Program-made: the position numbers and the translations under genes
Assembly: GCA_017535785.1 (NCBI GenBank)
Contig: JAFXTN010000034.1
Location: 1 to 44,169 of the forward strand
DNA: 44,169 bases
Source: Butyrivibrio sp.
Lineage (GTDB): Bacteria; Bacillota; Clostridia; Lachnospirales; Lachnospiraceae
Reading direction: 5' to 3'
The notes under the pieces: model-generated
What the model was told of the DNA's origin: nothing
The model's database searches: none
What the model saw: the letters and a program-made list of their open reading frames with translations, nothing else
In this document: positions 1 through 44,169 of the stretch, piece after piece
How positions within the stretch are numbered: position 1 is the stretch's first letter
Layout of the letters: the number at the start of each line of letters is the position of its first letter

Positions 1-1139
1 AGAAGCTTAAAGAAACAACTATCAGAGGTTCTCAGTTCAAGCAGCCTCTCCTTGAGTTCTCAGGAGCTTGCGCAGGTTGTGGTGAGACACCTTATGTTAA
101 ACTTGTTACTCAGTTGTTCGGTGACAGAATGTATGTTGCTAACGCAACAGGATGTACTTCAATTTGGGGTAACTCTTCACCTTCAACACCTTACACAGTA
201 AATGCCAAGGGACATGGCCCTGCATGGGATAACTCATTGTTCGAGGATAACGCTGAGTTTGGTATGGGTATGGTACTTGCTCAGAACGCACTTCGTGATG
301 CTATCAAGGAGCAGGTTGAGGCAGTTGTAGCTGCAGGCGGCGCTGCTAAGGACGCTGCTCAGAAGTGGCTCGATACATTCAGCAACGGTGCAGAGAACAC
401 AGCTGCTACAGATGCTCTTATCGAAGCTCTTAAGAATGACAGCTCAGATGCCGCTAAGTACATCATCAAGAACAAAGACTTCGCTGCTAAGAAGTCACAG
501 TGGATCTTCGGTGGTGACGGATGGGCATTCGATATCGGATTCGGTGGTCTCGACCACGTACTTGCTTCCGGTAAGGATGTAAACGTTCTCGTTGTTAACA
601 CTGAGGTTTACTCAAATACAGGTGGACAGTCATCAAAGGCTACTCCTACAGGTGCTGTTGCACAGTTCGCAGCAGGCGGTAAGGAGATCAAGCAGAAGGA
701 TCTTGCGTCCATCGCAATGAGCTATGGTTATGTTTACGTAGCACAGATCGCTATGGGTGCTGATATGAACCAGACTCTCAAGGCTATTGCAGAGGCTGAG
801 GCTTATCCCGGACCTTCACTTATCATCGCATATGCTCCTTGTATCAACCAGGGTCTTAAGGCCGGCATGAACAAGGTTATGGATGAGGAGAAGAAGGCTG
901 TAGCTACAGGATATTGGGATATGTTCAGATTCAATCCTCAGGCAGAGCAGAAGTTCACTCTTGATTCTAAGCCTGCTACAGAAGACTTCCAGAGCTTCCT
1001 TGACGGTGAGGTTAGATACCTTTCACTTAAGCTCAAGAATCCTGAGAGAGCAGCTAAGCTCAATGCTATGGCAGCAGAGCATGCTAAGGAGCACAGAGCT
1101 TATCTTGAGAAGCTTGTTACTCTTTACGGTGACAAATAA
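1..1139 (+). CDS. nifJ: Pyruvate:ferredoxin (flavodoxin) oxidoreductase, C-terminal part (5' end outside window)
   Basis: This is the C-terminal 378 or so residues of the single-chain PFOR, which oxidatively decarboxylates pyruvate to acetyl-CoA, CO2 and reduced ferredoxin in the cytoplasm. The frame is open from base 3, upstream of the first internal Met at 114. It begins with the motif SGACAGCGETPYVKL of the thiamine-diphosphate/[4Fe-4S] domain. All four cysteines expected for the proximal cluster in this family can be seen: two in CAGCGE, one in NATGCTSIWG and one in YAPCINQG. The TPP-binding stretch GGDGWAFDIGFGG followed by NTEVYSNTGGQ is intact. The gene ends at TAA and is followed at once by a strong hairpin terminator. 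Codon use is strongly biased (ctt, aag, gct), as expected for a highly expressed central enzyme. No sign of damage; only the window edge truncates it. Confidence 0.97.
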   Translation, partial: KLKETTIRGSQFKQPLLEFSGACAGCGETPYVKLVTQLFGDRMYVANATGCTSIWGNSSPSTPYTVNAKGHGPAWDNSLFEDNAEFGMGMVLAQNALRDAIKEQVEAVVAAGGAAKDAAQKWLDTFSNGAENTAATDALIEALKNDSSDAAKYIIKNKDFAAKKSQWIFGGDGWAFDIGFGGLDHVLASGKDVNVLVVNTEVYSNTGGQSSKATPTGAVAQFAAGGKEIKQKDLASIAMSYGYVYVAQIAMGADMNQTLKAIAEAEAYPGPSLIIAYAPCINQGLKAGMNKVMDEEKKAVATGYWDMFRFNPQAEQKFTLDSKPATEDFQSFLDGEVRYLSLKLKNPERAAKLNAMAAEHAKEHRAYLEKLVTLYGDK

Positions 1140-1164
1140 TAAAGCTTAATAGCCAAAAGGCATA

Positions 1165-1196
1165 AAAAAGGCAGGTCCGAAAGGACCTGCTTTTTA
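1165..1196 (+). terminator. Rho-independent terminator of nifJ
   Basis: An 8-bp perfect stem (GCAGGTCC, GAAA loop, GGACCTGC at 1171-1190) is preceded by an A-run and followed by TTTTT. It lies 30 bases after the nifJ stop. Because of the flanking A and T runs it could also serve mecA from the other strand. Confidence 0.93.
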
Positions 1197-1237
1197 TTGT
1201 TGTAATTCCAAATTATTAAAGAGTTTAACCTGATCGA

Positions 1238-2041
1238 TCAGATCTTGGCGAGTGTCTGTACGGCGTTATCCTTAATAACTACCGAGTAATGTTCTGCAAG
1301 ATACTGCTCCTCAGCTGTGCTGCCGATCTCTGTCTTGCCGTATTCCGTAAGAACCGAGCAGATATTGGCAAAAACATTATCTTCAATCTCGCCCTGATGA
1401 AGTATCAGATAATACTTACCTTTCACTTCATTTTTGTATAATGTATTCTCACCATCGAATTTTCTGCTTACTATAGCAGCGAATCTTGTAACTTCATGCA
1501 TTGAATCAAATGAAAAGATCCTTGAGCCACGCCTTGTCGGCTGATTTTTCTTTTTGGCGCCGGAAGTTTTCTCTTTTAACTTCTTGGCATCTGTTGATGC
1601 GCTGTTCGAAGTGGATTCCATAAAATCAGACATATTGCTATGCTGGAGCCTCTTAAACAGACCGGCGACATCTTCATCCTCGTCATCTTCATAAGAAGCA
1701 TCATCATCATATTCATCGTAATCGTCATCATCTTCCTCGTCTTCTTCGTGAACCGAAGGAGCAAAATTGGAATATCTGGTATCAAGCTCCTCAGGATCAT
1801 CAACTTTGGTGATGATAAGAACGATGCATTCTGAATTGATCGGAATAGCCTCTATCATAAGAGGAGTATCCTCTGCATCGAATCCGTATTCTAAATTAGC
1901 TTGCTGCATCATGTCATGGAAAAGCTCTTTGGCTTTATCTGTTCCGTATGCAAGCTCAGTAATCTTAAGATCGCGCTTCGCAAGGTCATCTCTGGTAAGG
2001 GTGCATCTGATCTGGTGATCATTAACTTTTTCAATTTTCAT
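1238..2041 (-). CDS. mecA: Adaptor protein MecA
   Basis: MecA hands substrates to the ClpC(P) protease and in Firmicutes acts on competence, sporulation and stress proteins. The N-terminal substrate-binding domain (MKIEKVNDHQIRCTLTRDDL, then a FHDMMQQA helix) and the C-terminal ClpC-binding domain (FDSMHEVTRFAAIV, then YYLILHQGE) are both recognisable. They are joined by a long linker that contains about 30 almost purely acidic residues (roughly residues 97-127, runs of D and E) and then a basic Lys-rich stretch. I place the start at the ATG ending at 2041: AGGAGG lies 8 nt upstream of it. The GTG at 2050 overlaps that ribosome binding site and is unlikely. The resulting protein is 267 residues. 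A sigma-A-type promoter precedes it. The function is assigned from family similarity. Confidence 0.93.
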   Translation of the reverse strand: MKIEKVNDHQIRCTLTRDDLAKRDLKITELAYGTDKAKELFHDMMQQANLEYGFDAEDTPLMIEAIPINSECIVLIITKVDDPEELDTRYSNFAPSVHEEDEEDDDDYDEYDDDASYEDDEDEDVAGLFKRLQHSNMSDFMESTSNSASTDAKKLKEKTSGAKKKNQPTRRGSRIFSFDSMHEVTRFAAIVSRKFDGENTLYKNEVKGKYYLILHQGEIEDNVFANICSVLTEYGKTEIGSTAEEQYLAEHYSVVIKDNAVQTLAKI

Positions 2042-2072
2042 GATGCTCACCTCCTGACTTTGGAATACATAG

Positions 2073-2101
2073 ATACTAATTTAAAGATAATTTTATGTCA
2101 A
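2073..2101 (-). promoter_or_regulatory. Probable sigma-A promoter of mecA
   Basis: Read on the minus strand: TTGACA (2101-2096), a 17-nt spacer, then TAGTAT (2078-2073). It lies about 30 bases upstream of the mecA ATG. Confidence 0.75.
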
Positions 2102-2144
2102 TAGATGTATCGACATATTTTAAAAATAAATCAGTGACTACATA

Positions 2145-2181
2145 AAATCTTAAGAAATTTCGACCGTATTTCTTAAGATTT
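2145..2181. repeat. Perfect 13-bp inverted repeat between mecA and the GH18 gene
   Basis: The arms AAATCTTAAGAAA (2145-2157) and TTTCTTAAGATTT (2169-2181) are perfect complements around an 11-nt loop. Each arm contains the self-complementary core TCTTAAGA. It sits 44 bases upstream of the mecA promoter. No T-run follows on either strand, so an operator or a stable RNA hairpin is more likely than a terminator. Confidence 0.7.
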
Positions 2182-2652
2182 GTCTGATATGATTATTTTT
2201 GTGAGACGCCTTTCGAGGATATGGATCCGGAAAGGAGGCGATACAGGAATTATTTTAGATTTTCTATCGTTTCGCGTTCTGCGGAATGTCTATATTAGTT
2301 TCTAAAAATAAATCCCTAAAAATACAAAAATAATCAAACAACGACAGTAAACACATAGATCAAAAGATATTATGTTTACACTATTATTATACCATAAGAA
2401 AGCGCTTATTTATGCGCTAAAAGAAGGATTTACGGTCGGCGTCTTGCAGAGATTAAAATATGTCAAAAGGGTTATTTCAGGCAAAAAAAAGCAAGCATGG
2501 AATTATCACGGTTTTCGGCCTTTTGGTCTTAGGATGGCCCAAAGACAAGAGCGATTTTTCATAAAAACAATCAATTATTAAAAGTTTATAAAAGGACCCC
2601 ACCATAACATACAATTATAAGGTTGTTTTCTGTGAGATATCGACTTTTCATA
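2182..2652. other. Long intergenic stretch with folded segments and a possible small ORF
   Basis: This AT-rich stretch has no convincing normal-sized gene. Three things stand out. At 2206-2240 the arms CGCCTTTC and GAAAGGAGGCG nearly pair around an inner GGAT/ATCC hairpin. At 2401-2418 there is a small AGCGC/GCGCT hairpin. At 2460-2564 an ATG opens a 34-codon frame with a short hydrophobic stretch near its middle. I recognise no riboswitch family here. The 69-codon frame at 2372-2581 has no ribosome binding site and was not accepted. Confidence 0.45.
2460..2564 (+). CDS. Possible 34-residue small protein (uncertain)
   Basis: The predicted peptide starts MSKGLFQAKKSKHG, continues with the hydrophobic stretch IITVFGLLVLGW and ends PKDKSDFS. 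A basic N-terminus plus a short hydrophobic stretch is the sort of composition seen in small membrane-active peptides, but the stretch is too short for a confident transmembrane helix. The upstream AGAG is only a weak ribosome binding site. I do not recognise it, and it may be chance. Confidence 0.2.
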   Translation: MSKGLFQAKKSKHGIITVFGLLVLGWPKDKSDFS

Positions 2653-2681
2653 ATGACGTAAACATAATAGTCTGTTATAAT
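2653..2681 (+). promoter_or_regulatory. Probable sigma-A promoter of the GH18 gene
   Basis: ATGACG at 2653-2658 (4 of 6 to TTGACA), a 17-nt spacer and a perfect TATAAT at 2676-2681. The start codon follows 27 bases downstream of the -10 box, behind an AAGGAGC ribosome binding site. Confidence 0.7.
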
Positions 2682-2708
2682 AAAGGGCGATTGTAAAGGA
2701 GCTAGAAC

Positions 2709-4412
2709 ATGAAAAAAAAGGTGATTCCGGCGATTGTTATAATCGCCCTTATTTTTATTATAGGAAGTATATATGCATCACAAATTTACAGACAGCATTT
2801 TTCTTATAGTGAAGAACAAAAAGATTTAAATGAGTATTTTGACATTACAGGGGATACTGACGTAGCGATCCTTCTGGGTAACGATTATCTTGAAGAAAGA
2901 GCAAAACTTCTGGACGGAACCTATTATATGGATATCAACGCAGTCCGTAAGTACCTTAATAGGAGATTTTATTACGGACAGGCAGACGGAGAGCTTGTTT
3001 ATACGACTCCGGATGCGATAATCACTGCAAAGATAGGCACAGGAACATACGAAAGTACCAAAGAAGGGGCAAAAGAGGAAGCTTATCAGATCGCAAGGCT
3101 TGAAGAAGACGGAACTCTTTTGGTTGCCCTTGATTATGTAAAGAAATATACTAATTTTTCATATACAAGCTTTACAGAGCCCAATCACCTTCAGATTGAT
3201 AAAACTTGGGAAGAGCAGGAGGTTGCTACAATTTCCAAGGCTACTCAGCTGAGAGTCAGAGGCGGAGTTAAGAGTGCAGTCATTGAAGAGCTTGCTGTAG
3301 GTGATAAGGTTATCGTTCTGGATCAGATGGATAAGTGGTCTAAGGTTAAGAGCGCTGATTCTTTCATAGGATTTGTTGAGAACAATAAATTAAAGGATAA
3401 GACCACATCAACTCCGATTCCCGTTACGGATTACAAGGAGCCCGAGTACACTTCGATCAAGAAGGATCACAAGATAAATATGGGCTTTCATAATATGAGT
3501 GGCCCCAGCGGAAATGATTCATTCAGTGAGGTAGTTTCACCTACAAAGAGTCTGAATGTCATTGCACCTACTTGGTTTATGGTGTCTGATAATTCCGGTT
3601 CCGTAGAGAGTTATGCTTCATCAAGCTATGTTGATTCTGCACATAGTAAGGGCCTGGAAGTATGGGCTGTTTTTGAGAACATTACATACAAAAAAGATAT
3701 TTCCATGACAGAAGTGCTTTCTCATGCAAGTTCAAGAAAAGCAATGATCGATTCTGTTGTAAGTAAGACACTTTCATGCGGAGCCGATGGTATCAATCTG
3801 GACTTTGAGGAAATTTCTAACGAAGACGGACAGTCATATATAGAGTTCGTTCGTGAGCTTTCTATAGCTTGTAGGGATAACGGACTGGTATTTTCAATAG
3901 ATAACTATGTACCCATGCATTTCAACGATCATTATGATCTTACCGAGCAGGGTATTGTTGCTGATTATGTTGTCATCATGGGATATGATGAGCACTATGG
4001 TGGATCTTCGGAGGTAGGATCGGTAGCATCTCTGGGATATGTAGAGAACGGTATCATCAATACTGTTGCCAAAGTTGATCCTTCAAAAGTTATAAACGCG
4101 GTTCCTTTTTACACAAGAATATGGCAGACCGCTGACGGAAAGGTCAGCAGTAAGGCATATCCGATGAAGAGTGCCAAAGAGTATATAAGCAACCATTCTA
4201 TCAATATGGAGTGGGATCCCGAAACTTCACAGGATTACGGCGAGTATACATCAAACGGAACCACATATCAGGTATGGATGGAGAATAAGGCATCACTCGA
4301 GCAGAAGATCAATGTAATGAAGAACCATAAGATCGCAGGTATTGCCGAGTGGGCTCTTGGAATGGAATCATCTGACGTCTGGGATGCAATTTCCGCTTAT
4401 GTCGAGGGATGA
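2709..4412 (+). CDS. Membrane-anchored glycoside hydrolase family 18 protein with SH3-like domain
   Basis: This 567-residue protein has an N-terminal signal-anchor helix (residues 5-23, VIPAIVIIALIFIIGSIYA). An N-terminal beta-rich region follows, then a bacterial SH3-like segment around residues 175-235 (TQLRVRGGVKSAVIEELAVG...WSKV), then a C-terminal GH18 barrel. The GH18 signature reads DGINLDFEE: the usual DxxDxDxE has Asn363 in place of the second Asp, but Asp360, Asp365 and the proton donor Glu367 are kept. The architecture resembles spore or vegetative wall glucosaminidases such as the YaaH/SleL group, so action on peptidoglycan or chitin-like sugars outside the membrane is likely. The substrate itself is not visible. 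The sua5 start follows its stop by 3 bases, so the two are probably co-transcribed. Confidence 0.85.
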   Translation: MKKKVIPAIVIIALIFIIGSIYASQIYRQHFSYSEEQKDLNEYFDITGDTDVAILLGNDYLEERAKLLDGTYYMDINAVRKYLNRRFYYGQADGELVYTTPDAIITAKIGTGTYESTKEGAKEEAYQIARLEEDGTLLVALDYVKKYTNFSYTSFTEPNHLQIDKTWEEQEVATISKATQLRVRGGVKSAVIEELAVGDKVIVLDQMDKWSKVKSADSFIGFVENNKLKDKTTSTPIPVTDYKEPEYTSIKKDHKINMGFHNMSGPSGNDSFSEVVSPTKSLNVIAPTWFMVSDNSGSVESYASSSYVDSAHSKGLEVWAVFENITYKKDISMTEVLSHASSRKAMIDSVVSKTLSCGADGINLDFEEISNEDGQSYIEFVRELSIACRDNGLVFSIDNYVPMHFNDHYDLTEQGIVADYVVIMGYDEHYGGSSEVGSVASLGYVENGIINTVAKVDPSKVINAVPFYTRIWQTADGKVSSKAYPMKSAKEYISNHSINMEWDPETSQDYGEYTSNGTTYQVWMENKASLEQKINVMKNHKIAGIAEWALGMESSDVWDAISAYVEG

Positions 4413-4415
4413 AAA

Positions 4416-5474
4416 TTGGATACAGAGCTGGTAGTAATTGATGAAAAGAATATAGATGATGCTGCCAAAGCTTCTTTGATAAAAGCCGGCAACATCATTA
4501 AAAACGGAGGCCTTGTCGCATTTCCCACGGAGACTGTATACGGTCTTGGGGGAGATGCGCTAAACAAGCAATCCTCTAAGAAAATATATGCGGCTAAAGG
4601 CCGTCCTTCAGACAATCCACTTATTGTCCACGTGTCCAACATGGACGCATTAAGTAAAATCGTAAAAGAAGTTCCGGAAGCGGCACGCAAGTTGGCAGAC
4701 GCTTTTTGGCCGGGACCTCTTACAATGATAATGAATAAGACAGACGCCGTTCCCTATGAGACGACGGGAGGCCTTGATACAGTGGCTATAAGAATGCCCT
4801 GCAACAAGATCGCTCTTGAGCTCATAGACGCATCAGGCGGTTATATAGCCGCACCCAGCGCCAACACATCGGGAAGACCCAGTCCTACGGTCGCCAGATA
4901 CTGTGTTGAAGACCTTTCCGGCAAGATAGAGATGATAATAGACGGCGGTCAGGTGGGAATAGGACTTGAATCTACGATAGTGGATCTCACTTCTGATGTT
5001 CCCATGATCCTTCGTCCCGGATATATCACTGCGGACATGATAAAAGAGGTTCTGGGAGAAGTCAGCATAGATAAGACTATCATAGACAGTACATCGACAT
5101 TAAAGCCTAAGGCACCCGGAATGAAGTACAAGCACTATGCTCCAAAGGGAGAGCTTACCATTGTTCAGGGACCTATGGATGAAGTTATAAAGTATATCAA
5201 TGACAGGACCGCTTTCGCAAAGAAAGAAGGCAAGAGAGTCGGAGTTATCGGAACCGATGCGACCAAGGATAAGTATGATGCGGATATTGTAAAGAGTCTT
5301 GGGAGCAGGGAAGATGAAAACAGCATCGCGCACGAGCTTTTCAAAGCACTCAGAGAATTTGATGACGACAAGGTAGATATCATGTTTTCGGAGTCTTTTG
5401 ATGACAGCGGTATCGGTCAGGCGATCATGAACAGGCTTTTAAAGGCAGCAGGACATAATGTTATAGTCCTGTAA
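4416..5474 (+). CDS. sua5: L-threonylcarbamoyladenylate synthase (Sua5/YwlC type)
   Basis: The enzyme makes threonylcarbamoyl-AMP from Thr, bicarbonate and ATP, the first step of t6A37 modification of ANN-decoding tRNAs. The N-terminal YrdC domain (about residues 1-200) shows FPTETVYGLGGDA, the KGRPSDNPLIVHV nucleotide-site motif and SANTSGRPSPT. The linker KAPGMKYKHYAPK is typical of long Sua5 proteins and leads into the C-terminal Sua5 domain. At 352 residues it is full length. The start is TTG, only 3 bases after the GH18 stop, with GAGGG inside the end of that gene as the ribosome binding site, which suggests translational coupling. No in-frame ATG exists near the expected N-terminus. Confidence 0.95.
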   Translation: MDTELVVIDEKNIDDAAKASLIKAGNIIKNGGLVAFPTETVYGLGGDALNKQSSKKIYAAKGRPSDNPLIVHVSNMDALSKIVKEVPEAARKLADAFWPGPLTMIMNKTDAVPYETTGGLDTVAIRMPCNKIALELIDASGGYIAAPSANTSGRPSPTVARYCVEDLSGKIEMIIDGGQVGIGLESTIVDLTSDVPMILRPGYITADMIKEVLGEVSIDKTIIDSTSTLKPKAPGMKYKHYAPKGELTIVQGPMDEVIKYINDRTAFAKKEGKRVGVIGTDATKDKYDADIVKSLGSREDENSIAHELFKALREFDDDKVDIMFSESFDDSGIGQAIMNRLLKAAGHNVIVL

Positions 5475-5513
5475 AAATATAAGTACTATAATTATATGAA
5501 AAGAGGTGTACAA

Positions 5514-5951
5514 ATGATTGCATTAGCTAGCGACCACGGCGGATTTGACTTGAAGGAGGCTGTAAAAAAGCATCTGGAAGAGAGGGGACTCGAAGTAAAG
5601 GATTTTGGCACATATGACAAGAGCTCTTGCGATTATCCGGATTTCGGAAGACCGGCAGCGGAAGCCGTTGCGAACGGAGAATGTGAAAAGGGCATTGTTA
5701 TCTGTACTACAGGTATAGGAATCAGTATTGTTGCCAATAAGGTCAAAGGAATCAGATGTGCACTTTGCTCAGAAGTAACAAGTGCAAGACTTACAAGAGA
5801 GCATAACGACGCCAATATGCTTGCTATGGGGGGCGGATTTGTCGGTGAGCTTCTTGCCATGGAGATCGTGGATACATTTCTCGATACTCCTTTTTCAGGC
5901 CTTGAGAAGCATAGCCGCAGAATATCCAAGATTGCTGCAGCAGAGCAGTGA
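5514..5951 (+). CDS. rpiB: Ribose-5-phosphate isomerase B
   Basis: Interconverts ribose-5-phosphate and ribulose-5-phosphate in the pentose phosphate pathway (some family members act on allose- or galactose-6-phosphate). The N-terminus MIALASDHGGFDLK, the catalytic loop GIVICTTGIGISIVANK with the active Cys, and SARLTREHNDANMLAMGGG match RpiB. The residue after the catalytic Cys is Thr where many family members have Gly. I chose the ATG at 5514 because AGAGGTG at 5502-5508 lies just ahead of it; the in-frame ATG at 5496 precedes that site. The protein is 145 residues, the usual size. A TATAAT at 5487-5492 may provide a local promoter. It is followed by upp, a logical partner in pentose and nucleotide metabolism. 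Confidence 0.94.
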   Translation: MIALASDHGGFDLKEAVKKHLEERGLEVKDFGTYDKSSCDYPDFGRPAAEAVANGECEKGIVICTTGIGISIVANKVKGIRCALCSEVTSARLTREHNDANMLAMGGGFVGELLAMEIVDTFLDTPFSGLEKHSRRISKIAAAEQ

Positions 5952-5998
5952 TCATCTGAAGCGAACAGTTACAAGAAATAATCTCTAAGGAGGACACT

Positions 5999-6628
5999 AT
6001 GGGAAAAGTTGTAATAATGGATCATCCGCTGATTCAACATAAGATCGGTTATATCAGAAGAATCGACACGGGAACCAAGGACTTCAGACAGACAATCGGC
6101 GAGATCGCCATGCTTATATGCTATGAAGCGACCAGAGACCTTCAGCTTCAGGATGTTCAGATAGAGACTCCTATCTGTAAGACTACGGTAAAAGAGCTTA
6201 AGGGGAGAAAGCTTTGCGTTGTTCCGATCTTAAGAGCCGGACTTGGAATGGTAGACGGAATGCTCGCGCTCATTCCTGCCGCTAAGGTTGGACATATCGG
6301 ACTTTACAGAGATCCCGAGACACTTAAGCCTGTTGAGTATTATTGCAAGATGCCTGCGGATATAACAGAAAGAGAGATCTTTGTTGTCGATCCCATGCTT
6401 GCTACAGGAGGATCTTCCGTAGCAGCTATACAGATGCTCAAAAACAGAGGATGCAAGCATATCCACTTCATGTGTATCATTGCTGCTCCCGAGGGACTTA
6501 AAGCAATGCAGGAAGCTCATCCGGATGTTGACATATATGTAGGATCCCTTGACGAGAAACTCAACGAGCACGGATACATTGTTCCCGGACTCGGAGATGC
6601 CGGAGACAGGATTTTCGGAACAAAATAA
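5999..6628 (+). CDS. upp: Uracil phosphoribosyltransferase
   Basis: Converts uracil and PRPP to UMP in pyrimidine salvage. At 209 residues it is the standard length. The N-terminal [13 protein letters not shown], the [11 protein letters not shown] segment, the PRPP loop [12 protein letters not shown] and the uracil-binding C-terminus [19 protein letters not shown] are all intact. It has a strong ribosome binding site (AAGGAGG). The dCMP deaminase start follows 9 bases after its stop, so salvage genes are clustered. The prs gene elsewhere in the window supplies its PRPP substrate. Confidence 0.97.
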
Positions 6629-6637
6629 GGAGAATAG

Positions 6638-7120
6638 ATGAAAAGAGAAGATTATATAACCTGGGATGAGTATTTCATGGGCGTAGCTAAGCTCGCTGCA
6701 ATGAGATCCAAGGACCCCAATACCCAAGTCGGTAGTTGTATAGTCAGTGAAGATAACAATATTCTTTCAATGGGATACAACGGACTTCCTAAGGGATGTT
6801 CCGATGAAGATTTTCCCTGGGAAAGAGACGGCGAAGATGAGCTGTGTACCAAATATCCTTTTGTTACGCACAGTGAGCTTAATGCCATACTGAATTACAG
6901 AGGAGGAAGCCTTATCGGCTCCAAGTTGTACGTGTCTTTATTCCCGTGCAATGAATGTGCCAAGGCTATAATTCAGGCCGGTATAAGAACTGTTGTATAC
7001 GATAGTGACAAGTACAGCACATCCGCATCGACCAAAGCTGCAAAGAGAATGTTTGATGCTGCGGGGGTCCGCTATTATCAATATCAACCGAGCGGAAGGA
7101 ACATCAAAATAACAATATAA
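6638..7120 (+). CDS. Deoxycytidylate (dCMP) deaminase, ComEB-like
   Basis: Deaminates dCMP to dUMP, feeding dTMP synthesis. The cytidine/deoxycytidylate deaminase zinc site is visible as HSELNAIL (His ligand plus catalytic Glu) and PCNECAKAI (two Cys ligands). The N-terminal WDEYFMGVAKLAAMRSKDPNTQVG is characteristic of dCMP deaminases rather than tRNA adenosine deaminases. At 160 residues it is normal length. It sits directly behind upp and ahead of the wall hydrolase gene by 15 bases. Confidence 0.92.
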   Translation: MKREDYITWDEYFMGVAKLAAMRSKDPNTQVGSCIVSEDNNILSMGYNGLPKGCSDEDFPWERDGEDELCTKYPFVTHSELNAILNYRGGSLIGSKLYVSLFPCNECAKAIIQAGIRTVVYDSDKYSTSASTKAAKRMFDAAGVRYYQYQPSGRNIKITI

Positions 7121-7135
7121 TTACAGTTTGGGGTT

Positions 7136-8341
7136 ATGAGAAAAAGAGGGGTAATCATAGTACAAACTAAAATTAAATATTTTTCTGCTGCGATATTCAG
7201 GGCAATTACGACTGTGCTCATGATCGTTGTATTGGCATGCTCTTTTCCCGTTGATTCTTTTGCGACGGATGCTACCAGGAAAAAATTGGAAGAGGCCAAA
7301 GAGAAAAAGGCACAATCTCAAAATGAGCTTAACAGCACCAAAGACAATATAGCGGAGATGAACGAAGAAAAATCATCTCTGCAGGGACAGCTCAATACGC
7401 TGAACAATCAGCTTACGGAAGTGAGTAACAATCTCGAGGCTATCGAAGAACAGATAGAAGATAAGAAGACGGAGATTGATAATACACTTGCTGAGCTCGA
7501 TGCTGCGCGTGAAACTGAAGAAAATCAGTATGCCTCGATGAAGAAGAGGGTTCAGTTCATTTATGAGAAGCAGAACTTTGTGCTGGTCGACATGCTTCTG
7601 GGGGCAACCGACTTTGCTGCTTTTTTGAATCAGAATCATTACATAGAAGAGCTTTCCGCATATGACAGGAAGATGTTTCTTCAGTATATAGATACCAGAG
7701 AGCTTATCGAGGAAAAAGAGGCTGCGTTGGAAGCTGAGCATCAGCAGCTCGAGGAATATCAGACTCAGCAGAAGGCTGAACAGAGTAGAGTATCAGGACT
7801 TGTAAGTCAGACTTCCGGTTCCATCAAGCAATATGCCAATGATATATCGGATGCAGAATCCAAGGCTCAGGCACTTGAGGACCAGATAAAAGCGCAGGAG
7901 CAGGACATCAAGAATCTAGAGGCTAAGCTTGCCGAAGAGATGAGGTTGTCCAAGCTGGCAGCAGCTTCTACTTGGAGAGATATTTCTGAGGTTACATTTG
8001 CTGAAGGTGACAGATATCTTTTGGCTAATCTTATATATTGTGAGGCGGGATCTGAACCTTACGAAGGGAAGGTGGCTGTTGGAGCAGTCGTTATCAACAG
8101 AGTCTTGAGTTCCGTATATCCGGATACTGTTGTCGGTGTGATATATCAGAATAAGCAGTTTTCTCCTGCGGCGAGCGGAAGACTTGCGCTTGCACTTGCC
8201 AACGGCAAGGCGACAGCTGCTTGTTATCAGGCAGCGGATGAAGCCATGAAAGGTTATTCCAATGTCGGGAATTGCGTATATTTCAGAACTCCGATACCGG
8301 GCCTTTCGGGAACCAATATCGGAGGACATGTTTTTTACTGA
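7136..8341 (+). CDS. Secreted coiled-coil cell wall hydrolase (PcsB-like N-terminus, SleB/Hydrolase_2 C-terminus)
   Basis: A signal peptide (hydrophobic stretch around residues 22-38, ending FPVDSFATD) is followed by a long coiled coil (about residues 45-275, rich in K, E, Q, with LNTLNNQLTEVSNNLEAIEEQIEDKK). Coiled coils of this kind occur in PcsB/CwlO-type hydrolases. The last 110 residues (LLANLIYCEAGSEPYEGKVAVGAVVINRVLSS... to YFRTPIPG) match the SleB/CwlJ Hydrolase_2 family of muramidase-like enzymes, with the expected Glu in CEAGSE. The inferred role is peptidoglycan remodelling outside the membrane, perhaps gated by FtsEX-like contacts. The start is uncertain: the ATG at 7136 has only GGGG two bases ahead, while AGAGGGG lies at 7145-7151, ahead of non-standard codons. 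Confidence 0.85.
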   Translation: MRKRGVIIVQTKIKYFSAAIFRAITTVLMIVVLACSFPVDSFATDATRKKLEEAKEKKAQSQNELNSTKDNIAEMNEEKSSLQGQLNTLNNQLTEVSNNLEAIEEQIEDKKTEIDNTLAELDAARETEENQYASMKKRVQFIYEKQNFVLVDMLLGATDFAAFLNQNHYIEELSAYDRKMFLQYIDTRELIEEKEAALEAEHQQLEEYQTQQKAEQSRVSGLVSQTSGSIKQYANDISDAESKAQALEDQIKAQEQDIKNLEAKLAEEMRLSKLAAASTWRDISEVTFAEGDRYLLANLIYCEAGSEPYEGKVAVGAVVINRVLSSVYPDTVVGVIYQNKQFSPAASGRLALALANGKATAACYQAADEAMKGYSNVGNCVYFRTPIPGLSGTNIGGHVFY

Positions 8342-8344
8342 TAT

Positions 8345-8827
8345 TTAGTTTTGAATATGGTCTTCAATCGGTTTAATAAGATTATCCATACCGTTTTTGT
8401 AGATTTCATCAAGGAGTCTGTTCAATGAGAGCAGACTCTTTTTAAGAAGAGACTCATCGATGAGCTTTTTTTCAAAAGCTTCGGAGAGCTCATCCAGATC
8501 GGCAACCTTCATCTTGCCATCGGGATATATGATCACATCAGCCAAAAGATCGATAGTGGTAAGAATGTTGTCTGATTTGTTATAATCATATGTGACTATG
8601 TCACAATACCAACAGCATAGAGAGCCATCAGGCTTTAGAAACTTACTAACTTTATAGCCTTCTTTCAGATACAGACATGAATAGCCGTGAGAAAAGTCAT
8701 GTGCCTTTCCCAAGGCTTTCCATTTGGTGACCAATATAGAATCGCTGCATTCGAGAATAACGTCATCTTTTAATTTGATAGTTTCAGCCGGAATGAAGCG
8801 CTTACGATAAAGAATAGGATTTTCCAT
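8345..8827 (-). CDS. DUF402-family protein
   Basis: A 160-residue cytoplasmic protein convergent with the wall hydrolase, with the two stops 3 bases apart. The region CDIVTYDYNKSDNILTTIDLLADVIIYPDGK...VADLDELSEAF carries the acidic pattern of the DUF402 family, which includes nucleoside tri/diphosphatases and FomD-like hydrolases. The cluster of acidic residues probably binds Mg2+ or Mn2+. A ribosome binding site (AAAGGAA) precedes the ATG. The specific substrate cannot be read from sequence. Confidence 0.75.
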   Translation of the reverse strand: MENPILYRKRFIPAETIKLKDDVILECSDSILVTKWKALGKAHDFSHGYSCLYLKEGYKVSKFLKPDGSLCCWYCDIVTYDYNKSDNILTTIDLLADVIIYPDGKMKVADLDELSEAFEKKLIDESLLKKSLLSLNRLLDEIYKNGMDNLIKPIEDHIQN

Positions 8828-8888
8828 AGTATTCCTTTCCGAATCTATATTATGAAAATCTTACTATTAAAGAAAATGAAAGTCAATT

Positions 8889-11456
8889 ATGCGAGATAAT
8901 TCAATCAAAAAAACGATAATCAAAATTGCATACTTTATAGTCATTTTTATTTTGACGATCATAGTATTTGGACATTTATCCAAAGGTGATCATGCAGATA
9001 TGACAGCCAAGATGTCGAAAGCCACACTCCCTGTAGTTACAGTGGTTGAGGGTGGAAAAGATATCAATGCAATGCATGGTTATATTTCTGATGTTGATGT
9101 TGCTAATATCAGGGGAACGGTTGTGCCGCTTGGAGAGGACAGATCGTTATCATTTAACATCAACACATTCGGAGAAAAGGTGACCGACATCGGATATGAG
9201 GTCAGAAGTGTCGACGGAAAGGGCCTCGTTGAGAGCGTAATGCTTACCGATTATAAAGAGGATAAAGACACTGTCTATGCAGATATTCATCTAAAGGATC
9301 TGATCGATCCGAAGAAAGAATATATGCTTGTTGTGTTTATGAATACCGATCTCGGTAAAGCTAAGTATTACACAAGATTTGTGTGGACGAACGAAGAATC
9401 CAGATACTATGTAAAAGATGAGCTTGATTTTGTTCTTGGTTTTTCTGACGCTACCTTTGATGTGACTAAGGCAAAAGAGTATTCCAAATATCTTGAAACA
9501 AGTACAGAGACCGATCACGCTACGTTAAGTAAGATAAACATTCACAGTACATTTGATCAGATCACATGGGGCAAGATCAAAGAGATGATCGTTGACCACA
9601 CTAAGCCGGATGTCTATATCACAGACATTCATGAGCAGACCGGCTGTTATGAACTGCAGTACAGGGTGAGGATCAAGGACGGTACTACAGTAAGTGATTA
9701 TGATGTTGTTGAAGATTTCAGAGTCAGATACACATCAGACAGAATGTATCTTCTTGATTACGAGAGAAGAATGGATTATGTATTTGATTCAGATTCCTAT
9801 TCAATAAGCCCTAACTCGATATATCTTGGCATTTCCGACCCAAATATAGAGTTTAAAGAGAGTAGCAGCGGAAGTGCGTTTGCATTTGTGAGCGGAAACA
9901 GGTTGTATGCCTTTAACAATACCGAGAATAAGCTTGCATACCTGTATGGTTTTTATGATAAAGACAATGACGACATCAGAACAAGATGGAACAAAAACGG
10001 CATCAAAGTTCTCAATGTCGATGAAGCGGGTAATGTAAAATTCGTGGTTTGCGGTTATATGAACAGGGGACTTCACGAAGGATGCACCGGTATTGCCGTA
10101 TATGATTACAACGCGTCAATAAATGCCGTTGAAGAGTTGGTATTTATAGAGAGTAATAAGTCTGCAGAGGTTATCGTAAGCGATGTAAATAAGCTTGCTT
10201 ATGTCAGCAGCAATGATATTTTCTATGTGATGCTTGATCAGAACATTTACGAAGTGGATCTTTTGGACAGAACAGCGAAAGCTGTCGTGGAAGATATCGG
10301 ATCCGGAACATATAAGATATCCAAGTCAAACAATGTTATTGCTTGGCAGGGAGATGATCTTACTTCTCTTAATATCATGAATCTAAATACAAGGGCAATA
10401 TCTCCGGTTGAAGCAAAGCCCGGAGAAAATATCATTGTTCTCGGATTTAGAGGCGAGGATCTTGTATACGGAACGGTTAATCCCGCAGATATTCAAAACG
10501 ATCAGATGGGTAATCCTATCTATGCGATGTATAGCGTAAAGATTCAGGACAGTGAGGGAAATATCCTGCTTGATTATCATCCGGACGGTATATATATAAC
10601 TGATGTGGATATACGTGGTGATATGATCAATACGACCAGAGTCGTCAAGGACCCCGAGAGTGGTTCCTATTCACCTACATATGACGATCCTCTGACTTAT
10701 ACTCTTCAGGCTGAAAAGGGAAGTAATGTTGTCACAACAGTGGCGGATGAAGTATATGATAAGATTTCATGCATTACGACCAAGAGTGAGGTCAAGGTTA
10801 AAGAGCTGAGAGTGCTCACACCAAACCTGACGCTTTATGAAGGCGACAGGAATGTAGTAGTTTCTTTTGACAGAGATATAGAAAAGAATCCTGTATATTA
10901 CGTATATGATATTTCAGGAAGAGCAAATACTTATCCCGATGCCGCATCTGCTGTTATTGCTGCAGAGAAAATAACCGGAGTTGTTGTTAATGATAAGAAC
11001 AACTACGTATGGTATAAGGGGAACAGGCTTAAGTCCAATCAGATCATGGATATAACCAGACGTGCTGAGACCTATGAAGACATGACGTCAAAAGATTCCA
11101 CGGCGGTCTGCATAGATCTTATGTTGCAGTTCCAAGGTGTAAACCGAAATGTCGAAGCACTTCTTGCAAGTGGTGAAAGCGTGGGTCAGATCCTCAGCGA
11201 ATCACTTTCCGATGTGAGCGTGGTCGAGCTGGATGGCTGTTCACTTGATTCGGTGCTGTATTATGTGAATAAAGAGGCGCCCGTTATGGCTATGCTAAGT
11301 AATGGGGAATCCATGCTCATAATAGGATTTAACGATCAGAATACTGTTCTGGTAAATCCCAAGACGGGCAACTGGTATAAATACGGAATGAACGATTCCA
11401 AGAAGCTGTTTGAAGAGAACGGAAATCATTTTATAACCTATTTTAGGGAGGAATGA
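8889..11456 (+). CDS. Large membrane-anchored extracellular protein of unknown function with degenerate C39-like C-terminus
   Basis: This 855-residue protein has an N-terminal signal anchor (residues 8-28, IIKIAYFIVIFILTIIVFGHL) and then an all-beta extracellular part. Residues about 60-200 look like Ig-like strands. Residues about 290-620 contain repeated short blades such as SGSAFAFVSGNRLYAFN, VNKLAYVSSNDIFYVML and SNNVIAWQGDDLTSLNIMN, suggesting a beta-propeller. The last 115 residues resemble the C39/papain-like fold: a Cys at 741 in AVCIDLMLQFQGVN and the core VMAMLSNGESMLIIGFNDQNTVLVNPKTG. The usual His is replaced by Ser808-Met809, so peptidase activity is doubtful. The gene lies 4 bases ahead of the GH2 beta-galactosidase and is surely co-transcribed with it. 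No clear ribosome binding site precedes the ATG. I do not know its role; a sensor or scaffold at the surface is a guess. Confidence 0.7.
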   Translation: MRDNSIKKTIIKIAYFIVIFILTIIVFGHLSKGDHADMTAKMSKATLPVVTVVEGGKDINAMHGYISDVDVANIRGTVVPLGEDRSLSFNINTFGEKVTDIGYEVRSVDGKGLVESVMLTDYKEDKDTVYADIHLKDLIDPKKEYMLVVFMNTDLGKAKYYTRFVWTNEESRYYVKDELDFVLGFSDATFDVTKAKEYSKYLETSTETDHATLSKINIHSTFDQITWGKIKEMIVDHTKPDVYITDIHEQTGCYELQYRVRIKDGTTVSDYDVVEDFRVRYTSDRMYLLDYERRMDYVFDSDSYSISPNSIYLGISDPNIEFKESSSGSAFAFVSGNRLYAFNNTENKLAYLYGFYDKDNDDIRTRWNKNGIKVLNVDEAGNVKFVVCGYMNRGLHEGCTGIAVYDYNASINAVEELVFIESNKSAEVIVSDVNKLAYVSSNDIFYVMLDQNIYEVDLLDRTAKAVVEDIGSGTYKISKSNNVIAWQGDDLTSLNIMNLNTRAISPVEAKPGENIIVLGFRGEDLVYGTVNPADIQNDQMGNPIYAMYSVKIQDSEGNILLDYHPDGIYITDVDIRGDMINTTRVVKDPESGSYSPTYDDPLTYTLQAEKGSNVVTTVADEVYDKISCITTKSEVKVKELRVLTPNLTLYEGDRNVVVSFDRDIEKNPVYYVYDISGRANTYPDAASAVIAAEKITGVVVNDKNNYVWYKGNRLKSNQIMDITRRAETYEDMTSKDSTAVCIDLMLQFQGVNRNVEALLASGESVGQILSESLSDVSVVELDGCSLDSVLYYVNKEAPVMAMLSNGESMLIIGFNDQNTVLVNPKTGNWYKYGMNDSKKLFEENGNHFITYFREE

Positions 11457-11460
11457 TAAA

Positions 11461-14400
11461 ATGAAGGATTTCGACTTTGGTATGGTAAAAGACCCGAAGA
11501 TGTTTAAGGAAGGAGTTTTGCCGGCTCATTCAGATCACAGAGCCTATGCTTCTTTGGATGAGCTTGAAGAGGAGATAAGCTCACTCATCGTGTCATTAAA
11601 CGGGTTGTGGAAATTCCACTATGCTAAGGAGTATAGTGCGGCTATACCCGGGTTTGAAAAAGACGGTTTTGACTGTAACGGATGGAACGATATCAAAGTT
11701 CCTTCACACATACAGCTTGAGGGATATGATATTCCCGCTTATATCAATTATCAATATCCATGGGATGGACGAGAGGAATTAGAATTGGGTGAGATTCCGA
11801 CAAAGTTCAATCCCGTGGGAAGTTATGTGAAGTATTTTGCGCTTCCGCTTCTTTGGAAGGACAAGGAAGTGCATGTCGTATTTGACGGAGTAGAGAGCGG
11901 ATTTGCGCTGTGGCTTAACGGAAGCTTTGTGGGCTACAGCGAAGACTCTTTTACCCCATCTGAATTTGATCTTACGCCTTATCTTAGAGATGGTGAGAAC
12001 AAGCTTGCTGTACAGGTGTTCAAATACACGAGCGGAAGCTGGTTCGAAGACCAGGATTTCTTCAGATTTTCAGGCATCTACAGAAATGTTTTCCTAAAAC
12101 TTATTCCGGGTGCACATCTTGAGGATGTTAAGGTTAGGACTCTTTTGAATGATGATCTTTCAGAGGCTGAGCTCGAGGTCACATTAAAATTCCCTGCAAA
12201 AGTCGGAACAACGGATTACGAGCTTTTAAAAGACGGTCATAAGGTCTTAAGCGGAACGATCGATAACGATAAGGAAGTCGTTTTCAAAGAGAACGTTCAG
12301 AGTCCTTTGCTATGGAGCGCAGAGGATCCGCAGCTTTATCAGCTTGTTTTATATGTAAATGATGATGAAAAAGAAATCTGTGAAGTGGTAAGGCAGAACG
12401 TCGGATTTAGGAAGTTCGGATTGAAAGACGGGCTGATGCTCATAAACGGGAAAAGAATCGTCTTTAAGGGCGTAAACAGACATGAATTTTCATGTGATAA
12501 GGGAAGAGTAGTATCTGATGAGGATACACTTCGCGATATCATCACTATGAAAAGAAACAACATCAATGCCATAAGAACTAGCCACTATCAGAATTCTGCA
12601 AAGATCTATGAGCTCTGCGACATCTATGGTTTATACATGATCGCGGAGAATAATATGGAGACGCACGGAACGTGGACGTATACCGGCGATGAGGAGGAGC
12701 GCAAGAAGAATGCGCTTCCGGGTGACAGAGAAGAATGCCTGCCTATGATGCTTGATAGGGTTAATTCGACGTATCAGCTCGATAAGAATCATCCGAGTGT
12801 TCTCATATGGTCAATTGGAAACGAATCTTTCGGAGGAAAAGTTCCGCATGAGATGAGCAGGCTATTTAAGGAGCTTGATCCGGACAGGCTTGTTCATTAT
12901 GAGGGAATATTTAATGACAGAAGATACAATGACACCAGCGACATGGAGAGTCAGATGTATGCGACTGTAAAGAATATTGAGAAATTCCTTTCGGAGCACG
13001 ATGACAAACCTTTTATCTGCTGCGAATACACGCATGCGATGGGAAACTCCTGTGGAGCTATGTTTAAGTACACCGATCTTGCAGACAGAGAACCTAGGTA
13101 TCAGGGCGGTTTTATCTGGGATTATGTGGATCAGGCCATCAGGAAAAAGAACAGATTCGGCGAATATTATATGGCATATGGCGGTGACCATGGCGAGAGA
13201 CCGACTGATTATAACTTTAGCGGAAACGGTATAGTGGATGCTGACAGAGAGCCTTATGCCAAGATGCAAGAGGTGAAGTTCAACTACAGTAATATCAAAG
13301 TCTTCATCGAGGAATATAAGGTAAGGATCGTTAATAACAACCTGTTTACGGGAACGTGGGCCTACGATTGCATAGTTACTCTTGAAAGAGACGGAAAAGA
13401 AGTCATGAATAAGCGCATGGCGACTGATGTAGAACCTCTTTCGGAAAAAGAGTACAATCTTCCGAAGGCGATAATAAATAAGCTGATGGTTACAGGCACG
13501 GGAGTATTTGATGAAAACGGTCCGTTCCCGCTGGATGAATATGTTGTGACCGTATCCTTTAGGCTTCGCGATGATACACTGTGGGCTGAGAGAGGACATG
13601 AGGTGGCTTTCGGGCAGGGAGTGTTCAGAAATGCAGCTGCGACATATATAACCTGTAGTCCGATAGAGGTAACAGACGGAAAGTTCAATATAGGCGTAAA
13701 GGGTAAGAATTTCTCGGTGCTTTTTTCTAAGGATAAGGGAAATATTGTCTCTTATAACTTTGCGGGAAAAGAGCTGATAGAGGGGCTGCCCAGACCGAAC
13801 TTTTGGAGAGCTCCCGTAGATAACGACCGTGGAAACAGGCAGCCTCAGCGTTATGCTCAGTGGAAGATAGCAAGTTCCTATTCGACATCTCAGCTTGAAG
13901 GAATTGAAAGGGATGATAACGCTCTCACAGTGAGTTATAGATTTACTCTTCCAACATCGCCGGAAGCATCGGTACTTGTGACGTATACGGTCACGGGAGA
14001 CGGAAGAGTGTGGATTAAAGAGGATTATGAGCCCGTGGAAGGCCTTTCCGAAATGCCTGAGTTTGGCATGATGTTCAGACTGAGTGCGGACTATGATAAT
14101 GTTGAGTATTACGGAAAAGGCCCGAAAGAGAATTATACGGATAGATGCAGAGGAGCAAGACTTGGCTTGTTTAAGACTACAACAGAGGAGTGCGTTGAGA
14201 AATATATTCGACCTCAGGAAACCGGAAACAGGGTTGATGTCAGATGGGCTAAGATAACGGATAAAGACGGAAGAGGAATTCTCATCGAGGCACCCGATAC
14301 CATGAACTTCAGTGCGATTCCGTATACACCGGACGAGCTTGAAGCTGCGGCGCATCCTTTTGAGCTTCCGAGAGTATGTAAGACTATTGTCAGATGCAGC

Positions 14401-14514
14401 TGTATGCAGATGGGAATAGCGGGAGATGACACTTGGGGATCGCGTACTCACGAAGAATTCTTGTTACCAAAAGAAGAGCCGCTTTCATTTATCATGAGTT
14501 TTAAGGGAATATGA
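11461..14514 (+). CDS. Beta-galactosidase, glycoside hydrolase family 2 (LacZ type)
   Basis: Hydrolyses terminal beta-galactosides in the cytoplasm (no signal peptide). At 1017 residues it matches LacZ-size enzymes. The order is: N-terminal jelly-roll sugar-binding domain (VPSHIQLEGYDIPAYINYQYPWDG, FEDQDFFRFSGIYRNV), an Ig-like domain, the catalytic barrel, a second Ig-like domain and the C-terminal Bgal_small_N domain (NFWRAPVDNDRGN). The acid/base Glu455 in WSIGNES and the nucleophile Glu522 in ICCEYTHAMGNS are intact, as is RTSHYQNS. The ribosome binding site AGGGAGG lies within the end of the upstream 855-residue protein gene. Substrate range (lactose versus plant or host beta-galactosides) is not decided by the sequence. 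No lac repressor or permease is in the window. Confidence 0.93.
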   Translation: MKDFDFGMVKDPKMFKEGVLPAHSDHRAYASLDELEEEISSLIVSLNGLWKFHYAKEYSAAIPGFEKDGFDCNGWNDIKVPSHIQLEGYDIPAYINYQYPWDGREELELGEIPTKFNPVGSYVKYFALPLLWKDKEVHVVFDGVESGFALWLNGSFVGYSEDSFTPSEFDLTPYLRDGENKLAVQVFKYTSGSWFEDQDFFRFSGIYRNVFLKLIPGAHLEDVKVRTLLNDDLSEAELEVTLKFPAKVGTTDYELLKDGHKVLSGTIDNDKEVVFKENVQSPLLWSAEDPQLYQLVLYVNDDEKEICEVVRQNVGFRKFGLKDGLMLINGKRIVFKGVNRHEFSCDKGRVVSDEDTLRDIITMKRNNINAIRTSHYQNSAKIYELCDIYGLYMIAENNMETHGTWTYTGDEEERKKNALPGDREECLPMMLDRVNSTYQLDKNHPSVLIWSIGNESFGGKVPHEMSRLFKELDPDRLVHYEGIFNDRRYNDTSDMESQMYATVKNIEKFLSEHDDKPFICCEYTHAMGNSCGAMFKYTDLADREPRYQGGFIWDYVDQAIRKKNRFGEYYMAYGGDHGERPTDYNFSGNGIVDADREPYAKMQEVKFNYSNIKVFIEEYKVRIVNNNLFTGTWAYDCIVTLERDGKEVMNKRMATDVEPLSEKEYNLPKAIINKLMVTGTGVFDENGPFPLDEYVVTVSFRLRDDTLWAERGHEVAFGQGVFRNAAATYITCSPIEVTDGKFNIGVKGKNFSVLFSKDKGNIVSYNFAGKELIEGLPRPNFWRAPVDNDRGNRQPQRYAQWKIASSYSTSQLEGIERDDNALTVSYRFTLPTSPEASVLVTYTVTGDGRVWIKEDYEPVEGLSEMPEFGMMFRLSADYDNVEYYGKGPKENYTDRCRGARLGLFKTTTEECVEKYIRPQETGNRVDVRWAKITDKDGRGILIEAPDTMNFSAIPYTPDELEAAAHPFELPRVCKTIVRCSCMQMGIAGDDTWGSRTHEEFLLPKEEPLSFIMSFKGI

Positions 14515-14520
14515 CACATA

Positions 14521-14556
14521 AAAAGGTATATGCCCGTTATGGGCATATACCTTATA
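14521..14556. terminator. Bidirectional terminator between the beta-galactosidase and LUD genes
   Basis: A perfect 13-bp stem (AAGGTATATGCCC / GGGCATATACCTT) has a 5-nt loop. On the minus strand it is followed by TTTTT, and on the plus strand by an AT-rich tail. It lies between convergent stops. Confidence 0.88.
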
Positions 14557-14575
14557 ATATTCTAGGAATATTGCT

Positions 14576-15211
14576 TTAGAATCCAAGATTATCGTTTACA
14601 AGGATCACATGAATTCTGCCGGGGTGCTTTGAAAAGCGAGTTATAAGGAACTGACAGCAGATGGTGTCAGGAGACTTACAATTCATGCATGATCCTGTTT
14701 TTGAACAGGGAGTTGAAAGACCAAAGCGCTGCGCATTGATAGGCGCTGCGACGTTTCTGGCTCTTTTAAGAGCACCGTCGACATCATCGCATACCTTGTT
14801 CATTCCAACAATAAATACGACCTTCTTGGGCCCCTGAGCGATCGCAGATACACGGTTAGCGTTACCGTCTATGTTAACAAGGATTCCGTCCTCAGTCATA
14901 GCATTTGCGCTTGAGAGAAAGACATCGGCGTCATATGCGGCAAGCATTGCTGCACGTTTGTCCGTCATCTCATTTCTGTCGATAAAATTGTAATTGCCTT
15001 TTTTGAGAGCATCGACAAGACCGATCTCATTGGCGCTCATTGCTCCGCCCATAGTGACGGTGCTGCTCTCGGGGATTATACTTAAAGCGATCTTCAGAGC
15101 TTCTTCTTTATCCTTGGCGTAGTAACCGGTCATGTTTCTTGATTCAAGACCCTTTATTACTGTTTGGGATAAGAGCTCATTTCTCTTGGTTATGTTTTCG
15201 TTCATTGCCAT
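14576..15211 (-). CDS. LUD-domain (lactate utilization, DUF162) protein
   Basis: A 211-residue protein of the LUD/YkgG family. It shows TVTMGGAMSANEIGLVDALKKG, ADVFLSSANAMTEDGILVNIDGNANRVSAIAQGPKKVVFIVGMNKV and a Cys-rich tail (CSKTGSCMNCKSPDTICCQF). Family members such as LutC/LldG work with Fe-S partners in L-lactate oxidation, but stand-alone copies like this one are common in Clostridia and their role is less certain. The conserved cysteines could bind a metal or cluster. I place the start at the ATG ending at 15211, 5 nt behind GGAGG; the longer TTG start at 15223 overlaps that site. No lutA or lutB gene lies next to it. Confidence 0.85.
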   Translation of the reverse strand: MAMNENITKRNELLSQTVIKGLESRNMTGYYAKDKEEALKIALSIIPESSTVTMGGAMSANEIGLVDALKKGNYNFIDRNEMTDKRAAMLAAYDADVFLSSANAMTEDGILVNIDGNANRVSAIAQGPKKVVFIVGMNKVCDDVDGALKRARNVAAPINAQRFGLSTPCSKTGSCMNCKSPDTICCQFLITRFSKHPGRIHVILVNDNLGF

Positions 15212-15283
15212 AAGAACCTCCAAATAAATGAATGTGTTTCATGCCAACTAATATTATACAACTAATCGAATGGGAGTATAGAT

Positions 15284-15961
15284 ATGAAAATAAATAAACC
15301 TGTAGATGCTGTCTTATTTGACCTTGACGGAACACTTACGGACACAGAGAGATTCTATCAGACTGCTTGGCCTAAGGCGCTTGCGCATTTTGGATATGAA
15401 ATGGAAAAGGATATGCCGCTTAAGCTTCGTTCTCTAGGCAGACCTTTTGCAATACAACAGTTTAAAGACTGGTTCGGAGAAGACTTTGATTATCAGAAAG
15501 TCAGGGAATACAGAAAAGAAATAGTGGAAGAGATGATAAAAGAAAATGGTATTCCTCTTAAGCCGGGAGCAAAAGAGATCTTGACGTGGCTAAGAGAAAA
15601 CGGGATACTGACAGCGCTTGTGACCGCTAATGATTATCAGAGAGCGGAGAGATATCTTAAAAAGATCGGGCTGTTTGAGCTTTTTGATAAGATAATCTGT
15701 GCAAACATGGTAGAAAAAGGAAAACCCGCACCTGATATGTACGCTTTTGCAAGTAAAGAACTTGGTCTTCCGCCCGAGAGAACCTTCGCAGTGGAAGATT
15801 CTCCGAACGGCGTGACGAGTGCATATCTGGCCGGGTGTAAAGTCATAATGATTCCGGATCTGACAGAACCGGATGAAGAGCTTAAGTCAAAGCTCTATGC
15901 AAGACTGGATAACCTGCTTATGATCAAGGGATTTTTTTCTCAGCCTCAAGAGAAGCTCTGA
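15284..15961 (+). CDS. HAD-superfamily hydrolase, beta-phosphoglucomutase/phosphatase-like
   Basis: A 225-residue HAD subfamily IA enzyme with a helical cap. Motif I is FDLDGTLTDTE (nucleophile and acid/base Asp), motif II is the Thr in LVTANDY, motif III is the Lys in EKGKPAPDMY and motif IV is AVEDSPNGV. The sequence is typical of sugar-phosphate phosphatases or beta-phosphoglucomutase-like enzymes; the substrate is not evident. Its 3' end overlaps the 3' end of the convergent prs gene by 38 bases, so no terminator fits between them. Confidence 0.88.
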   Translation: MKINKPVDAVLFDLDGTLTDTERFYQTAWPKALAHFGYEMEKDMPLKLRSLGRPFAIQQFKDWFGEDFDYQKVREYRKEIVEEMIKENGIPLKPGAKEILTWLRENGILTALVTANDYQRAERYLKKIGLFELFDKIICANMVEKGKPAPDMYAFASKELGLPPERTFAVEDSPNGVTSAYLAGCKVIMIPDLTEPDEELKSKLYARLDNLLMIKGFFSQPQEKL

Positions 15962-17141
15962 GCTCTCCGCTGTTGTATCTCTCAATGATATTGTTGATAC
16001 GCTCAACGGGGTTGAGAAGGTCGCTTATTGATGCATCGTGGTTAAGTGTATCGATGAGATAAGCGATGTACTTGCTCATATCGCAGCTTATATACCACTC
16101 ACGTGAAAGAAGCTCGGGAGTCTGGTATATAAGGTTTGTTGTAAAGATCCTGTCGATAAGACCTTCTTCATAAGCCTTATCAAACTCTGCAAGACCGCCT
16201 GTGAAAAGACCAAATGTAGAGAATGCATATATTCTTGCAGCCTTACGCTGTTTAAGTGCTTTTGCAACATCGAGGATACTCTCTCCTGAAGAGATCATAT
16301 CATCAACGATGATAACTGACTTTCCTTCAACACTTGTTCCGAGGAACTCATGTGATACGATAGGATTTCTTCCGTCAACTACCTGTGTGTAGTCACGTCT
16401 CTTATAGAACATTCCGACATCAAGACCAAGTACGCTGGCAAGATAGATTGCTCTGCTCATACCACCTTCATCAGGTGAGATTACCATCATGTTGTCTGAA
16501 TCGATCTTAAGATCCCATACGTTTCTGAGAAGGGCCTTAATAAACTGATATGTTGTTCTTACGGTCTCAAAACCGTTAAGAGGAATAGCATTTTGAACTC
16601 TCGGATCATGTGCGTCAAAGGTGATGATATTATCTACACCCATGTTTACAAGCTCCTGAAGAGCTATAGCACAGTCGAGAGACTCTCTTGAACTTCTTTT
16701 ATGCTGTCTTGATTCGTAGAGGAAAGGCATGATAACAGTGATCCTTCTTGCCTTTCCGCCGACAGCGGCGATGAGTCTTTTAAGATCCTGATAATGATCA
16801 TCAGGAGACATATGATTTTCCTGTCCGAAAAGAGAATAGGTTTGTGAGTAGTTACATACATCTACAAGCAGATACAGATCGTCACCACGAACTGATGCTT
16901 TAATGACGCCCTTTGCCTCGCCTGTTCCGAATCTGGGAACCTCGGCATCTAAGATATAAGAGGGGCGCTCATAACCTGTGAAGGCTAAGCTTCCTTTATG
17001 CTCGTTCTCTCTTTCTGCTCTCCATTTAACGAGGTAGTAATCGACTTTTTCTGCTAAAGGCTTAACTCCCTTGAGTGGAATGATTCCGAGGGAACCTACA
17101 GGAATTGTCTCCAGATTACGTTTCTCTTCTCTTTTTGACAT
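15924..17141 (-). CDS. prs: Ribose-phosphate pyrophosphokinase, long form
   Basis: Makes PRPP from ribose-5-phosphate and ATP for nucleotide, His and Trp synthesis. At 405 residues it is much longer than the usual 315 or so. The core is kept: MPFLYESRQHKRSSRESLDC, the FDAHDPRVQNAIPLNGFETV segment, SPDEGGMSRA, the KRRDYT flexible-loop motif and the PRPP-binding loop VIIVDDMISSGES. Extra sequence lies at the N-terminus (about 60 residues before the first core strand) and at the C-terminus. It is the last gene of the dnaD-dnaI-prs operon: its ATG overlaps the dnaI stop by 1 base (TAATG). Confidence 0.93.
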   Translation of the reverse strand: MSKREEKRNLETIPVGSLGIIPLKGVKPLAEKVDYYLVKWRAERENEHKGSLAFTGYERPSYILDAEVPRFGTGEAKGVIKASVRGDDLYLLVDVCNYSQTYSLFGQENHMSPDDHYQDLKRLIAAVGGKARRITVIMPFLYESRQHKRSSRESLDCAIALQELVNMGVDNIITFDAHDPRVQNAIPLNGFETVRTTYQFIKALLRNVWDLKIDSDNMMVISPDEGGMSRAIYLASVLGLDVGMFYKRRDYTQVVDGRNPIVSHEFLGTSVEGKSVIIVDDMISSGESILDVAKALKQRKAARIYAFSTFGLFTGGLAEFDKAYEEGLIDRIFTTNLIYQTPELLSREWYISCDMSKYIAYLIDTLNHDASISDLLNPVERINNIIERYNSGELRASLEAEKKIP

Positions 17142-18124
17142 TACTGAAAATCCTCACTTTCTTTTTTGGCAATCTTTTTGATCTTACGAATGTCCTGTCC
17201 GGTTAATTTAAGAAGCGTATAGTTACTTGTAACTCGCGAAAAGATTCTATCCGAATAGGTTGCCTGTAATTCTTCTAGAGAAAGGTTGGTAGTAATGATC
17301 GTAGACTTTTTCCTCAAATCTCTCTCATTGAGGCATGAGAAAAGCTCAGATGCCACAAAGCTGTTCGTTCGCTCAGTACCGAGATCGTCGATTATAAGCA
17401 ATTCGCAATTGTATATATCATCATATATACCCTTAAGTTCCTGCTTGTTGCGATAGTCGAATGAGTTCTCGGCCAGTAGTTCGAACAGTCCGGAAGAACT
17501 AAAATAAATAACCGAATGCCCCTTTTTGAGCAGTTCGTTGGCAACACAAGTAGACAAGAATGATTTGCCAACACCAACTGTACCATAAATGAATAGATTT
17601 TGGTAGTCGGAGTTAAAATTATTTATAAATTTTTCCGAAACCGCCACAGCGCCCTTAAAACGCTTTAAATCCTCGCCTTGATAATATTTCTCGGTCAGGA
17701 GTTTGAAGTTTGCGGTTTTAGCTAAAGCCTTAAGATTGGAACGGTCATAGAGAGTTTCTATGATCTTTTGTTTGAAACAGTGACACTTTTCGTTGCCGAT
17801 ATAACCGGTATCCTTGCAGTCACTGCAGGTATAACCCATATCAAGATAATCGTCAGAAAAACCTGCCTCGGTCAAAAGAATCTTCTTTTGGCGTGCAAGT
17901 TCTTCAAGTTCGCGCTTTAATGCGCTCTTGTCCAGTCTCTCTCCCGAGAGAAGCCTTCTTCCGAAGTCTACACTGGCTGTTGAAGTCTTGTCCTCGAGCT
18001 CTTTATAGCCCGGAACGGTATCATATACATAACGCTGTCTCTCTTCAAGCTCCTGTCTGTGGAGAGAGCGTCTTTCTTCATATTCATGCATTATTTCGTC
18101 GAATTGAGCGTTGGTCAATGCCAT
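17141..18124 (-). CDS. dnaI: Helicase loader, DnaC/DnaI-type AAA+ ATPase
   Basis: Loads the replicative helicase onto DNA at initiation and restart. The 327-residue protein has an N-terminal helical helicase-binding part, a zinc-binding cluster (CSDCKDTGYIGNEKCHC) and a C-terminal AAA+ module. That module has Walker A GTVGVGKSFL, Walker B LLIIDDLGTE, a sensor region TIITTNLS and an arginine-finger region SDRIFSRV. The zinc cluster distinguishes it from IS21 IstB ATPases, and no transposase is nearby. AGAGGAG lies 6 nt ahead of the ATG. It follows the DnaD-domain gene and is separated from it by a folded 130-nt spacer that may regulate its translation (see findings). Confidence 0.92.
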   Translation of the reverse strand: MALTNAQFDEIMHEYEERRSLHRQELEERQRYVYDTVPGYKELEDKTSTASVDFGRRLLSGERLDKSALKRELEELARQKKILLTEAGFSDDYLDMGYTCSDCKDTGYIGNEKCHCFKQKIIETLYDRSNLKALAKTANFKLLTEKYYQGEDLKRFKGAVAVSEKFINNFNSDYQNLFIYGTVGVGKSFLSTCVANELLKKGHSVIYFSSSGLFELLAENSFDYRNKQELKGIYDDIYNCELLIIDDLGTERTNSFVASELFSCLNERDLRKKSTIITTNLSLEELQATYSDRIFSRVTSNYTLLKLTGQDIRKIKKIAKKESEDFQ

Positions 18125-18133
18125 GTGATTCTC

Positions 18134-18251
18134 CTCTTAGCACAAAGTTATGCCCTGCACGTGTTTTGGGGAAGGCTGTGCGCCGCCGCCAAACCAAAGT
18201 ACAGGGCTTGCTTTTGTGTAACTCTTACCGATTCCCCAACCGGATAAGAGT
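18134..18251 (-). ncRNA. Candidate structured RNA or leader between dnaD and dnaI
   Basis: In minus-strand order, hairpin A (18251-18221) pairs ACTCTTA plus CCG with CGG plus TAAGAGT, with one bulged base and a 10-nt loop containing TTGGGGAA. Hairpin B (18218-18141) is closed by CACAAA/TTTGTG and by GCCCTG/CAGGGC. Its large internal region contains TTCCCCAA (minus strand, 18173-18166), a perfect 8-nt complement of loop A. The 5' arm of hairpin A (CTCTTA) could also pair with TAAGAG (18134-18139), next to the dnaI ribosome binding site. I recognise no Rfam family. The fold is read by eye and not computed. Confidence 0.5.
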
Positions 18252-18252
18252 A

Positions 18253-19350
18253 TTAATTGTCCAGAAGTTTCTTTTCAAGTTCAGCAAAATCATATGTATT
18301 TTGCTGGAACTGATTGAAACGGTTCTGGGCGCCGCCATGGCGAATATATGATTCGTCAGAGCGGAGTTTGCTGTCAATGGATGACACGGAAGCCTTCGAT
18401 TTCTTCTTGCGAAGATCGGCGGTAAAGTCAGCATCTAGTCTGGCAATATCCTCCCTGTTCTTAACCTTACTATCATGCCAGCTTCGAAGAATGCCGTCGC
18501 AATATCTAAGGCGATTCTTCTGTGTAGCCAGAACAGTGCGGTCGCAGGCTTCCATGATGATATCCATTGAAAATCCCAACTCTCCACGCCAGGAACGGAT
18601 AATGTTTCCTTCCTTTTCCGTGGGGTTATTTTCCATACCGAGTGCTTTCATGATCTCGACGATTTCGGGATCACGTTTGTAATTTTCCACGCGAGCCTGT
18701 TTTGGCGTTTTGATGCCTTGCTGAGCCCAGTTGATAGCCACCTTTTCTACATACCGGAAATCAGCTTTATGATTATCGACGCAGTATTGCATCAGATAGT
18801 CCAATAGATCATCGGAAAACTTAAGTTCGTCTTTGATGTAGAACAGTGTCATGATCTCTGTTGAAGTAAGAGGTCTGTTGAAATACTGTTCAGCGGGAAA
18901 GAGAATGCTTGACTCCGAAGACTGCTTGAAGGAACGAAGCTGTGCGGCAGAGTAGCTCGGCTTTTCCGGAATACCGTCCGTGACTTCGGATTTAACTGAA
19001 GTTACGGGTTTAAGAACAGTTTCACTCTTTCTTGTGGAAACCTTCACGGGAGATGCGATATCCTCCATGTGGATGCCGGTGAGATTGCCCATGGCATCAT
19101 GTTCCAAGCTGATAAGCTCTTTCTTTTCCCAATATTTAAGTGCTCGTATTACATCCTTTTCTGTATGGTTGAATTTATCCGCCAGAGCTGAAACACTGGT
19201 GGGTAAATTTGCATTCATCATCCTGAGCAGATAAAGATAGATCTTTATCTGTGCGTCATTGGCATCTTGCATATATTCATCAATGAATATATTGGAAACA
19301 TTCGTAGAATCCTCCCCAAGATTATGACTTATAGTTACTCGCCCCATCAT
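18253..19350 (-). CDS. dnaD: DnaD-domain replication initiation/restart protein
   Basis: A 365-residue primosome protein. The N-terminal part (about residues 1-105) is a winged-helix region (QIKIYLYLLRMM...SVSALADKFNHTEKDVIRALKYWEKKELI). A linker with low complexity follows. Two DnaD/DnaB_2-type helical domains come next, at about 165-235 and 240-310, each ending in the typical Y-xxx-I/V-xxx-W signature (YVEKVAINW and YCDGILRSW). Two such domains recall DnaB of Bacillus as much as DnaD, so the exact orthology is open. It heads an operon with dnaI and prs. A TATAAT -10 box lies at 19396-19391 on the minus strand and a cluster of DnaA-box-like sites lies about 80-250 bases further upstream. Confidence 0.9.
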   Translation of the reverse strand: MMGRVTISHNLGEDSTNVSNIFIDEYMQDANDAQIKIYLYLLRMMNANLPTSVSALADKFNHTEKDVIRALKYWEKKELISLEHDAMGNLTGIHMEDIASPVKVSTRKSETVLKPVTSVKSEVTDGIPEKPSYSAAQLRSFKQSSESSILFPAEQYFNRPLTSTEIMTLFYIKDELKFSDDLLDYLMQYCVDNHKADFRYVEKVAINWAQQGIKTPKQARVENYKRDPEIVEIMKALGMENNPTEKEGNIIRSWRGELGFSMDIIMEACDRTVLATQKNRLRYCDGILRSWHDSKVKNREDIARLDADFTADLRKKKSKASVSSIDSKLRSDESYIRHGGAQNRFNQFQQNTYDFAELEKKLLDN

Positions 19351-19390
19351 CTCAATTAATCACCTGCTTTACTTTTTCATCACAGGTTCG

Positions 19391-19396
19391 ATTATA
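19391..19396 (-). promoter_or_regulatory. Likely -10 box of the dnaD operon
   Basis: A perfect TATAAT on the minus strand, 41 bases ahead of the dnaD ATG. No good -35 hexamer lies 16-18 bases upstream, which fits a promoter that needs an activator, but could also mean the call is wrong. Confidence 0.45.
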
Positions 19397-19477
19397 GCAT
19401 GGTGATTTTTTAAAAGATATGGGAAAAGTGACGAAGAAATCCAGTTACAGAGCGCGTTTCGGGATTGTTGGATTTTT

Positions 19478-19638
19478 TGTGGACAATGTGGATAACGTGG
19501 ATTATTTATTGGACTGAAAATAAAAAACAGCCAAACCGCGCACATGTCAGATATAAAAGACTTAGCACAAAGCGGTTGGCTGTTATCCACCAAAAAAGAT
19601 TTACATATATATCAAACTAAAAGTGGATATGTGGATAA
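19478..19638. promoter_or_regulatory. Cluster of DnaA-box-like sites upstream of dnaD
   Basis: Three 9-mers stand directly head-to-tail: TGTGGACAA (19478-19486), TGTGGATAA (19487-19495, an exact complement of the consensus TTATCCACA) and CGTGGATTA (19496-19504). Further sites are TTATCCACC (19583-19591, opposite orientation), AGTGGATAT (19622-19630) and TGTGGATAA (19630-19638, exact). They surround the murC terminator and precede the dnaD promoter region. DnaA binding is inferred from the match to the consensus. Confidence 0.6.
19515..19584 (-). terminator. Terminator of murC with a large loop
   Basis: The arms AACAGCCAACCGC and GCGGTTTGGCTGTT pair with one bulged base around a loop of about 32 nt. 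On the minus strand the stem is followed by TTTTTTATTTT. It lies 58 bases after the murC stop. The upstream arm overlaps one DnaA-box-like site. Confidence 0.82.
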
Positions 19639-19641
19639 GTA

Positions 19642-21036
19642 TTATTTACCAAGGAGCTCATCCCCGATTTTAACAACATCTCCGGCACCCATGGTTATCA
19701 ACAAATCTCCTTTAGTGCAATTTTGCAAAAGAAATTTTTCGATTTCTCCAAAGCCCTGAATAGTGGGGAAATAATTGCATTCATGGCCGAGCTCAACTAT
19801 CTTGTCGCGAAGAGTTCTTGAGCTGATGCCAAGATTGTCGGTCTCTCTTGCAGCGTAGATATCTGCAAGGATCACATGATCGGCGAGAGACAGAGCATCG
19901 GCAAACTCATTTAAAAGAGCCTTCGTTCTGGTATAAGTATGAGGCTGGAACACGCACCAGATCTTATTGTGAGGATAATTCTGAGCTGCGGTGAGTGTAG
20001 CCTTGATCTCAGTAGGATGATGAGCGTAGTCATCAATTATGGTTACGCCGTGGATATCTCCCTTATATTCAAATCTGCGGCTTGTTCCGCCAAATAGAGA
20101 GAGCGCTGCTGTCATATGCTCCTCATCTATGCCGAGAACATTGCTGACTGCAATAGCTGCCAGTGAGTTGTAGACATTGTGAATACCGGGAACGGCAAGC
20201 TTTATATCAAGTACTTTTTCTCCGGGCATATGTGCCTTGTATGACGGATTGCCTTTTTCATCGTAAGTAATATCGGTAGGATAGTAGTCAAATGTATCCT
20301 TTGAACCGTAAGTGATGATAGAACATGACAAACCTTCGGTGATCTCACCGACATTGTCGATATCACCGTTGATCACAAGAGTTCCGTCATCGGGTAAAAG
20401 AGCGGCAAATCTTTTGAATGAATGTCTGATATCATCAAGATCCTTGAAGAAATCCAAGTGATCCGCATCAATATTGGAAATGACACTGATCTTTGGGAAG
20501 AAGCTTAAGAAGCTGTTTGTGTATTCGCAAGCTTCCGTTACAAAATAATCTGAGCTTCCTACTCTGATATTGCCTCCGATATCCTTAAACACTCCGCCTA
20601 TAGAAAGAGTGGGATCTGTGTCTGCTTCAAGAAGGATCTTGGAAAGCATCGATGTAGTTGTAGTCTTTCCGTGAGTTCCGCTGATCGCAACAGGAAGCTT
20701 ATACTCCTTCATTATCTGTCCAAGGAGCTCTGCTCTTGTGAGCATAGGGATTCCTGCGTTCTTGACTGCAATAAATTCCGGATTGTCGGGATGAACGGCT
20801 GCAGTGTAAACAACCGCATCTATATGTTCCGAGTTCTCAATATTTTCCGCACACTGTCCGTAAAAAACCGTTACTCCGTTATCACTCAGAGTTCTGGTCA
20901 TCGCAGATTCTTTGGAATCAGAACCTGATACCTTAAAACCTTTTTCGATGAGAATATGTGCAAGTCCGCTCATGGAAATGCCGCCGATTCCCATGAAATA
21001 GATATGTACGGGCTTATTAAAATCTATAGTGTACAT
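19642..21036 (-). CDS. murC: UDP-N-acetylmuramate--L-alanine ligase
   Basis: Adds L-Ala to UDP-MurNAc in cytoplasmic peptidoglycan precursor synthesis. The 464-residue protein has the N-terminal nucleotide-binding loop MGIGGISMSGLAHIL, the ATP-binding loop ISGTHGKTTTTSML, the Mur ligase motifs TEACEYTNSFLSFFP, ISNIDADHLDFF and DDYAHHPTEIKATL, and a C-terminal domain with CVFQPHTYTRTK. All are intact. It is followed by its own terminator. A promoter with TTGACT and TAGAAT is seen upstream on the minus strand. A GAGGA ribosome binding site precedes the ATG. Confidence 0.97.
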   Translation of the reverse strand: MYTIDFNKPVHIYFMGIGGISMSGLAHILIEKGFKVSGSDSKESAMTRTLSDNGVTVFYGQCAENIENSEHIDAVVYTAAVHPDNPEFIAVKNAGIPMLTRAELLGQIMKEYKLPVAISGTHGKTTTTSMLSKILLEADTDPTLSIGGVFKDIGGNIRVGSSDYFVTEACEYTNSFLSFFPKISVISNIDADHLDFFKDLDDIRHSFKRFAALLPDDGTLVINGDIDNVGEITEGLSCSIITYGSKDTFDYYPTDITYDEKGNPSYKAHMPGEKVLDIKLAVPGIHNVYNSLAAIAVSNVLGIDEEHMTAALSLFGGTSRRFEYKGDIHGVTIIDDYAHHPTEIKATLTAAQNYPHNKIWCVFQPHTYTRTKALLNEFADALSLADHVILADIYAARETDNLGISSRTLRDKIVELGHECNYFPTIQGFGEIEKFLLQNCTKGDLLITMGAGDVVKIGDELLGK

Positions 21037-21088
21037 GATGATCCTCGTTTCCTTTTTCCTGATTATTAATAAAGATATAACGCAATCT

Positions 21089-21116
21089 ATTCTAACACTT
21101 ATTTAATTAAAGTCAA
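21089..21116 (-). promoter_or_regulatory. Probable sigma-A promoter of murC
   Basis: Minus strand TTGACT (21116-21111), a 16-nt spacer and TAGAAT (21094-21089). The murC ATG lies about 50 bases downstream. Confidence 0.7.
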
Positions 21117-21173
21117 AAATTATATAAATTAGTGTTTGAGCGAAAAAACAAACAAAACAGTATCATATTTAGC

Positions 21174-21206
21174 TTAACAATGTTATACTTTTATATATAA
21201 AAGTAT
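21174..21206 (+). promoter_or_regulatory. Probable glgC promoter overlapped by a 22-bp perfect palindrome
   Basis: TTAACA (21174-21179), a 16-nt spacer and TATAAA (21196-21201) form a sigma-A-like promoter about 90 bases ahead of glgC. The -10 box lies inside a perfect palindrome of 22 bp (21185-21206, arms ATACTTTTATA). This could be a repressor operator. A CTCTTTTTT tract follows, so a weak hairpin terminator or attenuator is the alternative. Confidence 0.5.
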
Positions 21207-21293
21207 CTCTTTTTTCTTATGAGAAACACACAGATAGTTTGGTGATTCAATTGCATTAGAGTTAATGACGGAAGCTGCAACACGAGGTGGAAC

Positions 21294-22562
21294 ATGATAA
21301 AAAAAGAAATGATCGCCATGCTACTGGCAGGGGGCCAGGGTAGCAGACTTGGAGTGCTGACAGCCAATATGGCAAAGCCGGCAGTATCTTTCGGGGGAAA
21401 GTACAGGATAATCGACTTTCCGCTTAGTAATTGTATTAATTCCGGAGTGGACACTGTGGGTGTCCTTACACAATATCGTCCGCTCAGACTTAATTCTCAC
21501 ATTGGAATAGGTATACCGTGGGATCTTGATCGTAATTTCGGTGGAGTAACTGTGCTTCCGCCTTATGAAAAGAGTGCCAACAGTGAGTGGTATACCGGTA
21601 CCGCCAATGCTATTTACCAGAATCTTGAATACATGGAAAATTATGATCCTGATTATGTGTTGATCCTTTCGGGAGACCACATTTATAAGATGGATTATGA
21701 GACCATGCTTGACTTTCATAAGGCAAGTAACGCTGACGTTACGATTGCCGTTATGCCTGTGCCCATAGAAGAAGCTTGCAGGTTCGGAATCATGATCACC
21801 GATGAGAACAAGAGGATTGTGGATTTCGAGGAAAAACCCGAGCATCCGAGGAGCAATCTTGCTTCGATGGGTATCTATATCTTTTCATGGAAAGCACTTA
21901 AAAATGCACTTATAAACAACAAAGACCTTCCGGGACTTGATTTCGGTAAGCATATCATTCCATATTGCAAGGAGCAGGGACAGTCGCTCTATGCATACGA
22001 ATTTGACGGTTATTGGAAGGATGTGGGAACGCTGACATCATATTGGCAGGCCAACATGGAGCTTATTGATATCGTTCCCGAGTTCAATCTCTATGAAGAA
22101 TATTGGAAGATCTACACTTCAAGCGGAATACAGCCTCCGCAGTATTTAGGACCCGACAGCGCTATGGAGAGATGCATAGCGGGTGAGGGATGTGAGATAT
22201 ACGGAAAGGTATATAACTCCATCATAGGTCCGGGAGTAAAGATAGGAAAAGACACAGTTGTAAGCCACTCCATAATCATGAATGAGACAGAGATAGGAGA
22301 GGGGTGCAATATTGAAAAAGGTATCATCGCAGAGAAAGTTAAGATAGGAAACAACGTACACCTGGGGGCATTTGAAGAAAAGCCCAACGAAACAAAACCG
22401 GGAATCTATTGCGAGGGAATCTGCACGATAGGAGAGAGGTCAGAGATTCCCGACAATGTAACCATCGGAAAGAACACTATGATCTTTGGAAAGACATCCT
22501 CGGAAGATTATCCGGACGGTGTTTTGGACAGCGGAAGAACACTAGATAAGGCAGGTGATTGA
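21294..22562 (+). CDS. glgC: Glucose-1-phosphate adenylyltransferase, catalytic subunit
   Basis: Makes ADP-glucose from glucose-1-phosphate and ATP, the committed step of glycogen synthesis. The 422-residue protein shows the nucleotidyltransferase N-terminus [39 protein letters not shown], the [11 protein letters not shown] metal and substrate site and [22 protein letters not shown]-terminal left-handed beta-helix of hexapeptide-like turns follows. It is followed one base after its stop by glgD. In Firmicutes the two proteins form a heteromer in which GlgC is catalytic. Confidence 0.96.
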
Positions 22563-22563
22563 C

Positions 22564-23682
22564 ATGAGGGCGATTGGCATTATTTTAGCGGGCGGAAGCA
22601 GTAGTAGGATGCAGGAGCTATCCAAGAAAAGAGCCGTATGTGCGATGCCTGTTGCGGGATTTTACAGGAGTATAGATTTTGCTCTGAGTAACATGACAAA
22701 CTCTCATATTCAAACGGTTGCGGTGTTTACTCAGTACAATGCGGGAAGTCTTAATTCACACCTCAGTTCATCAAAGTGGTGGGATTTCGGTAGAAAACAA
22801 GGCGGATTATATGTTTTCACTCCGGCCGTGAAGGCGTCAGGAAACCTATGGTACAGAGGAACTGCCGATGCGATAGCTCAGAATTTGGATTTCCTAAGGA
22901 GCTGTCATGAGCCGTATGTTGTGATAACATCCGGTGACTGTGTTTACAAGATGGATTTCGGCAAGCTTTTGGAATATCACATTCAGAAGCAGGCAGATAT
23001 AACCGTAGTTTGCAAGGACATGCCGGCATCCTTTGATACTGAGAGATTCGGAACCATAAGGATGAATGAGGAGAGCAGGATCGAAGACTTTGAAGAAAAG
23101 CCTGTGGTATCAAGATCCAATACAATCTCCTGCGGTATATATGTGATCCGAAGAAGGCAGCTCATAGAGCTCATAGAAAGAGCTGAAGAAGAGGAAAGAT
23201 ACGATTTCGTAAGAGACATTCTTGTAAGATACAAGGATATGAAACGTATCTACGGATACAAGATAAAAGAGTACTGGAATAATATAGCTTCGGTTGAAGA
23301 TTACTTCAGGACAAATATGGATTTCCTAAAGCCCGAAGTAAGAGAGTACTTCTTTAGAGAGTATCCGGGAATCTACACCAAGATAGTAGATCTTCCACCG
23401 GCTAAGTACAACGTCGGAGTTAACGTTAAGAACAGTCTTATATCGAGCGGTTGTATCATAAACGGAACCATAGAAGATTCGGTGATATTCAAAGGAGCTT
23501 TTGTAGGCAATAACTGTTATATTAAGAATTCTATCATCTTGAATGATGTTTATATCGGCGACAACACGCACATAGAAAATTGCATTGTAGAGAGCCACGG
23601 TACGATCCAAGCGAACTCGTACTACAAAGAAGATAACGGCATCAAGATAGTGGTAGAAAATAATGAACGCTATGTAATCTAG
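22564..23682 (+). CDS. glgD: Glucose-1-phosphate adenylyltransferase, GlgD subunit
   Basis: This 372-residue GlgC paralog stabilises or modulates GlgC. The N-terminus IGIILAGGSSSRMQELSKKRAVCAMPVAG has a degenerate nucleotide loop: the usual GxGxRL becomes SSSRM, as expected for the poorly catalytic GlgD type. ITSGDCVYKMDFGKL and FEEKPVVSRSNTISCGIYV parallel GlgC. I set the start at the ATG 22564, with AGGTG (22553-22557) as ribosome binding site. The in-frame GTG at 22555 overlaps that site. The gene lies directly behind glgC; no glycogen synthase or branching enzyme gene is in the window. Confidence 0.94.
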   Translation: MRAIGIILAGGSSSRMQELSKKRAVCAMPVAGFYRSIDFALSNMTNSHIQTVAVFTQYNAGSLNSHLSSSKWWDFGRKQGGLYVFTPAVKASGNLWYRGTADAIAQNLDFLRSCHEPYVVITSGDCVYKMDFGKLLEYHIQKQADITVVCKDMPASFDTERFGTIRMNEESRIEDFEEKPVVSRSNTISCGIYVIRRRQLIELIERAEEEERYDFVRDILVRYKDMKRIYGYKIKEYWNNIASVEDYFRTNMDFLKPEVREYFFREYPGIYTKIVDLPPAKYNVGVNVKNSLISSGCIINGTIEDSVIFKGAFVGNNCYIKNSIILNDVYIGDNTHIENCIVESHGTIQANSYYKEDNGIKIVVENNERYVI

Positions 23683-23693
23683 TTATGCTAGAT
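23677..23693 (+). repeat. Short inverted repeat between glgD and spoVG
   Basis: ATCTAG and CTAGAT pair around TTATG and overlap the glgD stop codon. No T-run follows, so readthrough from glgCD into spoVG looks possible. Confidence 0.35.
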
Positions 23694-23719
23694 CAGATTA
23701 ACCAAGAGGGGGTTACACG

Positions 23720-24004
23720 ATGAAAATTACAGACGTCAGAGTAAGAAAGGTTACCAAACAGGGCAAAATGAGAGCAGTTGTTTCTGTTACATTTGATAAT
23801 GAATTTGTTGTTCATGATATCAAAGTAATAGAGGGCGAGAGAGGCTTGTTCATCGCTATGCCGAGTAAGAAGTCTACGGACGGCGAATACAGAGACATTG
23901 CTCATCCCATCAATTCGGATACCAGAAAGATCCTGCAGGATACTATCCTTGAGGCTTATGATAAAGCCGCTGTAGAAGAAGGCGAGGAAGAGCCTGTATT
24001 ATAA
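23720..24004 (+). CDS. spoVG: SpoVG family septation/sporulation regulator
   Basis: A 94-residue nucleic-acid-binding protein that in Firmicutes affects asymmetric septation, virulence genes or sporulation. [11 protein letters not shown], the [29 protein letters not shown] core and the [22 protein letters not shown] tail are conserved. It has a GAGGGGG ribosome binding site and lies 37 bases after glgD. A strong terminator follows. Its own promoter was not found, so it may be read from the glg promoter. Confidence 0.96.
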
Positions 24005-24022
24005 AATTGAAAATATAAGCAT

Positions 24023-24077
24023 AAAAAATAGGCTGATGCTGAAGATAGAATCTTCAAGCACCGGCCTATTTTTTTAG
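24023..24077. terminator. Bidirectional terminator between spoVG and the secreted Ig-like protein gene
   Basis: The outer stem AAAAAATAGGC / GCCTATTTTTTT encloses an inner hairpin (GAAGA/TCTTC). It has T-runs on both strands and lies between convergent stops. Confidence 0.88.
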
Positions 24078-24094
24078 TCTAATTCTTATAGAAA

Positions 24095-25360
24095 TTAATT
24101 GTTATAAAGGTTTTCAAAGTAATATTCGAGTTCAGGGAAAACTACAGATAAGATACCATTTTCCGAATTATCATCAATATCATAGAAATAATCTTCGCCT
24201 GCAGTTAGTGTGGTATCACCATACATCAGTTTGATGTGATGATTGCTTTTGGTTGCATCTTCGCAGAATTGTATTGTCAACTCTTTCTTATCTTCCGGAG
24301 CAATGTTGTTGTCTGTAAGAACATAGTCCACGAAATTCGGGATGGTTACAGTTATCACATCATTTTCAAAATTATATTGACTATTTTGACCATCTTCAAA
24401 AACAAGGCTACCATATTTTACAGCTGTAAACTGAGGAGCATTAACACCGTCAACATTGTAATTCAATGACAGACCGGGAAGATCGCTCGGTCTGGGAACA
24501 ATAATCTCACATGTGGCTGTATAATCTCCGTCTTCAGATGTAGCAGTGATGGTAGCACTTCCGTAGTTAGCTATATCAGCATAACCATTATCATACATTC
24601 TTACAACAGAAGGATCGCTACTGGTATATGTAAGATTTTTGTTTGTTGCAGACTCTGGATAGAAATTGATAGGAAGCTTTTTGTAATCGTATCTGTCTAA
24701 AGTATATGAAGGCTCGGCAAATGAAATACCCTCTAAGTAAGTTACTTCGGATTTTGGTAATACTTTAATTCCATCCAATCCATAAGACATACGGTATTCA
24801 TTCTCGGAAATATTAAGCTTGGTTTCGCCCAAAGAATGAATGTAATGAAGTGTTAAATGGCCACCATTAATGGTGATTTCAGAGTTTTCGCCGGGATAAT
24901 AAAGATTGTCCACATCGACTTCTCCACCGTTCATTATGAAAAATCCGTTATCAGAGTAATTGTATAAACTTGGGCCGGTTTCGGGAATACTGATTTTTCC
25001 GTCGTTTACTATGAAATTTCCTTCTAATTGTTTTGCCACGAGCACGCCACTGTTTATGGTAATTGTCTCGGTTCCGTTGGATACTAAATTATCCCAATAG
25101 CCCGGACCGGGTAATCCAAGAGTTAAGCTTCCACTGCCTTCGATTGTCAAATCATGACCGGTTAATGATATCTTCGTAAGCCTTTTATCCGTATCAAGAT
25201 TAAGGATGGTATTTTCCTGAAGTTCCAATACTTGGTCATCTTCTAACTCGCTTAAGTTTATGCGTGTCGGTTCTGCTGCTTCCGCCGGCACCTTTAAGAT
25301 TATTAGTGCCATGGCCAATGATAAAACAAAGAAAGTGATCTTAGAAATATTTTTTTTCAT
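24095..25360 (-). CDS. Secreted protein with carbohydrate-binding-like and bacterial Ig-like domains
   Basis: A 421-residue protein with a Sec signal peptide (MKKNISKITFFVLSLAMALIILKVPAEAAEP, likely cut after AEA). Residues about 35-205 form a beta-helix-like, Gly/Asn-rich region (LTIEGSGSLTLGLPGPG, FIVNDGKISI, FFIMNGGEVDV, ITINGGHLTL), as in carbohydrate-binding adhesin-like domains. A Big_2-type Ig domain follows (about 215-295: YTSSDPSVVRM...ATSEDGDYTATCEIIV). Two C-terminal modules end with LMYGDTTLTAGEDYFYDIDDNSENG. No cell wall anchor is visible, so it is probably released or held by its partners. It is a tandem paralog of the next gene. The ligand is unknown. Confidence 0.75.
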   Translation of the reverse strand: MKKNISKITFFVLSLAMALIILKVPAEAAEPTRINLSELEDDQVLELQENTILNLDTDKRLTKISLTGHDLTIEGSGSLTLGLPGPGYWDNLVSNGTETITINSGVLVAKQLEGNFIVNDGKISIPETGPSLYNYSDNGFFIMNGGEVDVDNLYYPGENSEITINGGHLTLHYIHSLGETKLNISENEYRMSYGLDGIKVLPKSEVTYLEGISFAEPSYTLDRYDYKKLPINFYPESATNKNLTYTSSDPSVVRMYDNGYADIANYGSATITATSEDGDYTATCEIIVPRPSDLPGLSLNYNVDGVNAPQFTAVKYGSLVFEDGQNSQYNFENDVITVTIPNFVDYVLTDNNIAPEDKKELTIQFCEDATKSNHHIKLMYGDTTLTAGEDYFYDIDDNSENGILSVVFPELEYYFENLYNN

Positions 25361-25414
25361 TGAATTTCTCCTTTATTTTATTCAGAAAGTTATGTGTGTC
25401 TTATTCAATAGTTT

Positions 25415-26263
25415 TTAGTGATTATCATTCCAAATGAAATCATCAAGCCCTTTAATAACAAAGCAGCTGGAATCATCCTCTGTATTTGTGCTGTAGTCAA
25501 CGAAGTAGTCGGTACCTTCATTCAGAGTGGAGCCATCATAAATGATTTTTAAGATGGGCGCTTCTTCGCCATCATAACTGTTCAATTCTATTTTTAATCC
25601 GAGAGTTCTGTTCAAACGTTCCTCGGAATATTCGGAAGCCGGATAATCATATTCTGTTGTAGGATCGGTATAAATCCAAAGGTAGTCATCCATTCCCAAT
25701 ATTGCAACGTTTGATAAACCGTTTTCTTCGTTACTTCCAAATCTTAGAACATAATCACGTTGTTCATATATAGGAGAGCCATTATAACTAATAGATATGT
25801 AGGGAGTATCCTCTTTGTCGTGACGATCGCACATGTTGATCTTAAGACCAAGATTTCTTCCGTCATCTCCTTCGGGAACAGTTACTTCGCAAGAAGCCTC
25901 ATAATTTCCGTCTTCAGTTTTGGCAGTGATAACAGCGGTGCCGGATTGGATGGCGAAAACTTGACCGTTTCTGTTAACGAATACAGCGTCTTTGTTACTG
26001 CTACTCCATACTATATTTTGGTTTGTAGCGCTATCGGGGGTGACATTAGCAAAAAGCTGAAAAAATTCGTATCTTTTAAGTGTGATGGAAGTCTCATTAA
26101 GATTCAGAATTGTATCTTCCTGAAGTTCCAATGCCTGTCCTTCTTCAAGATCACTTAAGTTTATTACTGTTGGTTCGGCTGCCTCTGCGGGCAGTTTGAA
26201 CAGTATCAGGGAGAACATAAAAGATAAAGCCAAGATAATGATTTTAGAAATACTTTTTTTCAT
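25415..26263 (-). CDS. Secreted Ig-like protein, shorter tandem paralog of the downstream gene
   Basis: A 282-residue protein whose signal peptide and first 55 residues are nearly the same as those of its neighbour (PAEAAEP then INLSDLEEGQALELQEDTILNLN). It then jumps straight to the Big_2-type domain (ITLKRYEFFQLFANVTPDSATNQNIVWSSSN...TEDGNYEASCEVTVP), lacking the roughly 160-residue beta-helix region of the longer paralog. Two repeats of about 60 residues follow, each shaped as LGLKI...PxxxIxYxGSxxxExxDYxxxxxxNxE (ISISYNGSPIYEQRDYV and LKIIYDGSTLNEGTDYF). Such modules occur widely in Lachnospiraceae surface proteins. A strong ribosome binding site (AGAGGAGG) precedes the ATG, and the two genes are 54 bases apart. 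Confidence 0.72.
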   Translation of the reverse strand: MKKSISKIIILALSFMFSLILFKLPAEAAEPTVINLSDLEEGQALELQEDTILNLNETSITLKRYEFFQLFANVTPDSATNQNIVWSSSNKDAVFVNRNGQVFAIQSGTAVITAKTEDGNYEASCEVTVPEGDDGRNLGLKINMCDRHDKEDTPYISISYNGSPIYEQRDYVLRFGSNEENGLSNVAILGMDDYLWIYTDPTTEYDYPASEYSEERLNRTLGLKIELNSYDGEEAPILKIIYDGSTLNEGTDYFVDYSTNTEDDSSCFVIKGLDDFIWNDNH

Positions 26264-26484
26264 TGAATCCCTCCTCTAAAATGAATTTGTTGGTATTGCA
26301 GCTACAATAAGATAATAGTAGCATAATTTAGCGAAAATTATATGAAATTATGTTAATTATTTATACAAATAAAACAAAACTAACTACGGAATACTTTAGG
26401 AATCATATTGGCGCCGTGGTATGATATTATAATTGTACGGAATGCCTGAATAAGGCGTATTGTAATATTGGAGGAGATGTAGTA

Positions 26485-27108
26485 GTGTTGGGTTTGTTAA
26501 AAAGACTATTCGGAAATAAAGAAGAGGAAACAGGCAATATGATAGTGATAGCGGGACTTGGAAATCCCGAAAAGAAATACTTCGGGACAAGGCACAATAT
26601 CGGCTTTGATGTTATAGACGCCTTGTCTGACAAATACAATATAGAGCTGACAGAGACCAAGTTTAAAGCGGCGTATGGTAAGGGAAGAATAGGAAGTCAG
26701 AGAGTCATCCTAGCAAAGCCCCTTACTTATATGAACTTAAGCGGAGAAGCCATCAGGCCTCTTTGCGATTACTTTAAAGTAGATACAAAGACTGAACTCA
26801 TAGTCATATCCGACGACGTGGAACTTGATGAGGGTAATATCAGAGTAAGACCCAAGGGAAGCGCGGGCGGACACAACGGTCTTAAGAATATAATCAAGCT
26901 TCTTGGACACGACGAGTTCTCAAGAGTGAGAGTCGGTGTCGGAAAGAAGCCTAAGGAATACGATATGGTGAACTGGGTCCTCGGTCATTTTGAAGGAGAG
27001 GCAGCAGTTCTTATAAAAGAAGGAAAAGAAAGAGCTGTCGCAGCCATAGAAGAGATAATTGATAACGGTGTGGACAGCGCCATGAACAAATACAACGGGA
27101 AGAAATAA
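26485..27108 (+). CDS. pth: Peptidyl-tRNA hydrolase
   Basis: Releases tRNA from stalled or dropped-off peptidyl-tRNA. The core starts MIVIAGLGNPEKKYFGTRHNIGFDVID (with the catalytic His in TRHNIGF), followed by AKPLTYMNLSGE, VISDDVELDEG, RPKGSAGGHNGLKNI and RVRVGVGKK. The start is GTG at 26485 with GGAGGA 9 nt upstream, giving an 18-residue basic N-terminal extension (LGLLKRLFGNKEEETGN) before the usual family start. Starting at the internal ATG is possible but no ribosome binding site is seen there. It overlaps mfd by 1 base (TAATG), a classic Firmicute pth-mfd pair. Confidence 0.95.
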   Translation: MLGLLKRLFGNKEEETGNMIVIAGLGNPEKKYFGTRHNIGFDVIDALSDKYNIELTETKFKAAYGKGRIGSQRVILAKPLTYMNLSGEAIRPLCDYFKVDTKTELIVISDDVELDEGNIRVRPKGSAGGHNGLKNIIKLLGHDEFSRVRVGVGKKPKEYDMVNWVLGHFEGEAAVLIKEGKERAVAAIEEIIDNGVDSAMNKYNGKK

Positions 27109-30100
27109 TGAGAGCGATCACGAGTCCTTTAAAGGAACTTAAAGAATTTGATGAAATAAATGAATATCTCAACAAACCTTTCGCCTGTGCAGAGGTGACG
27201 GGCTGTGTTGATTCGCAGAAGCTTCATTTCATAGACGGACTCGGCGCTGAGTTTAAGTATAGGATCATCGTTACTTACAGTGATCTTAGGGCAAAAGAGA
27301 TCTATGAGGACTACAAGTTTTATGATAAGAATGTCACTGTGTACCCTGCCAAAGACCTTATCTTTTATCAGGCGGATGTTCACAGTAACGAAGTTGTAAG
27401 ACAGAGGATCCGCTGCATGAGAAGACTTCTTGAGGGACGTCCCGTCACGGTTGTGACTACTTTTGCGGCCCTTATGTCTCCGCAGATAAAACCCGAAGTT
27501 ATCAAAGAGAGTATATTAAGCATCGACAAGCACAGACCCATAGATGAAAGAGAAATTGCCAAGAAACTAGTTGCAATGGGATATGTTCGTAACTATCAGG
27601 TTGAAGGCCCCGGCGAGTTCTCGGTTAGAGGTGATATCGTCGATGTCTTTGATCTTACCGAAGATAATCCATACAGAATAGAGCTTTGGGGAGATGAGAT
27701 CCAGTCGATCAGAAGCTTTGACATCTTATCACAGAGATCTCTTGAAAAGCTTGAATCCATAGAGATCTATCCCGCATCCGAGATCATCTTGGATGATGAG
27801 CGCCTTGAAAAAGGAATGCAGAGGATCGAGGAAGAAACGGACACAGCTTACGAGGCCCTTCGAAAAGAGTTTAAGACCAAAGAAGCACATCAGCTTAAGA
27901 AGCTTACCGAGGAACTAAGAGAACAGCTTTTTGAGCTTCATTCCATGGTAAATCTTGAGAGCTATATCAGATATTTTTACGACGACACCGTTACGATGCA
28001 GGAGATGTTCCCTAAGGGAAAGAGCTGCATCTTTATTGATGAACCGCAGAGAGTATTTGAGCACGCAAGTGCAGTTGAGCTTGAGTTTAAAGAGAGCATG
28101 ACCCACAGAGCCGAGAAGGGCTATGTCCTTCCGGGCCAGATGGACATCCTTTATTCTGTGGATAACTGTATCGCAAGAATGGAAAACGGAAGAAGAGTTC
28201 TTATTTCTGCGCTTGCGATGCCAAAGAGTCAGAACGCATTTAATCCCGAGAAGAGCTGGGATATCAGGGCGAGAAGTGTAGCGCCCTACAATAACAGTTT
28301 CGATTCCCTTGTGTCCGATCTTAAGAACTATTCCAAGAACGGATACAGGGTTCTTATTCTGTCCGGATCAAGGACAAGAGCAAAAAGAATCGTAGAAGAC
28401 CTTCGCGATAATCTCGTCACCTCTTTTTACAGCGAAGATCCCGGAAGAGTTCTAAGACCGGGCGAGATAATGACCTACTACGGAAGGATACTTAAGGGCT
28501 TTGAGTATCCGGATATTAAGTTTGCGGTCATCGCAGAGAGTGATATTTTCACCGAACACGTTAAAAAGAGAAAGAAGAAAAAATCAAAATACACCGGAGA
28601 AAAGATCTCCGATTTTGCCGACCTTAAGATCGGCGACTACGTCGTTCATGAAGAGCACGGCCTCGGAATCTACAGAGGTATAGAAAAGGTTGAGACCGAT
28701 CATGTTGTCCGTGATTACATTAAAGTTGAATACGGCGGCGGAGGAAATCTCTATATTCTCGCGACCGGCCTGGGCGTAATACAGAAATATGCTTCAGGCG
28801 GAGACTCAGAGACGGGTCACAAGCCAAAGCTCAACAAGCTTGGAACACTTGAGTGGACACATACAAAGAGCAAAGTTAAAGCAGCCGTTGAAGAAGTTGC
28901 TCAGGACCTTGTCGATCTCTATGCAAAGAGGCAGCAGACAAAGGGCTATGAGTTTAGTAAAGATACCGTTTGGCAGCAGGAGTTTGAAGATTCTTTCCCG
29001 TATCAGGAGACTGAAGATCAGATGACGGCTATTGAGGACACCAAGAGGGATATGGAGTCTTCAGTTATCATGGACAGACTTATATGCGGAGACGTCGGAT
29101 TCGGAAAAACAGAGATCGCGATCCGCGCTGCGTTCAAAGCTGTACAGGACGGAAAGCAGGTCGCAGTACTTGTTCCGACGACAATCCTTGCGCAGCAACA
29201 CTACAACACTTTTGCTGAACGTATGAGAAACTTCCCTGTAAGAGTCGATCTAATGTCGAGGTTCAGAACTGCTTCCGAACAGAAAAAGACGGTTGAAGAT
29301 CTTAAGAAAGGTCTTGTGGATATCGTTATCGGTACGCACAGACTTCTTTCAAAAGATGTTGCTTATAAAGATCTCGGACTTCTTATCGTCGATGAGGAGC
29401 AGAGATTTGGCGTAACACACAAAGAAAAAATAAAGACATTGAAAGAGAGTGTTGACGTTCTTACACTGACGGCAACGCCTATTCCGCGTACGCTCCACAT
29501 GTCACTTGTCGGCATCAGAGAGATGTCTGTTCTTGAGGAAGCGCCCAACGACAGACTACCGATCCAGACTTATGTCATGGAGTACAACGATGAGCTTGTG
29601 AGAGAAGCTATTGTAAGAGAGCTTGCAAGAGGCGGTCAGGTCTACTATGTATACAACAGGGTAAATACGATCGCGGATACAGCGGCGCAGATACAGAAGC
29701 TTGTCCCGGAAGCCAATGTCGCTTTTGCTCACGGACAGATGAAGGAATCCGAGCTTGAAAGGATCATGTATGATTTCATAGACGGAACGATCGATGTACT
29801 CGTATCGACAACCATCATTGAAACGGGACTTGATATTCCGAACGTAAATACAATGATCATTCACGACTCGGATAAAATGGGACTTTCTCAGCTCTATCAG
29901 CTAAGAGGAAGAGTAGGTCGTTCCAACAGAACCGCTTATGCATTCCTTATGTACAAGAGGGATAAGATGCTAAAAGAGGTTGCGGAAAAAAGACTTTCTG
30001 CGATCAGAGAATTTACGGATCTTGGCAGCGGCTTTAAGATCGCGATGAGAGACCTTGAGATTAGAGGTGCGGGAAGCCTCCTTGGAAAAAAACAGAGCGG

Positions 30101-30665
30101 ACACATGCAGGCTGTTGGCTACGACATGTACTGCAAGATGCTCGAGGAAGCTGTAAGACATAAAAGAAGCCTTGGCGGAGATGATACGGAAGAAATATTT
30201 AATACTTCGATCGATCTGGATGTCAGCGCATTTATTCCCGACACATATATACTAAACGAAGAGCAGAAGCTTGAGATATATAAGCGTATAGCGAGTCTTG
30301 AAAATCAAGGTGAGTGTGATGATATGAAAGATGAGCTCATCGACAGATTCGGAAAAGTTCCGGACACCGCGACAAATCTTTTGCGCATTTCACTTCTTAG
30401 AACAAAGGCACATTCTCTTTTTATATATGAGATCAAAGGTGGCAACGGAAAGATAGAGATAAGCGTCAGCCCGACTGCCAAGATCAAAGCGGAGAACATA
30501 CCAGCGTTCCTTGATTCCTATAAAGGGAAGATGGTTTTCCATACAGCCAAGACACCCGTCTTTGTCTATAAGTATGTGAAGGATAAAAATACGAACAAGG
30601 CAGAGCGTCAGCTTTTGGATGATGCTGAGAGCATCGTTGCAAAGATGGAAGAGCTACTTCTTTGA
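27108..30665 (+). CDS. mfd: Transcription-repair coupling factor
   Basis: Removes stalled RNA polymerase at DNA lesions and recruits UvrA. The 1185-residue protein has the UvrB-like N-terminal region (VEGPGEFSVRGDIVDVFDL) and the RNA-polymerase-interacting domain (FADLKIGDYVVHEEHGLGIYRGIE). The helicase motor follows with Walker A GDVGFGKTEIAIRAAF, the DEEQRFGV box, LTATPIPRTLHMSL, IIETGLDIPNVNTMI and QLYQLRGRVGRS. The TRCF C-terminal domain closes the protein. All motifs are intact and the length is normal. It is translationally coupled to pth. No clear terminator is seen before the aminotransferase gene. Confidence 0.98.
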   Translation: MRAITSPLKELKEFDEINEYLNKPFACAEVTGCVDSQKLHFIDGLGAEFKYRIIVTYSDLRAKEIYEDYKFYDKNVTVYPAKDLIFYQADVHSNEVVRQRIRCMRRLLEGRPVTVVTTFAALMSPQIKPEVIKESILSIDKHRPIDEREIAKKLVAMGYVRNYQVEGPGEFSVRGDIVDVFDLTEDNPYRIELWGDEIQSIRSFDILSQRSLEKLESIEIYPASEIILDDERLEKGMQRIEEETDTAYEALRKEFKTKEAHQLKKLTEELREQLFELHSMVNLESYIRYFYDDTVTMQEMFPKGKSCIFIDEPQRVFEHASAVELEFKESMTHRAEKGYVLPGQMDILYSVDNCIARMENGRRVLISALAMPKSQNAFNPEKSWDIRARSVAPYNNSFDSLVSDLKNYSKNGYRVLILSGSRTRAKRIVEDLRDNLVTSFYSEDPGRVLRPGEIMTYYGRILKGFEYPDIKFAVIAESDIFTEHVKKRKKKKSKYTGEKISDFADLKIGDYVVHEEHGLGIYRGIEKVETDHVVRDYIKVEYGGGGNLYILATGLGVIQKYASGGDSETGHKPKLNKLGTLEWTHTKSKVKAAVEEVAQDLVDLYAKRQQTKGYEFSKDTVWQQEFEDSFPYQETEDQMTAIEDTKRDMESSVIMDRLICGDVGFGKTEIAIRAAFKAVQDGKQVAVLVPTTILAQQHYNTFAERMRNFPVRVDLMSRFRTASEQKKTVEDLKKGLVDIVIGTHRLLSKDVAYKDLGLLIVDEEQRFGVTHKEKIKTLKESVDVLTLTATPIPRTLHMSLVGIREMSVLEEAPNDRLPIQTYVMEYNDELVREAIVRELARGGQVYYVYNRVNTIADTAAQIQKLVPEANVAFAHGQMKESELERIMYDFIDGTIDVLVSTTIIETGLDIPNVNTMIIHDSDKMGLSQLYQLRGRVGRSNRTAYAFLMYKRDKMLKEVAEKRLSAIREFTDLGSGFKIAMRDLEIRGAGSLLGKKQSGHMQAVGYDMYCKMLEEAVRHKRSLGGDDTEEIFNTSIDLDVSAFIPDTYILNEEQKLEIYKRIASLENQGECDDMKDELIDRFGKVPDTATNLLRISLLRTKAHSLFIYEIKGGNGKIEISVSPTAKIKAENIPAFLDSYKGKMVFHTAKTPVFVYKYVKDKNTNKAERQLLDDAESIVAKMEELLL

Positions 30666-30774
30666 AGATGTGGTATTATGTAAGGCAGATGTTTTTCATT
30701 TAAAAAAAGAAAAATTTATGGCGAAATTTCTTTTGCCCAAATTATATTAAGTAGTACGGAGGAGATCGGAAGTA

Positions 30775-31965
30775 ATGATTAACGAAAGTTTCAAGAGTAT
30801 GCTCGGAGCTAAGTCCGTAATAAGAGAGCTTTCAGAGTATGCTACTGCAAGAGGAAAAGAGATCGGATACGAGAACGTTTTTGATTTCAGTCTCGGAAAT
30901 CCCAGTGTTGAAGTTCCCAAGGAATTCACAGAAGAGATGATAAGACTTCTTCAGGAAGAGAATACCATGACACTTCACGGATACACGCCAAGTCTTGGTA
31001 ATCCTTTATACAAAGCGGAGATAGCTAAGTCACTTAATGAGAGATTCGGAATGAACTACGGCCCCGAGCACATCTTCCCTACAACGGGAGCTGCCGGCGC
31101 GATCGCTCACGCTGTTCGTGCGATAACAAAACCCGGAGATGAAGTGATCGCATTTGCACCTTTCTTCCCCGAGTACGGACCTTACATCACAGGAGCAGGT
31201 TGCAAGCTCAGCATCGTTCCTGCTGATACAACAAGCTTCCAGATCAATTTCGAGAAGTTTGAAGAGATGTTGAATCCCGGAGTAATGGCTGTTCTTGTGA
31301 ACACACCCAACAATCCTTCCGGTGTTGCATATTCTACACAGACACTTACAAAGCTTGCTGAGATCCTTACAGCTAAGTCAAAAGAGTATGGACATGTCAT
31401 CTACCTTATGTCCGATGAACCATACAGAGAGATCGTGTTCAAGGGTGCTGATGCTCCTTACGTATCAAAGTTCTACGACAATACTTTGAGCTGCTATTCA
31501 TTCTCCAAATCACTTTCACTTCCCGGAGAAAGAATCGGTTATGTTGCGGTCAATCCTGCTTGTGAAGGCGCTGAGTTCATCGTTCCCATGTGCGGACAGA
31601 TCTCTAGAGGAACAGGACATAACTGTCCTCCTTCTATCATCCAGATGGCAGTTGCAAAAGTTTGCGGCATGACAGCGGATCTTTCTGTTTACGAGACCAA
31701 CATGAACATCATTTACAATACTCTTGTTGAACTCGGATTCGAAGTCGTTAAACCCGGCGGAACTTTCTACATCATGCCTAAGGCACTTGAAGAAGATTCT
31801 ATCGAGTTCTGCAAAAAAGCTAAGGAATATGATCTTATCTTCGTTCCTACAGACGGATTCGGAGCACCCGGATACTTCAGAATGGCTTACTGCATTGACA
31901 CGGAAAAAGTTGAGAGAGCAATGGAAAGACTTCGCAAGTTTGTGACTGAGGTTTATAAAAAATAA
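30775..31965 (+). CDS. PLP-dependent aminotransferase, class I/II (aspartate aminotransferase family)
   Basis: A 396-residue fold-type I aminotransferase. FSLGNPSVEVP, GAAGAIAHAVRA, NTPNNPSGVAYS, the Asp/Tyr pair in MSDEPYREIVF and the PLP-lysine motif SFSKSLSLPGERIGYV are visible, with the C-terminal substrate Arg in GYFRMAYC. The close fit to proteins annotated as pyridoxal phosphate-dependent aminotransferase in Lachnospiraceae suggests an Asp/Ala/aromatic donor, but the substrate cannot be decided. A good ribosome binding site (GGAGGAGAT) is present. The PAP2 gene starts 21 bases downstream. Confidence 0.88.
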   Translation: MINESFKSMLGAKSVIRELSEYATARGKEIGYENVFDFSLGNPSVEVPKEFTEEMIRLLQEENTMTLHGYTPSLGNPLYKAEIAKSLNERFGMNYGPEHIFPTTGAAGAIAHAVRAITKPGDEVIAFAPFFPEYGPYITGAGCKLSIVPADTTSFQINFEKFEEMLNPGVMAVLVNTPNNPSGVAYSTQTLTKLAEILTAKSKEYGHVIYLMSDEPYREIVFKGADAPYVSKFYDNTLSCYSFSKSLSLPGERIGYVAVNPACEGAEFIVPMCGQISRGTGHNCPPSIIQMAVAKVCGMTADLSVYETNMNIIYNTLVELGFEVVKPGGTFYIMPKALEEDSIEFCKKAKEYDLIFVPTDGFGAPGYFRMAYCIDTEKVERAMERLRKFVTEVYKK

Positions 31966-31986
31966 AAATTTGGTGGAGACGCTTAT

Positions 31987-32643
31987 ATGAAGAATAAAAA
32001 GACGACAAGACCCTTTGTGTTTTTTATCATTACACTTGTATATACTTTGATCATTACTTTTGTTGATCGTGCCCCTGTCGGAGCGGAAGGCACAAGTGTT
32101 GGCTTTTCTTGTTTCAACACACGCATCCGCGATGCTATAGGACTTAATGTTATGTGGGATAAGATAACCGATGTGTTTATGCTCATCGCTATTCTTGTTG
32201 CATTGTATTTTGCGGTAATGGGACTTCTTAGTCTTATCAGGGAAAAGAGCTTGCTTAAAGTCGATAAAGAATTTTATGTGCTTGCAGGACTTTATGTTGT
32301 GATCGCAATTCTTTATGTTGCATTTTCAAAGATACCGATCAATTACAGACCTTTTCTTTTGCCCGGAGAAACAGAACTTGAGACTTCATTCCCTTCGACA
32401 CATGTTCTTGTTATCGGAACGATCTTAAGTACTGCGGTTATTTATTTCAAAAAGAAAATTGAAAACAAAAAACTTTTAAATGCGATCATAATATTTTTTG
32501 ATCTTATCATTGTGATGACTGTGATAGGAAGACTTCTTTCCGGTGTTCATTGGTTCACCGATATAGTCGGCGGAATACTGATGTATCTTACACTTACAGC
32601 TATTTATGCTGTTGTTGCAAATAGGGTTTGTGCAAAAGATTGA
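31987..32643 (+). CDS. PAP2-family integral membrane phosphatase
   Basis: A 218-residue membrane protein with about six transmembrane helices (for example FVFFIITLVYTLIITFV, VFMLIAILVALYFAVMGLL and FYVLAGLYVVIAILYVAF). The phosphatidic acid phosphatase type 2 motifs read K-IPINY-RP (one residue shorter than the usual KxxxxxxRP), SFPSTH and GRLLSGVHWFTDIVGG. The catalytic His residues are kept. Likely substrates are undecaprenyl pyrophosphate or lipid phosphates on the outer side of the membrane. It probably shares a transcript with the aminotransferase gene and ends in a hairpin. Confidence 0.85.
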   Translation: MKNKKTTRPFVFFIITLVYTLIITFVDRAPVGAEGTSVGFSCFNTRIRDAIGLNVMWDKITDVFMLIAILVALYFAVMGLLSLIREKSLLKVDKEFYVLAGLYVVIAILYVAFSKIPINYRPFLLPGETELETSFPSTHVLVIGTILSTAVIYFKKKIENKKLLNAIIIFFDLIIVMTVIGRLLSGVHWFTDIVGGILMYLTLTAIYAVVANRVCAKD

Positions 32644-32667
32644 ATTAAATGATTCAGAAAAAATGCG

Positions 32668-32702
32668 GCGCTGTGTTTTGTGATGACCTCGAAACACAGC
32701 GC
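32668..32702 (+). terminator. Stem-loop after the PAP2 gene, probable terminator
   Basis: The arms GCGCTGTGTTT and AAACACAGCGC are perfect 11-bp complements around a 13-nt loop. The T-run after it is poor (TGTTCTTAT), so termination may be inefficient. Confidence 0.6.
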
Positions 32703-32720
32703 TGTTCTTATGTCCGAACG

Positions 32721-32749
32721 TTGACAATGTATTAAAACAAGGGTAAACT
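32721..32749 (+). promoter_or_regulatory. Probable promoter of the histone H1-like gene
   Basis: Perfect TTGACA (32721-32726), a 17-nt spacer and TAAACT (32744-32749). It leaves a leader of about 70 nt ahead of a very strong ribosome binding site (GAGGAGG). Confidence 0.7.
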
Positions 32750-32823
32750 ATATTACGTAACTACTTTATTGTTATAACGAGCTATAAAAACAGAATGTTT
32801 TTTCTTTTGAGGAGGATGATAAA

Positions 32824-33567
32824 ATGGCTGAGATCAACAAACCCGAAGCTGCTATCAAGCCTGTTGCAACAATTAAGACACCTACAGTTACAGCAGAGGT
32901 GAAGCCTGTTGCTGCAGCAACTGCTAAGCCTGAGGTTAAGGCAGAGGCAAAGAAGCCCGCTGCAAAGAAACCTGCAGCTAAGAAGACTGCAAAGAAAGCA
33001 ACAGCTAAGAAGTCTACTGCAAAGAAGGCTACTGCGGCTAAGAAGACAACGGCAGCTGCAAAGAAGACTACAGCAACAAAGACTGCTGCAAAGAAAACAA
33101 CAGCAAAGAAAGCTACAACGGCTAAGAAAGCTACTACAGCCAAGAAGGCTACAACAGCTAAAAAGGCTACTACAACAAAGACTGCTGCAAAGAAGACAAC
33201 AGCAAAGAAAGCTACTACAGCTAAGAAAACAACTGCAGCTAAGAAGACTGCTACAAAAGCTACGGCAGCTAAGAAGACAACTGCAGCAAAGAAAACTACT
33301 GCAAAGAAAACAACAGCTAAGAAGTCTACTGCAAAGAAGACTACAGCTAAGAAAGCCGTTACCAATATGAAGGTTAATATCGAGCTTCAGTATTCTTACA
33401 AGCACCTTCCTTACGATGATATCGTTGCATGCGTAAAGGAAAACTATAAGAATGAGATGGCCGGAGATGTTAACGGTATCAAGAAGCTCAGCATTTATAT
33501 CAAGCCTGAAGAGAATGCAGCATACTATGTTGTAAACGATAAGGTTCAGGGCAAGGCTGATATCTGA
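32824..33567 (+). CDS. Histone H1-like Ala/Lys/Thr-rich protein with C-terminal DUF6465-type domain
   Basis: A 247-residue, extremely basic protein. Residues about 40-180 are tandem variants of AKKATT and AKKTTA, with KTAAKKTTAKKATTAKK occurring twice as a larger unit. This is like the tails of eukaryotic and bacterial H1-like proteins and would bind DNA or RNA non-specifically. A 65-residue folded C-terminus follows (KVNIELQYSYKHLPYDDIVACVKENYKNE...LSIYIKPEENAAYYVVND), which I match to the Lachnospiraceae domain DUF6465. Its strong promoter and ribosome binding site suggest high expression. A nucleoid-compaction or nucleic-acid-binding role is inferred from composition. The repeated DNA (32960-33360) is prone to unequal recombination. 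Confidence 0.8.
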   Translation: MAEINKPEAAIKPVATIKTPTVTAEVKPVAAATAKPEVKAEAKKPAAKKPAAKKTAKKATAKKSTAKKATAAKKTTAAAKKTTATKTAAKKTTAKKATTAKKATTAKKATTAKKATTTKTAAKKTTAKKATTAKKTTAAKKTATKATAAKKTTAAKKTTAKKTTAKKSTAKKTTAKKAVTNMKVNIELQYSYKHLPYDDIVACVKENYKNEMAGDVNGIKKLSIYIKPEENAAYYVVNDKVQGKADI

Positions 33568-33595
33568 TGATTGAAGCTTAAATGATTTGATATTA

Positions 33596-33638
33596 AAATA
33601 GCAATTGTCCAGTATAATGGATAATTGCTATTTTTTTT
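33596..33638 (+). terminator. Terminator of the histone H1-like gene
   Basis: Stem AAATAGCAATT(GTCC) / (GGAT)AATTGCTATTT around a short loop, followed by a run of eight T. Confidence 0.9.
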
Positions 33639-33659
33639 ATACATGAAAGGAATAGGATA

Positions 33660-34205
33660 ATGGAATTATTTGACGGAAGACCTATAAGCACAGAAGGAAG
33701 ACTTTCAAGAGAAGTCCGCACTTATGATTTTTTGGACAAGCTCGGGATAAGTTATAAGAGAACGGATCATGCGCCTGCGGATAACATGGAAGCATGTAAT
33801 GAAATAGATAAGGTGCTTGAAGTTATTATTTGCAAGAACCTTTTTCTTTGCAACAGACAGAAGACTAAATACTATCTTCTTATGATGCCCGGGGATAAAA
33901 AGTTTAAGACAAAAGAGCTTTCGTCTCAGATCAACTCAGCAAGACTTTCATTTGCGGATGCAGATGATATGCTTAAGTTTCTTGATATCGAGCCGGGCGC
34001 TGTCAGCATCATGGGACTCATGAATGACAAGGAGCATGCGGTTAAACTTCTTATTGATGAAGATGTAAAGAAGGGTGAATACATTGGATGTCATCCATGT
34101 GTATGTACATCAAGCCTCAAGATCAAAACAGAAGATATCTTTAATAAGTTCCTGCCCGAAGTTGGACATGAACCCATGATCGTGCATCTGGTTGGTGAAG
34201 ATTAA
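33660..34205 (+). CDS. Prolyl-tRNA editing protein, YbaK/ProX family
   Basis: A 181-residue trans-editing factor expected to deacylate mischarged Ala-tRNA(Pro) or a related species. The core TDHAPADNMEACNEIDKVLEVIICKNLFLCNRQKTKYYLLMMPGDKKFKTKEL and the GCHPCVCTSSLKIKTEDI region match the prolyl-tRNA synthetase-associated (ProX/PrdX) domain. The conserved Lys in CKNLFL and the GxHPC-type motif are present. It is a stand-alone gene between two terminators. Confidence 0.88.
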   Translation: MELFDGRPISTEGRLSREVRTYDFLDKLGISYKRTDHAPADNMEACNEIDKVLEVIICKNLFLCNRQKTKYYLLMMPGDKKFKTKELSSQINSARLSFADADDMLKFLDIEPGAVSIMGLMNDKEHAVKLLIDEDVKKGEYIGCHPCVCTSSLKIKTEDIFNKFLPEVGHEPMIVHLVGED

Positions 34206-34219
34206 AGAAAAAAATGAAA

Positions 34220-34256
34220 GCTCTCCGAATCATTTTTATTGATCCGGAGTGTTTTT
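34220..34256. terminator. Terminator between the ProX-like gene and the convergent membrane protein gene
   Basis: The stem CTCCG-ATCA / TGAT-CGGAG with one mismatch is followed by GTGTTTTT on the plus strand and a T-rich tract on the minus strand. The stem overlaps the last codons of the minus-strand gene. Confidence 0.7.
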
Positions 34257-34820
34257 GCATTCGGCGTACGCTTTTAAATACAATGACTTTTCATATTTCG
34301 AAAAATCATTTGATTCCAGATCTCTTATCCTATAAAAGAAAGAGTAGTTTTCATCAAGCCATGTATTGACATCATTATAAAAATCTATGGATTCTTTATC
34401 TTCATCCATTTGCTTGTAATAGTTATTTACGGTCTGCATCTGGAGCACGCCGTTTACGGCTCTTCCGATCCTTCCTATATTCGGAACGGCGTTTCCGTCT
34501 TTTAAACGCTGCGGATTAATAGTGAATACATAAACATGTCCGTCGCGCTCTGCCATAAATCCGTGAGCAAAGTTGTTTGATAAACCAATGCATCTGAATG
34601 CAACTATAAGACCGCCAAGTCCTAAAACGGTAACGATTATGAGAACAATGATACCGACGTTTGTAAGACCGCCATGCGAATCTGTAAGAGATTTATTATT
34701 TATCACAAAGGCGGCGATGCCTCCTATAAAGAGGAGAATGCCTGTAAGTGCGATCATTCCCAAGCTGTCCGGAACGTTTTTAAAGAAGTATACTTTTAGA
34801 TCTTTTTTGTTTTCACTCAT
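34236..34820 (-). CDS. Small membrane protein of unknown function
   Basis: A 194-residue protein that I do not recognise. Two transmembrane segments are clear (SLGMIALTGILLFIGGIAAFVI and NVGIIVLIIVTVLGLGGLIVAF), with a short loop between them. A soluble C-terminal half follows (VYVFTINPQRLKDGNAVPNIGRIGRAVNGVLQMQTVNNYYKQMDED...), probably cytoplasmic. I start it at the ATG ending at 34820, behind GGAG. The longer TTG start at 34835 overlaps that site. Nothing in the neighbourhood points to a role. Confidence 0.65.
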   Translation of the reverse strand: MSENKKDLKVYFFKNVPDSLGMIALTGILLFIGGIAAFVINNKSLTDSHGGLTNVGIIVLIIVTVLGLGGLIVAFRCIGLSNNFAHGFMAERDGHVYVFTINPQRLKDGNAVPNIGRIGRAVNGVLQMQTVNNYYKQMDEDKESIDFYNDVNTWLDENYSFFYRIRDLESNDFSKYEKSLYLKAYAECKNTPDQ

Positions 34821-34921
34821 AAATAATGTCTCCAATCATCAAGCGCTAAATAATCTGTTATTTTTTATCATTAGAATTTTATCACAAATACAGTGATGAA
34901 ACTAAAACAAAGTGTATAATG

Positions 34922-34936
34922 TTTACTTAGAGTAAA
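34922..34936 (+). promoter_or_regulatory. Small inverted repeat just after a TATAAT box upstream of the phosphatase gene
   Basis: TATAAT at 34915-34920 is followed at once by TTTAC-TTAGA-GTAAA. The position over the likely transcription start would suit a repressor site. There is no good -35 box. Confidence 0.4.
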
Positions 34937-34972
34937 TGTTTTTAGCATATTTCAGATTAAAGGAAAGACAAC

Positions 34973-35755
34973 ATGGCGACATACGTAATATCAGATCTTC
35001 ACGGGCAATATAAAATGTTTTTAAAGCTACTTGAGAAAGTGGCTTTTTCTGACGCGGACGAATTATATATGCTCGGTGATGCGGTGGATCGCGGACCCGA
35101 CGGAATAAAGATCTTGCAGCATGTGATGAACTCTCCCAACATGCATTTTCTTTTGGGAAACCATGAGGTCATGATGCTTGAAGTGCTTGATCCGCGCGGA
35201 AGCGCCAAGTCTGATATAAGCGGTTATCATGGACCGGAAGCTGACAGATGGCTTTGGTGGAACGGAGGCGACAGGACTTTCAACAAGTACAAACGCCTCA
35301 AGAAGGAAGAGCGTGTGCAGCTTATGGACTGGCTTTATTCTTGTCCGCTTTCATTAAAGATAGAAGTAAATGAAAAGATATTTCTTTTAACCCATACGGC
35401 GTTCTTGCCTGACAAGATCGATATACCTTTTAAAGAGATGGATGAAAATGATGTGAATTACATTGTTTGGAATTCTCCTTTCAGGCCGGACCTTTATAAG
35501 GATATTCGCGATTATATCTACTACAAGCCGTGGACGTTTATCATTGGTCATGTACCCGCATGCTACATGGCGGATATCGTATACGGTGAAGGCGAGCATG
35601 AGCTTTCGTCTTTTACCGTAGAGAATGTGATCGATATAGACGGCGGATGTGCTAGCGGCGGAAGGGACAATAAAGATTCAAGAGGCGCTATCCTCTTAAG
35701 ACTAGATGATATGAAAGAATTTACGATAACTTTTGCCGAAACGGATAAAGGGTGA
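34973..35755 (+). CDS. Metallophosphoesterase, PPP-type serine/threonine phosphatase-like
   Basis: A 260-residue calcineurin-like enzyme. The metal and catalytic signatures are ISDLHGQ (with Asp and His), LGDAVDRGPDG and LGNHEVM, with later His residues in FLLTHTAF and FIIGHVPA. This order is typical of bacterial PrpA/PrpB-like phosphatases and of Ap4A hydrolase relatives. It is cytoplasmic. Ribosome binding site AAAGGA. The actual substrate (phosphoprotein or dinucleotide) is open. Confidence 0.86.
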   Translation: MATYVISDLHGQYKMFLKLLEKVAFSDADELYMLGDAVDRGPDGIKILQHVMNSPNMHFLLGNHEVMMLEVLDPRGSAKSDISGYHGPEADRWLWWNGGDRTFNKYKRLKKEERVQLMDWLYSCPLSLKIEVNEKIFLLTHTAFLPDKIDIPFKEMDENDVNYIVWNSPFRPDLYKDIRDYIYYKPWTFIIGHVPACYMADIVYGEGEHELSSFTVENVIDIDGGCASGGRDNKDSRGAILLRLDDMKEFTITFAETDKG

Positions 35756-35832
35756 AGTCTGCGCTTTTTTCTATGGGATTTTGAATCCGTCTTGATTTTC
35801 TTTACGAATGATCTGTCAAAAGAAAATGATGC

Positions 35833-35903
35833 TATAATGCAACTGTTTAAACAAATGAACAGATTAACTGAAAGCGATGTGCACCCAAAAGCACATCGGA
35901 GGT
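35833..35903 (+). promoter_or_regulatory. Promoter/operator and leader hairpin of the ArsR-family gene
   Basis: TATAAT at 35833-35838 is followed by an inverted repeat CTGTT (35843-35847) / AACAG (35858-35862). Its ATGAACAG half resembles known ArsR/SmtB operators, and it overlaps the probable transcription start, which suggests autorepression. A perfect 7-bp hairpin GATGTGC/GCACATC (35876-35897) then abuts the GGAGGTG ribosome binding site. Confidence 0.55.
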
Positions 35904-35908
35904 GATCC

Positions 35909-36262
35909 ATGGACTCCAAAAAAGAATCAAAGAAATTACAGTCTGAGTTTAAAGAATGTCAGAAAATGCTTGCGGCGATCGGTGATGAAACGAGGCAGTA
36001 CCTGATGTCTGTGATGATAATGGAAAAATGCGGAGGAACGAGAGTGGTAGATCTGGCTGAAAAGACGCATCTCTCAAGACCTGCCGTTTCTCATCATATG
36101 CAGATATTAAAGGACGCGGGATTTGTTACTTCAAGAAAAGAAGGAACAATGATCTATTACTCTATCAATGCGGACAGAGCGGGAATAAAGAAGGTCAGAG
36201 ATCTGCTTGATCATATTGAGGAACTGTTAAACGAGGAATGCTACTATGAAGAAGATTTCTGA
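35909..36262 (+). CDS. ArsR-family winged-helix transcriptional regulator
   Basis: A 117-residue repressor-type protein. The winged helix spans about residues 15-95: MLAAIGDETRQYLMSVM, recognition helix HLSRPAVSHHMQILKDAG and wing VTSRKEGTMIYYSI. No clear CxC metal site is seen in the DNA-binding helix region, and the Cys residues (C17, C42, C112) are scattered, so the signal may be something other than an arsenic- or cadmium-type metal. It is preceded by an operator-like inverted repeat. The aldo/keto reductase gene starts 57 bases downstream and is a plausible target. Confidence 0.88.
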   Translation: MDSKKESKKLQSEFKECQKMLAAIGDETRQYLMSVMIMEKCGGTRVVDLAEKTHLSRPAVSHHMQILKDAGFVTSRKEGTMIYYSINADRAGIKKVRDLLDHIEELLNEECYYEEDF

Positions 36263-36319
36263 GAATGCCTGCACAAAAAGATGATTCTTTTCAGACTCTG
36301 ATTTCGGAACAGGAGACGA

Positions 36320-37183
36320 ATGGAATACACAACATTATCTAACGGCGTAAAAATGCCTATGCTTGGATATGGCGTTTACAAGATCGAACCACAAGAGTGT
36401 GAAAGATGCGTTCTTGATGCGATAGGTGCGGGAAACCGTCTGATAGATACAGCACAGTTTTATAAAAATGAAGAGGCAGTCGGAGAGGCGATAAAAAAGA
36501 GTGCGGTGCCCAGAGAAGAATTTTTTATAGTCGACAAAGTCTGGATAACCAATTCGGGATATATAAGAGCCAAAACTTCTATAGAAGAATCACTTTTAAA
36601 ATTACAGACGCCGTACATAGACTTACTCCTTATCCATAAGCCCGCCGGTGATTACTTCGGGATCTACCGCGCAATGGAAGAAGCGTATCGGGAAGGAAAA
36701 GTACGAGCTATCGGAGTTTCTTCTTTTAATGAAAAAGAACTTCGTGAGATTTATGAGTTTGCAGAGATCAAGCCCATGGTCAACCAGGTCGAGACGCATG
36801 TTTTTTATCAGAGAAAAAAGCTTCATGAATGCATGGAAGAGCTTGGAGTCAAGCATATGTCCTGGGCACCGTTTGCGGAAGGGAAAAGAAACATCTTTGA
36901 AAATCCGGTACTTACCGAGATAGGTAAAAAGCACATGAAGAGTTCTTCGCAGGTTTGTCTGCGCTACATGCTCCAATCGGATATTATCCTTATACCTAAA
37001 TCCACACATATAGAAAGAATGAAGCAAAATCTTGATATATTCGACTTTGAACTGGATCGGGAAGATATGGAGAAGCTCAGGGAACTCAATGAGGAAAAGG
37101 GAATTTCACCGGTTGAGATAAGCGGGTTTACCGGAGGATTGTATTACTTCTTTTTTAAGGCAAAAGAGTTCTTTAATAAATAA
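36320..37183 (+). CDS. Aldo/keto reductase
   Basis: An NAD(P)H-dependent carbonyl reductase of 287 residues. The catalytic tetrad is visible: Asp and Tyr in IDTAQFYKNE, Lys in IVDKVWI and His in LLLIHKP. GVSSFNEKEL, VNQVETHVFYQ and the cofactor motif LIPKSTHIERMKQNL follow. It belongs to the 2,5-diketo-gluconate reductase-like group, but the substrate cannot be read. It lies behind the ArsR-type regulator gene, which may control it, and ends in a terminator hairpin. Confidence 0.92.
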   Translation: MEYTTLSNGVKMPMLGYGVYKIEPQECERCVLDAIGAGNRLIDTAQFYKNEEAVGEAIKKSAVPREEFFIVDKVWITNSGYIRAKTSIEESLLKLQTPYIDLLLIHKPAGDYFGIYRAMEEAYREGKVRAIGVSSFNEKELREIYEFAEIKPMVNQVETHVFYQRKKLHECMEELGVKHMSWAPFAEGKRNIFENPVLTEIGKKHMKSSSQVCLRYMLQSDIILIPKSTHIERMKQNLDIFDFELDREDMEKLRELNEEKGISPVEISGFTGGLYYFFFKAKEFFNK

Positions 37184-37184
37184 T

Positions 37185-37239
37185 AAAAAATCTGTAGATT
37201 CGAAATGCGATGAGCCGCAAGTCGAGTTTACAGATTTTT
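37185..37239 (+). terminator. Terminator of the aldo/keto reductase gene
   Basis: Outer stem AAAAAATCTGTA / TACAGATTTTT with an internal region of about 32 nt that holds a small GCG/CGC hairpin. It begins right after the stop codon. Confidence 0.75.
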
Positions 37240-37254
37240 CATTATTTCAGATAG

Positions 37255-37283
37255 TTGACATCATCCTATGGTAGTGATATTTT
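37255..37283 (+). promoter_or_regulatory. Sigma-A promoter of the hrcA operon
   Basis: Perfect TTGACA (37255-37260), a 17-nt spacer and TATTTT (37278-37283), immediately ahead of the CIRCE operator. Confidence 0.85.
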
Positions 37284-37287
37284 AATG

Positions 37288-37314
37288 TTAGCACTCAATC
37301 ATGGTGAGTGCTAA
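37288..37314 (+). promoter_or_regulatory. CIRCE operator (HrcA binding site)
   Basis: An exact match to the CIRCE consensus: TTAGCACTC, 9-nt spacer, GAGTGCTAA. It covers the expected transcription start. HrcA encoded just downstream would bind it, giving autorepression that is relieved by heat. Confidence 0.98.
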
Positions 37315-37370
37315 CACTTTAAAAACCATCCCATGAATTTAACCGGTGAATACATAGGAAGGTGGACATT

Positions 37371-38405
37371 TTGGAACTTGATGAGAGAAAAAGAAAAATA
37401 TTAAGAGCTATAGTTCAGAACTATTTGGAGACAGGCGATCCCGTCGGAAGCCGTACGATTTCCAAATATACCGATCTTAATCTGAGCTCCGCTACTATCA
37501 GAAATGAGATGGCGGACCTTGAGGAAATGGGGCTTATTATCCAGCCGCATACATCGGCAGGACGTATTCCCTCGGATCAGGGCTACAGAGTTTATGTAGA
37601 CGAGATGCTCAGAGATAAGGAGAAGGAAGTTGAGAACATGAAGGAGATGCTTCTTGATAAAGAAGAGAAGCTTGAGAATCTCCTTAAGCAAGTGGCTAAG
37701 ACGCTGGCTATCGATACCAACTATGCCACAATGATCTCGGCGCCTCAGATCAAGAAGAACAAGCTCAAGTTCATACAGATTTCCAAAGTAGATGATGAGC
37801 ATCTTCTTGCGACAATTGTCATTGAAGGTAATGTCATCAAGAACAAGATCATCCCTGTAGAGGAGGTTCTTGACGATGCGACTATGCTCAAGCTCAACAT
37901 ACTTTTGAATACCAGACTTGACGGACTTGCGGTTGAGGATATCAACCTAGGACTTATATCCGCAGTCAAGCAGGAAGCGGGTATTCACAGTGGAATCATC
38001 GGAAACGTGATCGATGCTGCGGCTGAATCAATCACTGCAGATGAAGATCTTCAGATATACACAAGCGGAACGATGAACTTTTTCAAATATCCCGAACTTA
38101 CGGACAGCACCAAGGCGGGCGAACTCATCAGCACATTTGAGGATACCAAGGATCTTGGCAGTATCGTAGAGGGAACGCTTTCTGCAGAGACCGATGAGAC
38201 CGGAATCCAGGTTTACATCGGAAGCGAGACTCCCGTACAGGCGATGAAGGATTGCAGCGTTGTAACCGCAACCTACGAGCTTGGAGACGGAATGAGAGGA
38301 ACGGTCGGAATAATCGGTCCCAAGAGAATGGACTACGACAAGGTTATCTCAACACTTAAGAATATGAGACATGCCCTAGACGATCTCTACAAGAAGGGCA
38401 AGTAG
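37371..38405 (+). CDS. hrcA: Heat-inducible transcription repressor HrcA
   Basis: Represses the dnaK operon by binding CIRCE and is itself stabilised by GroEL in known systems. The 344-residue protein has the N-terminal winged helix (ELDERKRKILRAIVQNYLETGDPVGSRTISKY...SSATIRNEMADLEEMGLI) and PHTSAGRIPSDQGYRVYVD. The C-terminal dimerisation and effector domain contains YIGSETPVQAMKDCSVV and IGPKRMDYDKVIS. I choose TTG at 37371, which gives the family N-terminus MELDERK. GGAAGGTGG lies about 7 nt ahead of it, whereas the GTG at 37362 is inside that ribosome binding site. Confidence 0.96.
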   Translation: MELDERKRKILRAIVQNYLETGDPVGSRTISKYTDLNLSSATIRNEMADLEEMGLIIQPHTSAGRIPSDQGYRVYVDEMLRDKEKEVENMKEMLLDKEEKLENLLKQVAKTLAIDTNYATMISAPQIKKNKLKFIQISKVDDEHLLATIVIEGNVIKNKIIPVEEVLDDATMLKLNILLNTRLDGLAVEDINLGLISAVKQEAGIHSGIIGNVIDAAAESITADEDLQIYTSGTMNFFKYPELTDSTKAGELISTFEDTKDLGSIVEGTLSAETDETGIQVYIGSETPVQAMKDCSVVTATYELGDGMRGTVGIIGPKRMDYDKVISTLKNMRHALDDLYKKGK

Positions 38406-38443
38406 TACTTTGATAAAAAGAAATAAGTTCAGGAGGCAATGAG

Positions 38444-39112
38444 TTGAGTAGTACAGATAAGCAGGCTCAGTCAAAGGCAAAGAAGCCTGTGAGCGAGAAA
38501 GAAAAGGAAGTTCTCGAGAACATCATGGATGAACTTGAGAAAGAGGCTCAGGAAAAAGAAGAAACTGTAGCCAAGACAACGGAAGCAGAGGCAGCCGAGG
38601 CAGAAACAGAAGCTGAAGGCGAAGAAAATGCTGACGAAAAGAAGAAAGGTCTTTTTAATAAAAAAGAAAAGAAGGACCCTCTTAAGGAAAAAGTTGACGA
38701 ACTTAACGACAGACTTATCAGACAGGTCGCTGAGTTTGATAACTTCAGGAAGAGAACAGATAAGGAAAAGGCTCAGATGTTTGAGCAGGGCCAGGGAAGT
38801 GTCCTTGAAAAGCTTCTTCCTGTAATAGATAATTTCGAGCGAGGACTTTTGGCGGTTCCCGAAGAGGAAAAAGACGGAGCCTTTGCGGATGGTATGAACA
38901 AGATCTACAAGCAGCTTATGAAGCAGATGGAAGATCTTGGAGTAACCCCAATTGAAGCTGTGGGTAAAGAATTCGATCCAAACCTTCACAATGCGGTTAT
39001 GCAGGTGGACAGCGAGGAGTATGAATCCGGAGTTGTTGCACAGGAACTTCAAAAGGGATATATGTTCCACGATACCGTGCTCAGACACAGCATGGTTGGT
39101 GTTTCACAATAA
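38444..39112 (+). CDS. grpE: Nucleotide exchange factor GrpE
   Basis: Releases ADP from DnaK. The 222-residue protein has a long charged N-terminal tail (rich in E, K, A, residues 1-85) and then the coiled-coil helix EKVDELNDRLIRQVAEFDNFRKRTDKEK. The C-terminal beta-wing follows with GKEFDPNLHNAVMQV and VVAQELQKGYMFHDTVLRHSMVGVSQ. The start is TTG with a perfect AGGAGG 7 nt upstream; the only nearby ATG is out of frame. It is the second gene of the hrcA operon. Confidence 0.96.
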   Translation: MSSTDKQAQSKAKKPVSEKEKEVLENIMDELEKEAQEKEETVAKTTEAEAAEAETEAEGEENADEKKKGLFNKKEKKDPLKEKVDELNDRLIRQVAEFDNFRKRTDKEKAQMFEQGQGSVLEKLLPVIDNFERGLLAVPEEEKDGAFADGMNKIYKQLMKQMEDLGVTPIEAVGKEFDPNLHNAVMQVDSEEYESGVVAQELQKGYMFHDTVLRHSMVGVSQ

Positions 39113-39129
39113 AAAATACAGAAAATTAA

Positions 39130-41034
<1,905 letters not shown>

Positions 41035-41057
41035 TTAGTTTTACGATAAAGATTCTG

Positions 41058-41085
41058 ATAGCCAGACGAATAATCGCCTGGCTAT
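41058..41085 (+). repeat. Stem-loop between dnaK and dnaJ
   Basis: ATAGCCAG-CG / CG-CTGGCTAT with one mismatch and a 6-nt loop. No T-run follows. It may be an mRNA stability or processing element that sets the DnaK to DnaJ ratio. Confidence 0.6.
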
Positions 41086-41135
41086 TCGGAGCATTTTGAA
41101 ACAGAGAGAAAATTTGATGATATTTGAGGAGTGTT

Positions 41136-42317
41136 ATGGCAGAGCAAAAGCGTGACTACTATGAGGTTCTCGGAGTAAGTAAGAGTGCCTCTGATGATGA
41201 GATTAAAAAAGCATATCGTGTACTTGCTAAAAAATATCATCCTGACATGAATCCCGGAGACGCATCTGCAGCAGAGAAGTTTAAAGAAGCTTCCGAAGCA
41301 TATGCCGTACTCAGCGATCCTGAGAAAAAGAGACAGTACGATCAGTTTGGTCATGCTGCTTTTGAAGGCGGATCCGGTGGATTTGGCGGATTTGATTTTA
41401 ACGGTGCGGATTTCGGAGACATATTCGGAGATATATTCGGAGATTTCTTCGGAGGCGGAAGGTCACGTGGCGGCGCAAGAAGTGGCCCTTCTAAGGGAGC
41501 CAATCTGCGTGCCAGCGTAAGGATTACTTTCCTCGAAGCTGTATTTGGTTGCGAGAAAGAACTTGATCTTACGATAAAAGACCCCTGCCCTACATGTCAT
41601 GGAACCGGTGCTAAGCCCGGAACTTCGGCACAGACATGTCCTAAGTGCGGAGGAAAAGGACAGATTGTATATACACAGCAGTCATTCTTTGGCACTGTAA
41701 GAAATGTCCAGACATGTCCGGAATGTGGCGGAACAGGTAAAGTTATCAAGGATAAGTGTACTGATTGCCACGGAACAGGATATATTGCAAGCAGGAAAAA
41801 GATTCAGGTTACGATCCCTGCAGGTATAGATAACGGACAGAGTGTACGAATCCGTGATAAGGGTGAGCCGGGAATAAACGGTGGTCCGAGAGGAGATCTT
41901 CTTGTTGAAGTTATCATCTCAGATCATCCTATCTTCCAGAGAGAGGGATACGACATTTATTCCATGGTGCCGGTATCATTTGCGGTTGCAACTCTCGGAG
42001 GAACGGTTCTTATCGATACTGTAGACGGTAAGGTCGCTTATGATGTGAAGGCCGGAACTCAGACGGATACAAGAGTGAGACTTCGCGGAAAAGGCGTTCC
42101 TTCGCTCAGAGATAAGTCGGTTCGCGGCGATCACTATGTAACACTTGTTGTGCAGGTTCCCGAGAAAATTTCAAAAGAAGCAAAAGACATTCTTAAGAAA
42201 TTTGATGAACTCACAGGTGACTCTCTTACAGCAGCAGAGCGCATGATGGATTCCAAGGATAAAGATCCCGGAGGAGATAATCCCGGCGGCAAGAAAAAGA
42301 AATCATTTTGGAAATAA
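41136..42317 (+). CDS. dnaJ: Chaperone protein DnaJ (Hsp40)
   Basis: Co-chaperone that delivers substrates to DnaK and stimulates its ATPase. The 393-residue protein has the J domain (residues about 6-70, with HPD in [11 protein letters not shown]), a Gly/Phe-rich stretch and four CxxCxGxG zinc modules ([31 protein letters not shown]-like). The C-terminal substrate-binding and dimerisation domains follow. I start it at ATG 41136, where GAGGAG lies 4 nt upstream. The in-frame TTG at 41124 overlaps that site. It ends the heat-shock operon at a strong terminator. Confidence 0.97.
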
Positions 42318-42359
42318 AATTTACTTATAAATTTTGCTTATGAATTGATTTGTGGTATA

Positions 42360-42392
42360 CTTCCGTAGTTAGAAATGACTACGGAAGTTTTT
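42360..42392 (+). terminator. Terminator of the hrcA-grpE-dnaK-dnaJ operon
   Basis: Perfect 10-bp stem CTTCCGTAGT / ACTACGGAAG, 8-nt loop, then TTTTT. Confidence 0.94.
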
Positions 42393-42399
42393 GTGTAGA

Positions 42400-42475
42400 G
42401 CAGTTAACGAGGTATTATCGAGTTTACTGCGAACCATGCGAGTTCACTTGGCGAGGTTTTATCGAGCCTAGTGAA
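42400..42475 (+). repeat. Two tandem, covarying hairpins ahead of prmA
   Basis: Hairpin 1 (42400-42430) has arms GCAGTTAAC / GTTTACTGC. Hairpin 2 (42443-42475) has arms TTCACTTGGC / GCCTAGTGAA. The 13-nt loops GAGGTATTATCGA and GAGGTTTTATCGA differ at one base. Both stems carry a T-T mismatch at the fourth pair from the loop, while the other stem bases differ but still pair. CGA/TCG may also form an inner helix. This is either a duplicated REP-like element or a structured leader. Confidence 0.65.
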
Positions 42476-42506
42476 GCTTGCAGTACATTTTTATAGGTGA
42501 AAAGAT

Positions 42507-43544
42507 ATGAAATGGATGCGTTTTAGAGTTCGTACAAACGAAGAGGCGGAAGATATCATAATAAGTTACCTGGAAGATATAGGGCTTGAAGGTGCGCAGA
42601 TTGAAGATAATGCGCCTTTGACTGCTTCCGATAAAGAGCAGATGTTTATTGATGCGCCCGAGCTTGAGCCTGATAATACAGAGACAGGAATAGAAGAAGG
42701 CGTCGCTTATCTCAATTTCTTTTTGGAAATCGATGATAATAACATGCTGACGGTCGAGTATCCGGATGATAACGGTGAATATGCCACGGTTAAGAGAACT
42801 CCTGATGAAATGCTTTCACAGATAAAAGAAAAGCTTGCCGAACTCAAAGCTTTTACAGATATAGGCGACGGGACAGTTTCTGTTGATGTGACGGAAGATA
42901 TTGACTGGATAAATAATTGGAAGCAGTATTTTCATAAGTTTTATATAGATGATGTTCTTATTATCCCTTCATGGGAGAAAGAAACCGATGAGGATAAAGA
43001 AAAGGCTGAGATGGTTCTTCACATAGATCCCGGAACAGCTTTTGGAACAGGAATGCATGAAACTACCCAGCTCTGCATCAGAATGCTCAGAAAGTACGTT
43101 ACACCTGAGACGGAACTTTTAGATGTAGGAACGGGAAGCGGAGTTCTTTCCATTCTTTCTCTTATGTTCGGTGCAAAGCACGCTGTCGGAACAGATCTTG
43201 ATGAATGTGCCGTTCCCGCGGTAAAAGAAAATATGGAGAACAACAACATAAGTCCCGATAAGTTTGACATGATGATCGGAAATATCATAGATGACAAAGA
43301 GATACAGGACAAAGTCGGATATGATAAGTATGATATTGTTGTTGCGAACATACTTGCAAACGTACTTGTTCCACTCACACCGGTTATTATGAACAATCTT
43401 AAGAGCGGCGGAATATATATCACATCGGGAATAATCGACACTAAAGAGGAAGAAGTCAAAAAAGCACATCTTGATGCCGGACTTGAGATACTTGAGATCC
43501 ATCATCAGGGAGACTGGGTTTCTATCACATCGAGGAAAAATTGA
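42507..43544 (+). CDS. prmA: Ribosomal protein L11 methyltransferase
   Basis: SAM-dependent trimethylation of ribosomal protein L11. The 345-residue protein has an N-terminal L11-recognition part (MKWMRFRVRTNEEAEDIIISYLEDIGLEGAQIEDN) and the approach motif HIDPGTAFGTGMHETTQLCIRML. The SAM-binding domain shows LLDVGTGSGVLSILSLMFGA, the acidic residue in AVGTDLDECA and the NPPY-like segment VVANILANVLVPL. The ribosome binding site AGGTGA follows the tandem hairpins. Its stop overlaps the rsmE start by 1 base (TGATG). Confidence 0.95.
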   Translation: MKWMRFRVRTNEEAEDIIISYLEDIGLEGAQIEDNAPLTASDKEQMFIDAPELEPDNTETGIEEGVAYLNFFLEIDDNNMLTVEYPDDNGEYATVKRTPDEMLSQIKEKLAELKAFTDIGDGTVSVDVTEDIDWINNWKQYFHKFYIDDVLIIPSWEKETDEDKEKAEMVLHIDPGTAFGTGMHETTQLCIRMLRKYVTPETELLDVGTGSGVLSILSLMFGAKHAVGTDLDECAVPAVKENMENNNISPDKFDMMIGNIIDDKEIQDKVGYDKYDIVVANILANVLVPLTPVIMNNLKSGGIYITSGIIDTKEEEVKKAHLDAGLEILEIHHQGDWVSITSRKN

Positions 43545-44169
43545 TGTACCATTTTTTTGTTGAAAGCGCGCAGGTAAGTCCTGATTTAAAGCGCGTTGAT
43601 ATAGTCGGAGCGGATTACAATCATATAGCAAATGTGCTCAGGATGAAGGTCGGAGAGCAGTTTTCTGTAAGCATCAGAGAAGAAAACGACGGCAGAGAGC
43701 TCTTTTATGAGATTGAAGAGATCAATAAGACAAGTGTTGTCGGGAAACTTTGCTTTGTAGAGGAAGTGGGAAATGAACTTCCGTCTAAGATCTATCTTTT
43801 CCAGGGGCTTCCGAAGGTTGATAAAATGGAGCTCATTATTCAGAAGGCTGTTGAACTCGGAGCTTTTGAGATTATACCTATGTCTACCAAAAGGTGTATA
43901 GTTAAGCTTGATGCAAAAAAAGCTGAATCAAAAGTCAAGAGATGGCAGGCAATAGCGGAGGCGGCAGCCAAGCAGAGTAAGAGAGCGGTCATCCCTGTGG
44001 TGAAAGAACCGATGACGATGAAGCAGGCAATAGAGTATGCAAAAGATCTTGACGTAAAGCTCATACCCTATGAGCTTGCCGAGCATATAGATGAAACCAA
44101 GAAGATAATAGAGGGTATAAAGCCCGGAGAAAATATCGCTGTATTTATCGGACCGGAAGGCGGTTTTTC
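43544..44169 (+). CDS. rsmE: 16S rRNA (uracil1498-N3)-methyltransferase, 5' part (cut by window end)
   Basis: The first 208 or so residues of RsmE, which methylates U1498 of 16S rRNA. It starts MYHFFVESAQVSPDLKRVDIVGADYNHIANVLRMKVGE, the PUA-like N-terminal domain. The SPOUT catalytic domain follows: IYLFQGLPKVDKMELIIQKAVELGAFEIIPMSTKRCIVKL, then AEAAAKQSKRAVIPVV, and it reaches the knot motif IGPEGGF at the window edge. The GRxxR-like specificity region is only partly conserved. It overlaps prmA by 1 base and is probably co-translated with it. Confidence 0.94.
   Translation, partial: MYHFFVESAQVSPDLKRVDIVGADYNHIANVLRMKVGEQFSVSIREENDGRELFYEIEEINKTSVVGKLCFVEEVGNELPSKIYLFQGLPKVDKMELIIQKAVELGAFEIIPMSTKRCIVKLDAKKAESKVKRWQAIAEAAAKQSKRAVIPVVKEPMTMKQAIEYAKDLDVKLIPYELAEHIDETKKIIEGIKPGENIAVFIGPEGGF

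Follow-up and report, generated by a model that had tools for sequence, protein, structure and literature searches.

A conserved structured RNA in the dnaD–dnaI spacer of a Butyrivibrio clade

Between dnaD and dnaI, one clade of Butyrivibrio carries a conserved structured RNA whose pairing, judged by comparison of relatives, is kept through two-sided changes in hairpin A and stem P3, while no single pair is significant in a tree-aware test. In the window, meaning here the whole analysed stretch of 44,169 nucleotides (contig JAFXTN010000034.1), the RNA is about 110 nt long, spans 18251–18141 on the minus strand, and consists of hairpin A followed by the long hairpin B (stems P1–P4). It is a new orphan cis-regulatory RNA by the measure of Rfam 15, which gives no match at threshold, and of the main texts of the literature searched. 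We give about an even chance to the reading that it is a clade-specific, intercistronic, cis-acting RNA that is recognised by a factor and tunes dnaI-prs against murC-dnaD at the transcript level.

The minus strand of the window encodes murC, dnaD, dnaI, and prs in a row, a putative operon. The dnaD gene (18253..19350) is marked by a DnaB_2 domain match, and the dnaI-like helicase loader gene (17141..18124), which matches an IstB-like ATPase, is named from homology and position. The ribose-phosphate pyrophosphokinase gene prs (15924..17141) overlaps dnaI by one base. The products of dnaD and dnaI are DNA-replication proteins. The dnaI ATG is at 18124, and the dnaD–dnaI gap measures 128 nt. A promoter-like TTGACA-18-AATCAT (18348–18377, minus strand) is located within the 3' end of dnaD, roughly 100 nt upstream of the element. 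The last four sense codons of dnaD, LLDN, and the stop codon occupy 18253..18267 on the minus strand. These sense codons are unusually conserved in RNA-bearing loci (CTT in 19 of 19, CTG in 18, GAC in 18, and AAC in 17) and more variable elsewhere, and the LLDN end ranks fourth for conservation among 173 four-codon runs. This pattern is suggestive that constraint on the element may extend upstream into the dnaD coding end, which is not claimed here; L129 has no RNA, yet its terminal dnaD codons are the same.

Hairpin A (18221..18251, minus strand) begins at the second nucleotide past the dnaD stop codon and pairs ACTCTTA (18251–18245) with TAAGAGT (18227–18221). Its conserved 12-nt tip reads GGTTGGGGAATC in the window and GATTGGGGAATC in most relatives, and its predicted fold has a GGGG loop closed by UU/AA. 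The conserved loop A strand, TTGGGGAA (18232..18239), is the complement of a strand of hairpin B and a candidate for pairing with it. In hairpin B, the outer stem P1 joins CACAAA (18213..18218) to TTTGTG (18141..18146), and P2 joins GCCCTGTAC (18199..18207) to GTGCAGGGC (18152..18160), which is GTACAGGGC in most relatives. Further in are P3, formed by TTTGG (18189..18193) and CCAAA (18165..18169), and P4, formed by GGC (18182..18184) and GCC (18174..18176), all on the minus strand. The outermost pair of P3 is absent from the minimum-energy fold. The preliminary description had reported hairpin A with its TTGGGGAA loop and an exact 8-nt complement, TTCCCCAA (18166..18173), inside hairpin B, and both are there on the minus strand. 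The complement is not free in the predicted fold, as it comprises a TT bulge and part of the P3 3' arm: CCCCAA pairs within hairpin B, partly in P3 and partly in the GG/CC step just above, leaving the two T as the sole unpaired bases. Downstream, the P1 end and the dnaI ATG are 16 nt apart, and the dnaI ribosome binding region, TAAGAGGAG (18131..18139, minus strand), falls outside the conserved RNA.

The predicted folding energy of 18255–18120 is -50 kcal/mol, whereas 200 shuffles average -35.6 (sd 3.89; z -3.70) and one of them was as good. This stability and the recurrence of the same element in relatives support the earlier proposal of a structured RNA, here a conserved one. A terminator scan of the window detected no terminator-like site within the element. 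In L160, a terminator-like run of six T follows hairpin B by four bases on the minus strand, the sole such case among the loci viewed. In L016 (2803–2949), an insertion of about 33 nt is placed in the P4 loop and the remainder of the element is intact; thus, the P4 loop tolerates inserts.

A DnaI scan of genome contigs yielded 80 dnaI loci, 38 of which have the same element in the dnaD–dnaI spacer. The others mostly have short spacers, and a few have longer ones with unrelated palindromes. Alignment A2 comprises 32 of 39 sequences (that of the window and those of the 38 loci), excluding L006, L010, and L048 (identical), L061 (near-identical), L016 (long loop), and L020 and L024 (no hairpin A). 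The covariance model R1, built on A2, finds the element in 43 of the genus's 79 genomes; two of 43 loci (L020, L024) lack hairpin A. Samples of the family (2 of 397 genomes, 334 genera), the order (13 of 392 genomes, 173 genera), and the phylum (2 of 398 genomes, 266 genera) gave matches in this genus only, under stricter filters that could miss weak matches and in samples that overlap. In the genome of the window itself, a single full match was accompanied by three 14-base matches at E 4.9.

The element is between dnaD and dnaI in each locus with readable flanks. All 38 RNA-bearing loci among the 80 have dnaD before it and dnaI after it. Both flanks are also found in 29 of the 30 R1-matched loci L085–L114 (the window copy, L113, included), whose species overlap with those of the 80 loci; L106 is at a contig end. 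In L158, L159, and L160, the dnaI start is downstream of the element. The tip of hairpin A starts at most 16 nt past the dnaD stop codon in 31 of 40 loci and 19–54 nt past it in the other nine, and the distance from the P2 end to the dnaI ATG ranges from 23 to 379 nt (median 58, n=42). An A tip anchored to dnaD and a loose distance to dnaI favour a cis-acting intercistronic element that is recognised by a factor and acts at the transcript level. A compact, conserved RNA loosely spaced from dnaI could also be a trans-acting sRNA processed from the operon mRNA, but it is seen solely in the dnaD–dnaI gap and the window scan revealed no terminator of its own, so we consider this origin unlikely.

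The distance from the P2 end to dnaI is 222–379 nt in L030/L081, L031/L049, and L033/L060/L061, and a long palindrome is found there in L030/L081. The apparent difference between L149 and L146 is, by eye, a palindrome-bounded insertion. Two loci from another branch of the genus, L134 and L136, have a different hairpin in the dnaD–dnaI spacer, and in L134 a TTCCCC stretch could pair, by eye, with GGGGAACA just before the dnaI start. In G040 (L152), G045 (L155), G056 (no locus), and G059 (L156), the dnaI matches contain one in-frame stop, which may reflect a match overrunning the gene end.

A mobile or multicopy element was considered and rejected, as the genomes of the genus that carry it have it at a single locus, save for weaker opposite-strand R1 matches at the same place, which are echoes of the near-palindromic core, and G075, where the element is on two short contigs. 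The L028 copy has no match in plasmid and phage collections. Viral contigs gave 1 and 11 pattern hits, and R1 run up to E 1 gave two matches, both judged chance: L123 (20.7 bits, E 0.011), off the pattern site and with no core, and L116 (14.6 bits), where the matched reading frame looks TPR-like by eye. A coding explanation was also rejected, as indels of 1 nt and longer among relatives make a conserved frame unlikely.

Among the 36 genomes of the genus without a match, 34 have dnaI. In 30 loci from these genomes, the spacers are 1 to 306 nt long (at most 27 nt in 20), and R1 run up to E 10 found no match in the 30. A DnaI tree with 114 tips places all 42 RNA-bearing ones together in a single clade (48 tips, support 0.964). 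Six tips of this clade are RNA-less: L129, the pair L128 and L017, and L036–L038, which are dnaI copies in another context. Some inner supports are low; with that limit, a single gain followed by two or more losses agrees with the tree. By the same tree, the element is dispensable, being absent from L128/L017 and L129 inside the clade. Relatives with a short spacer, which the preliminary description had held to count against the element, do so only in part: they are found outside the clade and in two lineages inside it. No dnaD, murC, or prs match accompanies the RNA-less dnaI copies of L036, L037, and L038 (dnaI at 3001) within the 7-kb locus. The L036 copy follows an ORF that by eye resembles a replicative DnaB helicase. 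Judged by strain name, three genomes have both kinds of dnaI.

Pairing was compared between species in 17 representatives, hand-picked from the 43 RNA-bearing sequences, one for each clade as read from a tree. The arm–arm duplex of hairpin A averages -7.72 kcal/mol within species and -4.05 kcal/mol when species are permuted, and that of P3 averages -3.30 and -1.76 kcal/mol; none of 5000 permutations equalled either. Co-variation is weak in P1 (permutation fraction 0.034). P2 is nearly invariant, with every cell paired in the 32 sequences and a single compensatory change, at the first pair in L160, and is too invariant for its co-variation to be judged. Across A2, 91.1% of cells form standard pairs compared to 86.9% after shuffling, and both sides change in 15 of 38 pairs; none of the 500 shuffles or the slid versions scored as high. 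The check for co-variation proposed earlier thus succeeds for the hairpin A arms under permutation but not in the tree-aware all-pairs test of 37 sequences, where no pair reached E<0.05 and the best (E 1.2) was a P3 pair. That set left out L020, L024, L016, identical copies, and L161 (its contig ends before dnaI) from the 43.

The proposed pairs include 91 G-U cells versus 30 A-C cells, an excess that favours an RNA strand in the dnaI sense and stems partly from drawing the structure on that strand. This asymmetry is the point against a DNA-level element, either a protein site or a cruciform. The near-palindromic core and the replication roles of the flanking gene products are compatible with such an element, which we nevertheless regard as very unlikely.

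Sequence is constrained unevenly along the RNA. Over 136 pairs of the 17 representatives, the P2–P4 core without its loop has a mean pairwise identity of 0.881, and the 12-nt tip of hairpin A reaches 0.879. The corresponding values are 0.399 for fourfold dnaI sites, 0.415 for the lower stem of A, and 0.335 for four P4-loop columns. It thus appears that pairing alone maintains some parts and sequence maintains others, the pattern expected of a recognised core. As the core sequence is frozen along with the pairing, the fold is probably recognised by a factor, which could be a protein, an RNase, or a ligand. As a rival reading, the RNA could be a small-molecule riboswitch or aptamer for dnaI-prs, responding, for example, to a nucleotide or a PRPP-related ligand. 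A frozen core between freely varying outer stems and the placement of prs directly downstream of dnaI agree with a riboswitch. On the other side are the single genomic context, the lack of a recognisable expression platform, and the fact that dnaI is not a metabolic gene. Additionally, the earlier statement that the RNA belongs to no known riboswitch family stands, with no Rfam family at threshold and no riboswitch among the sub-threshold matches. On balance, a riboswitch is improbable. A hairpin that does nothing but stop exonucleases between dnaD and dnaI, as a stabiliser or processing signal for an mRNA segment, would be served by a stable hairpin B shortly past the dnaD stop codon. A pure blocker should not require a frozen P2 sequence and A tip, however, and this explanation is also one that we doubt.

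All eight pairs between loop A and TTCCCCAA are standard in 28 of the 32 aligned sequences; four of these pairs (columns 17–20 with 91–94) are invariant. Both sides are nearly invariant, and permutation among the 17 representatives (fraction 0.825) reveals no co-variation beyond conservation; the number of paired cells was equalled in 18 of 500 shuffles and the covariation score in 10 of 500, again with near-invariant strands. In L019, UU changes to CC opposite GG, consistent with the pairing, and L029 does likewise at one of two positions. At least one mismatch occurs in each of L019, L028, L029, L046, L158, and L160. Of the two loci without hairpin A, L024 also breaks the B strand and L020 retains it. 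Full kissing and P3 are mutually exclusive, since the B strand also serves as the 3' arm of P3, which co-varies. A nearest-neighbour estimate, which models kissing energies poorly, puts the net cost of exchanging P3 for kissing at a mean of +2.5 kcal/mol in 17 sequences and -0.3 in the window.

In the pistol ribozyme, the loop of a small hairpin is complementary to a strand inside another hairpin. The complementarity of loop A to an internal strand of hairpin B recalls this general layout, and a self-cleaving ribozyme would account for a hairpin combined with such a strand. In contrast to pistol, the internal strand of the element also forms the co-varying P3, and no ribozyme family appears among the Rfam matches, up to E 5 for the window and E 10 for three relatives. 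A ribozyme activity, which by analogy might be imagined, is extremely unlikely.

The preliminary description also proposed a switch in which the 5' arm of hairpin A pairs with either its own 3' arm or the dnaI ribosome binding site (RBS). The observation behind it is sound: the 3' arm TAAGAGT recurs as TAAGAGG at 18139–18133, in the dnaI RBS, and CTCTTA pairs there over 6 bp. This TAAGAG match is a local feature of the window that is common to the close relatives L005 and L006. Pairing between arm and RBS is not matched within species, as the mean energy is -4.68 for own pairs and -4.43 between species (sd 0.22, fraction 0.127, n=40 loci), and -4.56 and -4.86 (fraction 0.842) in the 17 representatives. 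Moreover, the variable distance of 23–379 nt between the P2 end and the ATG speaks against the switch, as does the unpaired probability of at least 0.69 predicted for six of the eight Shine–Dalgarno (SD) bases in the window. RBS sequestering as a conserved mechanism is not borne out by these sequence comparisons, and we regard it as very improbable that the 5' arm controls the dnaI RBS.

Rfam 15 contains no match to the window at the gathering threshold. At relaxed thresholds, the window and three relatives gave matches far below threshold, to different families each time. No description of the element was found in the literature searched: the main texts of PMC11109978 and PMC8632094 contain no mention of dnaI, dnaD, Butyrivibrio, or Lachnospira, and that of PMC11109978 also has no occurrence of "kissing" or "primosom". 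The element resembles the orphan cis-regulatory RNA motifs proposed by comparative genomics in its conserved core, co-varying stems, and fixed gene neighbour, with no ligand or protein assigned. Unlike those motifs, it was found only in part of one genus, sits between two genes right past a stop codon, and has no Rfam 15 family at threshold. The EAR RNA, an intra-operon processive antitermination element of Bacilli, is a structured RNA of similar size located between two genes within an operon; the element here is beside other genes and matches no Rfam family of any kind at threshold. CsrA recognises ANGGA loops. The element is like CsrA-controlled leaders in having a GGA-containing hairpin loop upstream of an SD sequence, and csrA is encoded in the window's genome (G000). 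However, loop A is GGGGA rather than ANGGA, the distance to the SD varies, and the frozen hairpin B would not be explained.

How a factor-recognised, cis-acting RNA might work can be outlined from its position. In the window, the 16 nt between P1 and the ATG are too few for a promoter, which suggests that dnaI is transcribed through the element or from within it. The dnaI mRNA would then carry the element, and dnaI is probably tuned by it. By position, the target of control would be dnaI-prs. The factor-bound fold would set dnaI-prs output relative to murC-dnaD through processing, stability, or elongation and not by covering the RBS. As an unproven proposal, hairpin A would probably either dock on the UUCCC strand within hairpin B or compete for it. 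A more elaborate possibility, which we rate as quite improbable, is a bistable RNA gated by dnaD translation, which would tie together the supply of two primosome proteins and that of PRPP. Loop A would compete with the P3 5' strand for a shared UUCCCYRA strand. A ribosome that stops at the end of dnaD would cover hairpin A, so that dnaD translation would pick the fold and thereby dnaI-prs output.

If the element sets DnaI against DnaD, or both against PRPP synthesis, it would represent RNA-level control of primosome supply; to our knowledge, none has been described in Clostridia. Given the apparent single gain, the apparent losses, and the highly conserved core, cultivable rumen bacteria offer a way to test this.
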